A DNA stretch of 64,000 nt, taken from positions 1 to 64,000 of the forward strand of contig JAACJQ010000091.1 in assembly GCA_016879935.1 (NCBI GenBank), written 5' to 3'. The notes beneath the pieces are model-generated. The model ran no database searches. It saw only the letters and a list, made by a program, of their open reading frames with translations, and had not been told where the DNA came from. Positions 1 through 64,000 of this stretch are shown one piece after another (positions within the stretch are counted from its first letter, which is position 1; each line of letters begins with the position of its first letter). The DNA is from Archangiaceae bacterium. GTDB taxonomy: Bacteria; Myxococcota; Myxococcia; Myxococcales; Myxococcaceae. A program made the translations under genes and the position numbers.

Positions 1-122
1 AGCCAACGTCGCCGTGGCTTCGGGTCCAGCCGTCATTCAGGAGCCACCGCTCCTCAGGCTCGGTTGGGGCTTCGTCTCACGGCTTGCCGGTTCGACTCCG
101 CCGTCGCCTGCCGGACCGTTCA
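1..122 (-). repeat. Left-edge copy of the ~107-bp hairpin repeat
   Basis: Read on the minus strand, bases 122 to about 34 match the units at 57487-57860 closely, from TGAAC through the 'gtgagacgaagcccc' core to 'gaggagc'. Bases 1-14 match the 'cggcgacgttggct' segment of a following unit, so the block is tandem and continues beyond the window. About 11 bp present in the right-hand units (around 'gaggttggctc') is missing here. The GGAGC/GCTCC hairpin is intact at 40-53, with loop sequence differing from the right-hand array while the stem is kept. No gene is visible in 1-217. Confidence 0.85.
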
Positions 123-217
123 CCGCGTCGGAGAGTCGACGACTGACGCGCCTCCAACGAGCGCGCCGATGGAAAGCGATGACCAGCAGCAGGTTGCGCT
201 GAGGGCGCGCCATGAGC

Positions 218-1279
218 TCACTCGACGGCGACCTTGATGGCGCCCGAGGCGACCGCCGAGACCATGCCCGCGAAGAAGGCGCCGTTGAGCTCGTAGCTCT
301 CACCCGCCGTCACCAGCCCGGCCGCTTCGAGCGCGGCGATGGCGTCTTCGGGCACTTCGCCTTCACCGCCGACGGCCAGCAGCTCGCACAACGTCTTCTC
401 GGCCGGCGTCATCGCCGTCACCAGCGTGCGCAGCGCGTTGTCGACGAGCGCCCGGCCTTCGTCGCTCTCGGCCAGCTCGTCGAGGTTCACCAGCGCGTCG
501 ATGGCGTCGGGCCCAATCTCGCCCGTGAAGCCCTTCGGCAGCTTCGAGGCCGCGAGGAAGCAGAACGAGAGCAGCTCCCAGGGGCGGTTGCCTGAAATCT
601 CGGCCAGCGCGCCGAGCGCCTCGTTCGAGAAGGTGACGCCAGCAGCGAGCCCCGGCCCGTTCACCAGCGCCACCAGCTCGTCGTCAGAGATGGGCGGCAC
701 GAAGGCCGACGCCATGCCCGGCCGTTGAATGAGCGCGGTCTCGAACAGCGCGTCGACGTCGCGGTGACGGTGCACCACCATCGCCACGCGCACGTTCTTC
801 GGCGTCGAGAGCAGCGCGTCGAGCAGCGTCACCATCTTCTCGGCGCCCAGCGCGTGCAGCGAGAGCAGCTCGTCGAGCCCCACGAAGATGGGCGCGGCCA
901 GCTCTCCCAGCACCGCGAGCGGCGCCTTCGGGTCGGCCTTCAGCTCGGTCGCGCCGACGCGGCCGAGAAACTCGGTCACCTTCTTCGTCAGCCGCTCGAG
1001 CACCGCCTCGGCCGACTGCGGCAGCCCGTCGTCGCGCTCGGGGTCGCGCAGGTCGAAGAACAGCGCTGCGCCGCCGCTGCGCTCGCATGCACGCTGCAGC
1101 ACCGCCTTCAGCATCGTCGTCTTCCCGATGCGCCAGAACCCGCGAATGCAGACGTGATTGCCGGCGGTCAGCTGCGCGGCGAGCTCGTCATCGAGATCCT
1201 TCCGGGCGCGAAGCTCGGCGGTTGGCCCGTCGTAGATGAGGTCGAGGTAAGAATCGGCCAATGGGTGCAGCTCGGACAT
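218..1279 (-). CDS. AAA+/STAND-like ATPase with C-terminal winged-helix-like region
   Basis: This 353-residue protein has a P-loop at about residues 47-55 (GFWRIGKTT, with the GK-T core) and a Walker B-like segment, FVGLDELL. The layout fits the archaeal-type ATPase/ORC-like STAND class, which couples NTP binding to regulation, DNA binding or assembly. After the ATPase core come helical segments and a short region that could fold as a winged helix. The ATG at 1279 is preferred over the ATG at 1291 because GGAG lies about 8 bases upstream of it. The gene follows the HExxH metallopeptidase gene after 9 bases on the same strand, so the two are probably co-transcribed. The partner and trigger are unknown. 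The NTPase fold is fairly secure; the biological role is not. Confidence 0.75.
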   Translation of the reverse strand: MSELHPLADSYLDLIYDGPTAELRARKDLDDELAAQLTAGNHVCIRGFWRIGKTTMLKAVLQRACERSGGAALFFDLRDPERDDGLPQSAEAVLERLTKKVTEFLGRVGATELKADPKAPLAVLGELAAPIFVGLDELLSLHALGAEKMVTLLDALLSTPKNVRVAMVVHRHRDVDALFETALIQRPGMASAFVPPISDDELVALVNGPGLAAGVTFSNEALGALAEISGNRPWELLSFCFLAASKLPKGFTGEIGPDAIDALVNLDELAESDEGRALVDNALRTLVTAMTPAEKTLCELLAVGGEGEVPEDAIAALEAAGLVTAGESYELNGAFFAGMVSAVASGAIKVAVE

Positions 1280-1300
1280 GACGATCTCCATAGACCATTC

Positions 1301-1915
1301 TCACTGCAAGTCGAGCCGCACTCTGGGTGCGCGCGTCTTCATGCGCATCACGCCTTCGAAGAGGTGGCGCTCGGTGTAGTGGGTGCGGTGGCTCGCGCGC
1401 TCTTTGGGCAGCCAGCTCTGCGGCTTCTCGAGCCACTGCAGCACCCGCACCTCGCCGTCGTACGAGAAGCCCTCGACCACCTCGGGAGGTATTCGTTTCC
1501 AGTACCGGCGCTCGATGGGCCTGAACTCGGCCTCGAACTCTTCGCCCGCTTCGGCGTGCCGGCGCGTGACGTCGAGGGTGCCATCGAACGCCGGAGCGAT
1601 GTGAAAGAGCTCGTGCAGAATCGTGGCGACGCGCTGCCGCGGCGTCGACTTGCGGAAGAAGAGCGGGCGCAACGTGATGGCGTAGAGCACCCGGTGCCCG
1701 TGAAACGTCACCAGGGGCTTGCGGCGCCCCAGCCCGTCTTTGCGCTTGCCGTTGGTGAAGCAGAGCGGCTTCACCGTGCCCCGCGACGCCCGTCTGGCTT
1801 CACCCGCGACGACGAGAATCGCGTTCGGGTCGACGTGCCGGAACTCCTTCATCGTGGCCGCGACGTGGGCGAGCAGCATTCGCACGCTCTGGGTGAAGTC
1901 TGGCCGCCGTGACAC
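1301..1915 (-). CDS. Putative HExxH zinc metallopeptidase
   Basis: The predicted protein is 204 residues from a GTG start at 1915. A HELFH motif near the middle (ATILHELFHIAPAFDG) gives the HExxH zinc-binding signature, followed by a His/Glu-rich stretch (RRHAEAGEEFEAEF) that could hold a third ligand. This resembles the small putative phage-type or SprT-like metallopeptidases found in bacteria. No signal peptide is visible, so it should be cytoplasmic. The open frame runs further upstream, but that part is low-complexity shadow sequence of the oppositely oriented cytochrome gene. The ATPase gene begins shortly downstream. Substrate is unknown, and zinc binding is inferred from the motif alone. 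Confidence 0.7.
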   Translation of the reverse strand: MSRRPDFTQSVRMLLAHVAATMKEFRHVDPNAILVVAGEARRASRGTVKPLCFTNGKRKDGLGRRKPLVTFHGHRVLYAITLRPLFFRKSTPRQRVATILHELFHIAPAFDGTLDVTRRHAEAGEEFEAEFRPIERRYWKRIPPEVVEGFSYDGEVRVLQWLEKPQSWLPKERASHRTHYTERHLFEGVMRMKTRAPRVRLDLQ

Positions 1916-1961
1916 GCCTGCCACCGTAGCCGACGCAAGGCTTTCAGCCCCGTGCATTCCT

Positions 1962-2023
1962 TTCGTTCGCTGCGGGCGGAACAGGAACGAACTCCGCGAT
2001 ATCCGCTGGTGCACACGATGCAC
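1962..2023. promoter_or_regulatory. Two inverted repeats in a divergent intergenic region
   Basis: The 147-bp gap between the metallopeptidase and cytochrome starts holds arms TTCGTTC (1962-1968) and GAACGAA (1985-1991), and GTGCA-N5-TGCAC (2009-2023). Either could be an operator for the divergent genes. Short inverted repeats are common in GC-rich DNA, so this is only a possibility. Confidence 0.25.
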
Positions 2024-2062
2024 TACACGGGCTGCCCTTCTCGTCGTCCTGGGGGTTCTTCC

Positions 2063-2539
2063 ATGCGCTCCACCGTCGTGCTCGCCGCTCTCGTCGCCGT
2101 CAACGCCTTCGCCGAAGACTCGGTGTTCCCCTCGAAGCAGGAGCTGCAGATGGCCCGCATGCTCGAGCCGCAGACGGTCTCGGCCGAGGCGCGCACGTTC
2201 CTCAAGAGCAAGATGAAGGCGCACAGCAAAGACATGCGCGACCTCGTGCTCGCCGTGGCGACGCTGAAGTACGACGAGGCGAAGAAGTTCGCGCAGGGCA
2301 TCTCGAACGCGCCCCGCCTCGACAAGGCCGCTGGTGCCACGGTGGCCCTGCCCGACTCGTTCTTCATTCTGCAAGACGGGCTCAAGAAGCACGCGGGTGA
2401 GGTGGTGGCGGCGTGTGAGGCAAAGAAGCCCGCCGAGCTCAACCAGGCCTTCACCTCGATGATGGGCACCTGCATGAGCTGCCACAACGCGTTCCTGGTG
2501 CCGATGCGCGGCGAGAAGCCTGCGGCCCCGGCGAAGTAG
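2063..2539 (+). CDS. Exported c-type cytochrome, class II-like (C-terminal CxxCH)
   Basis: The 158-residue product starts with a Sec signal peptide (MRSTVVLAALVAVNAFA). Its single haem-attachment motif CMSCH lies near the C terminus (about residues 138-142), the arrangement of class II cytochromes such as c' and c556, which are periplasmic four-helix bundles. The rest is predicted mostly helical. The ATG at 2063 is chosen over the upstream ATG of the open frame because it begins the signal peptide and has a GGGGG element just upstream. Fifteen bases downstream starts the membrane/spermidine-synthase fusion. The haem ligand and redox partner cannot be read from the sequence. The c-type assignment is secure from CxxCH plus the export signal; the class II call is likely. 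Confidence 0.85.
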   Translation: MRSTVVLAALVAVNAFAEDSVFPSKQELQMARMLEPQTVSAEARTFLKSKMKAHSKDMRDLVLAVATLKYDEAKKFAQGISNAPRLDKAAGATVALPDSFFILQDGLKKHAGEVVAACEAKKPAELNQAFTSMMGTCMSCHNAFLVPMRGEKPAAPAK

Positions 2540-2554
2540 TGCTAGGCGAGCCGT

Positions 2555-4567
2555 GTGAAGCGGCTTCCTGCGATCACGATCTTCATCAGCGCGCTGCTCC
2601 TCTTCCTGCTGGAACTCCTGGTCGGGCGGGTGGCGCTCCCGCGGTTCGGAGGCAGCGCCAGCATCTGGACGACGTGCCTCCTGTTCTTCCAGGTGATGCT
2701 CGTCGCGGGCTACGGCTGGGCACACCTGCTGGCGACGAAGGTCGCGCCATCACGGCACGCACTCGCACAGGCGGTGCTGGGGGTCGTCACGCTGGCCTCA
2801 CTCGGTTGGCAGTGGCACGCGTGGGGCAGCCCGCTCATCTCCGACACCACCAACTGGAACGGCACGCCCCTCGACGTGCTGGGGTTCCTGGTGCGCACGA
2901 CGGCGCTGCCGTTTCTGCTGCTGTCGACCACGGCCTCGCTGGTGCAGTCGGCCGTCAGTGGTGAGCAGGGCACCAACGCCTTCCGGCTCTACTCGGTCTC
3001 GAACGCCGGAGCCCTCGTCGCCCTGATTCTCTACCCCGTGGCCATCGAGCCCCTCTTCGCGATGACGGTGCAGGCGAAGGCGCTGACCGTGGGCCTCGTG
3101 GTGTTCCTCGTCTGTCTCGTGCTCTCGCTGCGAGGGCGCGTGGCCAGCAGCAAGCCCACCAGCCTCGGCAGCCTTCGCGTGTCGTGGGTGCTGTTGCCGG
3201 CGCTGGGCACCGCGCTGCTCTCGGCCGCCACCAACGCCCTCTGTCAGGACCTCACGCCGACGCCGCTGCTCTGGGCGTTTCCACTCGCCGCCTACCTCGT
3301 CACCTTCATCGTCGGCTTCGGAGACGCGCGGTGGAGGCGGCCACTGCTCTCGGCCGCGCTGTTCGCGCTCGGCGTGCTCGCGCTCGTGCTCACGACGATG
3401 TTCCGGCCCGAGGTCGATCTGGCGCTCTCCATCTTCACCTTCGGGCTCGTCTTGTTCGGCGGCTGCTGGTGGTTGCACGCCGAGCTGCACGACCGCCGGC
3501 CCGAGCCCGAGGCGCTCTCGAGCTTCTACCTGCAGCTCGCCCTCGGCGGAGCGCTGGGCACCGCCGTCGTCGGCATTCTGTCGCCCATCGTCTTCGAAGA
3601 CTTCTACGAGCTGCCGCTCACCGTTGGCGCGACGGCGGTGGCGATGGTGGTGGCCTGGCCGAAGGGCACGCAGTACCGCGCGTTGAGCTGGCTGGCTGCA
3701 GCCGGAGCCATTGCCACCTTCGCGTTGTGGGCCCGCGGGTACGAAGGCCAACGCGAGACCATGCGGTCGGCGTACGGCGTGATTCGGGTGCAGGAAGAGA
3801 ACTCGCCGGGCACGCCGTTTCACGCGTTCGCGCTGCGCCACGGCGACACGCTGCACGGGTTTCAGCTGCGCGCCCCCGACAAGGTCGACGAACCGACCGC
3901 GTACTTCACGCGCACCAGCGGCCTGGGCGTCAGCGTCGCGGCGCTGCACCGACGGCCCGGCCCCATTCACGCGACCATTCTCGGCCTCGGCATCGGCGTG
4001 GCGGCGGCGCTCTTTCAACAGGGCGACGAGGTGGAGTTCATCGAGCTCAGCCCCGACGTCATCGAGCTGGCCAAACGCGACGACCGCTTCAGCTTCGTCT
4101 CGCGCTCGAAGGCCACCGTGCGGCTGCGTGAAGGTGAAGCGCGCGGCTCCCTCGTGAAAGACGTCGCGGCCAACGTCGCGCCGGTCGACCTGCTGGTCGT
4201 CGACGTCTTCTCGGGAGACTCGGTGCCCACGCACCTGCTCACGGTGGAAGCCATCGAGCTGTACCGCAAACGGCTGACGCCCAACGGCCTGATCGCCATG
4301 CACGTCAGCAACCGCTACCTCCAGCTCGTGCGGGTGGCGACCGGCGTGCTCGACGCGGCTGGCCTTCCCCACGTCGTGGTCGCGGGCAAACGCGGAGACT
4401 ACGCCGCCTTCTCCGTCTGGGTGCTGGCCTCGGCCGACCCCGCGCTGCTCGACCAGGTGCGCGCCATCGCCGGTGAAGACGTGCGAACGAACACCCCGCC
4501 CGGCCTCGTGTGGACGGACGATCTGCAGAGCGTGGTGCCCATCTTCAGCCTGAACCCCGTGCAGTGA
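2555..4567 (+). CDS. Integral membrane protein fused to a spermidine-synthase-like domain
   Basis: This 670-residue protein begins at GTG 2555. About residues 1-400 form many hydrophobic segments (for example ITIFISALLLFLLELLVG at the start). About 420-660 is a Rossmann domain of the spermidine/spermine synthase type: ILGLGIGVAAALF resembles the glycine-rich nucleotide loop, VEFIELSPDVIELAK places the acidic residue that binds the aminopropyl donor, and LLVVDVFSGDSVP resembles the D-containing motif of the family. Such membrane fusions are widespread and usually annotated 'fused MFS/spermidine synthase', but few have a proven reaction, so polyamine synthesis is unproven. It follows the cytochrome gene closely and may share its transcript. 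Confidence 0.85.
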   Translation: MKRLPAITIFISALLLFLLELLVGRVALPRFGGSASIWTTCLLFFQVMLVAGYGWAHLLATKVAPSRHALAQAVLGVVTLASLGWQWHAWGSPLISDTTNWNGTPLDVLGFLVRTTALPFLLLSTTASLVQSAVSGEQGTNAFRLYSVSNAGALVALILYPVAIEPLFAMTVQAKALTVGLVVFLVCLVLSLRGRVASSKPTSLGSLRVSWVLLPALGTALLSAATNALCQDLTPTPLLWAFPLAAYLVTFIVGFGDARWRRPLLSAALFALGVLALVLTTMFRPEVDLALSIFTFGLVLFGGCWWLHAELHDRRPEPEALSSFYLQLALGGALGTAVVGILSPIVFEDFYELPLTVGATAVAMVVAWPKGTQYRALSWLAAAGAIATFALWARGYEGQRETMRSAYGVIRVQEENSPGTPFHAFALRHGDTLHGFQLRAPDKVDEPTAYFTRTSGLGVSVAALHRRPGPIHATILGLGIGVAAALFQQGDEVEFIELSPDVIELAKRDDRFSFVSRSKATVRLREGEARGSLVKDVAANVAPVDLLVVDVFSGDSVPTHLLTVEAIELYRKRLTPNGLIAMHVSNRYLQLVRVATGVLDAAGLPHVVVAGKRGDYAAFSVWVLASADPALLDQVRAIAGEDVRTNTPPGLVWTDDLQSVVPIFSLNPVQ

Positions 4568-4610
4568 CGCGCCTCTCGACTGCGGCGCGCAAAGGAGTAG
4601 ACGCGAGGCC

Positions 4611-5369
4611 ATGCGCCTCTTCGTGCTCTCGCTTGTTCTGGTGCTGACGGCCTGCGGGCCGGTGAAGCCCACCACCGACGGCGGCTCCGTCGACGACTCG
4701 TGCGGCATCGACTGCGTCTCGCAGAATCGGTACGGCCTCATCGCCAACCGCTGCTTCGAGTACTCCGTCAGCGACACCACCGCCGACACCCCGCCGAAGC
4801 TGGGCGCGCTGGTGAAGCCGGTCTTCACGCTCGAAGGCGGCGTCAAGGTGATGCCGGTCGAGTACCGCGAGGGCGGTCAGACGCTGATGATCGACAACTT
4901 CGCGTTCGAGAACGGCAACCTGAAGCTCATGCGGCGCGAGTTCCCGCGCCAGGGCCGCTCCATCACCTTCCGCAACGACGCGATGGTCATCTCGGGCGTC
5001 ACCTGGCTGCTCGCCGACGCGGCGCCCGGCCAGAACCAGACGACCAACACCCAGGCCGACAGCGTCGACCAGGGCGGCACGCACACGACCGAGGCCGCCT
5101 CGTACCGCGTGACGGTGCAGAACCCGACGGCGAACCAGCTCAAGACGCCGCTCAACGCGTACACGACGGGCCTGCGGCTGCTCACCGTGCAGACGCCCGA
5201 CCGCGGCTCCGACCCGATTCGCACCTTCGTGCCCGACGTGGGCTTCATCACGCTGTCGAGCGCCTTCAACTACGCCGGTGGCAACCCGACGCCCGTCTTC
5301 CTGCAGCGTATTCGTGACATCGGCTCGCCTGACGCAGGCAGCGAGCCCTGCTCCCTGGGGGTTCCGTGA
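4611..5369 (+). CDS. Putative lipoprotein of unknown function
   Basis: The 252-residue product has a lipoprotein signal, MRLFVLSLVLVLTACG, with the lipobox Cys at about residue 15. An AAGGAG lies 14 bases upstream of the ATG and CGAGG closer in. The mature part is acidic, Thr/Asn-rich and probably beta-rich; no recognised domain was seen. Several Cys occur near the start (DSCGIDCVS) and one near the end (EPCSLG), which might form disulfides. The stop TGA overlaps by one base the ATG of the next lipoprotein (TGATG), so the two are probably translationally coupled and may act together at the cell envelope. The function is unknown. Confidence 0.8.
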   Translation: MRLFVLSLVLVLTACGPVKPTTDGGSVDDSCGIDCVSQNRYGLIANRCFEYSVSDTTADTPPKLGALVKPVFTLEGGVKVMPVEYREGGQTLMIDNFAFENGNLKLMRREFPRQGRSITFRNDAMVISGVTWLLADAAPGQNQTTNTQADSVDQGGTHTTEAASYRVTVQNPTANQLKTPLNAYTTGLRLLTVQTPDRGSDPIRTFVPDVGFITLSSAFNYAGGNPTPVFLQRIRDIGSPDAGSEPCSLGVP

Positions 5370-6253
5370 TGATTCGCACGTTGACTGTTCCGACGCTGGC
5401 CGCGGTGCTGCTGCTGGCCGGCGGCTGCAAGACGGCGCCCGAAGCGAAGCCCGAGGCGAAGCCGGCCGAGCTGCCGAAGCAGGAGCTCACCGTCACCTCA
5501 CAGTCGCTCACCGACGTCGCCGTGAAGCTCTCGGGCGAGGTGCTGGCCGGTGACGAGGCGCTCACCATCACCGGCGCCGACGTCGAGTTCGTCGTCGATG
5601 GCAACGTGCTCACCACCAAGTCGCCATCACTGTCGTTGGCGGTGGCGCCCGGCCAGAGCGCGCCGTTCACCTTCGAGGAGTCGTTCACCTACGTGAAGGA
5701 CGGCGAAGACCTCAAAGCGATGGATGCGCGTGGCGGCTCGTTGCTCTTCGCGCTGCGTGGCAACCTGAAGGGCACCGTTGCCCGTGAGGTGGCTGGTGCC
5801 GACGGCAAGACGTCGATGCAGAACGTTGCGGTCGAGCTGCCCTTCGCGCGCTCGCGTGAGGTGCGCACGCCGCGCCTGCCCCACCTGAAGATGGGCGAGT
5901 TCGAGGCTGGCCGGTTCTCGGAGTCTGAAGTGCAGGCCGTCTTCCACCTGCAGGTCGTCAACCCCAACCCGTTCCCCGTCGCGCTCACCGAGATCGCCTA
6001 CGAGGTGTCGCTGGCCGGCAAGAAGGTCGCCGAGGGCACGCAGGGCGCGGGCATCAAGACGGCCGTCGCGGCCACCGACGTCTTCGACGTCACCGCCGTG
6101 ATGAACGAAGAGACCCACGGCAAAGACGTGAAGAAGCTCATCAAGGGCCTCGTGATTCCCTACGAGATGAAGGGCGAGCTGAAGACGAAGCTGTACTCCG
6201 AGCCGCTCGACGCGAAGGGCGAGATCAAGCTCAAGGCCTCGAAGGACAAGTAA
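5369..6253 (+). CDS. Lipoprotein with two LEA-14/WHy-like domains
   Basis: The 294-residue product carries the lipobox LLLAGGC. It then shows two similar beta-rich halves of about 120-130 residues. The second contains VVNPNPFPVALTEIAYEV, the hallmark NPNPFPV-type signature of LEA type 2 / WHy domains; the first is more diverged. LEA-14-like lipoproteins are common in proteobacteria, are thought to help envelope stress tolerance or lipid-related functions, and are mostly uncharacterised. A GTG at 5366 is an alternative start; the ATG at 5369 is used because it overlaps the stop of the preceding lipoprotein gene as TGATG. A possible operon with that gene is inferred from this overlap. Confidence 0.8.
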   Translation: MIRTLTVPTLAAVLLLAGGCKTAPEAKPEAKPAELPKQELTVTSQSLTDVAVKLSGEVLAGDEALTITGADVEFVVDGNVLTTKSPSLSLAVAPGQSAPFTFEESFTYVKDGEDLKAMDARGGSLLFALRGNLKGTVAREVAGADGKTSMQNVAVELPFARSREVRTPRLPHLKMGEFEAGRFSESEVQAVFHLQVVNPNPFPVALTEIAYEVSLAGKKVAEGTQGAGIKTAVAATDVFDVTAVMNEETHGKDVKKLIKGLVIPYEMKGELKTKLYSEPLDAKGEIKLKASKDK

Positions 6254-6267
6254 GCTCGTCGTCACGC

Positions 6268-6963
6268 ATGCATTTTCTGGGGGCCGACCCGCAGGCGTTC
6301 CCGCCGGCCGAGAACGCCAACGAAGACGGAATCCTCGCGGTGGGAGGCGACCTCTCGCCCATGCGCCTCATCGCGGCGTACCAGCGCGGCATCTTCCCCT
6401 GGTACTCCGAAGGGCTGCCGATTCTGTGGCACTGCCCAGACCCGCGCTTCGTGCTGGTGCCCGAGCGGCTGCACGTGCCGAAGAGCCTCAAGAAACGGCA
6501 GAAGGCCGCGCCGTACCGCCTCACGCTCGACACGGCGTTCGAGCAGGTCATCGATGGCTGCGCAGGCACCAAACGCCCCGGCCAGCGCGGCACGTGAATT
6601 ACCCGCGACATGCGGCGCGCGTACGTCGAGCTGCACGACCTGGGCATCGCGCACTCGTGCGAGGCCTGGCGCGGAGACGAGCTCGTCGGTGGCCTCTACG
6701 GCGTCTCGCTCGGGCGCGTCTTCTACGGGGAGTCGATGTTCGCCCGCGCCGACGACGCGTCGAAGCTGGCCTTCGTGACGCTGGTCGAGTGGCTGCGGAC
6801 GTGGGGCGTCGCGCTCATCGATTGCCAGCAGGAGACCGAGCATCTCGCCCGCTTCGGCGCCGAGCCGTGGCCGCGCGCGGAGTTCCTCGAAGCCGTGGGC
6901 ACGCTCTCGAAGCTGCCGACGAAGCGCGGCAAATGGCACTTCCCCGGTGACGAGCCGGCGTGA
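6268..6963 (+). pseudogene. aat: aat, leucyl/phenylalanyl-tRNA-protein transferase, interrupted by in-frame TGA
   Basis: Translated through, the region gives about 231 residues with a near full-length Aat fold. It includes ANEDGILAVGGDLSP, RGIFPWYSEG, the segment AFEQVIDGCAG, then [17 protein letters not shown]-like [14 protein letters not shown] and [15 protein letters not shown]. Aat moves Leu or Phe from aminoacyl-tRNA to N-terminal Lys/Arg of proteins for N-degron proteolysis. A TGA at 6595-6597 sits in the same frame where the family has a conserved Trp (GT-W-ITR-type). One base change (TGG to TGA) explains it; there is no frameshift. An ATG at 6610, just downstream, could permit reinitiation. 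Possible causes are a real nonsense mutation, an assembly error, or readthrough; the data cannot choose. Confidence 0.85.
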
Positions 6964-7095
6964 GCGCTCTCGCGCGGTGAGAAGCGGGACGGACAGCGGG
7001 ACTCCAGTCTCGAGGTGAAGACGAGCGGCCGCGTGAGTGAGCGCGCTTGCGCGTTCGACCCCGCTGGCATCGTGGCTGCTCTGGCCCCCACGGCG

Positions 7096-8214
7096 ATGAC
7101 GGCGCGCGACCCGCTTCCCAGAATTCTGCCCACGCCACACGACGCGCTCTTTCGCGCAGTGTTCGAACGGGTCGAGGCCGTGCGTGGAGAGTGCCGCGCC
7201 GTACTCCCCGCTGCGGTGCTCGAGCGACTGCATCTGGGGCGGGTGACGACGGTGCCCGGCCACTTCGTCGACGCCGCGCTGCGCACGACCGAGAGCGACG
7301 CGCTGTTTCGGGTCGGCACCAGAACCCGCGAGACCTTCGTCTACGTGTTGCTCGAACATCAGAGCCGCGACGACGCGACGATGCCGCTGCGGCTCTTGCG
7401 GTACATGACCTCCATCTGGGAGCGCATGCTCGCCGAGGATGCGACGCGACCGCTGTCGCCCATCATTCCCATCGTCATCTCGAACGTGCCGGGCGGGTGG
7501 AAGGGGCCTCGGTCGTTTCGCGACCTGTTCGAAGAGACGGGGGGCTTCGACCAGTTCGTGCCGCGCTTCGACTTCATCGTCGACGACTTGTACGAGCTCG
7601 ACGTCGAGGCGCTCAAACGCCGGGAGGTTTCACCCTTCGCCAGACTCGCGTTGTGGGTGATGCGCACGGCGCGCGACGAAGCTCGGCTGCTTCGCGAGAA
7701 CGAGACGTTCAGGCGGGAGCTGCACGCGCTTGCGCTCGCGGCCCCTCGCGATTCAGCCCGCCTGCTGGTGTATCTTGAGTCGGTTTCTCCACAGGCATTT
7801 CAGGTCGTCGTCGACGGGTTGAACACGAGTCGGCAGGAGCACGAACGGATGATCACAGCGATGGACATTTGGCGTGCCGGTCGGCGGGAGGAGTACCTCG
7901 CGCTGATGGAAAAGGGCCTCAAGAGAGGTCTCGAAAAGGGCATCGAGAAGGGTCTCGAGAAAGGACTCCAGAGGGGCCGCAAGGAGGGGTTCAAAGAGGG
8001 ACACGCTGAGGGCCTCGTCGAAGGCGAACGACAAGCGCTCTTGCGGCTCATCGAGCTTCGGTTCGGCCACATCGAACGAAGCCTCTGGGCTCGCATCACG
8101 CAGGCCGCACATGACGACCGCGAAAAGCTGATTCGGGCGCTCGCCGTCGCTGAAAAGCCCGAGCAGCTGGTGCCGGCACGCAAGCCCGCGAGGCGAAGCC
8201 GGAAACGCGCCTGA
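7096..8214 (+). CDS. Rpn family nuclease / putative transposase (PD-(D/E)xK)
   Basis: From ATG 7096 the product has 372 residues; the frame is open to a GTG at 7015, so the start is uncertain. The N-terminal half has the Rpn/YhgA-like layout: TPHDALFRAVF, TESDALFRVG (acidic catalytic position), and YVLLEHQS, which supplies the E-x-Q-type motif of this PD-(D/E)xK branch. Around residues 270-305 is a run of 4-residue KGLE/KGLK repeats, typical of the C-terminal part of the family. Rpn proteins are recombination-promoting DNA endonucleases related to transposases, but no terminal repeats were seen here. The last codons overlap a short stretch similar to the ~107-bp repeat, listed separately. Confidence 0.8.
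   Translation: MTARDPLPRILPTPHDALFRAVFERVEAVRGECRAVLPAAVLERLHLGRVTTVPGHFVDAALRTTESDALFRVGTRTRETFVYVLLEHQSRDDATMPLRLLRYMTSIWERMLAEDATRPLSPIIPIVISNVPGGWKGPRSFRDLFEETGGFDQFVPRFDFIVDDLYELDVEALKRREVSPFARLALWVMRTARDEARLLRENETFRRELHALALAAPRDSARLLVYLESVSPQAFQVVVDGLNTSRQEHERMITAMDIWRAGRREEYLALMEKGLKRGLEKGIEKGLEKGLQRGRKEGFKEGHAEGLVEGERQALLRLIELRFGHIERSLWARITQAAHDDREKLIRALAVAEKPEQLVPARKPARRSRKRA
7906..7992 (+). repeat. 12-nt coding repeat in the Rpn gene (KGLE/KGLK)
   Basis: A run of imperfect 12-base units encodes 4-residue repeats such as KGLKRGLEKGIEKGLEKG. They form a charged, probably helical, glycine-containing tail typical of Rpn-family proteins. Unit number commonly varies between paralogues, so this is a likely slippage hotspot. 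Confidence 0.75.
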
Positions 8215-8220
8215 GGAGCG
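8180..8220 (+). repeat. Possible degenerate fragment of the ~107-bp repeat at the end of the Rpn gene
   Basis: Bases 8190-8220 match the repeat core at 57543-57573 in 26 of 31 positions without a gap. Similarity extends upstream to the CAAGCC found in the left-edge copy. The 3' hairpin arm GCTCC is absent. The sequence encodes the basic tail and stop codon of the Rpn protein. Shared origin is an inference; chance similarity remains possible. Confidence 0.45.
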
Positions 8221-10209
<1,989 letters not shown>

Positions 10210-10295
10210 GCGCCGCCGTGTACGAACACCGCCGGCCCGACGCATCACCAATGCGCACGGGCCACACCCGTGAAAAGCTGCGCGCCGGAGGGGTC

Positions 10296-11783
10296 ATGCG
10301 CATCTCGTCGTTCATCGTGCTGCTCGGGGCGGCGACTGCGTGTGAGCAGGCGGCCCCGCTTCCCGCGACACCACCGCAGGCGCCACCGCCTCCACCGCCA
10401 GTGGCTGCCGTCGTCGACGCAGGTGCCACGGTCGCTGCCGCGGTGCTCGTCGAACCAGCCGACGGAGCCCTCACGCAGGGGCTGCCCGACGACCCGACGT
10501 TCAACCCCGACGACCTGCGCGACGCCGCGCTCCAGGGCTTGCTGCTGCGAGACCCCGACCGCGCGATTCGTTCGCTCGAGCAGGCCCCCACCCCGAGCGG
10601 GTTTCAGGTGGCGGTGCTGGCCGCGCTCGCCGTGCGTCGCCACATCGAAGGGCCACCGACGCAGGTGAAAGAGACGCCGATTCCCTCCATTCCGGCGTCG
10701 GGCACGCTCGCCTCGGCAGAGGGGCCTGCGTTCGTCGGCGTGCAGCAGCTCGAGGTGCGCAGCGCGCCGGGCAAGGGAAAGGTGCTCGCCACGTTGCCCA
10801 CCGGCACGCCCGTCACCATCGAGAAGCTGCTCGCCCCCAACGCCACCATCAGCGCCCAGCTCGCGACACGGGTCGACTTCGGCCCCGAAGGCGACGAGCC
10901 GACGAACGTGGTGATGACGAAGGTGACGGGCGTGGTGCCGCTCGACACCCTGGTGACGAGCCGGCCCGACGCGAAGGCGCTGGCCATCGAGGCGACCAAC
11001 CAGACCGACAGCGACGAAGGAAACGACCGCGCGCTCGTGCTGTGGCACCGCGCGTTCCAGCTCGGGCCCACCGAGGCGCTGAGGGCCGAGATGCTCAAGG
11101 CGGCGTGGAAGGCGCGCCGGCCTTCGTGGGTCGCGTCGACGGCGCTCGAGCCCATCTGGGCGGCTCCCAAATCGCTGCGCGTCGCGTGGGCATGCAAAGG
11201 CTCGCTCGCGAAGGCGAAGTGGGTCGCGCCTTCGGCCAAACCGCCCGCCGACGTGTGCCTCACCGGCGTCGACCTTCGCGCGGCCTGTGGCGGCGACGTG
11301 CCGCCTGCCATCACCAAGCGGCGCGAGCTGCTCGCCGGGCTGTCGCTCTCCGAGCCCGCTCCGGTGGCCGAGGTCGTCATCGACGGGGCTCGCGCGAGAA
11401 GGCTCTGGGCGGTGTCGTTGCCCATCAAGCCCACCAACGAGTGCGACCTCGAGGTCGAGGAGCACAAGCTCGACATTTTCGGAGCGGTCGTTCGTCGACT
11501 GCCGCTGCCCCTCGGCACCACGTCGATGGTCGTCTCGTACCCGGTCGTGGGGTGGCACGGCGTCGAGCACGCCGTCGTCGGCGCGCAGAGCGAGACCAAG
11601 GCGCGCGACTGGCTGCGCTCGCGAAGCCGCAGCAAGTGGACGTACGACGCCAGGGGAGAGCCGGCGCCATCGTTGAGCGTGGGAGACACCAGCTTCCGCC
11701 TCGAGCGTGACGTCGCCAGCGCTTCCGTCGGGCGCCTGCCGCTGATGAACTGCGACGTCTGTGGTGGTGGCGAGTTCAGGTAG
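10296..11783 (+). CDS. Putative lipoprotein with an SH3-like segment
   Basis: The 495-residue product starts MRISSFIVLLGAATACE, with a lipobox Cys at about residue 16, followed by a Pro-rich stretch typical of an envelope tether. A GGAGGGG element precedes the ATG at 10296. Around residues 145-235 lies a segment resembling a bacterial SH3 domain (VRSAPGKGKVLATLPTGTPVTI). The remaining C-terminal ~250 residues are not recognised and contain several Cys (for example near CDLEVEE and in the end motif CDVCGGGEF). SH3b domains often bind peptidoglycan or mediate protein contacts. It starts 86 bases from the divergent antiporter gene. The function is unknown. Confidence 0.75.
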   Translation: MRISSFIVLLGAATACEQAAPLPATPPQAPPPPPPVAAVVDAGATVAAAVLVEPADGALTQGLPDDPTFNPDDLRDAALQGLLLRDPDRAIRSLEQAPTPSGFQVAVLAALAVRRHIEGPPTQVKETPIPSIPASGTLASAEGPAFVGVQQLEVRSAPGKGKVLATLPTGTPVTIEKLLAPNATISAQLATRVDFGPEGDEPTNVVMTKVTGVVPLDTLVTSRPDAKALAIEATNQTDSDEGNDRALVLWHRAFQLGPTEALRAEMLKAAWKARRPSWVASTALEPIWAAPKSLRVAWACKGSLAKAKWVAPSAKPPADVCLTGVDLRAACGGDVPPAITKRRELLAGLSLSEPAPVAEVVIDGARARRLWAVSLPIKPTNECDLEVEEHKLDIFGAVVRRLPLPLGTTSMVVSYPVVGWHGVEHAVVGAQSETKARDWLRSRSRSKWTYDARGEPAPSLSVGDTSFRLERDVASASVGRLPLMNCDVCGGGEFR

Positions 11784-11801
11784 TCGGCAAGGAGACGAAC
11801 C

Positions 11802-12518
11802 GTGGCTCAATGGCAAGTGGCGTACGACGGCGACGTGGCCATCGTGTCGATGGACGACGGCAAGGCCAACGCGGTGCTCGCGCCCGAGTTCGCGAGCCTC
11901 GAGGCCGCGCTCGACGAGGTCGTCGCCTCGCGCGCGCTCTCGGCGGTGCTCACCGGCCGGCCCGGTTACCTGAGCGCCGGTCTCAACCTCAAGCAGCTGC
12001 CAGCCCTGTCGATGGAAGAGAAGAAGGACGTCGTGCGGGCCATGGGCAGCGCGGTGCTCAAGCTCTTCCTGTTGCCCAAGCCCGTCGTCTGCGCCGTCTC
12101 GGGTCACGCGCTCGGCGCCGGAGCCATGTTCGCCCTCGCGTGCGACCTGCGTGTCTTCGCCGAAGGCCCGTTTCGGTTCGGGCTCAACGAGGTACCGGCC
12201 GGGCTGTTCGTGCCGTCGTTCGCCGTCGAGCTGGCCCGCGCCGTCGTCTCGGCCTCACGCCTCACCGAGCTCGTCGTGCACGGCCGCGTGCTCACGCCCC
12301 ACGAAGCGCTGAGCATGCACGTCGCCGAGACGCTGCACGCGCCGGAGTCGTTGATGGCCGCGGCGCTGATGCACGCCAGACACCTCGCCTCCTTCTCGGG
12401 CGCCGGCTACGCGCTCACCAAACGCCTCGTGCGCGGCGCCGGAGCCGACACCGCCCGCGCCTCACTGCCCGGCGAGCTCGACGAGCTGGCCCGCATGATG
12501 GACGGCCGCAACCCCTGA
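11802..12518 (+). CDS. Enoyl-CoA hydratase/isomerase family (crotonase) protein
   Basis: The 238-residue protein begins at GTG 11802 with AAGGAG about 10 bases upstream. It has the crotonase fold signatures: a first oxyanion-hole segment LSAGLNLKQ, the second oxyanion segment VSGHALGAGAMFALACD, and NEVPAGL with the conserved Glu region. Crotonases handle acyl-CoA thioesters (hydration, isomerisation, hydrolysis, dehalogenation). The position equivalent to the first catalytic Glu of enoyl-CoA hydratase is Ala/Met-like here, so hydratase activity is doubtful. No CoA-ligase, thiolase or dehydrogenase gene sits alongside. The family is sure; the substrate is unknown. Confidence 0.85.
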   Translation: MAQWQVAYDGDVAIVSMDDGKANAVLAPEFASLEAALDEVVASRALSAVLTGRPGYLSAGLNLKQLPALSMEEKKDVVRAMGSAVLKLFLLPKPVVCAVSGHALGAGAMFALACDLRVFAEGPFRFGLNEVPAGLFVPSFAVELARAVVSASRLTELVVHGRVLTPHEALSMHVAETLHAPESLMAAALMHARHLASFSGAGYALTKRLVRGAGADTARASLPGELDELARMMDGRNP

Positions 12519-12543
12519 CGCTGATCACGGGCGTTCTCGACAC

Positions 12544-12570
12544 GTCACGAGCCCGTCACGGAACTGTCAC
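12544..12570 (+). promoter_or_regulatory. Pho-box-like triple direct repeat (GTCAC at 11-bp spacing)
   Basis: GTCAC occurs at 12544-12548, 12555-12559 and 12566-12570, exactly 11 bp apart. In the last copy the context reads CTGTCAC. The E. coli-type Pho box consists of CTGTCAT-like direct repeats spaced 11 bp, bound by PhoB. The site lies 36 bp upstream of the DUF47-Pit start, where PhoB activation of phosphate uptake would be expected. It is sequence-supported but unproven. Confidence 0.6.
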
Positions 12571-12605
12571 TCCAGCGCACCGGTGCCCGTGGTGAACAGC
12601 CGCGC

Positions 12606-13241
12606 ATGGCACTCCAGGCGATGATCCGGTGGCTGCTCCCGCGCGAAGACCACTACTACGACATGCTCGAAGAGCTGGGCCGGCTCGGGTACGAGGCGGC
12701 GCAGGCGCTGGCAGCGTTCGAGACGACGCCCGCCGACAAGGTGCGCGAGTCGGTGCAGGCCATCGAGCACAAAGCCGACGACGTCGTGCGCCGCATGGAA
12801 GACGCGCTCGCCCGCACCTTCGTCACGCCCCTCGACCGCGAAGACCTGCACCGGCTGACGAGCGAGCTCGACGACATCATCGACCTCGCGAACCTCACGG
12901 CGCGCAGTTACGGCCTGTACAACATCGAGAAGCCCACGCCGGCGATGATCGAGCTGTCGAAGAAGCTCATCACCTGCACGGCGATGATTCGCGACACGGT
13001 GCCGCACCTGCGCACGCACAAGTTCACCGAGCTCATCGACGGTGGGCGCAAGGTGCGTGAGCTCGAGAAAGAGGGCGACACCATCTACCGCACCGCCATC
13101 AGCGAGCTCTTCAAGGCGCCGTCCATCGACTTCCGCGATCTGCTCAAGCAGAAGGAAGCGCTCGACCACCTCGAGAACGCCGTCGACCACTGCGACAACG
13201 TGGCCGACCTTCTCGCGAACATGGCCGTGAAGCATGGTTAG
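12606..13241 (+). CDS. DUF47/PhoU-like accessory protein of the Pit phosphate transporter
   Basis: The 211-residue protein is almost entirely helical and shows the DUF47 pattern: AFETTPADKVRESVQAIEHKADD near the start and DREDLHRLTSELDDIIDL in the middle, with clustered acidic residues expected to bind metal as in PhoU. DUF47 proteins are usually encoded directly upstream of pit and are thought to regulate or stabilise the transporter. The gene overlaps the transporter by 8 bases, so the two should be translated in a coupled way. The upstream Pho-box-like repeat suggests control by phosphate level. Confidence 0.9.
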   Translation: MALQAMIRWLLPREDHYYDMLEELGRLGYEAAQALAAFETTPADKVRESVQAIEHKADDVVRRMEDALARTFVTPLDREDLHRLTSELDDIIDLANLTARSYGLYNIEKPTPAMIELSKKLITCTAMIRDTVPHLRTHKFTELIDGGRKVRELEKEGDTIYRTAISELFKAPSIDFRDLLKQKEALDHLENAVDHCDNVADLLANMAVKHG

Positions 13242-14487
13242 CCTGCTGATCGCGGTGGTCGTGATGGCCATCGTGTTCGACTACATCAACGGCTTTCACG
13301 ACGCGGCGAACGCCATCGCGACGGTGGTGTCGACCGGCGTGCTGCCGATTCGCACCGCGGTGTTGCTCGCGGCCGCGCTCAACTTCGTCGGCGCCATGGC
13401 CGGCACGGCCGTCGCCAAGACCATCGCCTCGGGCTTCGCCGACCCCGCGCAGGTGACCCAGGGCGTGGTGCTGGCAGCGCTCATCGGCGCCAGCATCTGG
13501 AACCTCATCACCTGGTGGTTCGGCATTCCCTCGTCGTCGTCGCACGCCCTCGTCGGTGGCCTCGCCGGAGCCGTCGTCGCGCATGCAGGCCTCGGCGCCT
13601 TCAAGTGGGCGGCGCTCGGCCAGAAGGTGCTGGTGCCGTTGGTGGCCTCGCCCTCCATCGGGTTCGTGATGGCCTTCTTCGTCATGGTGGGCCTCGTGTG
13701 GCTCGCGCGCGGGCACCTGCCGGCGCTGGGCAAGGTGTTCGCGGTGCTCGTGTGGGCCGGCCTCGTCGCGCTCACCGCGTCGCAGTGGTGGGCGGGCCGC
13801 ACGCACGCCTTCGAGGAGGCTGCGAAGAAGGGCGTCGACACCTCGACGCTCGAGCTCGAGTACGGGGCGCTGCTGGGGCTGCTCGTCGTCACCGCCATCG
13901 CCGCGCTCTTCGTCGGTCGAAGGCTCTACGGCGCGGCGCCGCAGGTCGTCGCCAAACTCGCCCGGCGCATGCAGCTCGTCTCGGCCGGGTTGATGGCGTT
14001 CTCGCACGGCTCCAACGACGCGCAGAAGTCGATGGGCATCATCACGCTCGCGCTCCTGTCGTTCGCGGCCGCGCATCAGGGCGCGCTCCCGGAGTGGATG
14101 CCGGAGTGGCTGCTGCCGAAGGGTGACTCGGTGCCGACGTGGGTCATCGTCGTCTGCGCCGGCGCCATCGCCGCGGGCACCGCCGCCGGTGGCACGCGTA
14201 TCATCAAGACGATGGGCACGAAGATCATTCGCATTACGCCGCTGCAGGGGTTCGCGGCCGAGACCGCCGGAGCGCTCACCATTCTCGGGGCCTCGCGCCT
14301 CGGCATTCCCGTCTCCACGACGCACGTCATCAACGCCTGCATCATGGGCGTCGGCGCCTCGAAGCGGCTCTCGGCGGTGCGGTGGGGCGTCGCCACCAAC
14401 ATTCTCGTGGCGTGGGTCGTCACCCTGCCCTTCAGCGCCGGCCTCGCCTGGCTGTCGATGAAGGCCATCGCGCTGCTCGGTGGCTGA
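13234..14487 (+). CDS. pit: Inorganic phosphate transporter, PiT (PHO-4) family
   Basis: The 417-residue protein has about ten hydrophobic segments. Its duplicated signature occurs as FDYINGFHDAANAIATVV near the N terminus and SHGSNDAQKSMGI in the second half, the GANDVANA-type motifs of the PiT family. It should import metal-phosphate or phosphate with H+ or Na+. A central hydrophilic region of about 40 residues splits the two halves, as in other PiT proteins. It overlaps the DUF47 gene and shares its putative phosphate-responsive promoter. The symbol is a family name; orthology to a particular pit gene is not claimed. Confidence 0.93.
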   Translation: MVSLLIAVVVMAIVFDYINGFHDAANAIATVVSTGVLPIRTAVLLAAALNFVGAMAGTAVAKTIASGFADPAQVTQGVVLAALIGASIWNLITWWFGIPSSSSHALVGGLAGAVVAHAGLGAFKWAALGQKVLVPLVASPSIGFVMAFFVMVGLVWLARGHLPALGKVFAVLVWAGLVALTASQWWAGRTHAFEEAAKKGVDTSTLELEYGALLGLLVVTAIAALFVGRRLYGAAPQVVAKLARRMQLVSAGLMAFSHGSNDAQKSMGIITLALLSFAAAHQGALPEWMPEWLLPKGDSVPTWVIVVCAGAIAAGTAAGGTRIIKTMGTKIIRITPLQGFAAETAGALTILGASRLGIPVSTTHVINACIMGVGASKRLSAVRWGVATNILVAWVVTLPFSAGLAWLSMKAIALLGG

Positions 14488-14599
14488 AGAAACGTGAAGG
14501 CGGCTCTGGTCTGACCTTGCCGCTTGCGCCCGGAATCGGGCGATGCGCATTCTCCGCGCGCGCGCGGGCTTTGGCCGAACCCGCTCTTCGAGGTCTCCC

Positions 14600-15925
14600 A
14601 TGAAGTCCGCTCTTCGCGTCGCTGCGTTCGCGCTCGTCGCTTCGTCCTGTTTCTCGCCCGTCGGCGAAGCCCAGTGCTCGACCGACGCCGACTGTACCAA
14701 CGGCACCACCTGCATCGACTTCCGCTGTCGTGGGCCTGAAGGCTCGGCCGGTGGCAGCGCGGGAGGTGGCGCGGCTTCGGCGGGTGGCGTGGCCACTGCT
14801 GGTGGTGATGCGGGAGGCGCCGCGGTCGGAGGAGGCGCCAGCGTCGGCGGCGGCACGGCGGGCGGCGGCGTGATGGTGGCTGGTGGCGCAGCGGGCGGCG
14901 GCATGGCGACGTGCGGTTGCCGCAGCGGCGCGACCGGCCAGTGCCAGCCCGGAGACTCTCCGCTCGCGTGTGGCTCGAGCGGCGGCACGTGCACCCGCTG
15001 TGGCAACGGCGAGCAGTGCGTGAACGGCAGCTGCGTGATGGCGGCGTGTGGCCCCGGCACCTGCTCGGGCTGCTGCGCTCGTGGCTTCTGCGTCGCGCCG
15101 TCGATGCAGAGCACCGTCACCTGCGGCTCGGCTGGCGGCATGTGCACCCAGTGCGCGCGCGGCCAGGACTGCATCAACGGCACCTGCCAGCAGGCGATGG
15201 GCTGCAGCGCGATGACGTGTGCGTCGGGTTGCTGCATTCCCGGTGCGAACCGCTGCCTGCCGCCGAACCAGCAGAACCGCTTCACCTGCGGCACCGGCGG
15301 CGCCCAGTGCGCGATGTGCCCGGGCGGCAACGGTGCGCAGTGCAACAACGGCGTCTGCGTCGGCACCACGACGGACGCGGGTATGCCCAACGGCTGCGAC
15401 GCGGTCTCGTGCGCCAACGGCTGCTGTGCCTTCGGCCGCTGCCTGCCCACCTCGATGCAGAGCAACTTCACCTGCGGCATCGCGGGCAACATGTGCTCGC
15501 AGTGCAACGGCGGCACCTCGTGTCAGTCGGGCGTGTGCACGCCGAACACGACGGCCGACGGCGGCATGGTGCAGGTGATGCCCACGGGCAGCGCGTGCAC
15601 CGCGATGACGACGTGCGAGGGCCTCTGCCTCGAGGCGACGCAGTTCGGTCAGTCGACGGGCTACCCGGGCGGCTACTGCACCGCCAACTGTGGCAACGGC
15701 ACGGCCTGCACGAGCGGCATCTGCGTGACAGAGTCGGTGTTCGGCCAGCCCGTCAGCAACTGCCGCGCGACCTGCACGGGCTCGGGCCAGGGCAGCTGCC
15801 GCACCGGCTACGTCTGCGTGCCCTCTCCGGCGTCGACCGCCAGCTACTGCCGGCCCAACTGCAACAACGGCGGCCTGGCGATGTGCACCAGCGGGCAGTG
15901 CCAGCCCAACGGCTTCTGCATGTGA
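14600..15925 (+). CDS. Cys-rich lipoprotein with Gly/Ala-rich linker and repeated Cys modules
   Basis: The 441-residue protein begins MKSALRVAAFALVASSCFS, a lipoprotein-type signal with Cys at about residue 17. An upstream in-frame ATG at 14543 would only add an Arg-rich prefix without a signal. Residues about 45-110 are a Gly/Ala/Ser-rich linker. The rest is built of three or four similar Cys-rich modules of about 55-60 residues with CxxC, CC and C-N-G-x-C patterns (for example CSGCCARGFC and CQSGVC). Such proteins are typical of myxobacterial surfaces; ligands and function are unknown. The gene converges with xdhB, whose stop lies 2 bases from this one. Confidence 0.8.
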   Translation: MKSALRVAAFALVASSCFSPVGEAQCSTDADCTNGTTCIDFRCRGPEGSAGGSAGGGAASAGGVATAGGDAGGAAVGGGASVGGGTAGGGVMVAGGAAGGGMATCGCRSGATGQCQPGDSPLACGSSGGTCTRCGNGEQCVNGSCVMAACGPGTCSGCCARGFCVAPSMQSTVTCGSAGGMCTQCARGQDCINGTCQQAMGCSAMTCASGCCIPGANRCLPPNQQNRFTCGTGGAQCAMCPGGNGAQCNNGVCVGTTTDAGMPNGCDAVSCANGCCAFGRCLPTSMQSNFTCGIAGNMCSQCNGGTSCQSGVCTPNTTADGGMVQVMPTGSACTAMTTCEGLCLEATQFGQSTGYPGGYCTANCGNGTACTSGICVTESVFGQPVSNCRATCTGSGQGSCRTGYVCVPSPASTASYCRPNCNNGGLAMCTSGQCQPNGFCM

Positions 15926-15926
15926 G

Positions 15927-18236
15927 TCAGCGCTTCTTCGCTGCTTCGACGGCGAAGAGCACTGCCTCGGGGGTGCAGGGCATCGCGAGCGACACCTCGC
16001 GCCCCTTCACGCCGAACGCCGACACCGCGTGACGAAGCGCGGCCACCGTCGACAACGCGAGCATGAGGGGCGGCTCTCCCACGGCCTTCGAGCCGTGAAT
16101 CGTCGCGTCCTGCGCGGCGTTGGCGAGCAGGTTCACGCGGAAGTCGACGGGCGCGTCGCCGAAGGCCGGCACCTTGTACGTGTCGGGCGAGTGCGTGCGC
16201 AGGAAGCCCTTCTCGTCGAAGCGCACCTCTTCACAGGTGAGCCAGCCCCAGCCCTGCACGAAGCCACCTTCGACCTGCCCTTTGTCGATGGAGGGAACGA
16301 GTGACGCGCCCACGTCATGGAGAATGTCGACGCGCTTGAGCCGGTGCTCTCCTGTCAGCCCGCTCACCTCGACCTCGCTCACCGCCGCGCCGTACGCGAA
16401 GTAGTGAAACGGCTTGCCGCGGCCGGTGGCCTTGTCGAAGTGAATGTCGGGCGTTCGGTAGAAGCCGGTCGCCGAGAGGGAGATGCGCTCGAGGTACGCC
16501 TCCTGCGTCACCTTCTCGAACGCGACGAAGCGCTCGGGCTGCGTGCGCGGGAAGACGCGGCCCGCAGCGAAGACGACGTGCTCAGGAGGAATCGAGAGGA
16601 GCCGCGCCGCGACGGGCCGCAGACGTTCGCGCACCGTCTCGGCCGCCTGCTTCACCGCGAAGCCGTTCAGGTCGGAGCCGCTCGAGGCCGCCGTCGCCGA
16701 CGTGTTCGGCACCTTGTCGGTGGCCGTCGTCATCACACGAACGTTCTCGGCCGCGATGCCCAGCTCGTGCGCGCACACGGCCATCATCTTCGTGTGCAGG
16801 CCCTGGCCCATCTCGGTGCCGCCGTGGCTCAACTGCGCCGTGCCATCGGCGTAGACGACGAGCAGCGCGCCGGCCTGGTTCAGGAACGACGTCGTGAAGC
16901 TGATGCCGAACTTCACCGGGGTGATGGCGATGCCGCGCTTGGCGTGTTTGTGGCTCGCGTTGAAGGCCTCGACCTCGGCTTTGCGCTTCGTGTACTCGCT
17001 CGACTGGAGCAGCTCGTCGAACACGCGGCCCAGCCTCGAGTCCTTCACCTCCTGCCAGTAGGGCGTGAGGTTTCGCGGCGCGGCGCCGTAGAAGTTCTTG
17101 CGACGCACCTCGGCCGGCTCGAGGCCCAGCCGCTCGGCGACGCGCGACATGATGTCTTCGATGACGGCCATGCCCTGCGGGCCACCGAACCCTCGAAAGG
17201 CGGTGTTCGACGGCAGGGTCGTCTTCGCGACGTGCCCCGTCACCGTCACGTCGGGAATGAAGTAGCCGTTGTCGATGTGGAAGAGCGCGCGGTCGAGAAT
17301 CGCGCGCGAGAGGTCGTTGCTGAAGCCGCCGTCGGCGAAGAGCTCGGCCTCGAGCGCGAGCAGCTGGCCGTCGGTGGTGAAGCCGACGTCGAAGCGCGTG
17401 AAGAACGGGTGGCGCTTGCCGGTCCACATCATGTCCTGGTCGCGGTTCAGCCAGACCTTGACGGGCCGCTGCAGGCGATGCGCAGCGAGCGCGGCCATCG
17501 CAGCGAAAGGCACGGCCTGGGTCTCTTTGCCGCCGAAGCCTCCGCCCATGCGCGGCACCTCGACGACGATCTGCTGCCGGCCCCACCCGAGCACGTGCGC
17601 GACGAGGGTCTGCACTTCGCTCGGGTGCTGCGTCGACGAGATGAGCTTCAGCGCCGGCCCCTCGTCGGGGATGGCGAGCGTGCACTGCGTCTCGAGATAG
17701 AAATGGTCCTGCCCGCCGGTGCGCACCTCGCCCTGGAAGCGCACGGGCGCCTTCGCCAGCGCCGCCTTCGAGTCGCCACGCGTGAGGCGATGGTCTTTCG
17801 AGAGGAAGCTGTTCTTCGCGATGGCGTCTTCGATGGTGACGATGGGCGCGAGCGGCTCGATGTCGAGCTTCACCGCAGCGACACCGGCGCGGCAGGCGGC
17901 GTACGACTCTCCGACGACGACGGCGATCGACTGACCGAGGAACCGCACCGTGTCGTGCGCGAACAGCTCTTCGTCGTGAATGACGGGCCCGACGTCGTTG
18001 ATGCCGGGAATGTCTTTCGCCGAGAAGACCGCGACGACGCCAGGCACCTTCAGCGCGGCGCTCACGTCGAGGCTACGCAACTTTCCGTGCGCGACCGGAG
18101 ACGTGACGACCTGCGCGACGAGCATTCCCGCCGGCGCGGGGAAGTCGTCGATGTACTTCGCCTCGCCGCTCGTGTGCCGCAGCCCCGATTCGTGGGCGAG
18201 CGACTGGTGCAGCGGAGACCGGGACGCATCAGCCAT
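15927..18236 (-). CDS. xdhB: Xanthine dehydrogenase, molybdopterin-binding subunit
   Basis: The 769-residue protein has the molybdenum-binding domains of xanthine dehydrogenase. Visible hallmarks are RMGGGFGGKETQ, FRGFGGPQGM, the molybdopterin segment EMGQGLHTKMM, and AVGEPPLMLALS near the C terminus, whose Glu corresponds to the catalytic glutamate of the family. It oxidises hypoxanthine and xanthine to urate together with the FeS/FAD subunit encoded upstream. Length and motifs point to xanthine dehydrogenase rather than CO dehydrogenase. The start overlaps the xdhA end by 8 bases. No xdhC-type maturation gene is in the window. Confidence 0.92.
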   Translation of the reverse strand: MADASRSPLHQSLAHESGLRHTSGEAKYIDDFPAPAGMLVAQVVTSPVAHGKLRSLDVSAALKVPGVVAVFSAKDIPGINDVGPVIHDEELFAHDTVRFLGQSIAVVVGESYAACRAGVAAVKLDIEPLAPIVTIEDAIAKNSFLSKDHRLTRGDSKAALAKAPVRFQGEVRTGGQDHFYLETQCTLAIPDEGPALKLISSTQHPSEVQTLVAHVLGWGRQQIVVEVPRMGGGFGGKETQAVPFAAMAALAAHRLQRPVKVWLNRDQDMMWTGKRHPFFTRFDVGFTTDGQLLALEAELFADGGFSNDLSRAILDRALFHIDNGYFIPDVTVTGHVAKTTLPSNTAFRGFGGPQGMAVIEDIMSRVAERLGLEPAEVRRKNFYGAAPRNLTPYWQEVKDSRLGRVFDELLQSSEYTKRKAEVEAFNASHKHAKRGIAITPVKFGISFTTSFLNQAGALLVVYADGTAQLSHGGTEMGQGLHTKMMAVCAHELGIAAENVRVMTTATDKVPNTSATAASSGSDLNGFAVKQAAETVRERLRPVAARLLSIPPEHVVFAAGRVFPRTQPERFVAFEKVTQEAYLERISLSATGFYRTPDIHFDKATGRGKPFHYFAYGAAVSEVEVSGLTGEHRLKRVDILHDVGASLVPSIDKGQVEGGFVQGWGWLTCEEVRFDEKGFLRTHSPDTYKVPAFGDAPVDFRVNLLANAAQDATIHGSKAVGEPPLMLALSTVAALRHAVSAFGVKGREVSLAMPCTPEAVLFAVEAAKKR

Positions 18237-19692
18237 GGCGCACCTCCTCGTCGGTCAGCACGGTCGCAGCATGAAGTGGCGCGAGCGTTGGTTGTGCCGT
18301 CGAGCGCGTCTCTTCGAAGAAGCCGCGCAGCAGGTTGGCGGCGACGAGGCTGCGATAGCCCGCGCTCCCGCGGTGGTCGGACATCGGGGTGAAGTCGGAG
18401 CCGATCGCCTTCGCGGCAGCCTCGACCGACACCTCGCTCCAGCTCTGACCGACCAGCAACTGCTCGGCGGCGGTGGCGCGCTTCGGCGTGGCGGCCATGC
18501 CTCCGAAGGCGAGCCGCGCGGTGGTGACGACGTTCTTCGCGTCGACCTCGACGAGCAGGCCCGCAGACACGGCGCTGATGTCGAGCTCGCGACGCTTGCT
18601 CACCTTGTACGCGGCAGCCTTCGTCGTCTTCGGAAGCGCTGGCACCTCGATGGCCGCGAGAATCTCCTTCGGCTGGAGCGCCGTCTTTCGGTAGCTGACG
18701 AAGAACAGCTCGAGCGGAACCCGGCGTTCACCCTGACGCGAGCGCAGCACGGCCGTCGCGCCGAGCGCGATCAACACGGGCGGCAGGTCGCCGATGGGAG
18801 ACGCGGTGCACAGATTTCCACCGATGGTGCCGCGGTGTTTGATCTGCCGCGCCGCGAAGTAGCGAACCATGCGGTGCACCGGCGGCAGGTGCGTCGCTGA
18901 CCAGGCCTCGAGCTCCGAGATGGTGACGGCGCTGCCGAGCACGTGGGTCGAGCCGGTGGTGATGGCGTGCAGCTCCTTCACGCCCTCGAGCGAGACGAGC
19001 TTCGGCGGAAGCTGGAAGCGCTTGGTGATCTCGAGCGACAGGTCGGTTCCACCGACGACGAAGCGGGCATCGGGGTGGGCGTCGAGCGCGTCCCAGAGCT
19101 CCGTGAGCGACGTCGGCGTGATGAAGACGCTGCCAGGCGCCTCGTGACGAAATGACATCGAGGCCGGCGCCGAGGTTGGGAGCGCCGCAGTGAACCGGTC
19201 ATTCGGACACGTGCCCGCGACCTCGGTGGCTGCGTCACGAATCGGCCGGTAGCCCGTGCAGCGACAGAGATTTCCGCACAGCTGATCATCGAGCTGCCAC
19301 GGCTGCTTCAGGTCATCGCGATACGTCGCCTCGAACATCGACATCACGATGCCGGGCGTGCAGTAGCCGCACTGACTGCCGAGCGCCTTCGCCATCGCGA
19401 CCTGCGCGGGGTGGTACTCGTCACCCTTCAGCGCCTCGACGGTGACGACGTGTTTGCCCTGCACCATCGGCATGAGGACGAGACACGAATTGATGGCGCG
19501 GTACTCGGGCTTCCCGTCGGCGCCGAGTTCGACGATCGCCACGGAGCACGCTCCGCAGTCGCCTTCAGCGCAGCCCTCTTTCGTTCCGGTGAGGCCTCGG
19601 GTGTCTCGCAGGTACCGCAGCAGCGTCGTGGTGGGCGCGAGGTTCGACTCTTCGACCCATCGACCGTTCAAGTTGAAGCGCAAGGTGTGCAT
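18229..19692 (-). CDS. xdhA: Xanthine dehydrogenase, FeS- and FAD-binding subunit
   Basis: The 487-residue protein starts with a plant-type [2Fe-2S] domain (GCAEGDCGACSV and NSCLV). It continues with the second, alpha-helical cluster domain (QCGYCTPGIVMS and CGNLCRCTGYRPI). A FAD-binding domain follows, with VVGGTDLSLE and TIGGNLCTASPIGD. It passes electrons from the Mo centre to FAD and then NAD. The gene lies 39 bases downstream of the ATP-grasp gene on the same strand and overlaps xdhB, so the pair is an operon that may include the two genes upstream. Confidence 0.92.
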   Translation of the reverse strand: MHTLRFNLNGRWVEESNLAPTTTLLRYLRDTRGLTGTKEGCAEGDCGACSVAIVELGADGKPEYRAINSCLVLMPMVQGKHVVTVEALKGDEYHPAQVAMAKALGSQCGYCTPGIVMSMFEATYRDDLKQPWQLDDQLCGNLCRCTGYRPIRDAATEVAGTCPNDRFTAALPTSAPASMSFRHEAPGSVFITPTSLTELWDALDAHPDARFVVGGTDLSLEITKRFQLPPKLVSLEGVKELHAITTGSTHVLGSAVTISELEAWSATHLPPVHRMVRYFAARQIKHRGTIGGNLCTASPIGDLPPVLIALGATAVLRSRQGERRVPLELFFVSYRKTALQPKEILAAIEVPALPKTTKAAAYKVSKRRELDISAVSAGLLVEVDAKNVVTTARLAFGGMAATPKRATAAEQLLVGQSWSEVSVEAAAKAIGSDFTPMSDHRGSAGYRSLVAANLLRGFFEETRSTAQPTLAPLHAATVLTDEEVRHG

Positions 19693-19731
19693 GCCGGCGC
19701 ACAGATTGGCGCAGCACGGCCCGCGGAGCCA

Positions 19732-20829
19732 TCACGCCGTCTCGGCTTGACGCAGCGCCTCGCGAATCTGCCATTCCCACACGTCGAGGCCGTCGAGCGT
19801 CAGGTTCGGCAACAGGTCGCCAAAGGCATTCGCCTCGAGCACCCGATGGCCCACGAAGTCGGTCTCGAACATGAGGTCGATGCCGACGTGCAGCGAGCGG
19901 TAGAGCTTCGCGACCCTTCGGCACGTCTCCATCGCGGCTTCCCACGCAGCGGGCGAGACCCGGGCCTTCAACGCCTGCAGGTCTCCGCGGAAACCACCCA
20001 GGTGAAGGTTGGTGATGGGCAAGACGTTCTGGCGCACGACGATGAAGCGGGGTTCCTGCGCGATGCAGAGCACCCGCAAGTCGAAGAACGCGTCGCCGAG
20101 CCGCGCCTTGGGAATGCCACGCTCGACCTGCGCACCCTGCGAAAGAATGAAGCGCAGCGCACGGTCGATGTCGGCCGGCTTCTTCAGGTGCCGCACCTTG
20201 AGGTTGTTGAACCACCGCGGCGCGTCCCACTCGAGTGAGGTGCGCACCAGCGGTCCGTCGGCTTCGAACGCGACGTGCGCGAGACAACTCGCCGACGAGC
20301 CGCTCGACAGCTTCACGAACGCCTCGTCCCAGCCGAGCTCGCGCACGCGCTCCAGCAACGCGTCTGGCTCGGTGGGCACGTCGTCCATGAACTCGGGAAC
20401 GGGAAGGCCCTCAGCGTGGTAGCGGCGCGAGGTTCGGCGTTTGTCGAAGAGCTCGTCGATCTCCTCGGGCACCGCGAGCACACGCCATGGGGGATGCTGA
20501 GCGAACGTCGTCGACAGCTCGCGGAGCACGGCCCGGAAGCCCTCGTGCGCCTTCGCGGGCTCGAGTACTTCACCGCGCCGGTCCTTCACGGTGAGCGCCC
20601 TCGCGTACCCACCACGGCGCCACAGCTGCTGCTGCACCGCGAAGTTCTCTCCGAACGAATCGACCCGCACGAGCGCGGGCTCGTCACCGAAGGGAAGCTC
20701 GCCGCTCGAGAGGTAGTCGAGCCACGACACGACGCGCGCCTCGGGCAGGCCCTGCTTCGTGAGCGCCTGCTGAAACAGCGTGACGCGCCGGTTCTCGGGG
20801 TTGCCCAGAATGAGGAAGCGACGGCTCAT
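19732..20829 (-). CDS. STM4014-like ATP-grasp protein
   Basis: From ATG 20829 the protein has 365 residues and begins MSRRFLILGNPENRR, the start recognised in STM4014-type proteins. An ATP-grasp-like C-terminal half is suggested by AFVKLSSGSSASC, RFIVVRQNVLP and LYRSLHVGIDLMFETDFVGHR, where basic and acidic residues of ATP/Mg binding would sit. The open frame extends to 21114, but that part lacks coding character and lies inside the WGR gene, so the ATG overlapping its stop (ATGA) was chosen. STM4014-like genes usually occur in clusters with radical-SAM and LRR genes of unknown purpose. The assignment rests on remembered family sequence, not a search. Confidence 0.7.
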   Translation of the reverse strand: MSRRFLILGNPENRRVTLFQQALTKQGLPEARVVSWLDYLSSGELPFGDEPALVRVDSFGENFAVQQQLWRRGGYARALTVKDRRGEVLEPAKAHEGFRAVLRELSTTFAQHPPWRVLAVPEEIDELFDKRRTSRRYHAEGLPVPEFMDDVPTEPDALLERVRELGWDEAFVKLSSGSSASCLAHVAFEADGPLVRTSLEWDAPRWFNNLKVRHLKKPADIDRALRFILSQGAQVERGIPKARLGDAFFDLRVLCIAQEPRFIVVRQNVLPITNLHLGGFRGDLQALKARVSPAAWEAAMETCRRVAKLYRSLHVGIDLMFETDFVGHRVLEANAFGDLLPNLTLDGLDVWEWQIREALRQAETA

Positions 20830-22157
20830 TCGGCGATGGTGGTGTAGCGGTACGGCTCGTCGCCATCGAAGTCGTCGGGCGTCTTCTGTTCTCCGAGCTC
20901 GACGTTCTTCAGCGCCTGCTTGATGGCCGCGATGTGCGCCTCCTCGAAGTAGTTGTCGTCGAGGATGAACTTCTTGAGGTGCTCGAAGCTCGAGGCGTAC
21001 TTCACGATCGCCTCGGCGCCCTTCTTCCAGAGCACGCCCATCGACAGGTCGAGCACCTCGAGCTGCTGCACGATCGACGACTTCGCCACCGCCTCGATGA
21101 GGTCCTCTTCCCACTCGCTGTTCTTGAGCCCGAGCACCTTCAGGTTCGGCAGACCCTTGCCGGCGAGCAGGCCCTTGAGCGACGCCATCGTGCAGTTGTT
21201 GCCGTAGTTGTCGCTGCCGAACATGAGCTCGAGGTGCGTGAGCGCGGGCAGCTTCGCTGCACCAATCTCCTTCGGCGCCGCCTCGTCGAGGCCACCCGAG
21301 TAGATGATGAGCGTCTCGAGCGCGGGCGCCTCGATGGGTGCGAGCTTGATGGGCGCTCCGCCGTCGCTGCCGCTCGAGCCACGGAGCTTGAGCACCTTCA
21401 GGTTCGGAGCCGCCTGCCAGATGCCGTGAATGTCACCCACGCGCCGCCACGACTCCTGGTCCATGTGCTCGGAGGGAGAACTCATGTCGAGCGTCTCGAG
21501 CAGCGGGAGCGGACCAGCCGAGGCGATGGCCGTGGCGAGATCTTCCATGTGCCACTCGGTGTCCTCGTGGGGCGGCAGACCGAGGTCGAGGCTGCGCACG
21601 AAATGGCCGGCCGGGTGTTTGAGCACGCGCTCGAGCACCACGTGCATCGGAGACTCCTCGTTCGGCTCCATCGGTTCGAGCGAGAACGAATCGATGACGC
21701 CGTGTCTCCACTGCAGCTCGGCTCCTTCGGCGTCGGCGAGGAGCGCAGCTCTCGTGTCAGCCTGCTTCTTCGAATCGGGGCTTCCTCGCGCGGCGGCGCC
21801 GATGACCTCACCCCACGGCTCGCCCTGCTCGAGCAGCCAGTCGGCGTAGACCTGCCACGACTTCGTGTCGTCGGGCGACTGGCGCAGCGTCGCGAGCAGC
21901 GCGTCGTTGTCGGGCACCTTCGACGTCAGCGGTCTCGCCGCCGCGTCATCGGAGCCCACCAGCCGGTAACCCTTCTTCTCCTTCTCGGCGACGAGCTTGT
22001 CGTGCGCCTTGCGCGCTTCGGCAGCGCTCTCGAAGTCCTGCGTCTTCTCCTGGCCATCGGTGCCGATGCGGCCCCAGCGCGTGGTGAACGACTCTCCTTC
22101 GAGCTCGATCTCCCAGAACTTCTTCGACGTACCCTCGACGAACTCGTAGCGACGCAT
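20826..22157 (-). CDS. WGR / TIGR02996 / leucine-rich-repeat protein
   Basis: The 443-residue protein shows a WGR-type domain at about residues 1-70 (WEIELEGESFTTRWGRIGTDG). At about 85-125 is a repeat-companion-like segment (SWQVYADWLLEQGEPWGEVI) of the TIGR02996 kind. From about residue 170 come leucine-rich repeats with LETLDMS, LKVLKLRG and LEVLDLS cores. WGR domains occur in PARP-like and stress-related proteins, and the companion domain is typical of LRR families in myxobacteria and planctomycetes. No enzymatic motif was found, so a binding or scaffolding role is likely. It overlaps the ATP-grasp gene by 4 bases. Confidence 0.8.
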   Translation of the reverse strand: MRRYEFVEGTSKKFWEIELEGESFTTRWGRIGTDGQEKTQDFESAAEARKAHDKLVAEKEKKGYRLVGSDDAAARPLTSKVPDNDALLATLRQSPDDTKSWQVYADWLLEQGEPWGEVIGAAARGSPDSKKQADTRAALLADAEGAELQWRHGVIDSFSLEPMEPNEESPMHVVLERVLKHPAGHFVRSLDLGLPPHEDTEWHMEDLATAIASAGPLPLLETLDMSSPSEHMDQESWRRVGDIHGIWQAAPNLKVLKLRGSSGSDGGAPIKLAPIEAPALETLIIYSGGLDEAAPKEIGAAKLPALTHLELMFGSDNYGNNCTMASLKGLLAGKGLPNLKVLGLKNSEWEEDLIEAVAKSSIVQQLEVLDLSMGVLWKKGAEAIVKYASSFEHLKKFILDDNYFEEAHIAAIKQALKNVELGEQKTPDDFDGDEPYRYTTIAE

Positions 22158-22217
22158 GCAGAGGCTCCGGTGGACCAGCGACGAGGGTCGGGACTGTGGA
22201 TCAACCTCGCGCGAGCG

Positions 22218-22868
22218 TCACGGCAACAGTACCGACGGCGTGAGCACCGGCCCCGAGGGCGTCTGCACGAGAGCGCGCACGGACCTGCCGCCGAAGCCGC
22301 TGGTGCTCAGCGGTTGTTGGCGGGTGACGAAGCACTCCTGCGCGGTCTCGCGGAGCATGTCGGAGCCGGCACGCGCGCACTGCAGCGAGCCGAGCGGCAG
22401 CTGCTTGCCCTGTGGATCGACGAGCACGCCGCTGCCGAAGTCTTGCGCGACGATGAGCACGCTCGACGGGCTCTGGGACCACGGCACCAACGCGGGCTGC
22501 TCCGGAGGCTCGGCGACGACGACGTCGGCGGTCTCGATCCTCACGCGATTGCTCTCGATGACGCCGCCATCACGCGCGAGCTGCAGGTAGATCTTCCCGC
22601 GTGGCATCGAGGTGGTGACGACGAGATCGACGCCACCCGGTTTGCTGCCGCCAGTGCCCTGCCACTCGAAGGCCTCGACGGTTCCCTGCGTGCCCAGCAC
22701 GACGGGCCGGGTCGCCATGGGCTCGAGGCCGAAGACGACGAGGTGAAGCTCGGTGCCCGCTCGCTCCGACGAGACCGAGACTGGAAGGAGGAGCGGCGTC
22801 GCGCCGATCTCGACGGGAGCCGCACAGGCACCGAAGACGAGAAGGAGGACCAGTCGCACGGGCTCCAT
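22218..22868 (-). CDS. Putative lipoprotein
   Basis: The 216-residue product begins MEPVRLVLLLVFGACAAP, with a lipobox Cys at about residue 15. The mature part is mainly beta-rich and hydrophilic, with no recognised domain; it includes a Cys pair (LQCARAG and ECFVTR) that could form a disulfide. The gene lies 60 bases downstream of the WGR gene's start and points the same way, and an 81-bp gap to the divergent DNA ligase gene could carry both promoters. The function is unknown. Confidence 0.7.
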   Translation of the reverse strand: MEPVRLVLLLVFGACAAPVEIGATPLLLPVSVSSERAGTELHLVVFGLEPMATRPVVLGTQGTVEAFEWQGTGGSKPGGVDLVVTTSMPRGKIYLQLARDGGVIESNRVRIETADVVVAEPPEQPALVPWSQSPSSVLIVAQDFGSGVLVDPQGKQLPLGSLQCARAGSDMLRETAQECFVTRQQPLSTSGFGGRSVRALVQTPSGPVLTPSVLLP

Positions 22869-22949
22869 CGTGCCACAGGGCACGCGCCTCGGCTTCGAGC
22901 CGAAGGGTCGCGCGAGGTGAATGACGCCTGCTGCGCTAGCGTGCGCGGC

Positions 22950-24590
22950 GTGCGGCGACTCGCGCAGACCCTCGACGCGGTGAAGGCGACGCGCTCGCGG
23001 AAGGAGAAGGTGGCGCTCCTCGCCGCACTGCTGAAGCCACTCGACGACGCCGAACTGATGAGCGCCGCGCGCGTCATCGTCGGAGCCCCGCTCGCCGTGG
23101 GAGACGAACGAACGCTCGGGGTGGGCTGGGCGATTCTGCTCGAGGCGACCTCGGCCGCGTCGGGCAAGAGCGAGCACGACTTGATGGTGGCGACGCGCAC
23201 GGCCGGCGACTTCGGTGAAGGGCTCGAGCCGTTGTGGCCAGTGGGAGCGCAGACCCTGCCGCTGGCGCGCGTGGCGCCGTTCTTCGACGCCGTCGCTGCG
23301 GCCGACAATCGCTCCGACAAGCTGACGGTTCTGCGTGACACCTTCCGGCAGGCGAGCGGCGGTGAGGTGAAGTACCTCGTGAAGGCCCTGCTCGGAGAGC
23401 TGCGCATCGGCGTTCAACGCAGCACCTTCGACGACGCGTTGGCCGAAGCGTTCTCGCTCGACCCCAAAGCCGTTCGTGCCGCTTCGGCGCTCACCCCTGA
23501 CGCAGGCTCGCTCGCGCGGCTGGCCCGCTCGGGAAGACTCGGCGAAGCCTCCATCGAGGTCGGGCGCGTCATCGCCTTCATGCTCGCGACGCCTGCGGAG
23601 TCGGTGAAGGAACCGGTCGACCCCGCGCTCACCGTCGTCGAAGACAAGCTCGACGGCGTGCGCGTGCAGGCCCACGTCACCAAGGAGCGCGTCACCCTCT
23701 TCGCCCGCGGCACTGGCGACGTGACGGCCTCGTTCCCCGAGGTCGTGGCGAAGCTGCGCACGCTCGAGCGCGCGGTGATCATGGACGGCGAGGTGCTGGC
23801 GGTGACGAAGGACGGCGGCCCGCGTCCGTTCCAGGCGTTGCAGGCGAGGTTGGGCCGTGTCGCTCCCGAGGAGTCGGTGCTGCGTGAGACGCCGGTCGCC
23901 TTCGTCGCCTACGACCTGCTCTTCGATGGCGCCCCGCTGCTCGAGCTGCCGTGGAGAGAACGTCGCGCGCGGCTCGAGTCGTTGCCGCTGCAGGTGAACG
24001 CGTTCGCCCCGCTCGACCCCGAGCTGCCGGTGGAGCGACAGCTCGACGAACGCTTCACCGCCGCGCGCGCTCGGGGCCACGAAGGGCTGATGCTCAAGCG
24101 GGTCGACGCTCCATACGAAGCAGGGCGCCGCGGGAGCGCGTGGAGAAAGGTGAAGCGCGCGTTCGCCACCCTCGACGTCGTCATCACGACAGCCGAGTAC
24201 GGGCACGGCAAACGCACGGGCGTCTTGAGCGACTACACCTTCGCGGTCTGGCGCGGCTCGCAGCTCGTCGAGATCGGCAAGGCCTACAGCGGGCTCACCG
24301 ACGCCGAGATCGCGACGCTCACCACGCGGCTGCTCGAGCTGTCGACTGGCCGTGACGGGCGGTACCTGATCATTCCTCCGGCCATCGTCCTGGAGATCGC
24401 CTTCGATGGGCTGCAACCCTCGAAGCGCCACGAGAGCGGCTTTGCGCTCCGTTTTCCCCGCATCGCGCGCCTTCGTGACGACAAGCTGCCGAAAGACGCC
24501 GACCGGCTCGAGACCGTGCGTGCGCTCTTCGAAGCACAGGTCGACTTGGGGCACCGCGAACACGCGCCCCAGCTCGGTCTCTTCGACTGA
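22950..24590 (+). CDS. ATP-dependent DNA ligase
   Basis: The 546-residue enzyme has the nucleotidyltransferase motif EDKLDGVRVQ, with the adenylated Lys at about residue 233, plus MDGEVLA (motif III), the motif IV-like EGLMLK, and WRKVKR (motif V). An OB-fold domain follows (YLIIPPAIVLEIAF). The N-terminal part fits the bacterial ATP-dependent ligases used with an NAD-dependent replicative ligase. It seals DNA nicks through an AMP-lysine intermediate. GTG 22950 was chosen because it gives the typical start MRRLAQTLDAV; GTG 22941 is an alternative. An MBL-fold nuclease-like gene lies about 5 kb away, similar to DNA-ligase-associated exonucleases, but the two are not in one operon. Confidence 0.9.
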   Translation: MRRLAQTLDAVKATRSRKEKVALLAALLKPLDDAELMSAARVIVGAPLAVGDERTLGVGWAILLEATSAASGKSEHDLMVATRTAGDFGEGLEPLWPVGAQTLPLARVAPFFDAVAAADNRSDKLTVLRDTFRQASGGEVKYLVKALLGELRIGVQRSTFDDALAEAFSLDPKAVRAASALTPDAGSLARLARSGRLGEASIEVGRVIAFMLATPAESVKEPVDPALTVVEDKLDGVRVQAHVTKERVTLFARGTGDVTASFPEVVAKLRTLERAVIMDGEVLAVTKDGGPRPFQALQARLGRVAPEESVLRETPVAFVAYDLLFDGAPLLELPWRERRARLESLPLQVNAFAPLDPELPVERQLDERFTAARARGHEGLMLKRVDAPYEAGRRGSAWRKVKRAFATLDVVITTAEYGHGKRTGVLSDYTFAVWRGSQLVEIGKAYSGLTDAEIATLTTRLLELSTGRDGRYLIIPPAIVLEIAFDGLQPSKRHESGFALRFPRIARLRDDKLPKDADRLETVRALFEAQVDLGHREHAPQLGLFD

Positions 24591-24593
24591 CCG

Positions 24594-25259
24594 TCAGGTC
24601 TTCAGGAACGTGTCGAGGATCATGTCGGAGAGCTGATGGCCAATCCACGGGGCCAGCAACGAGCCCGACCTGAAGTACGCCGCCGCCGCGACGACCCCGA
24701 CACCCGCAGTGATGAGTCGGAACGCCATCGGGTACTGCTGGTGTGAGAGCCCGAAGGCGAGGCCCGCCAGAATCGCCGCCGGCCAGAAGTTGCGAAACGC
24801 GACGAGCCCAGCGCCGAACAACAGCGCGCGATAGCCAAGCTCTTCGTAGAAGTTGCTGAACAGGTTGCCGGCCATCTTCCACCCGTTCACGTCGACGCCG
24901 AAGCCGGGCCCTACGAAGAACCAGAGCGACGCGGTGAAGGCGCTCAGGCCCAGTCCCATGCCGATGCCCCAGCGCAGCGACGCGCGCACGTCGGGCCGCT
25001 CGGGCCCCTTCATCAGCCCCGCTCGCACGAACACCAGCAGCAACACCGCCGCGATGAGCGTCTGCGCGCCCTGCCACGAGACGAGGTGACCGACGAAGAG
25101 CTTCGGGCCGGGCGCGAGCGTGTCCTGAAACCCGAAGAACGTTCGCTGCGACCACGGCGAGAGCACGTCGCGGCCGAAGAAGAACGCGGCGAACGAGAAC
25201 AGCAGAACCCCCACGCGCACCGGCCACTTCGGCGCAGGCCCCACGAAGCGCTCGAGCAT
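24594..25259 (-). CDS. CPBP family intramembrane metalloprotease (CAAX-like)
   Basis: The 221-residue protein has several hydrophobic segments and the CPBP/Abi glutamate motif FYEELGYRALLFG (EExxxR). The second signature is LSHQQYP and the last WIGHQLSD, giving the His residues expected at the active site. Such membrane proteases process prenylated or other membrane proteins, and some are linked to bacteriocin immunity. ATG 25259 is favoured; an in-frame start at 25274 adds five residues. The gene converges with the ligase gene with 3 bases between. Confidence 0.85.
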   Translation of the reverse strand: MLERFVGPAPKWPVRVGVLLFSFAAFFFGRDVLSPWSQRTFFGFQDTLAPGPKLFVGHLVSWQGAQTLIAAVLLLVFVRAGLMKGPERPDVRASLRWGIGMGLGLSAFTASLWFFVGPGFGVDVNGWKMAGNLFSNFYEELGYRALLFGAGLVAFRNFWPAAILAGLAFGLSHQQYPMAFRLITAGVGVVAAAAYFRSGSLLAPWIGHQLSDMILDTFLKT

Positions 25260-25346
25260 GCCTCCTCGTACCACGCTCCCCGATGACGCCGGCGGGGCGC
25301 TTCGACGAGTGACAGGACGCGCGGGGGCTCCTAACTTCGCCCCTCC

Positions 25347-27515
25347 GTGGAGAACCTCGGCTCACCCGTCTGGATCGGCCGGTACCGCCTCACCTCGCGC
25401 ATCGCGACCGGTGGCATGGCCGAGGTGTACGTCGGCCGGCACATCGCCGAAGACGGCACGTTCGGGCCGATGGTGGCGGTGAAGAAGCTGCTGCCACACC
25501 TCGTGAAGGACAGCTCCATCGTTCGCATGTTCCTGAACGAGGCGCGCATCACGGCGCAGATCAACCACGACAACGTCGTGCGCATTCACGAGCTCGGGCA
25601 GGTCAGCGGCGAGCCCTTCATCGCGATGGAGCTGCTCGAGGGCCGAACCTTCGCCGACCTGCGTTCGCGCGCCGCCGAAGATGGCAAACGCATGCCGCTG
25701 CCCGTCGCGTTGCGCATTCTGTGTGAGGCCTGCCGCGGCCTGGGCGCAGCGCACGACGCAAAAGACGACGACGGCCAGCCGCTCGCGCTCGTGCACCGCG
25801 ACTTCACGCCCGACAACATTCACGTCGGCGTGAAGGGCGAGGTGAAGGTCATCGACTTCGGCATCGCGAAGACGGCGAACTGGGGCGCCGGCACCGAGCC
25901 CGGCACGCTCAAGGGCAAGTTCTTCTACATGTCGCCCGAGATGATCCTCGCGAAGCCCGTCGACCACCGCGCCGACATCTTCGCGGCGGGCGTCATGCTC
26001 TACGAGCAGATGTGCGGGCGGCGCCCCTTCACCGGCAACAGCGTCGACGAAGTGGTGATGAAGATCGCCGAGGGCAAGCTGCAGCCGCCCTCGCAGTTCG
26101 ACCCGTCACTGCCACGCTCGCTCGAGGCCGTCTGTCTCACCGCGCTCAACCGAAACCCCGACTCACGCTTCCAGTCGATGGGCACCTTCATCGACGCGAT
26201 GGAGATGGTCGGTGGCGAAGCCCAGCTCGCGACGAACGCAGAGGTCGCGGCCTACGTCGGGCAGATGTTCCCCCAGTCGGACAAACGCCGCGAGACGCTC
26301 CGCAAGGCGCGCGAGGCCGACCCGTCGGTGCCGGGCATGAAGCCCGAAGACTTCGGCCGCTCTCCGGCGCACGGCGTCGAGCCTGCCGGCCCTGCGCTGG
26401 GTGAGCACGATCTGCCGCCGACCTCTGCCAGCCCTGCGCGGGTCGCGCAGCAGGCGCCGACGATGCGCGAAGTGCCGGCGTACACCCCGCAGCCGTCGCA
26501 GCCACCCGCGCCGAGCAGTGGCGCGGCCATTCACATTCCGGCACCCGCGGCTGCTCCCGCGAAGGTCGAGACCGACAAGTCAGGCAAGCGCTCCAACCTG
26601 CCCATCATCGGCGCCGTCATCGGCCTCGTGGTGCTCGCGGGTGTCGCGGTCGCGGTGCTGGGCGGCAGCTCGGCCACCGCCGAGGTGCTGCTCACGAAGG
26701 CCGAACAGGCGACGACGCCCGAAGCGAAGGGCAAGGCGTTGCTCGCCGTTGCGTTGGCGCCCGACGTCTCGGAAGCGCAGCTGCAGCAGGTCGGTGAGCT
26801 GCTGGTCGCGAACAAGCAGTGGGCCATCGCCGACGAGGTGGCCGACGGGTGGCTCAAGCGCAGCCCGAAGAACGTCGAGCCGCACCTGCTCAAGGGCCGC
26901 GCCGCGATGAACCTGCGCAAGGGCAAACGCACCGAGACCGAGGTCGCCGAGGCCATCGCCATCGCACCCGACGACGTCAGGCCCGAGGTGCTGATGGCCG
27001 AGCTGCGCGAGATGCAGGGCGACGTGCCCGGCGCGCTCGAGGCGTGGACGAAGGCCGCGAAGAAGAAGACCGGCGACGTGCGCATTCTCTCGCGCCAGGG
27101 ACACTGGCTGTCGCAGTCGGGCCGCCTCGACGAAGCGGCCGACGTGTTGTCGCAGGTGCTCAAGAGGGGCTTTCAGCCCGAAGCCGCTGCCGAGCTGGGC
27201 TTCGTGAAGTTCCGCAAGGAGCAGCCCGACGAGGCGCTGAAGCTGCTCGCCCGTGCCGTGAAGGAGAAGCCCGACCTCATGGAGGCCCACTACTACCGGG
27301 CCGCAGTGCTCTATCAGAAGGGTGACGCGAAGCAGGCGCGCGCGGAGTACCTCGAGGCCGACAAGCTCGCCGGTGACGACTCTCGCCCGCTCGTGGCGCT
27401 GTGTGAGCTCGAGGTGCAGCAGCAGACGACGGCCGAGCTCGACGACGTGAAGAAGCGCCTGAAAGAGCGCTTCCCCGCCGACGCCGACAAGCTCATCGCC
27501 TCGTGCGCGCCATGA
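25347..27515 (+). CDS. Eukaryotic-type Ser/Thr protein kinase with C-terminal TPR-like repeats
   Basis: The 722-residue protein, from GTG 25347, has an N-terminal kinase domain (about 10-285). Seen are the glycine loop IATGGMAEVYVG, the catalytic lysine in VAVKKLL, the loop VHRDFTPDNIHV, DFGIAK and the activation-segment end FYMSPEM. A Pro-rich linker (about 350-410) leads to one membrane segment, PIIGAVIGLVVLAGVAVAVLGG. The C-terminal ~280 residues form helical TPR-like repeats (for example GRLDEAADVLSQVLKRGF). If inserted as predicted, the kinase is cytosolic and the repeats are outside. It overlaps the next gene by 4 bases (ATGA), suggesting one operon. The substrates are unknown. Confidence 0.92.
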   Translation: MENLGSPVWIGRYRLTSRIATGGMAEVYVGRHIAEDGTFGPMVAVKKLLPHLVKDSSIVRMFLNEARITAQINHDNVVRIHELGQVSGEPFIAMELLEGRTFADLRSRAAEDGKRMPLPVALRILCEACRGLGAAHDAKDDDGQPLALVHRDFTPDNIHVGVKGEVKVIDFGIAKTANWGAGTEPGTLKGKFFYMSPEMILAKPVDHRADIFAAGVMLYEQMCGRRPFTGNSVDEVVMKIAEGKLQPPSQFDPSLPRSLEAVCLTALNRNPDSRFQSMGTFIDAMEMVGGEAQLATNAEVAAYVGQMFPQSDKRRETLRKAREADPSVPGMKPEDFGRSPAHGVEPAGPALGEHDLPPTSASPARVAQQAPTMREVPAYTPQPSQPPAPSSGAAIHIPAPAAAPAKVETDKSGKRSNLPIIGAVIGLVVLAGVAVAVLGGSSATAEVLLTKAEQATTPEAKGKALLAVALAPDVSEAQLQQVGELLVANKQWAIADEVADGWLKRSPKNVEPHLLKGRAAMNLRKGKRTETEVAEAIAIAPDDVRPEVLMAELREMQGDVPGALEAWTKAAKKKTGDVRILSRQGHWLSQSGRLDEAADVLSQVLKRGFQPEAAAELGFVKFRKEQPDEALKLLARAVKEKPDLMEAHYYRAAVLYQKGDAKQARAEYLEADKLAGDDSRPLVALCELEVQQQTTAELDDVKKRLKERFPADADKLIASCAP

Positions 27516-28213
27516 GACGCGTCATCTTGAACGCCGACGACTTCGGGTACGACCCGGCCGTCTCACGCGGCATCGAGCAGGCCATGCGCGACGGCGTCGT
27601 CTCGAGCACGACGATGATGGTGAACACGCCGCACTCGGAAGAGGCGGCGACGCGCGCGAAGGGGCTCTCCATCGGGCTGCACCTGAACCTCGCGCGCTGG
27701 CGCTCGGTGTCGCGCCCGTCGCACGAGTTCGTCGAGGCGCAGGCACACGCGCTCGAGGCCGCGTTCGTCGAAGCCGAGACGCTCGCGCAGCTCGACCGGT
27801 TGCAAGCGCTCGTCGGAAGAGCGGCCACGCACATCGACGTGCACAAACACCTGCACACCGTGCCTGCCGTTCTCAGTGGACTCGCGCGCGCAGCGAAGGC
27901 GCGTGGACTTCCCGTGCGCAGCATCGACGCGGCGATGCGAGCGGCACTCACAGCGCTCGGCGTTCGCACCAACGACGTCTTCATCGGCGACGCGGGGAAG
28001 TCAGCGTGGTGGACGAAGGAGCAGTTCGCGCAGGTCGTGCAGTCGCTCCCGGCCGAGGGTGTCGTCGAGCTCATGTGTCACCCGGGCTTCGCGCCTTCGC
28101 AGGTGACGAGCGGCTACTCGGGGCAACGTGAAGTCGAGCTCGCGACCTTCTGCGCGCGTGAATCGAAGGCGCTGCTCGAGGCACGAGGGGTGATGTTCGA
28201 GCCCTGGAGCTGA
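27512..28213 (+). CDS. ChbG/HpnK-like (YdjC family) carbohydrate deacetylase
   Basis: The 233-residue protein begins MRRVILNADDFGYDPAVSRG, the ADDFG motif near the start being the metal- and base-bearing signature of the YdjC/ChbG family. Further conserved pieces are GLHLNLAR, HIDVHKHLHTVP and ELMCHPGFA, supplying His and Asp residues for zinc/Mg binding. Members remove acetyl groups from oligosaccharides such as chitobiose or from hopanoid-linked sugars. The ATG at 27512 overlaps the kinase stop (ATGA); a GTG at 27503 is an alternative. The substrate here cannot be told. Confidence 0.88.
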   Translation: MRRVILNADDFGYDPAVSRGIEQAMRDGVVSSTTMMVNTPHSEEAATRAKGLSIGLHLNLARWRSVSRPSHEFVEAQAHALEAAFVEAETLAQLDRLQALVGRAATHIDVHKHLHTVPAVLSGLARAAKARGLPVRSIDAAMRAALTALGVRTNDVFIGDAGKSAWWTKEQFAQVVQSLPAEGVVELMCHPGFAPSQVTSGYSGQREVELATFCARESKALLEARGVMFEPWS

Positions 28214-28214
28214 C

Positions 28215-28973
28215 GTGGCCTTCTCCGACTTCGACTGCGCAGGTTCGGTGATTCGGGTCGAGGCGACGCTCGCCGACATGTCGCGCCCACGCGTGCACCT
28301 CGGCGCGTTCTCGGTCTCGTCGAGCGCGACTCCGGCGCTGACGATTCACCGGCACGCGAGCCTTCCCGAGCACGCGAAGGTGGCCGAGGGGCCACTCGGG
28401 CGGTGCCGCTATCTGCTCGACGGAGACCGGCTCGATGTCGAGCTGGCCGACGGCATGTTCCAGGGCGAGCTCGTGCTGCGGCTGGCCTGGTACCTCGTGG
28501 CCACCCGTCGTGGCGGGCTGCTGATTCACGCGAGCGCCATCACCGATGGAGAGGTCGCGCTCGTCGCGTCGGGCAAGTCGGGCGATGGCAAGTCGACGCT
28601 CTCGCGGCTGTGCCGGTCGACGGGGCTGTCGCTGCTCACCGATGAGATCGTGCAGCTGTTCCCTGATGGCTCCGCGGCGGGCACGCCGTTTCGCTCCGAT
28701 GAAGACAACGTCGGTCGACCGGGGCGGCACCCGGTGAAGCACTTCGTCGCGCTGAAGAAGGCGCAGCACGAAGCGCTCGAGCCGCTCTCAGGCATCGACG
28801 CGGCGCAGCTCGCGACCTCGCAGTGTTTCGATGGAGCCGTGTTCGCCCTGCCGCGCGCCGAGGTGAATCGACGGGTGCTGAACTTTCTCTCGAACACGAC
28901 CATCGGCACCCTCGCCTTCCGCAAGGACCCGGCGGTCGGCGCGTTCGTCAGACACCTGCTCGCCGCGGGCTGA
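28215..28973 (+). CDS. HprK-like P-loop kinase domain protein
   Basis: The 252-residue protein starts at GTG 28215, two bases after the deacetylase stop. Around residues 97-145 it has LIHASAITDGEVALVASG followed by the P-loop GKSGDGKSTLS and LLTDEIVQ, matching the C-terminal kinase core of HPr kinase/phosphorylase. It lacks a clear N-terminal HPr-K regulatory region and the family's capsule-like signature further on. Standalone HprK-like proteins occur in bacteria and near some RiPP clusters, with unknown substrates. The gene ends inside the 3' end of the opposing MmcQ-like gene (26-base overlap). Confidence 0.75.
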   Translation: MAFSDFDCAGSVIRVEATLADMSRPRVHLGAFSVSSSATPALTIHRHASLPEHAKVAEGPLGRCRYLLDGDRLDVELADGMFQGELVLRLAWYLVATRRGGLLIHASAITDGEVALVASGKSGDGKSTLSRLCRSTGLSLLTDEIVQLFPDGSAAGTPFRSDEDNVGRPGRHPVKHFVALKKAQHEALEPLSGIDAAQLATSQCFDGAVFALPRAEVNRRVLNFLSNTTIGTLAFRKDPAVGAFVRHLLAAG

Positions 28974-29310
28974 CCGCACCACGACCGGCCACAAGCAGCT
29001 TCTTCGGCGCCTTCTGCGCCCACGCGTCCTTCAAACGAAGCCGCGCCTGCTTCACCGTCAACGGCTTGAGTCTCGCGAGCACGGCCGGCCAGTTCTCGTA
29101 GTGCGGCGTGATGAAGAACGTTCGCGGCAACGCCTGAATCAAGAACTGCTGCGCGTCGACCGACTCGAGCACGAACACCACCGACTGGCCGTCTTCCTTG
29201 AGCCGGGCGAAGCCCTTGCCACCGACCAGCAGGGCGGGCGTGCGGTACCAGATGCCCTCCACGACAGAGGGGAGCTCGACGCCGAGCCGTACGAGCTGCT
29301 GCCATGTCAT
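28948..29310 (-). CDS. MmcQ/YjbR family protein
   Basis: The 120-residue protein fits the MmcQ/YjbR fold: an N-terminal LVRLGVELPSVVEG, a WYRTPALLVGGKGFARL strand pair, FITPHYENWPAVLARL, then a C-terminal DAWAQKAPKKLLVAG. YjbR is a small double-winged protein; it has been called DNA-binding, but the activity is not well defined. The ATG at 29310 has no convincing SD. It overlaps the HprK-like gene at its 3' end in the opposite direction and is divergent from the MBL-fold gene. Confidence 0.8.
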   Translation of the reverse strand: MTWQQLVRLGVELPSVVEGIWYRTPALLVGGKGFARLKEDGQSVVFVLESVDAQQFLIQALPRTFFITPHYENWPAVLARLKPLTVKQARLRLKDAWAQKAPKKLLVAGRGAVSPRRAGV

Positions 29311-29362
29311 GCGGGGAGCCTCGGGTGACAACGGGTGACGGCTGGGGCAGGAACGATGCTTC

Positions 29363-30370
29363 ATGCCGGTCGACTGGCTCAAGGGAGGACTCAAGCTGCA
29401 GGGCTCCCCGCTCTGGTTCGACGCGCGCAGAAAAGCCGAGGTCAGCTTCGTCTCGCACGCGCACACCGACCACATCGCCCGGCATGCGCGCGCCATCGGC
29501 ACGAAAGAGACGCTGCTCCTCATGCAGCACCGAGTCGGCACCATCGATGACACCGTCGCGCTCGACTACGGCGAGGCGTTTCCCTTCGAAGACCTCACGC
29601 TCGAGCTGTTCCCCGCGGGCCACGTGCTCGGCGCGGCCCAGGTGCGCGTCACCCGGCCCGATGGCCACCGCGTCGTCTACACGGGCGACTTCAGCCCGGG
29701 CGAGTTCCTCACGGCGAAGCGCTCCGAGACGCCAGCGTGCGACACGCTCATCATCGAGTCGACGTTCGGCCACCCGAAGTACCGCTTCCCCCCGCGCGCT
29801 GACGTCTACGACGAAGTCGCCGCGTGGTGCCGGCGCCACCTCGAGCGCGGCGTTCGCCCACTGCTCTTCGCGTACTCGCTCGGCAAGAGTCAGGAGTCGA
29901 TTCAGCAGCTCGCCGCCCGCGGCCTTCGCGTCGCCGCGCACGAGTCGATTCACGCCATCTCGACGCTGTACTCGCAGCTCGGCGTCACCATCGACGCGCG
30001 CTGCTTCGACGGCACCTTTCACGAAGGCGAGGTCGGGCTGTTCCCTCCATTCAAGAAGCACCGGCCCGAGAACCTGGGCGCCGTCGCGACCGCGGTGTTG
30101 ACCGGCTGGGCGCTCGAGCCGTGGGGCGCGCGCCGCTCGGGCGCCGACGTCGCCTTCCCCGTGTCGGACCACGCCGACTACCCGTCGCTGCTCGAGTTCG
30201 CGAAGGCCACCGGGGCCCGCGAAGTCATCACCCTGTTCGGCTTCGCCGAAGAGCTCGCCGCCGGGCTCCGAAAAGAGGGCCTGCTCGCTCGCGCCGTGAC
30301 CGAGAAGGTGCAGCTCGACCTCTTCGGAGCGCCGATTCGGCCCCTGCCCAGGCGCCCTGCCCGTTCGTGA
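29363..30370 (+). CDS. MBL-fold nuclease-like protein (ligase-associated exonuclease type)
   Basis: The 335-residue protein has the metallo-beta-lactamase zinc motif SHAHTDHI and further ligands in AGHVLGAAQ and TGDFSPGE, followed by ESTFGHPKY and [11 protein letters not shown]. This pattern is that of the beta-CASP/RNA-processing and DNA-ligase-associated exonuclease group, two-zinc phosphodiesterases acting on nucleic acids. The C-terminal stretch [14 protein letters not shown] resembles the tail seen in such exonucleases. The nearest ATP-dependent ligase is about 5 kb away, so association is only suggestive. Confidence 0.82.
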
Positions 30371-30443
30371 GGAACCGCTACCCCCCGCCGCCGTTCTGGC
30401 CTATGGCGGCCCGCGTCAAACCGACGTGAAGGGAAGCAAAGTC

Positions 30444-30947
30444 ATGGCTGAGACCGGGAAGACGCTGCGCCACCTGCTGCTCGGGAAGATTCACCGGGCC
30501 GTCGTGACCCGCGCAGACCTCGACTACGTCGGCAGCATCACCATCGATCGCGATCTCATCGACGCGGCCGGCTTTCTCGAGAACGAGAAGGTCGACATCT
30601 ACGACGTCACGAACGGCTCACGGCTCGCGACGTACGTGATTCCCGCCGAGCGCGGCACGGGCGAGATCGGCATCAACGGCGCCGCCGCGCACCTCGTGAA
30701 GCCGGGCGACCTCGTCATCATCGCGGCCTACGGGTGGATGAAGGAGAAGCAGGCGAAGAAGCACCAGCCGCACATCGTGCTGGTCGACGAGCAGAACCGC
30801 CCGCTGAAGGTCGCCAAAGAAGAGCGCAACCCGCCACAGCACCCGTTCGCGAGCGTCGCCAGCGACGAAGCCGACGCCGACTCGGAGCTCGAGGCGACGG
30901 CGGCGAAGGTGAAGAAGGCGAAGAAGAAGTCGAAGTCGAAGCGCTGA
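30444..30947 (+). CDS. panD: Aspartate 1-decarboxylase with Lys-rich C-terminal extension
   Basis: The 167-residue protein matches PanD. It has [20 protein letters not shown] with the self-cleavage site Gly30-Ser31 that yields the pyruvoyl cofactor, [19 protein letters not shown], and the [12 protein letters not shown] segment. It makes beta-alanine from aspartate for pantothenate and CoA. E. coli PanD is about 126 residues; this one carries an extra tail of about 40 residues ending in Lys-rich repeats ([13 protein letters not shown]). ATG 30444 is preceded by AAGGGAAG; an in-frame codon at 30426 is less likely. No panBC neighbour is present. Confidence 0.95.
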
Positions 30948-30965
30948 GCCCCGACTCGCTCCGCC

Positions 30966-31676
30966 TCAGATTCGGAAGCCGATGAAGAGGCGCAGCGAGA
31001 CGCCCGACAGGCTCCAGCTCGTGTATTCGTCGCGCCAGCGGAAATCGACGTTCGAGTTCGGCGGCGTCACCACGACGACGTTCTTGTAGGTGCCTGAGGC
31101 GTACTTCGCGGTCGCTTCGGCGCCGACGAAGACCCGCTCGGTGAAGAAGTACGAGCCGCCCGCGCCCAGCCCGATGCCGGGCCCCACGCCGGTGTCAGAC
31201 GCGCTCACCTGCACGCCCTGGTACGTCGCCGAGAAGCCCATCGACGAGACGACGACGCCGCCGAAGACCAGGCCGTACACGTCGATCTTCTGCAGCGCGT
31301 TGCCCGACTTCGCTGGCAGCTCGAGGTGGTAGCTCACGCGCGCCTGCGGGAAGAAGTTGCGGCTGCCGTAGGAGCCGTTGAGCACCGCGCCGATGAGCAG
31401 GCAGACGGTGCCACAGAAGCCGAAGTCGAGGCCCGCGCCGACCGCCAGCACGCCGGGGCCGAGCTTCACGACGCCGAGGTCGGCGTTCACGCCCAGGTTC
31501 ACGTAGGCGAGCAGAATGTCGGTATCGATGGTGAAGCGCGCGTCGGCGCGGAAGGGCCCGAGCACCTTCGTCGTCTCTGCCGGCGCTTCGATGACGCCGC
31601 CACCGGGCTCGCTGGTGGACGACTGCGCGAACGACACCGACCCGGCCAGCAGCACCGTCAGGAGCAACGTTCTCAT
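30966..31676 (-). CDS. Putative outer-membrane beta-barrel protein
   Basis: The 236-residue protein has a Sec signal (MRTLLLTVLLAGSVSFA) and a mature part rich in alternating aromatic/hydrophobic strands with Gly-rich turns (for example GPGIGLGAGGSYFFTERV). It ends in a hydrophobic, aromatic-containing strand (SLRLFIGFRI), as in outer-membrane proteins. No close family was recognised. It converges with panD with 18 bases between and is transcribed after the pentapeptide gene with 38 bases between. Confidence 0.7.
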   Translation of the reverse strand: MRTLLLTVLLAGSVSFAQSSTSEPGGGVIEAPAETTKVLGPFRADARFTIDTDILLAYVNLGVNADLGVVKLGPGVLAVGAGLDFGFCGTVCLLIGAVLNGSYGSRNFFPQARVSYHLELPAKSGNALQKIDVYGLVFGGVVVSSMGFSATYQGVQVSASDTGVGPGIGLGAGGSYFFTERVFVGAEATAKYASGTYKNVVVVTPPNSNVDFRWRDEYTSWSLSGVSLRLFIGFRI

Positions 31677-31714
31677 GTGGGCACCTCCGTGATGCGGGAA
31701 CGAACGACCGGCGC

Positions 31715-32935
31715 TCAGGCCGGCTCACCACCGACAGCCATCGCCTCGACGTGCGCGGTGGCTTCGGCGAGGTACGCGAGGCGGCGCATGCGCACCTCGT
31801 CGGGCAGGCTCGCGAACGACTCGAAGGCCTCCTTGAGCAGCGCCCGGTTTCCGTTCGAGGCGACGTGCGCGAGATCCTGCGACGCCTCCTGCGAGTCGAC
31901 GGCCTCTTCCCAGTTGTTGTCGGGAGCGAAGCCGGCCTCGATGAGCGACGTGAAGAGCTGCACGGCCGCGAGACGAACGCGCAGCTCGCCGATGTGCTCC
32001 ATGGCCTCGGCCGTCGCGCGCAGCTCGAGCATGGCGCCCGTGATGCGGGGGTCGACGTCAGAGGTGGTGTCTTCGACCTCCATCGCGCGGGCGAGGTCGT
32101 TGGCCAGCGTCGCCAGCGCCGCATCGGACGGCACGGGCTCGGAGCCCACTTCGCGCATGTACATCACGGCGATGGCCGTCTCGGCACCGCCAGTCGCGAT
32201 GACCTCTTTCGCCTTCTCGAGCGCCTGCATGTCGGGCACCGGGCGGCGGCCTTCGAGGCGCGTCTTCACGCCTTCGCGGTAGAGGTGCTCGAGGCTGACG
32301 CCGGGCGCCATGCGCACGGGCAGGGGCGGACGAAGGCCGGGAACGTCGAGCACCCACGGCGGCGGGTTGGCGACGTGCTTGAGCCCGCGGAAGAGCAGCG
32401 TGCCCGGCGGGTCGGTGGGGCGGAACGGCGGCAGCTCGGAGTCTTCCGACGGCTGCTGCTGCGCGGCCATCGCGGCGGCGCGCTGCTCACGCGTGAAGCT
32501 CGTGATGCCAACTGCGGGCGGCGGTGGAGGCGGCGGCGCCATCTCACCATCGAGGCCCACCACGCGGTCCATGTCGCAGTCGTCGAACTCGAGCTCTTCG
32601 AGGCCCTTGGCGCCCGTGAAGTCGCAGCGCAGCAGCTTCAGCTTCTCGAAGGTCGCGCCCTCGAGGTTGGCGCCGCGAAAGTCGCAGTCCTGCAGGCGGC
32701 CACCGTGGAAGTAGCTGTTCGAGAGGTCGGCTTCCTTGAAGGTGACCTTCGAGAGGTCGCACTTCTCCCACTCGGAGCCGATGAGCGTCAGACCGGAGAG
32801 ATCGGCGTTCGCCGAGAAGAGCTGCGGAAACGTCGCGCCGGTGTGGTCGAGGCCGACCTTGCCGTCACGGCGCAGCTGGTTCCACTGTTTGCTGCCATTC
32901 TTGAGGAGCTCTTCGATCGTGGGCTGCTTGGCCAT
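31715..32935 (-). CDS. Pentapeptide-repeat protein with Pro-rich linker and helical C-terminal domain
   Basis: The 406-residue protein has pentapeptide-type repeats in about residues 30-125 (A(D/N)LSG-, ADLSNSYF and RGANLEGATF units), which form a right-handed beta-helix. Then comes a Pro-rich run of about eight residues (PPPPPPP), followed by a mostly helical region of about 265 residues without a recognised domain. Pentapeptide proteins can mimic DNA or mediate protein contacts; this unit is short and its role is unknown. It is divergent from the RluA-like gene with only 47 bases between the starts. Confidence 0.8.
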   Translation of the reverse strand: MAKQPTIEELLKNGSKQWNQLRRDGKVGLDHTGATFPQLFSANADLSGLTLIGSEWEKCDLSKVTFKEADLSNSYFHGGRLQDCDFRGANLEGATFEKLKLLRCDFTGAKGLEELEFDDCDMDRVVGLDGEMAPPPPPPPAVGITSFTREQRAAAMAAQQQPSEDSELPPFRPTDPPGTLLFRGLKHVANPPPWVLDVPGLRPPLPVRMAPGVSLEHLYREGVKTRLEGRRPVPDMQALEKAKEVIATGGAETAIAVMYMREVGSEPVPSDAALATLANDLARAMEVEDTTSDVDPRITGAMLELRATAEAMEHIGELRVRLAAVQLFTSLIEAGFAPDNNWEEAVDSQEASQDLAHVASNGNRALLKEAFESFASLPDEVRMRRLAYLAEATAHVEAMAVGGEPA

Positions 32936-32982
32936 AGCGAGGGGCTTCTACATGGCCTCGCGCAGGCGACGAATGGTTTTTG

Positions 32983-34110
32983 ATGGGCGAATCGGTCGAC
33001 AAGGCGCCCACAGGCGCAATAGACCCCGCACCCTCCATGCTCGAGTTCCGCATCAGCCAGGACGACGACGGCCTGCGCCTCGACAAGTTCTTGAAGCGCA
33101 CGTTGTCGAACGTGCCGACCTCGCACCTCTTCAAGATGATTCGCGTGAAGAAGGTTCGCGTGAACGGCAAGCGGTGCAAGCCCGAACAGCACCTCGTCAA
33201 AGACGACGTCATCTCGATTCGGGGTGACGAGCAGCAGCTGAGGGTCGAGCGTGAACACACCGCGCCGCCGCCGCCGAAGGTCGACCTGAACGACCTCAAG
33301 GTTCTGCTCGAAGACGAGTGGATCATCGTCATCGACAAGCCCTCGGGCATGGCCGTGCACACGGGCAGCGGCATCACCGGCGGCACCGTGGTCGACCTCG
33401 TGCGCGCGTACCTGGGCCCGAAAGCGACGCGCAACGGCTTCACCGCGAGCCCCGCGCACCGCATCGACCGCGAGACCTCTGGCGTGCTCATCGTCGCCAA
33501 GCGCCGCCCGTCGATGGTGCACTTCACCGACGTCTTCACGAAGCACACGGCGAAGAAGCAGTACCTCGTGCTGGTGAAGGGCAAGTTGCCGAAGCCCTCG
33601 GGGCTCATCGACGTGCCGCTCGCCGAGCACCAGCAGACGGCCGAGTCGCGCGCGCGCCGGGGCGTCAACATGCAGGAGGCCCGCACCCGCTACCAGGTGC
33701 TCGCCCAGACGAGTCAGGTCGCCTTCGTCAGCTGCACCATCGAAACTGGCCGCACCCACCAGATTCGGCGACATTTCGCAGCCATCGGGCACCCGGTGGT
33801 GGGCGACTCGAAACATGGCGACTTCCCGTTCAATCGGGACGCGAAGGCGAGGTGGGGCCTCGACCGGCTGTTCCTGCACTCGACGAAGCTCGAGTTCCCC
33901 CACCCCGAGACGAAGGAGCGCACGCTCGTTGCAGCGCCGCTCCCGCAAGCGCTCGCTGAGGTGCTGAAGCGGGCAGGTGTGGTGATTCCAGCCTCGGTCG
34001 AGGTGGCTGGAGCGAGTGCGGTTGGCCACGCGGCGAAGGCGCCACGTGTGCCCGTGGAGCCGGAGCACGACGCAGACGACGACGACGACTCGGACGAGAC
34101 GGAGGGCTGA
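32983..34110 (+). CDS. RluA-family 23S rRNA pseudouridine synthase (RluC/RluD-like)
   Basis: The 375-residue protein has an S4 RNA-binding segment at the N terminus (LRLDKFLKRTLSN, with KVRVNGKRCKP). The synthase domain has IDKPSGMAVHTGSG and the catalytic aspartate in HRIDRETSGVL at about residue 160, plus ETGRTHQIRRHFAAIGHPVVGD near the end. It isomerises uridines in large-subunit rRNA. The C-terminal ~45 residues are an acidic tail (HDADDDDDSDE). The ATG at 33037 is an alternative start, and neither has an obvious SD. The stop overlaps the PBP start by one base (TGATG). The exact target site is unknown. Confidence 0.92.
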   Translation: MGESVDKAPTGAIDPAPSMLEFRISQDDDGLRLDKFLKRTLSNVPTSHLFKMIRVKKVRVNGKRCKPEQHLVKDDVISIRGDEQQLRVEREHTAPPPPKVDLNDLKVLLEDEWIIVIDKPSGMAVHTGSGITGGTVVDLVRAYLGPKATRNGFTASPAHRIDRETSGVLIVAKRRPSMVHFTDVFTKHTAKKQYLVLVKGKLPKPSGLIDVPLAEHQQTAESRARRGVNMQEARTRYQVLAQTSQVAFVSCTIETGRTHQIRRHFAAIGHPVVGDSKHGDFPFNRDAKARWGLDRLFLHSTKLEFPHPETKERTLVAAPLPQALAEVLKRAGVVIPASVEVAGASAVGHAAKAPRVPVEPEHDADDDDDSDETEG

Positions 34111-36752
34111 TGGCACGAACCACGAGCAAGACGCCTCCGCCGATGCCGAGCGCGAAAGGAAAGCTGGTGCTGGTCGACGTTCCGAAGGCGCGGTGGTGGA
34201 AGTTTCCCTTCAAGTTCCTGGGCTGGGCGCTGCTGACGGGCGCGACGGCCGCGGTGATGGGCTACGGCTTCGTGGTGTGGAAGTACTCCGACGGGCTGCC
34301 CGACTTCCCCAAGCCCGAGGAGTACCGGCCGCCGATCTTGAGCGAGGTCTACACGCAAGACGCGGTGCTCGCGGGTGAGTTCTACAACGAGCGCCGCAAG
34401 GTGGTGCCGTACGAGCGCATTCCCAAACGCCTCGTGCAGGCCTTCATCGCCGCAGAAGACGCCGACTTCTTCGACCACTTCGGCATCGACGTGTTCGGCA
34501 CCGGCCGCGCCGTCTTCAAGACGCTGACGAAGAAGCTCACGGGCTCGGGCAAGGTGCAGGGCGGCTCGACGCTCACGCAGCAGACGGCCAAGGCCGTGCT
34601 CATCTCGACCGAGGGCTACAAGCAGTCGACCGAGAAGACCATCAAACGAAAGATTCGCGAGGCGCTGCTCGCGCGCAGGCTCGAGAGCGAGCTGACGAAA
34701 GAGCAGATCCTCTATCTCTACCTGAACAACGTCTACCTCGGGCACCACAGCTATGGCGTGCAGTCGGCCGCCGAGAACTACTTCCGCAAAGACGTGAAGG
34801 ACCTCTCGCTCGCCGAGATGGCGCTGCTCGCGGGTCTGCCGCAGGCGCCGTCGGCGTTCTCTCCGTTCACGCAGCCCGAGAAGGCCAGAAAGCGCCGCCA
34901 GTACGTGCTCGGCCAGATGATTCAGAAGGGCATGATCACCAAGGTCGAGTTCGACGAAGCGTCGAAGGCCGAGGTGAACGTGTTCGACGTGGAAGACGTG
35001 TTCCACGAGTTTGCGCCGTACTTCACCGAAGAGGTGCGCCGTGACGTGGTGAACCGCTACGGCAACCCCGCGCTGCTGAACGACGGCCTCAAGGTCTTCA
35101 CCACGATGGACTCGGAGAAGCAGCGCGCCGCGCAAGACTCGGTGCTCTGGGGCCTGCTCGCGGTCGACAAGCGCCAGGGCTTCCGCGGCGCGCTCGGCAA
35201 CCTCGCCACCGAGAAGGAGCGCACCACCTTCCTCGCCAAAGCCGAGAAGGCGATGGGTGACGAAGAGCTCACGCCCGGCCGCTCGTACGTGGGGCTCGTC
35301 ACGAAGATCGAGAGCAACGGCTCGTCGGCCGAGGTGCAGATCGGCAAGAAGAAGGCACGGCTGCCCGCGCTCGGCATGCGCTGGGCGCGCGCGCTGAACG
35401 CCGAGCAGTACTACACGAGCGCGCTCATCAACTCGGTGAAGGTCGCCCTCAAGGAGAACGACCTGGTCATCGTGCGCGCGGTCGCCGACGTGAAGGGCCT
35501 CACCGACGACAGCGAGACCCGCAACGACGCGATGGCCAAAGACCTGCCGACCGACCTGCCGCTGGTGCGCCTCGAGCAGGAGCCCGAGCTCCAATCAGCC
35601 CTCGTCAGCATCGACCCGCAGCGCCAGTACCTGGTGGCGATGGTGGGCGGCTACGACTTCGACGCCAACGAGTTCAACCGCGCCTTCCAGGCCTGCCGGC
35701 AGCCGGGCTCGTCGTTCAAGCCCATCGTCTACGCGACCGCCTTCGAGAAGCTGGGGTGGACGCAAGGCACCGTGCTCGTCGACAGCCCCATCGTCTACGA
35801 CGACCCCGAGAACCAGAACCGGTGGAAGCCCGAGAACTACGACGAAGACTTCAAGGGTGAGGTGCTCGTTCGCACCGCGCTCGTGAACTCGATGAACCTG
35901 CCGGCCATCAAGACGTTCATCGAGATCGCCCGAAAGCTCGGCGCCAGGAACGAGAAGGTCGGCATCGAGGCGTTCGCCGACTTCATTCGCACGCTCGGCA
36001 TCTCGAACCACGCCGACACGAACGAAGACGGCGTGCCCGACTCGCCGGTGAACCACAACTACTCCACCGCGCTCGGCTCGACGTGCCTGTTCCCGCTCGA
36101 GCTCGTGAACGTGTACTCGACCATCAACCGCCTCGGCGTGAAGAAGCCGACCCACTTCGTGCGGAAGATCGAAGACCGCTTTGGCCGCACCATCGAAGAC
36201 CACACCGCGTGGGACGACCCGTGGGCCTCGCTGCAAGACCGCGTGGCGGCCGGCTACGCGCGGCTGCACGAACCGGGTGAGCAGGTGCTCTCGCCCGAGA
36301 CCGCCTTCCTCGTCACCGACCTCATGCGCGGCGTGGTGCGCGAAGGCACGGGCGCCGCGGCCTCGAAGCTGGGCAAGCCGGCGGCGGGCAAGACGGGCAC
36401 GACGAACGACTCGTTCGACGCGTGGTTCACCGCCTTCACGCGCGATCTCGTGACGACGGCGTGGGTTGGCTACGACCTGAACAAACACCCGCTGGGCCGC
36501 TACGAGACCGGTGGCCGCGCCGCCCTTCCCATCTGGCTCGCGTACATGACGCGCGCGCTGCAGGGCCGTGCGCAGCCCGAGTTCGAGCCCGGCAACCTCG
36601 ACGTCGTGCGCCGGCGCGTCGACAAGAAGACCGGCAAGCTCGCGCAGGGCAAAGGCACCGTCGACCTGTGGTTCAAGCGCGGCACCGAGCCGGAAGACTC
36701 CGAGCCCGAAGCGGGCGCCGTCGGCACCGAGCAGTTCATGATGACGCCCTGA
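34110..36752 (+). CDS. Class A penicillin-binding protein 1A-type (transglycosylase/transpeptidase)
   Basis: The 880-residue protein has one N-terminal membrane segment (about 35-55) and a GT51 glycosyltransferase domain with the catalytic Glu in AEDADFFDHFG near residue 113 and the hallmark GGSTLTQQTAK. The transpeptidase domain has the SxxK nucleophile SSFKPIVYA near 534 and the KTGTTND motif near 760. It polymerises lipid II and crosslinks peptidoglycan. An insertion around 370-440 between the domains may be an OB-like linker. It is translationally coupled to the pseudouridine synthase gene. The neighbouring genes give no clear partner. Confidence 0.95.
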   Translation: MARTTSKTPPPMPSAKGKLVLVDVPKARWWKFPFKFLGWALLTGATAAVMGYGFVVWKYSDGLPDFPKPEEYRPPILSEVYTQDAVLAGEFYNERRKVVPYERIPKRLVQAFIAAEDADFFDHFGIDVFGTGRAVFKTLTKKLTGSGKVQGGSTLTQQTAKAVLISTEGYKQSTEKTIKRKIREALLARRLESELTKEQILYLYLNNVYLGHHSYGVQSAAENYFRKDVKDLSLAEMALLAGLPQAPSAFSPFTQPEKARKRRQYVLGQMIQKGMITKVEFDEASKAEVNVFDVEDVFHEFAPYFTEEVRRDVVNRYGNPALLNDGLKVFTTMDSEKQRAAQDSVLWGLLAVDKRQGFRGALGNLATEKERTTFLAKAEKAMGDEELTPGRSYVGLVTKIESNGSSAEVQIGKKKARLPALGMRWARALNAEQYYTSALINSVKVALKENDLVIVRAVADVKGLTDDSETRNDAMAKDLPTDLPLVRLEQEPELQSALVSIDPQRQYLVAMVGGYDFDANEFNRAFQACRQPGSSFKPIVYATAFEKLGWTQGTVLVDSPIVYDDPENQNRWKPENYDEDFKGEVLVRTALVNSMNLPAIKTFIEIARKLGARNEKVGIEAFADFIRTLGISNHADTNEDGVPDSPVNHNYSTALGSTCLFPLELVNVYSTINRLGVKKPTHFVRKIEDRFGRTIEDHTAWDDPWASLQDRVAAGYARLHEPGEQVLSPETAFLVTDLMRGVVREGTGAAASKLGKPAAGKTGTTNDSFDAWFTAFTRDLVTTAWVGYDLNKHPLGRYETGGRAALPIWLAYMTRALQGRAQPEFEPGNLDVVRRRVDKKTGKLAQGKGTVDLWFKRGTEPEDSEPEAGAVGTEQFMMTP

Positions 36753-36755
36753 CCC

Positions 36756-37580
36756 GTGCTCATCACGGCCGCCGCCCTCGTGCTCGCCAGCAGCCCCATG
36801 CTCGAGGTCTCGACGCTCTGTGAACAGGGCTCCGGGAAGGCGGTCGCGACGCCCGCCTGTGCACCGTTGCTCGAGGCGTACTCGCGCTTCCTCGCCGTCG
36901 TCGCGCGCGAACGAAAGCCCGAGAGCCTCACCATCGAGCTGCTGAAGCAGGAGTTCGTGCCCGGCCGCGTGTTGCTCGCGAGCGGCTGGAGCGACGGAGG
37001 GCATCGCCGGCTCGAGCGGCTCGTGCTGCGTGAGCTCGATGGAACGCTCGAGGTCGTGTGGCTGGTGCCTGAGCCGCGCTCCGACGACGGGGAGCATCAG
37101 CTGCTCACCGACGTCTGGGTCTCGGGCTTCGAGCCCTTCCTCACCTTCATGAAGTCGCGCGAGACGCCCGATGACTTCGGTGCGGCGCTCCCTGTGTTCC
37201 AGGCGCAGCTCCGCTCGGTGCGCTCGACGCTCGTCGCGAAGGTGGGCGAGAAGCCGTCGAGAGCGAAGCTGCTCGCGCTCACCGGTCTCTTGATGGCGAT
37301 GCTCGAGAAGACCACGCCACCGAAGGCGCTGAGCGCCGCTGCCGAGATTCCCTCGAAGGCGGTGCAGGGCCTGCTGAGCGGCAAGGCGCAGGGAGCCTCA
37401 CGCTGGGTGGGCGCTCCAGAGAAGTTCGAGCCGCTCGTGGTGAAGGGCGCGTCGGTGCGAGGGCTGGTGTGGGGCGGCGCCGACGAGAACTGGCTGCTGC
37501 ACGTGGCCCTCACCGTCGAGCCTCGCGGCTTCACCCTCGAGCGGCGCTTCATCGCGTACGAGCAGCGCTTCATCGAGTGA
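36756..37580 (+). CDS. Hypothetical exported protein
   Basis: The 274-residue product, from GTG 36756, has a short hydrophobic signal (MLITAAALVLASSP) and a Cys pair soon after (STLCEQG, PACAPLL). The rest is a mixed alpha/beta sequence with no recognised domain; it contains a Leu-rich helix (AKLLALTGLLMAMLEK) and a C-terminal strand-rich part. The gene lies 3 bases after the PBP stop and is likely co-transcribed, so a cell-envelope role is possible but unproven. Confidence 0.65.
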   Translation: MLITAAALVLASSPMLEVSTLCEQGSGKAVATPACAPLLEAYSRFLAVVARERKPESLTIELLKQEFVPGRVLLASGWSDGGHRRLERLVLRELDGTLEVVWLVPEPRSDDGEHQLLTDVWVSGFEPFLTFMKSRETPDDFGAALPVFQAQLRSVRSTLVAKVGEKPSRAKLLALTGLLMAMLEKTTPPKALSAAAEIPSKAVQGLLSGKAQGASRWVGAPEKFEPLVVKGASVRGLVWGGADENWLLHVALTVEPRGFTLERRFIAYEQRFIE

Positions 37581-37711
37581 GCGTCTGAGTTCTGACGGCC
37601 CCACCTCGACCCACGGGGCGGCGCAGACCCACGACCTGAACGCGCGTGTGCCCGAAAGCACGAGCGCCGATCGGCCAGCCCCGCTGCATGTGCCTTGCAG
37701 GCATCGGGCTC

Positions 37712-38689
37712 ATGCTCCCGGAACGCTTCACGAACCCGAACTATGGGAAGGGCACCCACACCATCGACGACGATGGGCCCGACATCGAGCAGGAGGAGCA
37801 GCACGTCAAACAGTGGCTCGCGACGTTCCTCGCCAAGCCCACCGTCGAGCTGCCGCGCCTGCCGACGGTGGCGACCGAGATTCTCGAGCTCTCGCGCAAG
37901 CCGAACACGCGCATCGAAGACATCGCCTCGCTGCTCGAGCGTGAGCCGCTGCTCGCCGCGAAGGTGCTGAAGCTGGCGAACTCCGCCCTGTACGGAGCGA
38001 CGTCACAGGTCGCGACGCTGAAGCAGGCGCTCATTCGGATGGGCCTCGCCCTGGTGCGCGACGTGGTGATGGAGGCCGCGTTTCAGATGACGGTGATTCG
38101 CGCCGAGGGCTTCAACGACACGCTCGACACCGTGCGCCGGCACTCGACGGCGGTGGCGTGGCTGAGCCGCTTCATCGCGCGCAACACCGCGATGGACGCC
38201 GAGAACGCGTTTCTCATCGGGCTCCTGCACGACCTCGGGCTGTCGGTGGGCCTCATCGCGCTCGCCGAGTGGCTCAAAGCGAACAAGAAGCCGCAACGCC
38301 TGCGGCCCGAGCACTGGCTGGCCGTCGAGCGCCTGCACGAAGACATCGGCGCGCAGCTGCTCGAGTCGTGGAAGCTGCCGCCCTCGCTCGTGCTCGTCGT
38401 GCGCAACCACCACCACCTCATCATCGGCGGCTACCCGCACCCGTCCGTCGCGATTCACACCATCGCCGAGCACATCGCGTACGGCGCGAGCTGGGGCGTG
38501 ACGCCGACGGTGTTCCGCTCGGACGACGACATGCCGCTCGTCTCGGGCATCACCTCGATCAACGACGACGAACGCGACCGCGCGCTGAACGCGTTGAACC
38601 TGACCATGCGGCACTACGAGCAGTTCGTGCAGGACACCAAGCGCGTGCTCGAGACGCTGTCGGGGCAGTTCCAGAAAAAAGCGGCGTGA
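37712..38689 (+). CDS. HDOD domain signalling protein
   Basis: The 325-residue protein has an HDOD domain over about residues 30-260: ELPRLPTVATEILELSR, DIASLLEREPLLAAKVLKLANSA, then FLIGLLHDLGLSVGL. HDOD domains resemble HD phosphohydrolases but usually lack the full metal site, here keeping HD as HDLG. They act in signalling and gene regulation in motile delta-type bacteria. ATG 37712 is chosen because the ORF start upstream (37646) gives a Cys-rich shadow. It converges with the downstream membrane-protein gene with 2 bases between. Confidence 0.85.
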   Translation: MLPERFTNPNYGKGTHTIDDDGPDIEQEEQHVKQWLATFLAKPTVELPRLPTVATEILELSRKPNTRIEDIASLLEREPLLAAKVLKLANSALYGATSQVATLKQALIRMGLALVRDVVMEAAFQMTVIRAEGFNDTLDTVRRHSTAVAWLSRFIARNTAMDAENAFLIGLLHDLGLSVGLIALAEWLKANKKPQRLRPEHWLAVERLHEDIGAQLLESWKLPPSLVLVVRNHHHLIIGGYPHPSVAIHTIAEHIAYGASWGVTPTVFRSDDDMPLVSGITSINDDERDRALNALNLTMRHYEQFVQDTKRVLETLSGQFQKKAA

Positions 38690-38691
38690 CG

Positions 38692-39474
38692 TCAGCGATC
38701 GAGCTTCTTCAGCGTGCTCGCGGCGGCGAGGGCACTGATCGAGGCGAGCCCCATCGGCAGACACCCGACGAGCAGGCACGCGCCGCCGACGCCCAGCGGA
38801 ATCATCGACAGCACCGCCGCGACGGGGCCGAGCAGACCGATGGCTCCGAGGCGCTGCAACCACGTGACGTTGGTCGCGCGCGGGCGTTTGAGCTGCACCG
38901 TCGCCGCGAGCGCGATGGCGTGCACTGACATCAGCGCCGTGGGCAGCGCGAAGAGCAGGTCTCGCAGGTCGAGCGACAGGAGCGAGGCGAGGACGAACAG
39001 CGTCGCCGGCACGTTGAGGAGCGCCGAGAACACGGCGAGCACCCAGGTGACGTTGAGCCAGGCCGTGCCGCCGCCGGGCGTGTGCTCCCGCACGTACTGC
39101 AGGTCTTCTGGCGTCAGCTCGAGCGCGTACGGGTAGCCCAGCTCGAGCCACGTCGAGAGCGCAGCGGCGCGGCAGGGCCAGTCATTCTGATCTCGAGCAC
39201 GCTCGAGCACCGGGAGGCCCGCCAGCTCACGAAGGAACTCGAACACCGCGCGCGTGGAGTGTCTCGCGAGCCCGGTGATGGAGCGGTTGAGCGAGGTCGC
39301 GAGCTCGACGCTGCGGGGCGCCTCTTCGAGCCTGACGAGCAGCGCCCTCACGCGTGAGAGTTCCTCGTCGACGGAGTCGAAGACGGGGTCGGCCTGAACC
39401 ACGCGCTGCTGCTCCTGCGTCACGCGTTCGAGTCTGCCCGCAGCGAGCTCGTCAGTCAGCGGCCTCACCCGCAT
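38692..39474 (-). CDS. Membrane protein of unknown function, paralogue of the upstream gene
   Basis: The 260-residue protein pairs an N-terminal helical soluble part with several membrane segments in the second half (for example SALLNVPATLFVLASLLS and LGPVAAVLSMIPLGVGGACLLVG). It shares a clear homologous block with the adjacent gene: LATSLNRSITGLAR, CRAAALSTWLELGYPYALELTPEDL, VREHTPGGGTAWLN. No known family was recognised. It overlaps the upstream paralogue by 23 bases, and is last in the four-gene operon. Confidence 0.75.
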   Translation of the reverse strand: MRVRPLTDELAAGRLERVTQEQQRVVQADPVFDSVDEELSRVRALLVRLEEAPRSVELATSLNRSITGLARHSTRAVFEFLRELAGLPVLERARDQNDWPCRAAALSTWLELGYPYALELTPEDLQYVREHTPGGGTAWLNVTWVLAVFSALLNVPATLFVLASLLSLDLRDLLFALPTALMSVHAIALAATVQLKRPRATNVTWLQRLGAIGLLGPVAAVLSMIPLGVGGACLLVGCLPMGLASISALAAASTLKKLDR

Positions 39475-40171
39475 GGGCGGCGAGCCGGCCCATCGCCCAC
39501 GCCAACAGCTGTGGTGCGAACCAGGCGAGCATGCCCAACGGGCTTTCGGCAACCGCCAGCAGCGCCAACGCCATGGGAAGCAGCCACTCGATGCGCGTGA
39601 ACCGGCGCAGTCGATCGACGACGAAGGAGCCTTCGAGGCCCGCCCAACTCGCCCGCGCCAGCCCCACGGCGTGCGCCGCATTGAGCATCGGCACCGGCGC
39701 CAGAATTAGGAAGGCGGGAGAGACGATGAACCCGAGCGCCACCGCCGCCACGACGACGCCGAGGTTCTGCAGGGCGGTGATGGCGGCGAACACGAAGGTG
39801 AGGTTGAGCCAGCCGTTCGCGTCGCCGCGTCTGTGCCCCCGAACGAACTCCAGCTCTTCGGGGGTGACCTCGAGGGCCCACGGGTAGCCGAGCTTGAGAC
39901 GCGTGGCGATTGCCGCCGCGCGGCACGACCAGCCCTTCGAGTCCTGCGCCTGCCGCAACCCCTCGAGGCCCGACAGCTCGCGGAGCAGCTCCGACACGTC
40001 ACGGCTCGGCGTTCTGGCGAGGCCGACGATGGCCTGGTTCAACGAGGTGGCGAGCGAACGATCGTGTGGCGCCGCTTCGAGACGCTCGAGCAGCAGTCGC
40101 ACCCGGCCGAGCGCTTCGTCTGCTTCGGTGTCTGCGGTCGGGGCCTGGCCCTCGGTGACCCTCGTGCTCAT
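39452..40171 (-). CDS. Membrane protein of unknown function, first of a tandem paralogue pair
   Basis: The 239-residue protein has an N-terminal soluble helical region (about 1-120) with LATSLNQAIVGLAR and CRAAAIATRLKLGYPWALEVTPEEL, closely like the following gene. Hydrophobic membrane segments follow (for example VVVAAVALGFIVSPAFLIL). The tail retains charged residues. ATG 40171 overlaps the stop of the Nudix-MBL gene (TGATG), so translation is coupled. The function is unknown. Its duplication with the next gene suggests a paired or heteromeric membrane component. Confidence 0.75.
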   Translation of the reverse strand: MSTRVTEGQAPTADTEADEALGRVRLLLERLEAAPHDRSLATSLNQAIVGLARTPSRDVSELLRELSGLEGLRQAQDSKGWSCRAAAIATRLKLGYPWALEVTPEELEFVRGHRRGDANGWLNLTFVFAAITALQNLGVVVAAVALGFIVSPAFLILAPVPMLNAAHAVGLARASWAGLEGSFVVDRLRRFTRIEWLLPMALALLAVAESPLGMLAWFAPQLLAWAMGRLAAHAGEAAD

Positions 40172-41679
40172 CACGCAGCCCTGAACTTGCCCTCGTGCGC
40201 CAGCACGCGCGCCTCACCGACCAGCTTGTGCAGAATCGCGACGGTGTTGCGCTCGGCCAGCGGCCAGATGAACGCGCCCACGTCGTCGTACGCGCGCGGA
40301 ACGATCTCGTCGAGGCCGACCGGCAGGCTGAACGAGCGCACTGCCTCGAGCACCTTCGCTTCACGCCACGCGCGGTGCGCCAGGTACTCCTCGAGCTTCG
40401 CGACGCCATCGGAGATGACGGGGCCGTGCGAGGGGTAGAGCGCACCGAGCGGCAGTTCGCGCAGGCGCTCGAGCTGCTTCAGGTACACCGCCATGTCGCC
40501 TTCGGGCGGGTCGATGACGATGGTGCTCACCGTCGACACCATGTCGCCCACGATGCCCGCACGAGAGCGCTCGTCGACGAGACAGAGGTGGCCCGCGGCG
40601 TGCCCAGGCGTGTGCAGCACCTTCCACGTCATGGGGAGCGGGCCGTCGAGCGTGAGGCGCTCTCCGTCGGCGAGCAGGCGAGCGACCTTCACGGGTGCGC
40701 GATCGGCCGTACGCGCGTGCGCCCACACTGGCAGCTTCAACGCCTCCGAGACGAACTTCACGCCACCGACGTGGTCGCCGTGGTGATGACTGAGCACGAT
40801 GGCTTTGGGTTCGTACCCGTCGGCCATCAGCTCGTGCACGACCGTCACCAGCTTCTGGCACTCGTCGTCGTCGGGAGAGCCGGGGTCGACGATGAGCAGC
40901 TCCTTCGTGCCGAGCAGGTACGCGTTCGTGTGCGTCGCGGGCGGCAGCGTCGGCGTCAGCAACGGCACGATGTGCACGCCGCGCTGAAACTCGATGTGCC
41001 TCGCGAGGTGGTTCTCGCACCACGGCGGGTTCGACAGGCGCGCCACGGCGTCGTCGGAGCTCGTGAAGCCTGCCATCACCCGCAGCGCATGCAGGTTGGG
41101 TGGGTGGAGCAACGCGCTGCCCTGCTCCCAGCGCTGGAGCGCCTCGCCCGGCCGAATCCACTCGCCACTCGCGAGCTCTCCGGGCCACACCGACGCGAGC
41201 TGTCCCTCGGGCGCCTCGACGAGGAAGAAGCGCGCGTCGAACCGCACCGGCAGATAAGGCGGCGTCACCCAACGCCCGGCCACGCGAAAGTCACTCGCGA
41301 AGAGCTGCAGGCCCCGCTCCGTGAGCCCCGCGCCGAAGTCCGCGCCGCCGAGCAGCGCTTTGCGAAAGACGTCGAGCTCGGCGACCTCGGGCCCGCGCGC
41401 GACCAGCAGGCCCGTCTCTTCGAACAGCTCCCGCGCCGCCGTGACGATGAGCCTCGCGTCGTCTCCGCTCGCGCCCTGCACCGGCACCTTCGCGTCGGCC
41501 GCGTCGACCTTGCCGCCGGGGAATGCATAGAAGCCGCCGGCGAACGAGAGCCGCTGCTCGCGCTCCAGCCAGAAGACCTCGACGCCGGTGCTGACCCGCC
41601 GGAAGACGATGACGGCTGACGCATCACGCGGCGGCTTTCCGGGAGGCGGCGGCGGCAGGCCTGCGATGGCTTCACTCAT
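40171..41679 (-). CDS. Nudix hydrolase fused to an MBL-fold hydrolase
   Basis: The 502-residue protein has a Nudix domain at about 20-200. Its box begins YAFPGGKVDA and ends ARELFEETGLL, with about 15 extra residues between the GG and the RE-EE-G part, as in NUDT19-type proteins. From about 235 there is a metallo-beta-lactamase domain with SHHHGDHVGG, a THTNAYLLG entry and HTPGHAAGHLCLVDE, closest to LACTB2-type hydrolases. Nudix parts cleave nucleoside-diphosphate-linked compounds; MBL parts hydrolyse phosphoesters or thioesters. Fusions of this kind are known but uncharacterised. It starts 8 bases inside the HD gene's 3' end. Confidence 0.85.
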   Translation of the reverse strand: MSEAIAGLPPPPPGKPPRDASAVIVFRRVSTGVEVFWLEREQRLSFAGGFYAFPGGKVDAADAKVPVQGASGDDARLIVTAARELFEETGLLVARGPEVAELDVFRKALLGGADFGAGLTERGLQLFASDFRVAGRWVTPPYLPVRFDARFFLVEAPEGQLASVWPGELASGEWIRPGEALQRWEQGSALLHPPNLHALRVMAGFTSSDDAVARLSNPPWCENHLARHIEFQRGVHIVPLLTPTLPPATHTNAYLLGTKELLIVDPGSPDDDECQKLVTVVHELMADGYEPKAIVLSHHHGDHVGGVKFVSEALKLPVWAHARTADRAPVKVARLLADGERLTLDGPLPMTWKVLHTPGHAAGHLCLVDERSRAGIVGDMVSTVSTIVIDPPEGDMAVYLKQLERLRELPLGALYPSHGPVISDGVAKLEEYLAHRAWREAKVLEAVRSFSLPVGLDEIVPRAYDDVGAFIWPLAERNTVAILHKLVGEARVLAHEGKFRAA

Positions 41680-42955
41680 CGGCGTGGGCTCCCGTCAGCT
41701 TCGCCACGAGCGGCCTGGCGATGTCGACCTGGTCGGGGCGCACGAAGATGCGCGAGAGCAACACAGCTCCAGCGAAGCGTTGGTAGAGCGGTGTGTACGC
41801 CGAGACCTCGGTGAGGCGCCCGCTCGCGGAGTCGTGCACGCAGAGCGACGGCGTCTCGCCCTCGTCGGTGTACCGCGACAGCACGCCTCGCGACTCGAGC
41901 GTGAAGTGTTCGACACCCGCCACGTCGAGCGCCTTCGAGATCTCGGCCATGTCGTAGTCGGTGTCGCGCTCGGTGAACTGCGCCACGCGGCGAAAGCCCT
42001 TTCGCGTCACGATGCGCTCGGCCCAGCGGTTCTTCGACTTGCGCAGCGTCGTCCACAACGAGACGTCGTCACACCAGAGGAACGCGTCGGGGTCGGCGGG
42101 AATCTCGAACTCGCCCGGCGCCTCCTCGTAGTAGCGCTTGAGCATCCAATCGAAGCTCACCGAGGTGTGGTGGTAATAGACCGAGAGGAACATGTGGTAC
42201 CGGCTCAGCAGGAAGTCTTCGAACGCGAAGACCGCTGCCTTCGAGAGTGCCAGCACCGCCCGCCCGTCACGCTCCGCGCACCGCAGGTTCTGCAGAATCC
42301 ACTCGATGTCGTACCGGCCGTAGTTCACGCCCGTGTAGAACGAGTCGCGCTGCAGGTAGTCCATGCGGTCGGCGTCGAGCTCTCCCGACACGAGCGCGCG
42401 CAACAGCGGCGTCCAGTCGAGGCCACCGTCGCGAAAGCCCTCGACGCCGGCAGGCAGCCGACCCGTGACGAGGCCGGCGATGAGCTCGGGCGTGATGCCG
42501 TGGCGCGCGTAGACCTTCGAGAGAATCGGGGTGAGCGAGCTGTCGAGCAGCAGCTTCGCCGTGAAGTCTTCGTGCGAGGCCTGGCCCGAGTCGTCCCCCG
42601 TCCACGCGGGGAGCTTCAGCACCGAGCGCTGCGGCGCGATGGACTCCGACGCGTGGGACAACGGCATGTGGCCGAGGTCGTGGCAGAGCACCGCCAGGCG
42701 CACCGCGGCGCGGAAGCGCTCCCTGGAAGCCTCGGTCAAACTCGAGCGACTCGCGACCGCGTCGAAGAGACGTGAAGCGACGTGCATCGCGCCGAGTGAG
42801 TGGGCGTGCCGGGTGTGTGTGGCGCCGGGGAACGCGAGGTCACCGAAGCCGAGCTGCCGCACGCTGCGCAGCCGCTGGAAGAAGCGGCTGTCGATGATGG
42901 GCTTCTCGTCGTCGGTGACCGTGATGGAGCCGTGAATCGGGTCGCGAATTCTCAC
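41672..42955 (-). CDS. HD domain phosphohydrolase (SAMHD1/dGTPase-like)
   Basis: The 427-residue protein starts at GTG 42955 with VRIRDPIHGSITV, typical of this group. It carries the metal-binding HD signature: THTRHAHSLG, then CHDLGHMPLSHASE, and the Asp of SGELDADRMDYLQRD. This matches SAMHD1/deoxynucleotide triphosphohydrolase-like HD proteins, which often degrade dNTPs or signalling nucleotides. The N-terminal frame extends to 43054 without a plausible start. It is the first gene of the four-gene overlapping operon with the Nudix-MBL gene and two membrane proteins. The actual substrate is unknown. Confidence 0.88.
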   Translation of the reverse strand: MRIRDPIHGSITVTDDEKPIIDSRFFQRLRSVRQLGFGDLAFPGATHTRHAHSLGAMHVASRLFDAVASRSSLTEASRERFRAAVRLAVLCHDLGHMPLSHASESIAPQRSVLKLPAWTGDDSGQASHEDFTAKLLLDSSLTPILSKVYARHGITPELIAGLVTGRLPAGVEGFRDGGLDWTPLLRALVSGELDADRMDYLQRDSFYTGVNYGRYDIEWILQNLRCAERDGRAVLALSKAAVFAFEDFLLSRYHMFLSVYYHHTSVSFDWMLKRYYEEAPGEFEIPADPDAFLWCDDVSLWTTLRKSKNRWAERIVTRKGFRRVAQFTERDTDYDMAEISKALDVAGVEHFTLESRGVLSRYTDEGETPSLCVHDSASGRLTEVSAYTPLYQRFAGAVLLSRIFVRPDQVDIARPLVAKLTGAHADE

Positions 42956-42998
42956 GGACGCAGCGATAGCAGCATCGCCGCGCCCCCGCACAGGTGAG

Positions 42999-43565
42999 TC
43001 ACTTCGCCTTGACGAGCTTCGGGCCCAGCGCCGTGGGCCGCTTGTCTTCAGCACCCATGTTGCCGTCGGCCGGCCGCGCCCCGAGCCACATCGAGGTGCC
43101 GTCGACCTTCAGCAGGTCGTACTCGCGACCGTACTTCTCGACGCTGGCGACGAACGAGCAGCCCGTCTTCGAGACGTCCTTCGCCTGGTTCGGCACCAGC
43201 CCGCAGCCGTCCATGCCGAAGTTCTTCGCGACCGCGTCGTCAGCCTTGAGGGTGATCTTCTTGCTGGCGAAGTCGAACGACGCCTCGCTCGCGCCAACCA
43301 CGGTCTCGGACGGCTTCGTCGCCTGCCACGGCCCCTCGAACTCCATCGCGAGGAGCGGGGTCTTCAGGGCCTGGTCTGCATGAATGGTGAAGGTGAGCCG
43401 CCAGCGCTTGTCGGTGAAGGTGAAGTCACGGGTGGCGAAGGAGCCATTGCCGAGGTCTTCGGCGGCCTCGCTCTTCCACCGGCCGGTGGCGAGCTTGCGA
43501 AGGTCGGGAGCAGCTTCTGCGAACGACGACAACGAGAGCACGGCGATCAGCACCAAGCGGGTCAT
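42999..43565 (-). CDS. Small exported protein of unknown function
   Basis: The 188-residue product begins with a Sec signal, MTRLVLIAVLSLSSFAEA, at ATG 43565. The mature part reads LATGRWKSEAAEDLGNGSFATRDF, followed by strand-rich sequence and two Cys (GCGLV and GCSFV). The start region is weakly reminiscent of APCDD1-type beta-barrel domains, but this is not secure. It is divergent from the LysR gene, with a palindrome in the 83-bp gap, so that regulator may control it. Confidence 0.65.
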   Translation of the reverse strand: MTRLVLIAVLSLSSFAEAAPDLRKLATGRWKSEAAEDLGNGSFATRDFTFTDKRWRLTFTIHADQALKTPLLAMEFEGPWQATKPSETVVGASEASFDFASKKITLKADDAVAKNFGMDGCGLVPNQAKDVSKTGCSFVASVEKYGREYDLLKVDGTSMWLGARPADGNMGAEDKRPTALGPKLVKAK

Positions 43566-43631
43566 GTGGAGTCTCCAGAGGGTTGAACGGCACGCCCAAC
43601 CTGCGCCCGCCCTGCACATGACGCCACTGCA

Positions 43632-43645
43632 TGGTATCGATACCA
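43632..43645. promoter_or_regulatory. 14-bp perfect palindrome (TGGTATCGATACCA)
   Basis: A perfect 14-bp palindrome ends 3 bases before the ATG of the LysR gene, within the divergent intergenic region. LysR regulators often bind partly palindromic sites in such a region to regulate the divergent gene and themselves. This is a plausible operator, inferred from position and symmetry only. Confidence 0.5.
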
Positions 43646-43648
43646 ATC

Positions 43649-44569
43649 ATGAACAGCCTTCATCAGGTCGACCTGAACCTCTGGGTCGTGCTCGGCCACC
43701 TGCTCGAGACGGCGAGCGTCTCGGACACGGCGCGGCGGCTGGGCCGCACGCAGTCGGCCGTGAGTCATTCGCTCGCGGCGCTGCGGCAGACGTTCTCAGA
43801 CCCGCTCTTCGTTCGGGTGGGCGCGAAGCTCGAGCCGACGACGCGCGCCAGGCAGCTCGAGCCGCTGGTGCGCACGGCCCTCGAGAACCTGCAGTCGACG
43901 CTGGTGCCCGGCGACGCGTTCGAACCGGCCCGCCTGCGCCGCACCTTTCGCATGTTCCTCTCGGACTATGGGCAGATGGTGTTGCTCGGGCCGTTGCTGC
44001 GCAGGCTCGAGCGCGTGGCGCCGCACGTGGTGCTCGACGTCACCTTCAAGGCCGACGCGGGCCCCGAGCTCGCGCGCGACGTGCAGGCGGGCCGCTGCGA
44101 TCTCTCGGTGGGGCCGCCACTCGAGTCGCTCTCGGGTGTGCTCACCCAGCCGCTCTTCGACGACACCAACGTCTGCGTCGTGCGCGCCGCACACCCGTTC
44201 GCGAAGCAGCCGACCGCGAAGGCCTGGGCCAGGCTGCGTCACGTCGTGGCCTCACCGCGTGGAGCGATGCGTGACTTCGTCGACGACGCGCTCGAGCAGA
44301 AGGGGCTGGCGAGAACCGTCGTCGCACGCGTGCCGCACTTCATGGCGGCGCTCGAGCTCGTCGCGCAGACCGACGCCGTCACCGTCGTACCCGAGCGCCT
44401 CGCGAGGGTCTGGGCGTCTCGCCACGTGCGGCTCATCGAGCCTCCACTCCCCTTGCCGGCCTTCACGATGAGCTGGTTCGTCCCGGAGGTGGCGCGGACC
44501 GACCCCGCGAACATGTGGCTGCGCAGCGAGCTCAAGCGCGTGGTGCCCGCTTCGACGGCGAGACGGTGA
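43649..44569 (+). CDS. LysR-type transcriptional regulator
   Basis: The 306-residue protein has an N-terminal winged helix-turn-helix (VDLNLWVVLGHLLETASVSDTARRLGRTQSAVSHSLAAL) typical of LysR regulators. A periplasmic-binding-like effector domain follows (from about 90, with LFDDTNVCVVRAAHPF and PHFMAALELVAQTDAVTVVPE). The target is likely the divergent exported-protein gene or itself. The ligand is unknown. ATG 43649 is used; a GTG at 43631 is possible but would sit in the palindrome. Confidence 0.9.
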   Translation: MNSLHQVDLNLWVVLGHLLETASVSDTARRLGRTQSAVSHSLAALRQTFSDPLFVRVGAKLEPTTRARQLEPLVRTALENLQSTLVPGDAFEPARLRRTFRMFLSDYGQMVLLGPLLRRLERVAPHVVLDVTFKADAGPELARDVQAGRCDLSVGPPLESLSGVLTQPLFDDTNVCVVRAAHPFAKQPTAKAWARLRHVVASPRGAMRDFVDDALEQKGLARTVVARVPHFMAALELVAQTDAVTVVPERLARVWASRHVRLIEPPLPLPAFTMSWFVPEVARTDPANMWLRSELKRVVPASTARR

Positions 44570-44645
44570 GGCGCATCGCGACCAACTCGTGCTGCGTTTC
44601 ACTTCCGACGCGTCGATGGCGTGTGGTACGGACCTCGCCCACTCG

Positions 44646-45761
44646 ATGTTCGTCACGATTCTCCACAATCAGGACCACGCGCTGCTCGAAGACGACCCGG
44701 GTCGTGAAGCGCGCGCCGACGTGGTGAACGTGGCCGCCGCCATGGCCGACGCGCTCTCGGGTGGCCGGCGCCGCGTCGAGGTGAAGCCGGTCGACGACGT
44801 GGTGTCGCTCGCCGACGTGCTCACCTCGAAGCCCGACGTCGTGTTGAACCTGTGCGAGTCGCTCGGCGCCGACAGCCGCGGTGAATCGCTGGTGCCCGCG
44901 ATGCTCGAGCTCTCGGGCGTGTGCTTCACCGGCTCCTCGTCGCTCTCGCTCGCGCTGTCGCTGCACAAGAACAAGGCGAAGGAGATTCTGCGCGCGCGTG
45001 GCGTGCCGACGCCCGGCGCGGTCGTCATCTCGCGCATCGAAGAGCTCGTCGGCGTCGACCTCGCCTTTCCGCTCATCGTGAAGCCGTCGCGTGAAGACGC
45101 CTCGGTGGGCATCGACTTCGACTCCGTCGTTCACGACCGCGCGAGCCTGGGCAAAGCCGTCAACCGCGTGCTGCGCACCTTCCGCCAGCCGGTGCTCGTC
45201 GAGCAGTTCATCGATGGCCGCGAGATCTACGTGCCGCTGCTGGGCAACGAAGGCCGCCGCGCGCTGCCGCTCACCGAGATTCAGTTCGGGGCCGCGTTCG
45301 CCGACAAGCCGCGCATCGTCTCGTACGAGGCGAAGTGGAACACCGAATCTCCCATCTGCATCGACAGCCCTTCGCGGCTCGTCGAGCTGCCCGAGAAGCT
45401 CCGGGCCCGCTGTGTCGACGTCGCGCTCGCGGCGTTCGATGCGCTCGAGTGCCGTGACTACGGCCGCGTCGACGTGCGCCTCGACTCGAAGAACGAGCCG
45501 TGGGTCATCGACATCAACCCCAACTGCGACCTGCACCCGCAGGCCGGCTTCGCCCGCTCCGCGCTCGCGGCGGGTCTCTCATACGGCGATCTCGCGCTGC
45601 ACCTCGTCGAGCTCGCTCAGGAACGCCACCATGGACATCCGACCCGTCGTCTCGCAGGACCGGACGCAGCTCGAAGGGCTGCTGCGCCGCATCGAGACGT
45701 TCACGGCCGACGAGGTGGACTGCGCGCTCGAGCTGATCGACGGCGCCAGCCAGCCGAATAA
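44646..45761 (+). CDS. D-Ala-D-Ala ligase-like ATP-grasp protein
   Basis: The 371-residue frame encodes an ATP-grasp enzyme: VVLNLCESLGADSRGES near the start, FTGSSSLSLALSLHKNKAKE, VKPSREDASVG (ATP loop), LVEQFIDGREIYV, and GRVDVRLDSKNEPWVIDINPNCD with the metal-binding Asp/Asn. D-Ala-D-Ala ligase-like enzymes form peptide bonds using ATP; the acceptor is unknown. After AQERHHG (about 330) the frame runs about 40 residues further, overlapping the next gene by 131 bases, with Arg/Ala-rich shadow-like sequence. The true C terminus may be earlier or the gene may have lost its stop. Confidence 0.8.
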   Translation: MFVTILHNQDHALLEDDPGREARADVVNVAAAMADALSGGRRRVEVKPVDDVVSLADVLTSKPDVVLNLCESLGADSRGESLVPAMLELSGVCFTGSSSLSLALSLHKNKAKEILRARGVPTPGAVVISRIEELVGVDLAFPLIVKPSREDASVGIDFDSVVHDRASLGKAVNRVLRTFRQPVLVEQFIDGREIYVPLLGNEGRRALPLTEIQFGAAFADKPRIVSYEAKWNTESPICIDSPSRLVELPEKLRARCVDVALAAFDALECRDYGRVDVRLDSKNEPWVIDINPNCDLHPQAGFARSALAAGLSYGDLALHLVELAQERHHGHPTRRLAGPDAARRAAAPHRDVHGRRGGLRARADRRRQPAE

Positions 45762-46098
45762 CAAGGACTACCAGGTGCTCGTCGCCGCGCGCGACGGGAA
45801 GATCGTCGGCTACGTCTGCTACGGCCCCACGCCGATGACCGATGGCACCTTCGACCTCTACTGGATCGCGTCGGACCCGAACGTGCGTGGCCAGGGCGTC
45901 GGTGCGGCGCTGGTGAGCGCGATGGAAGGCGACATTCGCCGCCGCAAGGGCCGCATCATTCGCGTCGAGACGAGCGCGCTCGAAGCCTACGGCCCGACCC
46001 GCGGCTTCTACGCGGCCATGCAGTACAAAGAAGAGTCGCGGTTTCGCGACTTCTACAAGCCGGGCGAAGACCTGATCATCCTCGCCAAGCGCATGTGA
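45631..46098 (+). CDS. GNAT family N-acetyltransferase
   Basis: The 155-residue protein has the GNAT acetyl-CoA motif DPNVRGQGVGAALVSAME (the R/Q-x-x-G-x-G/A core) plus the upstream strand TFDLYWIA and the C-terminal VETSALEAYGPTRGFYAAMQY. It transfers an acyl group from CoA to an amine. Its start lies inside the 3' end of the ATP-grasp gene, and the two probably act on one small molecule or peptide. The substrate is unknown. Confidence 0.88.
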   Translation: MDIRPVVSQDRTQLEGLLRRIETFTADEVDCALELIDGASQPNNKDYQVLVAARDGKIVGYVCYGPTPMTDGTFDLYWIASDPNVRGQGVGAALVSAMEGDIRRRKGRIIRVETSALEAYGPTRGFYAAMQYKEESRFRDFYKPGEDLIILAKRM

Positions 46099-46183
46099 AT
46101 TCGACCCACGCCTGACCGTCAGGCGGAGCGTGGCCCTCGTCGAACCAGCCAGCCCGAAAGCCCGTGGTAGCGTGCGCCCACTC

Positions 46184-47616
46184 ATGCGCCGCATCGTCAC
46201 GCTCGCCCTCCTCCTCGTCAGCTCCTTCGCGTTCGCGCAGAAGGCCGCGCCGCTCTCCGACGCGCTCACCGTCTCGCGCCCGAAAGAGGGCGAGTACTTC
46301 GGCGTCTACCTGCAGAACCAGAAGGTCGGGTGGATGTACGTGTCGGTGAAGCTGAACGCGGCCGGCGACCAGGCCATCAGCCTCAACGAGCTGCACTTCC
46401 GCGCGAAGGTCGGCACGCGAATCAGCGAGCGCGTGATGCGCGAGACGAAGGTGTTCGAAGCCAGGCCGGGCGGCAAGCTGCTGTCGCTGCGCCTCGAGCA
46501 ATCGGGTGACGGCGGCGACCAGACGCTCGACGGCCTCGTGGTGAAAGAGGGGCTGAAGATCATTCGCACGCGCCCCGGCCAGAAGGACGACACGCTGATG
46601 CTCGCGATGCCGAAAGAGGTCGTCGAAGACGCCGACCAGGCGCGCGTGGCGCTCAAACGCAACGCGCCGTTCGAGGGCATCATCACCGACACCACCGACC
46701 TCAAGCAGTACCCGGTGCGCACCACCGTCGGTGAGACCGAGACCCGCACGATTCGCGGCGTGAAGGTGAAGCTGAAGCGCGCCATCACCATCAGCGAGAA
46801 GGAGAAGGTGCCGACCGAGGCCTTCGTCGACGAGCAGGGCCGCATGGTCGAGGTGCGCTTCGGGCCGACGATGATGGCGATGCGCGAGGCAGAAGATCAG
46901 GCCAAGCGGTTCGACCTCGTCGAGGTGTTCGCGCTCACCCGCGTGAAGCTGCCGAAGCCGCCGCCGCCCGAGGTGCGCTCGATTCCCGGCTCGATGACGA
47001 TGGTGATGAGCGGGCTGCCCGAGCGGTTCCAGGTGCAGACGTACCGGCAGAGCTACGAGAAGATCGACGACAAGCGCGTGGCGGTGAAGCTGTCGGCCGC
47101 GCTGCCGAAGACGAAGCTGGTGCGACCGCTGGCCGACCCGAACGGTGGCAAGAACCTCGAGAGCGACATCGTGGTCGAGGCGGCGGCGCCCGAGATCGTG
47201 AAGCAGGCCAAACTCATCGTCGGCAACGAGAAGGACGCGTACGCGGCGGCCAAGAAGATCGGCAAGTGGGTGAACGAGCACCTCGTGAAGGACTACGGCT
47301 CGTCGAGCGATCGCGCGACCGACGTGCTCAAGACGATGAAGGGAGACTGCACCGAGCACTCGCTGCTGACGGTCGCGTTGCTCCGGGCCGCCGGCATTCC
47401 CGCGCGGCGCGTCGATGGCGTGGTGTACCTGATGAACGAAGACCAGGTGCCGGCGCTCTACTGGCACGAGTGGGTCGAGGCCTACGTCGGAGAGTGGACG
47501 CAGCTCGACCCGACCTTCGGCCAGGACGTCGCCGACGCCACGCACTTCAAGGTTGGTGAAGAAGGCAGCGCCGAGATCACGCCCCTCATCGGCAGCCTCG
47601 TCGTCACCGACGTGCG

Positions 47617-47620
<4 letters not shown>
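46184..47620 (+). CDS. Exported transglutaminase-like protein
   Basis: The 478-residue protein has a signal peptide (MRRIVTLALLLVSSFAFA) and a C-terminal transglutaminase core: MKGDCTEHSLLTVALLRAAG with the catalytic Cys, YWHEWVEAYVG with His, and LDPTFGQD with Asp. Between is a beta-rich region of about 330 residues without a recognised domain. Bacterial transglutaminase-like proteins often act as proteases or peptide ligases. The stop overlaps the following kinase start (GTGA), so the two genes are probably coupled; a link between secreted enzyme and kinase is inference. Confidence 0.88.
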
Positions 47621-48672
<1,052 letters not shown>

Positions 48673-48696
48673 CGCACGCTCGTTCGTCAGCGGCGC

Positions 48697-49458
48697 ATGC
48701 GAATCGTCTCGATCGAACCACAGCCCTTCTTTCGACTCCGGTACCTGAACGCTGCGCGCGGCGGGGGCACCGAGAGCCAGCTGCTGCCGTTTCATCGCGG
48801 CACGGTCGACGGCTTGCCATCGCCGCTCGAGGCGTTGGTGCTGACCGCTGACCTGCAAGGCGTCGTGCCGGATCCACTCACGCGCGAAGCGGTGCTGCTC
48901 GGCGTGGCCGTCGTCGACGCGCTCACCGAGCTCGACGTTCCGCCGCTCGAGAGCTGCGGTGCCCTGCTGGCGGGCGATCTGTACTCGGTGCCCGAAGCGA
49001 ATCGGCGTGGTGGCTTCGGCGACGTGAAGCCCGTCTGGAGCGCGTTTGCCTCTCGGTTTCGCTGGGTCGCCGGCGTCGCGGGCAATCACGACGACGTCAC
49101 GCGCGTGAAGAACCTGCCGAACACCGACGTGCTCGACGTGAACGTCATCGAGCGTGACGGCTTGCGAATCGGTGGTGTCGGGCTCATCGCGGGAAACCCG
49201 AACAAGCCAGGCCGACGCAGCGAACAGGAACAACTCGAGGGCCTCGAGCTCGTCATGTCAGCGAATCCCCACCTCGTCGTGCTGCACGAAGGCCCGTCAG
49301 GACCCGAGGGCTTTCCGGGCAACGCCGACCTCGACACGGGCACGACGTTCACCGTCTGCGGGCACGTTCACTGGCCGAGCGCACGCTGGGCCGACGATGC
49401 CTCCGTCGTGAACGTCTGCGAACGCGTGCTCGTGCTCACGGCTGCGCCCACGCCTTGA
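48697..49458 (+). CDS. Calcineurin-like metallophosphoesterase
   Basis: The 253-residue protein has the metallophosphoesterase motifs LTADLQG, LLAGDLYS, AGNHDDV, VLHEGPSG and CGHVHW, giving Asp, Asn and His ligands for two metal ions. In the first motif the usual D-x-H is D-x-Q (ADLQG), an uncommon variation that may alter the first metal site. These enzymes cleave phosphomono- or phosphodiesters. The 3' end overlaps by 23 bases with the opposing exported-protein gene. The substrate is unknown. Confidence 0.82.
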   Translation: MRIVSIEPQPFFRLRYLNAARGGGTESQLLPFHRGTVDGLPSPLEALVLTADLQGVVPDPLTREAVLLGVAVVDALTELDVPPLESCGALLAGDLYSVPEANRRGGFGDVKPVWSAFASRFRWVAGVAGNHDDVTRVKNLPNTDVLDVNVIERDGLRIGGVGLIAGNPNKPGRRSEQEQLEGLELVMSANPHLVVLHEGPSGPEGFPGNADLDTGTTFTVCGHVHWPSARWADDASVVNVCERVLVLTAAPTP

Positions 49459-50554
49459 GCACCACCGTCTCGACGTCGACCGGGCCCTTCTGGTCCTTCA
49501 TCACGGCCCGCCACTCGTCGGGTGACTCGGCGAACGCTTCACGTTCGAACGACGGCCCACCCCAGAGCTGCAGGTGCAGCTGAAACACGACGAGCCCCGT
49601 CGCTCCGGGAGCTTCGACCGCGCGAACAGCCTGTACGAGCGCGCTCACCGTGGCGGGAGGGAGCGGCGTCGTCTTCGCAGGCGTGACCCACACCCGGCTT
49701 CCGTCTTCTTTCACGGCGACGGTCAACGTCACTCCGGCCGGCGTGCCGGTCTTCGAGGGCAGCGCCGCGATGACTGCCGCGAGCAGGCGCTTCGCGTAGC
49801 CCGACAGCCCGGCCACCGTGATGCGAGCGCCCATGACGTCTTCGGGCTGCAGCAGTTGGAGCGCCTTCAGGTCAGCGACAGCCACTTCAGTTGGCGGCTT
49901 CGGCGCGGGCGTGTCGGCGCACCCCTTCTTCTCGGCATAGACGAGCCTCCAATCGGCTCCCTCGGATTCGACCTTCGCGCACAGGCACTTGCCGGCGAGC
50001 TCGGCGGCGGTGAAGCACGGGCTCGTGAGATCCTCGATCCACGCTGGCGTCGTTCCCGTCGAGTCGAGGCTGACGACCCACTTCCGCTCCTTCGATTCGA
50101 CGATGAACACGGGCTCGGTGATGTCCCACGCGATGAACGGCCAGATGAGCTTCATCTCCTGCGGGGCCATCGGCCGAATCTTCACGGGTGAGGTCGGCGC
50201 AAAGTCACGCAGCAGCCCCAGCAGCGCGCGCGACTCGTCGGGCGTTCGAGAGCCGTAGCTCTGCATGTCGGCCATCGTCTCGCCGAAGGGAATCTTCGCC
50301 GTCACCTTGAGGAACCCGCTCATGTCGAGCCGCGCGAGCCGCTGACCGAGAAACGGCCCGAGCATGACCACGCCCTTCTCGGGAACCTTCGCGTTCAACG
50401 TCGGCGGTGTGCCGGTGAACATCGCAGCGAGCGTGGCCTTCGCCCTGGCGTTCACCTCGGGCGAGGCGGTCACGTACTTCACGCCGGCGGGAACCTTCGG
50501 GCTCGCTGCGCCGGCAACGCCTGCCATCAGACACGTCAGAGCGAACTCGCGCAT
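49436..50554 (-). CDS. Hypothetical exported protein
   Basis: The 372-residue product from ATG 50554 has a signal peptide (MREFALTCLMAGVAGA) and then a mixed alpha/beta sequence with a Cys cluster around residues 190-220 (SPCFTAAELAGKCLCAKVE and KKGCADT). It holds two similar-looking halves but no recognised domain. The frame continues upstream to 51046 as Arg-rich shadow sequence. It is divergent from the small zinc-ribbon gene and overlaps the phosphoesterase gene at its 3' end. The function is unknown. Confidence 0.65.
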   Translation of the reverse strand: MREFALTCLMAGVAGAASPKVPAGVKYVTASPEVNARAKATLAAMFTGTPPTLNAKVPEKGVVMLGPFLGQRLARLDMSGFLKVTAKIPFGETMADMQSYGSRTPDESRALLGLLRDFAPTSPVKIRPMAPQEMKLIWPFIAWDITEPVFIVESKERKWVVSLDSTGTTPAWIEDLTSPCFTAAELAGKCLCAKVESEGADWRLVYAEKKGCADTPAPKPPTEVAVADLKALQLLQPEDVMGARITVAGLSGYAKRLLAAVIAALPSKTGTPAGVTLTVAVKEDGSRVWVTPAKTTPLPPATVSALVQAVRAVEAPGATGLVVFQLHLQLWGGPSFEREAFAESPDEWRAVMKDQKGPVDVETVVLKAWAQP

Positions 50555-50611
50555 GGACGGGTGACCATGCCACCTCGTAGGTTCTTTCGTCCCTCGTTCG
50601 ACGGAGCGTGC

Positions 50612-50914
50612 ATGCGTCAATGTCTCGGGTGTGGCGGTCTGGTGCCGACGGAAGCCACCGACTGCCCCAACTGCGTGGTGAGTGCGAAGGCGAGCGGCGT
50701 CGTGCGAAAGGTCGTGCTCGCCGCCGGCACCGTCGCGCTCATGTCGTCGTGTTTCGTCGCCCAGCCGGTGTACGGCATTCCCTGTACGAGCAAGCAGGTC
50801 GACGGCGGAACCACTGGCTGTCCCGGTGAGTGCACGACGCTCAACCCCGACGGCGGAGATCCCCGCAAGGACCCGAGCAACACGGCCTGCTACGTCGACG
50901 GTGGCGTGCCCTGA
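50612..50914 (+). CDS. Small zinc-ribbon / lipobox Cys-rich protein, candidate rSAM partner
   Basis: The 100-residue product starts MRQCLGCGGLVPTEATDCPNC, a C-x2-C-x10+-C-x2-C zinc-ribbon-like knuckle. A hydrophobic stretch with a lipobox-like end follows (VVLAAGTVALMSSC), then a Gly/Asp/Pro/Cys-rich tail ([32 protein letters not shown]). The order zinc ribbon then export signal is unusual. The stop lies exactly at the start of a radical SAM/SPASM gene. Such layout suits a RiPP-like precursor or a maturation substrate, but this is inferred from position and composition. GTG 50561 and ATG 50567 are alternative starts. Confidence 0.6.
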   Translation: MRQCLGCGGLVPTEATDCPNCVVSAKASGVVRKVVLAAGTVALMSSCFVAQPVYGIPCTSKQVDGGTTGCPGECTTLNPDGGDPRKDPSNTACYVDGGVP

Positions 50915-52137
50915 CGCGTGACGAGCTGCTGAGGCGTGTCGAGGTCGGCGCTCCGCATCACCCGCACTACGTCGTCTGGGAGCTGACGCTCGCGTGCGAT
51001 CAGCGCTGTCTGCATTGCGGTTCGCGGGCCGAGCACGCGCGCCCAAATGAGCTCACCACCGAGCAGGCCCTCGACGTCGTCGAGCAGCTCGCCCGCATGG
51101 GCGCGTGGGAGGTCACGCTCATCGGCGGTGAGGCGTACCTGCACCCGGGCTTTCTCGACGTGGTGCGCGCGCTGAGGCGCCACGGCGTTCGTCCGACGCT
51201 GACGACGGGGGGGCGCGGCGTCACGCCTGAGCTCGCGGCGCAGCTCGTAGAGGCGGGCCTGCACTCCGCGTCGGTCAGCATCGACGGCCTCGAGTCGACG
51301 CATGACCTCTTCCGTGCGACCCGCGGCAGCTTTCAGTCGGCGCTCTCGGCGCTCGCGAACCTGCGGTCGGTCGGCATCACCACCGCCGTGAACACGAACT
51401 TCAACCGGCTGAACGTGAGCCAGGTCGACGCGCTCTACGAGCTCGTGAAAGCCAACGGCGCCTCGTCGTGGATGTTGATTCTCACCGTGCCGCTGGGCCG
51501 TGGCGCCGACCGCCCCGACATGCTGCTCCAACCGTGGGACCTGCTCGAGCTGATGCCCGCGTTCGCGCGCGCGAAGGAGCGAGGCCTGAGCGACGGCATC
51601 ATGGTGATGCCGAGCAACACCGTGGGCTACTTCGGGCCCGAAGAGACGTTGCTGCGCTCCCAGGAGCGCGGCCAGGGTGTGCACTTTCAAGGCTGCGTCG
51701 CGGGCCGCTACAGCCTCGGCATCGAAGCCGACGGCGCGGTGAAGGGGTGCCCCTCGCTCCAGACGAGTCACTACGTCGGTGGTTCGCTGAAGACCGACTC
51801 GCTCGAAGCCATTTGGAAGACGAAGCCGCTCGCCTTCGCGCGCACGCGCACCGTCGACGACCTCTGGGGCTTCTGTCGAACCTGCCCGTTCGCGAAGCAG
51901 TGCCTCGGCGGCTGCACGTTCATGTCGCACGCGTACCTCGGGCGGCCGGGCAACAACCCGATGTGTCACTTCCGCGCGCGCTCGCTCGCCGCCGACGGCC
52001 GGCGGGAGCGGCTGGTCTTCAAAGAAGCGGCACCCGGAGCGCCCTTCGACAACGGGCTGTTCGAGATCGTCGAAGAAGCGTTCGACGCGCCCGACCCACG
52101 ACCACCGACGCCTGGCGCGCTCGTCAGGAAGCGGTGA
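50911..52137 (+). CDS. Radical SAM/SPASM maturase-like enzyme
   Basis: The protein of about 408 residues has the radical SAM cluster motif CDQRCLHC (Cx3Cx2C) near residue 30, the [11 protein letters not shown] segment, and a C-terminal SPASM domain ([22 protein letters not shown], then [14 protein letters not shown]). SPASM enzymes modify peptides or enzymes via extra FeS clusters. The sequence resembles maturases that NCBI names by association with small peptides, from memory. No ATG/GTG/TTG lies between codon 50830 and the Cys motif; a CTG at 50911 overlapping the upstream TGA is the best start. It overlaps the DUF255 gene by 14 bases. Confidence 0.85.
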
Positions 52138-54148
52138 GCAGGCGCTCCAGCTCGGCCACGGTCGACACCGGCGCCTGACAGGCAAAGGAGCGACAGAGGT
52201 ACGCAGCGACCTCTGTGCGTGCGGGCCGGCCTTCGAGCACCTCGCGAATGACCGCCGCAACTGGAGCGCCCGTCACGTGCGCGTGCAACGCCACCGTCGG
52301 CAGGTATGTCTTCGCGAAGAAGTTCACGAACGGCGCGAGCGATGGCTGGGCTCCGACGACCGTCACTTCGGGCGCTCCATCGACGAGCGCATCGGCCGCG
52401 AGCCACAGGTGCCCGACCGCCATCGGCTGCTTCGTCAGCTCACCGTGCACCTGCTCGAGATAGAGCCGTGCCTGCTCGAGGTGTCGCGTTCTTCCCGTGA
52501 GCGCGCCGAGCGTCACGAGCGCCTCGGTCAGCGTCGATGCACCCGAGGGAAACGCGTTGTCGTGCAGCACGTACGTCGGCACCAACAGCTCGCCCTGCCC
52601 CTTCGGCGCCGCGAGCCACGCGCGCTTCGACTCGTCCCAGAAGGACGTGACCGAGAGGTCGACGAGCTGCTCCGCCGCCTCGAGGTACCGCGGCTCGAAC
52701 GTCGCCTGGTACAGCGCGACCAGCCCCGAGGCGACGTCGCCGTAGTCCTCCAGCATGCCCTCGATGCGCGCCACGCCGGAGTGGAACGACCGCCACAGCC
52801 CACCATCGGGCCGTCGCATGCGACTCAACACGAAGTCGGCCGCGCGCCGCGCCATCGCGAGCCAGTCAGGGCGACCGAACACGCGCGACGCGAACGCGAG
52901 CCCTCGAATCGTCAGGCCGTTCCACCCCGCGAGCACCTTGTCGTCCGTTCCAGGCCGCACCCGCCGGGAGCGCACCTCGAGCAGCTTCTGCTTCGCGCGC
53001 GTGAGCGTCTCGTTCACGTCATCGGAGCCGACGACCTCGAGCACCGACGCACCATGTTCGAAGTTGCCGCCCGGCTTCACGCCGAAGTGCGTTCTGACGG
53101 CCTGCGACTCCTCCGACGTCAGCACCGCGTCGAGCTCGTCGACGCGCCAGACGAAGAACTTCCCTTCTACACCTTCGCTGTCGGCGTCGTGCGCCGCGAA
53201 GAACGCGCCCTCTGGCGAGGTCATCTCACGCGAAAGCCACGCGACCGTCTCTTCGACCGTCTTCTTCCACAGCGGCCTCGGAGCCACCTGCCACGCCTCG
53301 GCGTACAGATGAATCAGCTGCGCGTTGTCGTAGAGCATCTTCTCGAAGTGCGGCACCAGCCAGCGCTCGTCGACGCTGTAGCGATGGAAGCCGCCTCCGA
53401 GTTGGTCGAACACCCCGCCCTTCGCCATGCGCTCGAGCGTCAGCAACGTGGGCTTCAGAACCGACTCGTCCCGAGTGCGCGCGAAGCCACGCAGCATGAG
53501 CGCGAGGTTCATCGGGTTGGGGAACTTGGGGCCGCGCGTGCCGAAGCCACCGAACTCGGGGTCGACGCGAGACGCGAGCGTGCGCGCAGCGGCCACCACG
53601 TCTTCGGGTTTGAGACTCGCGGGCGCCACTGCATCGAGGCCCCACGCCGCGTACTCGGTGAGGCCCTGCTCGAACTGCTCGGCCTGCTGCAGCAACTCGG
53701 CGCGCTCCTTCGCCCACGCCTCGGCGATGCCCGACAACAACGGCTCGAACCCGGGCAACCCATGCCGCGGGCCGGGCGGAAAGTACGTGCCGCCGTAGAA
53801 CGGCTTCTCCTCGGGCGTGAGGAACACCGTCAGCGGCCAGCCTCCGCCGCGCCCCATCAACTGCACGACGCCTTGATAGAGGTGGTCGAGATCGGGCCGC
53901 TCCTCGCGGTCGACCTTGATGTTCACGAAGTGCGCGTTCATCACGGCGGCGGTCGCGGGGTTCTCGAACGACTCGTGCGCCATCACGTGGCACCAGTGAC
54001 AAGCGGAGTAGCCGACCGAGAGCAGAATCGGCTTCTGCTCACGCTTCGCCTTCTCGAGCGCCTCGGCGCCCCACGGGTACCAGTCGACGGGGTTGTCGGC
54101 GTGCTGCCGCAGGTAGGGCGAGGTCTCGGACGCGAGCCGGTTGGGCAT
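52124..54148 (-). CDS. DUF255 thioredoxin-like / YyaL family protein
   Basis: The 674-residue protein starts with the conserved [21 protein letters not shown] and [11 protein letters not shown], a thioredoxin-like CxxC motif. The longer C-terminal region (about 230-660) resembles the (alpha/alpha)6-barrel of N-acylglucosamine epimerase-like proteins. YyaL/spermatogenesis-associated 20 homologues have this architecture; a redox role is plausible but the biochemical function is uncertain. It converges with the rSAM gene with a 14-base overlap. Its ATG at 54148 lies 33 bases past the NlpC/P60 gene's stop on the same strand. Confidence 0.85.
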
Positions 54149-54181
54149 GCGCCCTGTTAACCGCCGCGAGGCCGACGCGCC

Positions 54182-54859
54182 TCAGCGATAGAGCTGCGGA
54201 ACGCGCGAGGCGTTGACGACGTGCGCCCAGTCGACGGGCTCCACGCGCGCGCCTTCACGCGGGTTGTCGGTGCCCATCGAGCGGCCGTTGCCCAGGTAGA
54301 TCTCGATGTGCGACGCCTTGCCCGGGCCGATGCCGCGGCTGTTCGGGTAGTGAATGAAGAGCAGGTCGCCCGGCTTGAGCTGCGAGCGTGACACGCGCGA
54401 ACCCGCGAACCGCGCCTGGTAGCCAGCGGCCGTCGTGCGGCTGTCGGCCACGCCCGCCTGCTTGAGGGCGTAGTGAATGAGACCCGAGCAGTCGAACGCG
54501 CGCGGCCCTTCGGCGCCGAAGACGTACGGCTTGCCCGTCTGCGCGACCGCGCTGTCGATGAAGCGCTGCACCCTCGCCGGTGCCGAGCCGTGCCCCGGGT
54601 TGACCGGCCCGGGGCCGGTCGGGGCGAAGTCGCTCTTGCCATCGAAGTACTTCGAGCTGCTCGAGCCGAAGAGCTTCTTGCTGGTGTGCGCTCCGACGAC
54701 GCCATCGGCGCTCAGGTGCTTCGCGTGCTGGTACCGCTGCACCGCCGCCTTCGTCTTGCGGCCAAAAACGCCATCGATGCCACCCGGGTCGAACCCCGCG
54801 GCCTTGAGCGTTTTCTGCAGGCGGCTGACGTCAGAACCACGCGTTCCCACGGTCAACAT
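54182..54859 (-). CDS. Peptidoglycan-binding NlpC/P60 hydrolase
   Basis: The 225-residue protein has an N-terminal peptidoglycan-binding domain with TRGSDVSRLQKTLKAAG. The C-terminal NlpC/P60 domain has the catalytic Cys in AFDCSGLIHYALKQAG and the His in ASHIEIYLGN. These cysteine peptidases cut D-Glu-type bonds in cell-wall peptides. No signal peptide is visible in the chosen start (54859), so export, if any, is by another route. The frame continues upstream to 55447 but overlaps the helicase and is shadow sequence. Confidence 0.88.
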   Translation of the reverse strand: MLTVGTRGSDVSRLQKTLKAAGFDPGGIDGVFGRKTKAAVQRYQHAKHLSADGVVGAHTSKKLFGSSSSKYFDGKSDFAPTGPGPVNPGHGSAPARVQRFIDSAVAQTGKPYVFGAEGPRAFDCSGLIHYALKQAGVADSRTTAAGYQARFAGSRVSRSQLKPGDLLFIHYPNSRGIGPGKASHIEIYLGNGRSMGTDNPREGARVEPVDWAHVVNASRVPQLYR

Positions 54860-54892
54860 GAAGGCTCCTTGCTGAAGACACCTGATTGTCGG

Positions 54893-54934
54893 GGCCTGTG
54901 CGTGCTCATCCTCCAGCGGCCCTGCAAACAGGCC
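54893..54934. promoter_or_regulatory. 7-bp inverted repeat in the NlpC/P60-helicase divergent region
   Basis: Arms GGCCTGT (54893-54899) and ACAGGCC (54928-54934) flank 28 bases in the 126-bp gap between divergent genes. It could be an operator or a weak secondary structure. The evidence is limited to symmetry and position. Confidence 0.2.
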
Positions 54935-54985
54935 TGACGATCCGCTCCGAATTTCCACGCTCATTTCCGCGGCCGCTGTGGCGAG

Positions 54986-56911
54986 ATGGCCGGCATGTCG
55001 CGCGACGTGCAGCACTTCGAGGCCCTCGGTCGTCTGCTGGAGCTCGAGCGGCGCGCTGAACGTGAACGCCTTGCCACCGAGAAGGCGGCGCTCCCGCTGG
55101 CAGAGCTCGAAGCGCGCGGCATCGTGGTGCTCGACGTCGAGTCCGTGGAGGAGCGCATCGGCCTCGGCGGCCGCACGCTCGTCACCTTCGCGCGTGAAGA
55201 CAAACGCTGGCTGCGCTCGAAGCTGCACACCGGCGACGTGGTGACGGTGAGCCCGCGCAAGGCCCCGGTCGACGCTCCGCCCAGCGGCATCGTGACGCGC
55301 GCCACGCGGCAGCAGCTCGAGATCGCCTTCGACCGCCACCCGCCCCCGTTCGTCGATGAAGGCCGCCTGCGCATCGACCTCGTCGCCAACGACGTCACCT
55401 TCGACCGCGCGCGCGGCGTCTTGAAGAAGCTCTCCGAGATGACCCACGGCCTCGCGAGAGACCGGCAGCAGCTGGTGCTCGGAGCCATGGCGCCGCGCTT
55501 CGAGAAGCGCCCGGCCTTCACCCCGTCACGCCCGCTCAACCCCGAGCAGCTCGACGCCGTCTCCCTCGCGCTCTCGGCCCGCGACGTCGCGCTCGTGCAT
55601 GGGCCGCCCGGTACGGGAAAGTCGACGGTGCTCGCGGAGATCGCCGTGCAGTGCGTGAAGCGCGGCCAGCGCCTGCTCTGCACCGCCGCCAGCAACGCCG
55701 CGGTCGACCACCTGCTCGAGCTCTGTCTCGACGCCGGGCTCGAGGCGATTCGGGTTGGCCACCCCGCGCGCGTGTTGCCACACCTGCAGCAGCACACGCT
55801 CGACCTGCTCGTCGAAGACCACGACGACCGCATCACCGCGCGGGAGATGTTCGACGAGGCCTTCGAGCTGCTCGGCTACGCGAGAAAGCAGCAGACCCAG
55901 GGCCGTAGCCGCACGCGCTTCTCGAACGCCCGCGCCGCGAAGAGCGATGCCTACGCGCTGATGGATGACGCGCGCGTGCTCGAACGAAAGGCCGTCGAGG
56001 CGGTCATGGGTCGCGCACAGGTCGTCTGCGCGACGTTGTCGATGCTCGATGGGCATGTGCTCGCGAATCGGTCGTTCGACGTGGCGCTGCTCGATGAAGC
56101 GACGCAGGCGCTGGAGCCGCTCGCGCTCGGCGCCTTCCTCAAAGCGCCCACCGTCATTCTCGCGGGTGACCCGAAGCAGCTCGCCGCGACCGTCATCTCG
56201 ATGGAGGCGAAGAAGCAGGGCCTGGGCACGTCGTTGTTCGAGCGCGTGCTGAAGGACTTCGGCGACGACGTCAAACGCATGCTGAAGGAGCAGCACCGCA
56301 TGAACGAGAAGCTCATGCGCTTTCCCTCGCGGGAAATGTACTCGGGTGAATTACGCGCCCACCCTTCCGTCGAAGGCCGCGTGCTCTCGGCCGTGTTGCC
56401 CTCTGGCGCCGTCGTCGACGCGCCGCCGATGCTGTTCCTCGACACCGCCGGCAAGGGCTTCGACGAGTCGCGCGAGCCCGGCACCGAGTCGTTGCGCAAC
56501 GAAGGTGAAGCCGGTCTCGTGGGGGCCCGCGCGCGCGAGCTGATGGCGGCCGGGCTTGCTCCCGAAGACCTCGCCGTCATCACGCCCTACGCGGCGCAGG
56601 CGTCGCTCATTCGTGAGCAACTCACCGATGTGCCGACGCTCGAGGTCGACACCATCGACGCGTTTCAGGGCCGCGAGAAAGAGGCCGTGCTCCTGTCGCT
56701 GGTGCGCAGCAACGGAGAGCAGCAGGTGGGCTTTCTCGAAGACCTTCGCCGCATGAACGTCGCCATCACCCGCGCGAAGCGTCACCTCTTCGCCGTCGGA
56801 GACAGCGCGACGCTCACCGGCCATGCCTTCTACGCGCGCTTCATCGAAGAGGCGCAGACCCAGCAGGGCTACCGTTCGGCGTGGGAATGGAGCCCGGGAG
56901 AACCGTCGTGA
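54986..56911 (+). CDS. SF1 helicase, IGHMBP2/Upf1-like
   Basis: The 641-residue protein carries SF1 motifs: VHGPPGTGKST (motif I), FDVALLDEATQA (motif II, DEAT), ILAGDPKQLAA (motif III), KEQHRMNEKLM (motif IV), VDTIDAFQGREKEAVLLSLVR (motif V) and AITRAKRHL (motif VI). It unwinds nucleic acids using ATP. The N-terminal ~170 residues contain an OB/Sm-like beta region before the P-loop, as in the Upf1/IGHMBP2 group. ATG 54995 is an alternative start. The stop overlaps the following lipoprotein start (GTGA). Confidence 0.92.
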   Translation: MAGMSRDVQHFEALGRLLELERRAERERLATEKAALPLAELEARGIVVLDVESVEERIGLGGRTLVTFAREDKRWLRSKLHTGDVVTVSPRKAPVDAPPSGIVTRATRQQLEIAFDRHPPPFVDEGRLRIDLVANDVTFDRARGVLKKLSEMTHGLARDRQQLVLGAMAPRFEKRPAFTPSRPLNPEQLDAVSLALSARDVALVHGPPGTGKSTVLAEIAVQCVKRGQRLLCTAASNAAVDHLLELCLDAGLEAIRVGHPARVLPHLQQHTLDLLVEDHDDRITAREMFDEAFELLGYARKQQTQGRSRTRFSNARAAKSDAYALMDDARVLERKAVEAVMGRAQVVCATLSMLDGHVLANRSFDVALLDEATQALEPLALGAFLKAPTVILAGDPKQLAATVISMEAKKQGLGTSLFERVLKDFGDDVKRMLKEQHRMNEKLMRFPSREMYSGELRAHPSVEGRVLSAVLPSGAVVDAPPMLFLDTAGKGFDESREPGTESLRNEGEAGLVGARARELMAAGLAPEDLAVITPYAAQASLIREQLTDVPTLEVDTIDAFQGREKEAVLLSLVRSNGEQQVGFLEDLRRMNVAITRAKRHLFAVGDSATLTGHAFYARFIEEAQTQQGYRSAWEWSPGEPS

Positions 56912-57489
56912 AGCGCATTCTCGGAGTGGTGGTGATGGTGGCGGTCGCGGGCTGTGGGCCCACGACGATGGTCGACTTCTGCAAGGAGACGGCGTCGCGT
57001 ACGTGCAAGCGGCTGTTCCAGTGTGGAGGCGAATCAGCCACCTCGGTCTACGCCGACGTCGAAGCCTGCACCGCCGACATGCAGATGAAGACGAAGTGCG
57101 AGCTGTTCACCGACTACCCGTGTGACATCGACGCCTCGAAGGCCAACGCGTGTCTGTCGGCGGTCGACCAGTTTCCCTGCACGTCGATGAGCGCCGAGTC
57201 GGCCGCCGCGGCATCGGCGCCGTGTCGAGACCCGGGCATCTGCAAGCTGCGCCCGGGCGTCATTCAGTGTCGCGGCAACAACAACAGCTCGACGAACAAC
57301 ATCTGCAGCTACACGCGCGACCAGTGCACCGATGGAAAGACGTACGCCATCACCTGCAACGCCGGCGCGTGCACCTGCTCCACCGATGGGGCGAACGGCG
57401 CCACGTTCCAGGATGCGAGCTTCTGCAACAAGTCGTCGCAAGACCGCTCGGCGTTGCTCAAGTCGAAGTGCAACGTGACGGTGTTCTGA
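56908..57489 (+). CDS. Cys-rich lipoprotein
   Basis: The 193-residue product from GTG 56908 starts with a lipoprotein signal (MKRILGVVVMVAVAGCG) and then has about 20 Cys residues through the rest (for example CKETASRTCKRLFQCGG, FTDYPCDID, CTCSTDG). This pattern suggests a disulfide-stabilised surface protein. It resembles myxobacterial Cys-rich lipoproteins but no domain was recognised. Its stop codon TGA is also the first three bases of the adjacent tandem repeat array. Confidence 0.78.
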   Translation: MKRILGVVVMVAVAGCGPTTMVDFCKETASRTCKRLFQCGGESATSVYADVEACTADMQMKTKCELFTDYPCDIDASKANACLSAVDQFPCTSMSAESAAAASAPCRDPGICKLRPGVIQCRGNNNSSTNNICSYTRDQCTDGKTYAITCNAGACTCSTDGANGATFQDASFCNKSSQDRSALLKSKCNVTVF

Positions 57490-57860
57490 ACCACGCCCCG
57501 GCGACGTTGGCTCGCGACGGCGAAATCGAACCGGGAAACCGTGAGACGAAGCCCCAAGCGAGCCTGAGGAGCGGGGGCTCCGTCTGATGACTGCTGAACC
57601 ACGCCCCTGCGACGTTGGCTCGCGACGGCGGAGTCGAACCGGGAAACCGTGAGACGAAGCCCCAAGCGAGCCTGAGGAGCGGGGGCTCCGTCGATGACTG
57701 CTGAACACGGCCCGGCGAGGTTGGCTCGCGACGGCGAAGTCGAACCGGGAAACCGTGAGACGAAGCCCCAAGCGAGCCTGAGGAGCGGGGCTCCGTCGAT
57801 GACTGCTGAACACGCCCCGGCGACGTTGGCTCGCGACGGCGGAGTCGAACCGGGAAACCC
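57487..57860 (+). repeat. Tandem array of a ~107-bp hairpin repeat (about 3.5 units)
   Basis: Units begin TGAAC at 57487, 57595, 57702 and 57807, with periods 108, 107 and 105 bp; the fourth breaks off near 57860. Each full unit contains the core 'gtgagacgaagcccc' and a hairpin GGAGC-(3-4 G)-GCTCC (57568-57581 in the first). The stem is constant while loop length varies (GGGG or GGG). There are no unrelated spacers, so it is not a CRISPR array. An inverted copy sits at 1-122. It fills the gap between two lipoprotein genes (57490-57901); nothing else was seen there apart from the hairpin after it. Confidence 0.95.
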
Positions 57861-57873
57861 GTGTTTCACGGGT
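57857..57873. other. 17-nt hairpin (ACCCGTG-TTT-CACGGGT) ending the repeat array
   Basis: A perfect 7-bp stem with a 3-base loop starts where the fourth repeat unit diverges from the others. It lies 28 bases upstream of the next lipoprotein ATG. No U-run follows, so a simple rho-independent terminator is not indicated; it might be a transcript-end structure or the scar of an insertion. Confidence 0.55.
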
Positions 57874-57901
57874 GGGCTGATTGTGTAGGGTGCACGCCAG
57901 C

Positions 57902-59956
57902 ATGCGCCTCTCGTCAACTGCCGTCGTGTTCGTGCTGGCCGCCGTCTCGGGCTGCACCTGTGGCCCTACGTCTCGTCCCTGCGCGTCGACCTCCGAGTGC
58001 GGCTCAGGTCAGGTCTGCGTCGGCGGGCAGTGCCGCGCAGGCTCGACGGGTGGCGGCTCGAGCGGCGTCGGTGGAGGCATCAGCGGCACGGGCGGCGGCT
58101 CGAGCGGCACCGGTGGCGGCGTCAGCACCGCTGGCGGAAACGCGGCTGGCGGCACCGGCTTCGGCGGCGGTGATCCGTTCGAAGAAGACGCGGGCCAGGT
58201 CGACGCGGGCATCAGCGACTACGACGGCGGCTGCGGGCCCATCATGCCGGGCAACCCGCCCTTCCCGCGGCAGTGCTCGGCGGGCACCACCAACGAATGC
58301 GGCGGCCCGACCGACTCCTTCCTCACCTCACGCGGCGTCGCTGCGGCGCGGCTGAACGGCAACCAGGGCAACGGCTTCGACGACGACTGCGACGGCCTCG
58401 TCGACGAGGGCTGCCTCTGTCTGCAGGGCGGCACCACGAAGGACTGCTACCTGGTTCCTGCGACGCAGGTCGACCCGAACACCTCGCAGCCCGTGGGCTG
58501 GTGCACCAGCAACGCAAAGGGCTCGGTCGACTGTTCAGGCACCGAGATCACCACCTGGTCTGGCGTGTGCCGTGGCGCCCAGCGCCCCCAGGTCTACGAC
58601 TCGTGCGCGCCCGGAGACTTCGACTGCGACGGCCTCTCAGGCAACAACCAGACGGCCGGCTGCAACTGCCCCACGCAGGTCGAGTGCCCCACCGCGCCGC
58701 TCGTGCTCGCGCCGTACCCCAACCCCGCGGCGTTGCCCCAGCTCGACGGCACCCAGTGGATCAAGGACGTCGCGATGCGGGGCATGGCCCGTGACTGGAC
58801 GTGGACCGTGCTTGGCGGTGACTGCGACAACGTGCTGCCGTTCCCGACCTTCGCGCTCTACTCGGCGGCGAACTCGAGCTCGGGCCGCATCGGCACGCGC
58901 ACGCCCGTGCGCTTCGACATGACGACGATGCCCAACCGCTACGTCGCTGCGCCCGGCCAACCGCTCATCGCCATTCAAGCCTCGCGCGGCGTCATGCCCG
59001 GCGCGGGCGTCGTGTACCCGGCCTTCGGCCTCTCGGGTGACTACCTCGTGCAGGGTGAGTTCACGCTCAACGGCACCCGCTACGTGTGCACCCAGCGTGT
59101 CGAAGTGCGCGCCCCCGGCATTCGCGCCGAGCTCTGCTGGGACTCGGTGGGTGGCACCAACGGGCCGGGCAACGACATCGACCTGCACTTCGCGCGGCTC
59201 CAGGGCGCGAACTGCGGCAACAGCCAGGGCTGGAACCTGACCTGCTCCAACGGCACGGGCGGCCCCTACCAGGACTGCTACTACAACGGCGCGAGCGGCT
59301 GCCCGTCAGGCGACCCGCGCTGGGGCTACGCCGATTCGGCGGCTTCGACGTGTCACGGCTGGTCGAGCCGCCGCACCGCCGCCAACTGCACGAACCCCCG
59401 CCTCGACCGCGACACCGTGCGGTGCAACCGCTCCATCGACGACCCGACGCAGGCCAGCTACTGCGGCCCCGAGAACATCAACCTCGACAACCCGAACAAC
59501 GGAGACACCTTCGTCATCGGCGTCACCCACTACCAGAACTACACCAGCGGCCCCGAGTCGAAGCCGCACGTGAACGTGTACTGCAACGGGCGGCGCGTGC
59601 TCTCGGTCGGGTACAACCCGGCGACGATGCAGCAGTGGCCGCTGCTCCGCACGCCGGGCGCCGACGACAGCGGCGACTTCTGGACGGCGGCGCTCGTGAA
59701 GGCCAACGTCACGGCGGGCAACCTCACCTCGTGCGACGTCACGCCGATTCCGTCGCGTCACGCTGATCCGACCCGTGATGGGCCCGTGGCGATGCCCGGC
59801 GCAGGAACGGGTGCGTGCGTCGACTCGTTGATGAACCAGACGCCGGCTCCCAACCAGTTCAGCTTCACCAGCCGCCGCTTCATCGACAACGCCACGACCC
59901 AGGGCGGAGCCGTCGGCACCATGCCGATGATGCCCACCCAATGGTGCAAACACTGA
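57902..59956 (+). CDS. Large Cys-rich lipoprotein with MopE-like DDDCDG motif
   Basis: The 684-residue protein has the lipoprotein signal MRLSSTAVVFVLAAVSGC followed by a Cys-rich module (CGPTSRPCASTSECGSGQVC). Then comes a Gly/Ser-rich linker of about 45 residues. Around residue 160 is NGFDDDCDGLVDEGC, the Asp-rich motif seen in MopE-like putative metal-binding proteins. Further Cys pairs lie through the body, including a GDFDCDG element, which is similar. The remaining ~400 residues are not recognised. ATG 57902 begins the signal peptide; the frame opens earlier at 57881. A calcium- or copper-binding surface protein is plausible. Confidence 0.82.
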   Translation: MRLSSTAVVFVLAAVSGCTCGPTSRPCASTSECGSGQVCVGGQCRAGSTGGGSSGVGGGISGTGGGSSGTGGGVSTAGGNAAGGTGFGGGDPFEEDAGQVDAGISDYDGGCGPIMPGNPPFPRQCSAGTTNECGGPTDSFLTSRGVAAARLNGNQGNGFDDDCDGLVDEGCLCLQGGTTKDCYLVPATQVDPNTSQPVGWCTSNAKGSVDCSGTEITTWSGVCRGAQRPQVYDSCAPGDFDCDGLSGNNQTAGCNCPTQVECPTAPLVLAPYPNPAALPQLDGTQWIKDVAMRGMARDWTWTVLGGDCDNVLPFPTFALYSAANSSSGRIGTRTPVRFDMTTMPNRYVAAPGQPLIAIQASRGVMPGAGVVYPAFGLSGDYLVQGEFTLNGTRYVCTQRVEVRAPGIRAELCWDSVGGTNGPGNDIDLHFARLQGANCGNSQGWNLTCSNGTGGPYQDCYYNGASGCPSGDPRWGYADSAASTCHGWSSRRTAANCTNPRLDRDTVRCNRSIDDPTQASYCGPENINLDNPNNGDTFVIGVTHYQNYTSGPESKPHVNVYCNGRRVLSVGYNPATMQQWPLLRTPGADDSGDFWTAALVKANVTAGNLTSCDVTPIPSRHADPTRDGPVAMPGAGTGACVDSLMNQTPAPNQFSFTSRRFIDNATTQGGAVGTMPMMPTQWCKH

Positions 59957-60086
59957 TCAGCCCGCTCTGCAGAAAAGTGTGAGCCCGCGTGTGCAGCGGG
60001 TGCACGCACGCCTGTGGGGCGCTCCAACCCTTCGAAACGCCTCGCGCGCCGCACGGCATGGGTCGTGCTCTCGAACGTCTCCCGTC

Positions 60087-60248
60087 ATGGAGACTTCGAC
60101 CTTGCCCACCCTGGAGCAGCTCAACGGAATCTGGGTCGTTCGACTCGAACGAGAGAACGGCAAGGTGCAGGAGTACCGCTGCGCGACAGAGCAGCAGGCC
60201 CGCGCGCTGGCGCTGGTGCTCGCGCCCAAGCCGCAGCAGCTGCACTGA
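60087..60248 (+). CDS. Small uncharacterised protein
   Basis: A 53-residue frame, METSTLPTLEQLNGIWVVRL followed by ENGKVQEYRCATEQQARALA and a short tail, has an amphipathic character and ends exactly one base before the thiL stop. The frame is open upstream to 59979 without further start evidence. It may be a genuine small protein, but no family was recognised and the RBS is not obvious. Confidence 0.5.
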   Translation: METSTLPTLEQLNGIWVVRLERENGKVQEYRCATEQQARALALVLAPKPQQLH

Positions 60249-61226
60249 TCAGCGCCCGAAGTGCTGAAACCCGCCGCGCCCCGCGAAGGGCGCACCATCG
60301 ACGACGATGCCGCGCGTGCGCGTGACGGCTCCGATGGGAAACGCGCCGTGCCCCAGCTTCTGCAGGTGCTGCTCGAAGGCGGGGACGCGCGAAGGAGGCA
60401 CCGTCACGGCCAGCACGTAGTCTTCGCCACCCGTGAGTGCGTGCTGGTGAACGTGCTGTTCGGTCTCGGCCCACAGCAGCAGCGCCTCGAGCACCGGCAG
60501 CGCGCCCGAGTCGAGCGTCATGCCCACGCCCGATGCCTCGCAGACATGCCCCAGGTCCTGCACGAGGCCGTCGCTCACGTCGATGGCCGACGACGCGAAC
60601 CGTGACGCCTCGAGCCCCCAGCGAACGTGCGGCGACGGAGAGCGCTGCGCCAGCACGAGCGCCTCCCATTCCTTGTCGACCAGCAGCTTGCCCTTCGCGT
60701 CACGCTTCGCACGCGAGAGCACCTCGAGCCCTGCCGAGGCGCTGCCGAGTGGCCCCGAGACGTAGACGCGATGACCGGGCCGGGCTCCGCTGCGCGTCAT
60801 CGGCCGACGGCCCTGCGGAATCTCTCCCGCGACCGTCATCGTCACCGAGAGCTGAAGCCCGCGCGTCACGTTGCCACCGACGAGCGAGACGCCGTGCGCC
60901 GCGGCGAGCGCAGCCATGCCGGCCGAGAGCTCACGCAGGTCTTTGTCCGAGACGTCGTCGGGCAGCTGCAGCGCGCACAGCGCCCACGTCGGCTTCGCGC
61001 CCATGGCCGCCACGTCAGAGAGGTTCACCGCGAGCGCTTTGTGGCCCACCTGCCCGAAGGTGAAGGTGCGACGCGAGAAGTGAACGCCCTCGACCAGCGC
61101 GTCGGTGGTCACGACCTGCTCACGCTTCGTCGGCGGAAGCACTGCGGCGTCGTCACCCGGCCCGAAGGGAGCCGGCTTGCGAGAGAAGGCTTCGAGGAAG
61201 GCGTCGATGCGCTGGAACTCGTTCAT
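60249..61226 (-). CDS. thiL: Thiamine-monophosphate kinase
   Basis: The 325-residue protein has the ThiL hallmarks: FGPGDDAAVLP near the start, TTDALVEGVHFSRRTF, NLSDVAAMGAKP, LVGGNVTRG and AIDVSDGLVQDLGHVCE, then TGGEDYVLAV. It phosphorylates thiamine monophosphate to the diphosphate cofactor with ATP. The gene is 18 bases after the HlyD-like gene on the same strand, so it may be co-transcribed with the exporter. No other thi gene is present. Confidence 0.95.
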   Translation of the reverse strand: MNEFQRIDAFLEAFSRKPAPFGPGDDAAVLPPTKREQVVTTDALVEGVHFSRRTFTFGQVGHKALAVNLSDVAAMGAKPTWALCALQLPDDVSDKDLRELSAGMAALAAAHGVSLVGGNVTRGLQLSVTMTVAGEIPQGRRPMTRSGARPGHRVYVSGPLGSASAGLEVLSRAKRDAKGKLLVDKEWEALVLAQRSPSPHVRWGLEASRFASSAIDVSDGLVQDLGHVCEASGVGMTLDSGALPVLEALLLWAETEQHVHQHALTGGEDYVLAVTVPPSRVPAFEQHLQKLGHGAFPIGAVTRTRGIVVDGAPFAGRGGFQHFGR

Positions 61227-61244
61227 GGTCGGCTCCGCACGCTC

Positions 61245-62348
61245 TCAGGTCTTCGGCACCGGCGCGACGATGAAGCTGTTGACGCGCTGGCCCGGCACGA
61301 GTCGCTCGTTGGAGTCGAGCTGAATGACGACCTCGAGAATCTTGGTGTCGTTGCGCTCGACCGGGTCGTCGGTGCGCACGTTCTTGCGGCCGAAGCGGCG
61401 GCCCACCTCGACCACCTTGCCGGCGAACTTCTGCGCGCCGAAGGCATCGGCCGTCACCCACGCGGCGGCGTCGAGCTGCACCCTCGAGACGTCACGCTCG
61501 TCGACGTCCATTCGCACCCGCAGCGTGCGCGTGTCGCCCATGACGACGAGCGGGTCGCTGCCCTGGAAGCTGTAGAGCTCGCCCTCACGCACCTTCACCT
61601 GCAGCACCTCGCCGTCGAGGGGCGCGCGAACGGCCAGGCGCTCGACCTGCGCCTTCGCCTGCACGACGCGGGCTTCGGCCCCCAGCACGCGGGCGCGCTG
61701 AAAGGCGATGTCTTCACCGCGGCTCCCCGCCTCTGCCGCTCGCAGGCGAGCCTCGTTCGACTTCAGCGCGGCGGCGTCTTGCTGGGCCTGACGGCGGGCG
61801 CGGTCGAGCTCGTCGGGGGTCGCAGCACCAGACTTCGCGAGCTGCTCGGTGCGCGCAGCCACGCTGGCTGACAGCTCGGCGCGCGCGCGGGCGGCCTGCG
61901 CGTCGGCGTTCACTGCGTCGCGGTCTTCGACCCGAAGACCCTTCAGCGTGCGGGCCAGGTTCGCGCGCTCGGCCACTGCCTCGGCTTCGGCCGATTGCAG
62001 TTGCGCGAGCTCGACGCCGTTCTCGAGTTGGACGAGCAGGTCGCCCTGCTTCACCTGCTGGCCCTCCTTCACCAGCACCTGCTTCACCAGCGCCGTCACC
62101 TGCGCGGCCACCCGGGTCTCGCGCTGCGCCGGCTCGACGATGCCATTGCCGCCGATGAGGGCGCCCTTCTCGGGCAACGGCTGCTTCTCGTCTGCGCCAC
62201 CGACGCGGCTCTGGGCCTCCCGGTCGGCCTTGAGCACGTCTTTTTGAATCGGCACGGTGAGCGGGCCTGCCGACGCGGTGCGCACCATCTGGAACCCGCA
62301 GGTTCCCAGCGTGAGGACGAAGACGACGATTCCAAGCTTGCGGAGCAT
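61245..62348 (-). CDS. HlyD/DevB-family membrane-fusion protein
   Basis: The 367-residue protein has one N-terminal membrane anchor (MLRKLGIVVFVLTLGTCGFQ), a lipoyl-type half near residue 70 and again after 220 (VRAPLDGEVLQVKVREGELY), and a long helical coiled coil in between with Ala/Glu/Arg repeats (about 100-220). This is the periplasmic adaptor of ABC exporters. The gene follows the ATPase gene by 21 bases. It resembles DevB of glycolipid exporters; the exported substrate is unknown. Confidence 0.88.
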   Translation of the reverse strand: MLRKLGIVVFVLTLGTCGFQMVRTASAGPLTVPIQKDVLKADREAQSRVGGADEKQPLPEKGALIGGNGIVEPAQRETRVAAQVTALVKQVLVKEGQQVKQGDLLVQLENGVELAQLQSAEAEAVAERANLARTLKGLRVEDRDAVNADAQAARARAELSASVAARTEQLAKSGAATPDELDRARRQAQQDAAALKSNEARLRAAEAGSRGEDIAFQRARVLGAEARVVQAKAQVERLAVRAPLDGEVLQVKVREGELYSFQGSDPLVVMGDTRTLRVRMDVDERDVSRVQLDAAAWVTADAFGAQKFAGKVVEVGRRFGRKNVRTDDPVERNDTKILEVVIQLDSNERLVPGQRVNSFIVAPVPKT

Positions 62349-62369
62349 GAGGGCGGTTCCTCTCGGCGG

Positions 62370-63086
62370 TCAGTGACTGGGAGCCGGCACGATGCGCCCG
62401 TCTTCGATGTGCACGGTGCGATCGGCCAGGTGGAAGATGCGGTTGTCGTGGGTGACGCAGACGACGGTGTGCCCGCGCTGCGAGCAGAGGTCTTTGAGCA
62501 GCTTCGTCACCTGCATGCCCGACTCGGCGTCGAGGCTGGCGGTGGGCTCGTCAGCGAGGATGAGGGGAGGCCTGCCCGCGATGGCGCGCGCCACGGCGAC
62601 GCGTTGACGTTGGCCGCCCGAGAGCTCGTCGGGCCGCTTGGCGAACTTGTCCTTCAGGCCGACCGCCGTGAGAATTTCGCGAGCCTCCTTGATGGCGGCG
62701 CTGTGGCCGTAGCCGCGCAGCTCGAGCGGCACCGCGATGTTCTGCTCGGCGGTCAGCGCGGCCATCAGGTTGTGGCCCTGGAAGATGAAGCCGATGTACT
62801 CGAGGCGAAGGCGCGGCAGCTCCGACTCCTTGCGACCGTGGAGCGCCTCTCCGAACAGCCGCGCTTCACCCTCGGTGGGCGCCAGCACGCAGCCGAGAAT
62901 CGACAGCAGCGTCGTCTTGCCGCTGCCCGAGGGGCCGACGAGCATCATGAACTCGCCCTGCTCCACCCGCATGTCGACGCCCTTGAGCGCCTGGAACGCG
63001 AGCGCGCCCGTGCCGTACGTCTTGGTGAGCCCCCTGATGTCGATGGCGGGCGTCTTCGTGTCGACCGTCAGTGCAGGCGCGCTCAT
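62370..63086 (-). CDS. ABC transporter ATP-binding protein (DevA/LolD/MacB-like)
   Basis: The 238-residue protein has Walker A (GPSGSGKTTLL), the ABC signature LSGGQRQRVAVARAI, Walker B (PPLILADEPTASLD) and the switch His region (CVTHDNRIF). It should form the nucleotide-binding dimer for the FtsX-type permease encoded upstream, and has the compact form seen in DevA and LolD. It overlaps the permease gene by 4 bases (ATGA). Confidence 0.95.
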   Translation of the reverse strand: MSAPALTVDTKTPAIDIRGLTKTYGTGALAFQALKGVDMRVEQGEFMMLVGPSGSGKTTLLSILGCVLAPTEGEARLFGEALHGRKESELPRLRLEYIGFIFQGHNLMAALTAEQNIAVPLELRGYGHSAAIKEAREILTAVGLKDKFAKRPDELSGGQRQRVAVARAIAGRPPLILADEPTASLDAESGMQVTKLLKDLCSQRGHTVVCVTHDNRIFHLADRTVHIEDGRIVPAPSH

Positions 63087-64000
63087 CGGAACACCATCGC
63101 GGGCTCGAGGCGGTACAGCCGGAACAGCGCCAGCAGCGACGCCAGCAGGCAGACGACGACCATCAGCGCCACCGTCAGCCCGAACATCTCGGGGTACAGC
63201 ACCGGCGTGAGCTGCGGGTTTCGCATGCCCTGCACCATGCCCGACACCGCGCCGAGGCCGATGAGGCTGCCGACGAGGGCGTAGACGATGGCCTGCGTGA
63301 AGAGCAGCAGCGCGAGGTCGAGCGTCGTGGAGCCGATGGCCTTCAGCGTTCCGAACTGGCGCATGTTGTCGATGACCGACGAGAACATCGAGAGCGCCAC
63401 CGTGATGAGGCCGACGAGCAGGCCCATGAACGTCGAGGTGCCGAACGACAGGCCGATCTGCGTGCCCGTCACGATGTACGTGAGGATCTCCTTCATGTAC
63501 TCGCCGCGCGTCATCACCCGGGTGTCGGTGAGCGCCTCCTGCAGCCTCGCGCGCACGACCGTCGGGTCGACCCCCGGTTCGACGCCCACCATGATGAAGG
63601 TGTGTTTGTCGGCGGGCACCTTCAGAATCTCACGCGCCAGCGTCTGCTCGGCGAACGCATAGGCGGGCGCGAACGGCAACAGGCCCCAGGTGAAGCCGAC
63701 GACCTGCACCTTGTGGCCGGCCAGCTCGCGCACGCTGCCCAGGTTCAGGCCGCCGAACTTCTCGCGCTCGGCGTCCTCCACGATGATGGCGTTGGGCGCC
63801 AGCAGCGACGTCGCGTCACCCTTGAGCAGGTTCCACGGGCCACCGGCGAAGCGGGGCGCGCGCGCTCCGACGAGCGAGACCGGCTCACTGCCACCGTTGG
63901 GCAGCACGAGGTTCGCGGTCTGCAGCACGAGCGGCTCGGCCCACGCCACACCCGGGGTCGCGCGCGCCCGGTTCAACTGCGCGTCGTTGAGCGGCTTGCC
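63083..64000 (-). CDS. ABC transporter permease, FtsX/DevC-like (5' part beyond window)
   Basis: This partial gene encodes at least 305 residues; its start lies past 64000 since the frame stays open to the end with no stop. The visible part has a large extracytoplasmic region, then membrane segments (for example MGLLVGLITVALSMFSSV, LFTQAIVYALVGSLIGLGAV and ALMVVVCLLASLLALFRL), typical of FtsX-domain permeases in exporter complexes. With the ATPase and HlyD genes it forms a DevCAB-like exporter. A TTG at 63976 shown by frame analysis is not taken as the true start. Confidence 0.85.
   Translation of the reverse strand, partial: GKPLNDAQLNRARATPGVAWAEPLVLQTANLVLPNGGSEPVSLVGARAPRFAGGPWNLLKGDATSLLAPNAIIVEDAEREKFGGLNLGSVRELAGHKVQVVGFTWGLLPFAPAYAFAEQTLAREILKVPADKHTFIMVGVEPGVDPTVVRARLQEALTDTRVMTRGEYMKEILTYIVTGTQIGLSFGTSTFMGLLVGLITVALSMFSSVIDNMRQFGTLKAIGSTTLDLALLLFTQAIVYALVGSLIGLGAVSGMVQGMRNPQLTPVLYPEMFGLTVALMVVVCLLASLLALFRLYRLEPAMVFR

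Follow-up and report, generated by a model that had tools for sequence, protein, structure and literature searches.

A conserved gene pair for an HD phosphohydrolase and a Nudix-metallo-beta-lactamase fusion in a myxobacterial family, with genus-limited membrane-protein genes behind it

Gene content and layout of the locus

Four adjoining genes on the minus strand of the window (i.e. the whole stretch of 64,000 nucleotides that was analysed) encode an HD protein, a fusion of a Nudix and a metallo-beta-lactamase (MBL) domain, and two membrane proteins, referred to here as MEM1 and MEM2. These genes and two of their neighbours are arranged as follows.

38692..39474, minus strand: MEM2, a paralogue of MEM1; alternative start at GTG 39423
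39452..40171, minus strand: MEM1, a membrane protein with no Pfam family; soluble helical domain of ~110 aa and ~3-4 TM helices
40171..41679, minus strand: Nudix-MBL fusion, 502 aa; Nudix, metallo-beta-lactamase and winged-helix (BLACT_WH) domains
41672..42955, minus strand: HD protein, 427 aa, GTG start; resembles COG1078/EF1143/SAMHD1-like dNTP triphosphohydrolases
42999..43565, minus strand: secreted 188-aa protein, 43 nt upstream of HD; occupies this site in only some members of the genus
44616..45761, plus strand: ATP-grasp (D-Ala-D-Ala ligase-like) protein, divergent from the HD/Nudix-MBL pair; conserved neighbour across the host's family

An original prediction had proposed this set of four genes and its domain make-up (i.e. 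an HD protein, a Nudix-MBL fusion and membrane paralogues). All of the ORFs were found at these coordinates on the minus strand, the same four were chosen by an independent gene caller based on a codon-usage model, and Pfam matches agreed with the domain assignments. MEM1 and MEM2 exhibited 43% identity (E = 7e-44) and are, as judged from this similarity, true paralogues.

Overlaps of 8, 1 and 23 nt had also been proposed, and the first two were found as predicted. The 8-nt overlap between the HD and Nudix-MBL genes (41672-41679) is robust, because comparable overlaps were observed in related genomes (-8 in G003, G005 and G006, -11 in G001 and -4 in G002). Because the start of Nudix-MBL lies within the 3' end of the HD gene, translation of these two genes is probably coupled. 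The Nudix-MBL and MEM1 genes overlap by 1 nt when MEM1 begins at ATG 40171, or by 4 nt when it begins at GTG 40174. For MEM1 and MEM2, the 23-nt overlap hinges on a MEM2 start at ATG 39474 and is doubtful, because the MEM homologues that occupy this site in G001, G003, G005 and G006 have V.QE or VEQQR-type N-termini that match the internal GTG at 39423 (VTQEQQRVV). A MEM2 start at this GTG, leaving a 28-nt gap after MEM1, is at least as likely, and the proposed MEM2 start codon is the one probable error in the predicted layout.

Upstream of the HD gene, the secreted 188-aa protein exhibited a sub-threshold match to APCDD1 (PF14921, 5e-5). Two genes for proteins of ~465 aa lie between the gene for this protein and HD in G003 and G005. 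Divergent ATP-grasp, GNAT and transglutaminase-like genes occupy positions 44616-47620. Within the family of the host (i.e. f1, whose named members include Myxococcus, Pyxidicoccus, Archangium and Hyalangium), the further conserved neighbours of the HD/Nudix-MBL pair are two of these genes, those for the ATP-grasp and transglutaminase-like proteins.

Predicted activities of the HD and Nudix-MBL proteins

The HD protein matched the Pfam families HD (PF01966, 9e-7) and HD_assoc_2 (PF19276, 3e-11), the latter match being above the curated cut-off and marking an HD-associated C-terminal helical region. Comparison with the PDB gave matches over most of the protein to 2hek (5.5e-37), 2o6i (EF1143; 1.5e-29) and SAMHD1 (3e-22). 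The metal and catalytic residues (H52, H92-D93, H128 and D196) were near-invariant across 39 orthologues; H52, H92-D93, D196 and H128 align with H167, H206-D207, D311 and H233 of SAMHD1, respectively. The HD protein therefore shares with the COG1078/EF1143-SAMHD1 dNTPases a full-length match, the H/HD/D metal ligands and the catalytic histidine, but differs from them in being genetically linked to a Nudix-MBL gene. From this homology and the intact active site, the HD protein would most likely be a dNTP triphosphohydrolase that depends on metal and keeps the deoxynucleotide pool trimmed by converting dNTPs to deoxynucleosides and triphosphate.

Membership of the canonical dGTPase family (TIGR01353) was considered for the HD protein and rejected, as the score of 27.3 bits fell far below the cut-off of 152. 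The HD protein was the only dGTPase-like match in the host genome, where no canonical dGTPase was found. Families f5 and f9 are without HD, yet a canonical dGTPase is present in G039 and G043, and several genomes carry both genes. HD and canonical dGTPase have partly complementary distributions, and the presence of the canonical enzyme in these two members of HD-less families, together with its absence from the host, suggests that dGTPase-type activity is probably covered by the HD protein.

Three Pfam domains were identified in the Nudix-MBL protein, namely NUDIX (8.7e-7, residues 21-185), Lactamase_B (7.8e-25, residues 249-418) and the BLACT_WH winged helix (PF17778; 7.1e-7, residues 457-496), with the NUDIX match above the cut-off and the winged-helix match above its curated cut-off. 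The nearest solved relatives were human LACTB2 (4ad9, 1.1e-21) and a bacterial Nudix hydrolase (3qsj, 1.6e-19). The MBL domain contains a complete two-metal site (HxHxDH + H + D + H) consisting of H298, H300, D302, H303, H360, D379 and H418, and both these residues and the catalytic residues of the Nudix domain were near-invariant among 34 orthologues. The Nudix box (GX5EX7REUXEEXGU) is present and is broken by an insert of ~13 residues in 31 of the 34 orthologues, an interruption that is a known trait of NUDT19. CoA diphosphatases are characterized by the NuCoA motif LLTXRSX3RX3GX3FPGG; a regular expression for this motif had no match in the Nudix domain, in which only R...GX3FPGG is kept. 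The Nudix domain is similar to NUDT19-type hydrolases, including the solved bacterial relative 3qsj, in having an insertion before REUXEEXGU and an FPGG motif, but is distinguished from them by the lack of the NuCoA motif, the length of the insert and fusion to an MBL domain. Similarly, the protein has the MBL core and C-terminal winged helix of LACTB2, with 4ad9 as its best PDB match, but contains an extra N-terminal Nudix domain.

The Nudix-MBL protein would most likely be a double-headed hydrolase acting on nucleotide-linked metabolites. The Nudix domain, which the interrupted box likens to NUDT19, would split the pyrophosphate bond of CoA or of another nucleoside-diphosphate-X, and the LACTB2-like MBL domain would hydrolyse a second bond, in either a CoA thioester or RNA. 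CoA as the substrate of the Nudix domain is a guess, because the classical NuCoA motif is absent. The same domains could also be those of an RNA-end processing enzyme, in which the Nudix domain takes off a metabolite cap (e.g. dephospho-CoA) and the RNA is cleaved by the LACTB2-like domain, although we regard this as unlikely. LACTB2, the best solved relative of the MBL domain and a carrier of the same winged helix, is an endoribonuclease (PMC4770246), and the free-CoA hydrolase NUDT19 can also strip dpCoA caps in vitro (PMC7337524). However, the link to NUDT19 was deduced for the Nudix domain solely from its interrupted Nudix box, and other relatives of the MBL domain hydrolyse thioesters. 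Coupling of such a one-polypeptide decapping nuclease to the dNTPase, such that the deoxynucleotide pool would be adjusted in step with RNA turnover, is very improbable.

Conservation of the HD/Nudix-MBL pair

The two hydrolase genes were searched for in 60 relatives and in 117 genomes of the phylum. Among the 64 f1 genomes holding both genes, 61 had Nudix-MBL directly behind HD, with strand and order the same and <150 bp between the genes; the three exceptions were an insertion (G018), a truncated match (G007) and a contig break (G009). Neighbouring but divergent genes, with 61 bp to 3.5 kb between them (20 kb in one f6 genome), were seen in families f4, f6 and f7, and elsewhere in the phylum the two are located on separate contigs or far apart. 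As the genes are mostly unlinked outside f1, their linkage is not universal. HD and Nudix-MBL are an old conserved gene pair within the family of the host. That two nucleotide-type hydrolases share one compact transcription unit, as had been claimed, was borne out by this conservation. The original prediction was to fall if its genes lay scattered in relatives; the hydrolase pair holds together, but the membrane genes do not stay with it and are usually found elsewhere.

Selective constraint was compared between the two closest genomes, where dN/dS was 0.018 for HD and 0.08 for Nudix-MBL as compared to 0.32 for MEM. HD is present as a single copy in nearly every f1 genome, in fixed synteny. 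This vertical conservation and the dN/dS of 0.018 speak for a housekeeping role and against an anti-phage defence cassette, in which a dNTPase effector would act with membrane proteins as in dGTPase defence or Clover; a defence system was rejected and is regarded as exceedingly improbable. The relatives of the HD protein do include defence dGTPases, but the match to the PADLOC dGTPase model (1.8e-6) is partial, covering residues 15-105. Clover is alike in that one of its parts, CloA, is an HD dNTPase (PMC12265719). Its second part is the nucleotidyltransferase CloB, whereas no CloB-type partner was found in the four genes or the scanned neighbours, and the HD locus exhibits conserved housekeeping synteny.

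Among the papers searched, none dealt with the HD/Nudix-MBL linkage, and nothing specific was found on a Nudix-MBL fusion or on a myxobacterial dNTPase operon. The linkage appears to be undescribed, although the enzymes themselves are ordinary. The mammalian counterparts of the two proteins are studied separately, and the family-wide association of the genes for a SAMHD1-type dNTPase and a NUDT19/LACTB2-type fusion suggests a functional link.

The MEM genes and their relation to the pair

No named family was found for MEM1 or MEM2 in Pfam, NCBIfam or PADLOC, or in the PDB using profiles. In an AlphaFold2 model of MEM1, the helical domain (residues 13-113) was mostly modelled with pLDDT >90 and the membrane part with low confidence. 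A Foldseek search with this model gave no significant match (best E 1.6). VIA-align gave Z scores of 6-7.5 between residues ~10-115 and HEAT/alphaRep-like helical repeats, and as this range is common among helical models, the soluble, presumably cytosolic, domain can only weakly be termed HEAT-like. As a guess, the MEM proteins may perhaps be membrane-bound protein-binding adaptors.

Members of the MEM family were detected by profile in 42 of 47 f1 genomes as compared to 0 of 70 others; MEM is an orphan membrane-protein family confined to Myxococcaceae. At this locus, MEM was found only in the genus of the window, in six of the seven genomes. G001, G003, G005 and G006 each had one copy and G004 had one that was strongly diverged; G002 lacked MEM here, and the gene was doubled only in the host. 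Wherever it is present at this site, the gene keeps its strand and its place close behind Nudix-MBL. The dN/dS of 0.32 between close relatives indicates that the MEM genes are truly coding but weakly constrained and fast-evolving.

In other genera, MEM relatives lie directly upstream of recA at 14 loci (L012, L013, L014, L015, L019, L020, L022, L023, L024, L028, L032, L034, L035 and L036), and other relatives lie near a SnoaL-like gene and further unrelated genes. When the neighbours of MEM genes were checked for shared partners, only recA, accompanied by sigma/anti-sigma neighbours, recurred across genera. The adjacency to recA does not recur in the genus of the window, and the contig carrying recA in the host genome contained no MEM match. 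An orphan family that is often found beside recA is a small, family-specific puzzle.

The original prediction had suggested that all four genes could form a module with a membrane part. In the most explicit form of this explanation, the HEAT-like domains of MEM1 and MEM2 would dock and regulate HD and Nudix-MBL in a membrane-anchored nucleotide-hydrolase module. The tight packing on the same strand, the position of MEM directly behind Nudix-MBL even for the diverged copy, and the suitability of a HEAT-like domain for protein binding are consistent with such a module. However, the enzyme pair is kept in every other genus with MEM absent from the locus, relatives of MEM accompany recA, the SnoaL-like gene and other unrelated genes, and the constraint on MEM is very different from that on the enzymes, all of which make a four-component module quite unlikely. 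As the MEM genes are genus-limited at this site, usually have other neighbours and evolve fast, there is no conserved four-gene module, and this part of the prediction was not upheld.

The locus is best explained, with a probability of roughly 0.6, as a two-enzyme housekeeping operon acting on the nucleotide/CoA pool with accessory membrane genes behind it. A MEM ancestor would have settled behind the pair in a single genus and would have undergone tandem duplication. MEM1 and MEM2 would probably be co-transcribed with the enzymes without being needed by them, and would have a separate membrane-linked function. Some functional link between MEM and the enzymes within the genus is possible, since place and strand are kept in six of the seven genomes.

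The MEM copies at this site formed one clade (100/95), in which MEM1 branched off ahead of MEM2 and the single copies found in other genomes. Given this early branching, the duplication may predate the species, with one copy lost elsewhere; alternatively, MEM1 may be evolving faster. Tandem MEM pairs arose separately in L029 (1168-2818) and L145 (8028-9645). Three further loci on host contigs C124 and C162 (i.e. L004, L005 and L006) encode proteins of 334-426 aa that share the LGYPWAL motif of the helical domain, followed by one TM helix and then a long C-terminal part.

Follow-up and report, generated by a model that had tools for sequence, protein, structure and literature searches.

What does a small cysteine-rich protein have to do with the radical SAM/SPASM enzyme encoded directly behind it, and which of its residues would such an enzyme change? 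In the window (the whole stretch of 64,000 nucleotides that was analysed, contig 443 of a 9.5 Mb genome in 445 contigs), the ORF of a small, predicted exported substrate protein of 100 aa (50612..50914, + strand, stop codon included) runs into an enzyme gene on the same strand (50911..52137), and both the ORFs and the Pfam matches agreed with the initial annotation on this arrangement. Its statement that the small gene stops precisely at the beginning of the enzyme is correct for the conserved part of the latter, which starts at about 50914; the start codon itself may be CTG 50911, which overlaps the TGA of the small gene, or GTG 50830, which lies inside the small gene and is the only in-frame ATG, GTG or TTG between 50830 and 51000. 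The genes on both sides of the pair are on the opposite strand, and therefore the pair is a stand-alone two-gene cassette. The adjoining ORF at 52124-54148 (− strand), which we take to be of the DUF255/YyaL type, encodes a thioredoxin-like protein without a homolog on the stretches around the relatives of the cassette.

The small protein begins with a zinc-ribbon knuckle in leader position, C4-x2-C7-x10-C18-x2-C21 (C18-P-N-C21; 50621..50674, + strand), recognized by its invariant Cys residues and the AF2 model. The knuckle is followed by a basic/hydrophobic stretch, the lipobox-like L-M-S-S-C47 and then QPVYGIPC. The hydrophobic segment with the lipobox-like motif (50711..50752, +) was delimited by hydropathy (the best hydrophobic 17-mer is residues 34-50, with a mean KD of 2.12) and by the T-L-M-A-C of relatives. 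The triplet V53-Y54-G55 within PVYGIP (50768..50776, +), located after Cys47, is the predicted tyramine-excision site, based on the YG-blind leader matches described below and on the XYG motif as given in the available part of PMC10533398. These residues, which carry most of the following argument, were absent from the initial annotation. The remainder, delimited by ORF and alignment, is a Cys/Gly/Asp-rich tail (C58, C70, C74, C93 and DGG; 50783..50911, +).

A search of 145 genomes of the order with the window enzyme gave matches at E<=1e-60 in 41 of them; the small protein had matches at E<=0.01 in 15 of the 145, and those of 1e-18 or better directly adjoin the enzyme. A leader profile was built from 22 sequences truncated ahead of the CYG cysteine, so that it was blind to YG, and was run on 195 genomes of the phylum together with the window enzyme, whose clade was defined by at least 55% identity. 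The genomes were mostly drafts, and E-values of the genome searches were calculated per single genome. The profile gave 38 matches at E<=1e-9 in 35 of the 195 genomes. Thirty-four of these 35 encode the clade enzyme (truncated by contig ends in G050), and in the 35th, G184, an enzyme fragment adjoins the leader (L159). Strong leaders were found in 34 of the 36 genomes with a clade enzyme, the other two (G053 and G161) having the enzyme as a fragment and at a contig end. No strong leader occurred in a genome lacking both enzyme and enzyme fragment, so that the small protein does not form a stand-alone family, and the co-occurrence in other genomes that the initial annotation proposed to look for was thus observed.

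At the level of loci, the leader protein lies within about 300 bp of the enzyme at 39 of the 42 clade loci, as expected from the enzyme–substrate-type coupling suggested initially. The 40 leaders at these 39 loci are upstream and co-directional in 18 cases, divergent in 21 and downstream in one (L007, where the enzyme ORF ends at 7212 and the leader begins 35 bases later, at 7247). No leader was present on the stretch examined at L081, L011 and L162; L162 is at a contig end, and the genome of L081 (G137) has a leader on another contig (L158). Two pairs of entries, L005 and L013 as well as L009 and G050:C403, are identical in sequence. Six of the seven ORFs flanking the cassette in the window have no homolog on the stretches at other loci and one recurs at 7 loci. 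Since a leader profile without YG finds such proteins next to this enzyme clade across many genomes, the pairing exceeds chance and, as judged from sequence comparison, the two genes are a real enzyme–substrate-type pair. Some loci deviate from the one-to-one arrangement. At L009 (G050), a single enzyme is preceded by two zinc-ribbon/XYG substrates in tandem. On L158, L175 and L176 (G137 and G089), zinc-ribbon/XYG leaders are on enzyme-free contigs with the enzyme elsewhere in the genome, and these are possibly unlinked extra substrates.

No significant Pfam or NCBIfam match was found for the small protein, and none of 31 aligned substrate proteins matched NCBIfam at E<=0.01. The Pfam zinc ribbon DZR scored 13.2 of the 27.3 bits of its gathering cut-off with the window protein and was matched at E<=0.1 by 13 of the 31. 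Invariant in all 31, the window protein included, are C4, C7, G9, P12, C18, C21, Y54, G55 and C70, although for Y54 and G55 this is circular, as the seed substrates were first picked by YG-requiring patterns. AF2 modelled the small protein with low confidence (mean pLDDT 65; about 79 for residues 1-20). The consensus of a bacterial lipobox is [LVI]-x-[AGS]-C. The internal lipobox noted initially is borne out as far as the hydrophobic segment and L-M-S-S-C47 are concerned, but it is imperfect, having Met at −3; T-L-M-A-C is present in 29 of 41 leader matches, and some leaders have N at −1. The tails range from Cys-rich pieces of 40 residues to long domains (L006-L008); the suggested search for conserved tail residues yielded the invariant C70 on the one hand and replaced tails on the other. 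A constant zinc-ribbon/hydrophobic front joined to widely differing tails fits what would be expected of a leader. From these features the small protein is probably exported and membrane-anchored; it would be lipidated or surface-exposed, and its zinc ribbon would be read by the enzyme.

The initial annotation suggested the Cys/Asp-rich tail as the modified part, but the likely site is the X-Tyr-Gly that follows the hydrophobic segment and is retained as the tails change. Among the distinct matches of the YG-blind profile (E<=1e-9, all loci), 40 of 41 have YG at most 18 residues past the matched segment, compared with 1678 of 141042 random windows (1.2%), a figure that is partly circular because the 22 profile rows were drawn from the YG-requiring seeds. 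In these proteins YG adjoins the hydrophobic segment. The sole exception, L040/L106, is missing the segment. At this locus (G135) no CYG segment is present in the substrate and the enzyme contains an in-frame TGA, representing either a decaying pair or an assembly error. Support free of circularity came from two sources: the four leaders found by the YG-blind profile alone (L158, L159, L160 and L161), all of which have CYG, and a motif-density control. In the latter, the frequency of YG.{1,3}P was 0.87/kb up to 1.3 kb from 86 enzyme matches and 0.22/kb at a distance of 2.5-6 kb (189 in 217 kb near versus 94 in 433 kb far), the contrast being less sharp per locus, where 76 of 86 had at least one near and 48 of 70 had one in the larger far zone. 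Residue X in the clade is C in 30 cases, V in four, L in three, I in one and A in one, and Y and G are constant; the variation of X beside constant Y-G suggests a Tyr/Gly-centred reaction, as in splicing.

Below the threshold the signal became mixed. The next five leader matches (3e-8 to 2e-3) had YG in three cases and none in L177 and L010. Of 29 weaker matches (1.5e-8 to 1e-3) four were viewed, with YG in the second copy of G050, G089:C973 and G089:C384 and none in G162, and the remaining ones may be ordinary zinc ribbons. Assigned by eye, an XYG-bearing partner or tail accompanies 73 of 85 enzyme loci; none was found at the other 12 (L106, L125, L010, L011, L081, L097, L098, L119, L166, L174, L162 and L127). 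The enzyme fragment L009 was left out of this tally and of both trees, the fragments L121 and L122 out of all tallies, and the outgroup row out of the 85. An LRDFYGLPPGT stretch near L125 was considered as a substrate and rejected, as it sits in a gene annotated as a phosphotransferase.

The enzyme (50911..52137) matched Radical_SAM (7e-23) and SPASM (7.6e-8) in Pfam. Its CxxxCxxC motif for the SAM 4Fe-4S cluster is at 50995..51018 (+; C28/C32/C35 in alignment numbering, invariant in 60 sequences) and its SPASM domain (PF13186) at 51694..51888 (+). The AF2 model (mean pLDDT 92.3) is nearest to SkfB (Z 28.3), SuiB (27.4) and anSME (26.8), a comparison that barely covers the model past residue 356, and the modelled fold is as expected of a peptide-modifying SPASM enzyme. 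In NCBIfam the top match was TIGR04103 (nif11-class maturase 3; 420 bits, E 6.5e-126), a model matched at E<=1e-30 by all 65 aligned homologs and which we take to be the same as IPR026482. The enzyme fell short of the cut-off in each of three families: TIGR04103 reached 420 of 725 bits, and the partner is not of Nif11 type; TIGR03913 (GDL maturase) reached 400 of 591.75 bits, and the substrate lacks GDL; TIGR04133 (rSAM_w_lipo) reached 145 of 425 bits. Thus, by sequence the window enzyme is a relative of TIGR04103 and not an equivalog, and since the TIGR04103 and TIGR03913 scores are nearly equal and both under cut-off, the reaction does not follow from family membership alone. In a 66-row tree the enzymes with zinc-ribbon substrates formed one clade of 33 rows (support 100/99), beside which stood a group (97/88) of GDL (TIGR03913), TIGR04103 and other enzymes; this tree was made after dropping 20 of 86 rows, the long ones among them, and an earlier tree, which included a distant outgroup, contained a terminal branch of length 10. 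The best match in the plasmid collection was a Nostoc enzyme annotated as nif11-class maturase 3 (46.9% identical), which adjoins a Nif11 precursor ending in IALYGLPPELF and is followed by a 71-aa ORF.

Tyramine splicing is the loss of C8H9NO (about 135 Da) at XYG. From the motif, the pairing and the enzyme family we consider it probable that the enzyme is a PlpX-like tyramine-splicing radical SAM/SPASM splicease that has the 100-aa protein as its substrate. The product was initially thought to be of an uncharacterised kind; motif and family point instead to tyramine splicing, and the cassette appears to be an atypical version of a protein-splicing chemistry already known from bacteria. The sub-cut-off TIGR04103 score, with GDL family TIGR03913 about as near, would also accord with a different Tyr reaction at XYG, such as a C-C or ether crosslink or oxidative decarboxylation. 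However, the P-V-Y-G-I-P context resembles the PlpA-derived tags and the Nostoc enzyme labelled nif11-class maturase 3 stands beside an LYG-x-P core, and we therefore regard such a reaction as unlikely.

The substrates of sister enzymes bear on a second alternative. Sister enzymes often adjoin peptides with XYG cores in up to 10 repeats: (M/L)YGVFI peptides (L083-L085, L091, L163), AM(K/R)YGLxRP and ARYGVIRPP repeats (L086-L088, L090, L092), GG-leader peptides ending in (I/D/K/R)YG(L/I)PP (L094-L096, L099-L102, L114-L116) and 10 repeats of (L/M)YG (L117). In the window's own genome (L093, contig 161), a partner carries VYG(A/M)P four times, ahead of a hydrophobic segment at its C-terminus; the L093 enzyme is the third of this group in that genome. 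The DUF1843 peptides seen next to the enzymes of Azospirillum and Aureibacter number six, three of them with YG and three with YM or YA. A similar protein of about 96-100 aa (YLLKVND.. SNYGYP) lies downstream of the XYG-repeat cassettes L088, L090 and L117. At the contig edge of L013, a 92-aa reverse-strand ORF has a zinc-ribbon remnant, two VYGAxP sites and a C-terminal hydrophobic segment, and is possibly a second substrate in the nearest relative of the window; it had no match in 142 genomes, in a search without a positive control that is hence uninformative. SkfB is a thioether-forming maturase, and its presence among the fold matches, together with the four Cys of the window tail and the invariant C70 of the 31 aligned proteins, would suit an enzyme making thioethers or other Cys-centred crosslinks in the tail, as in sacti- or ranthipeptides, with XYG serving for recognition only. 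Against this, the sister-enzyme substrates L093, L094 and L099 have no Cys in the sequence displayed yet keep XYG, and YG is retained where the tails are replaced (L006-L008), making this reading slightly less probable still than another Tyr reaction. That the genes are mere neighbours and the small protein a generic myxobacterial DGG lipoprotein, as its low-complexity-looking DGG/DAG tails and poor AF2 model (pLDDT 65) might hint, is very improbable in the face of linkage at 39 of 42 loci, in differing gene orders and with hardly any common flanks, and of the lack of strong leader matches in genomes without enzyme or enzyme fragment.

Returning to splicing as the preferred reading, the position of the ribbon proved variable. 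The pattern C..C.{7,14}C[PVA].C was found in three of 86 enzyme ORFs, C-terminally in Azospirillum and Aureibacter and N-terminally in Tropicibacter. It was in no clade enzyme scanned, the clade substrates carrying the ribbon instead, and at no locus scanned were enzyme and substrate both ribbon-bearing, a count that for L125 covers the enzyme alone. L125, with the ribbon on the enzyme, and L165, with the ribbon on a substrate having three XYGxPP sites, are sisters (100/99), and their ribbons are identical at 20 of 42 positions with 9 gaps. These sequence relationships hint at a ribbon that may serve for docking and have switched between enzyme and substrate. In Sphingomonas (L010), a zinc-ribbon ORF follows the enzyme in a different frame (within 6704-7360, +); this ribbon resembles the C-terminal one of the Azospirillum enzyme.

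Seven enzymes, 36-39% identical to the window enzyme, form a further clade (support 100/100) in which the SPASM domain is followed within the same ORF first by a hydrophobic segment, lipobox-like in most of them, and then by a Cys-rich tail (12-57 Cys) with XYG, where X is mostly Asp or Glu. The tails have three (L120), seven (L167), five (L168), five (L169), six (L171) and eight (L172) XYG sites, and L118 has three after one in-frame stop. By their ORFs these are apparent enzyme–substrate fusions, and their origin from six family codes of the phylum argues against assembly chimeras. They have the same layout as the window pair, with the enzyme standing where the zinc ribbon is.

In the proposed mechanism, the zinc ribbon and the basic/hydrophobic segment would act as leader and export signal. 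The ribbon would hold the precursor for the cytosolic enzyme, which would splice V53-Y54-G55 next to the membrane anchor and leave a reactive beta-amino acid there, and export would follow splicing. In the MACYG relatives, cleavage by signal peptidase II may take place ahead of the spliced Cys, which would probably be lipidated there and be the X of XYG; the mature protein would begin with a lipid-bearing alpha-keto-beta-amino acid, placing a reactive ketoamide at the membrane anchor and showing the tail outside the cytoplasm. In the fusion clade, enzyme, lipobox-like segment and XYG-repeat tail would make one self-modifying protein. We hold it possible rather than probable that all this constitutes a membrane branch of splicing, with zinc-ribbon-leader lipoprotein precursors, a lipidated Cys that is the spliced residue in MACYG proteins, a ribbon that moved and one clade that modifies itself. 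Spliceotides have been reported as protease inhibitors (PMC10373908, PMC11117315, as far as their accessible text goes), and by analogy an anchored protease inhibitor or covalent trap may be named as a tentative first guess at the function. If the splicing reading is true, the cassette would be a widespread myxobacterial, membrane-displayed form of spliceotide, in which a genetically encoded alpha-ketoamide electrophile is fixed at the cell envelope and signal peptidase II is a plausible leader peptidase. It would also add a leader type to the Nif11 and nitrile-hydratase-like ones, as well as splice enzymes without a PlpY-like neighbour or with a built-in substrate, and the natural role of splicing would become testable in culturable relatives. 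According to the part of a 2022 review that was available, no natural spliceotide had been isolated and the role was unknown (PMC8868522).

Compared with known systems, the lipoprotein partner of TIGR04133 enzymes belongs to the family TIGR04134. The Bacteroidetes TIGR04133 systems are alike in joining a radical SAM/SPASM enzyme to a lipoprotein, but the window enzyme (145 bits) is under the cut-off of 425 and the 31 substrates have no NCBIfam match at E<=0.01. The GDL/DUF1843 systems (TIGR03913) have a homologous enzyme (44.6% identity to that of Azospirillum) and YG in three of the six DUF1843 peptides; they differ in having the zinc ribbon at the C-terminus of the enzyme and not on the substrate, and in peptides without an obvious hydrophobic segment. 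In the spliceotide and radical SAM–lipoprotein literature, as far as its partial coverage reaches, a zinc-ribbon/XYG family was not found described, so priority is uncertain. XYG is the tyramine-excision motif of spliceotides made by PlpX/PlpY, and known leaders are Nif11 or nitrile-hydratase-like (PMC10533398, PMC11002830, in the sections available). Several XYG tags in FtsZ, LYG among them, were unspliced by PlpXY at the sites tried (PMC10533398, available sections), so the motif alone is insufficient. Unlike the Pleurocapsa precursors, the window substrate has no Nif11 or nitrile-hydratase-like leader but a zinc-ribbon leader, a hydrophobic segment with a lipobox-like motif and a Cys-rich tail, and no PlpY-like gene was seen beside the window pair, the two neighbours viewed being an uncharacterised protein and that of 52124-54148. 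The likeness to PlpA/PlpX/PlpY of Pleurocapsa lies in two features: a TIGR04103-like SPASM radical SAM enzyme in both, as judged by family model and by the placement of PlpX in IPR026482 (PMC11002830, in part), and the P-x-Y-G-x-P context that QPVYGIP of the window shares with the PlpA-derived P-x-Y-G-L-P tags used with PlpX (PMC10533398, in part).
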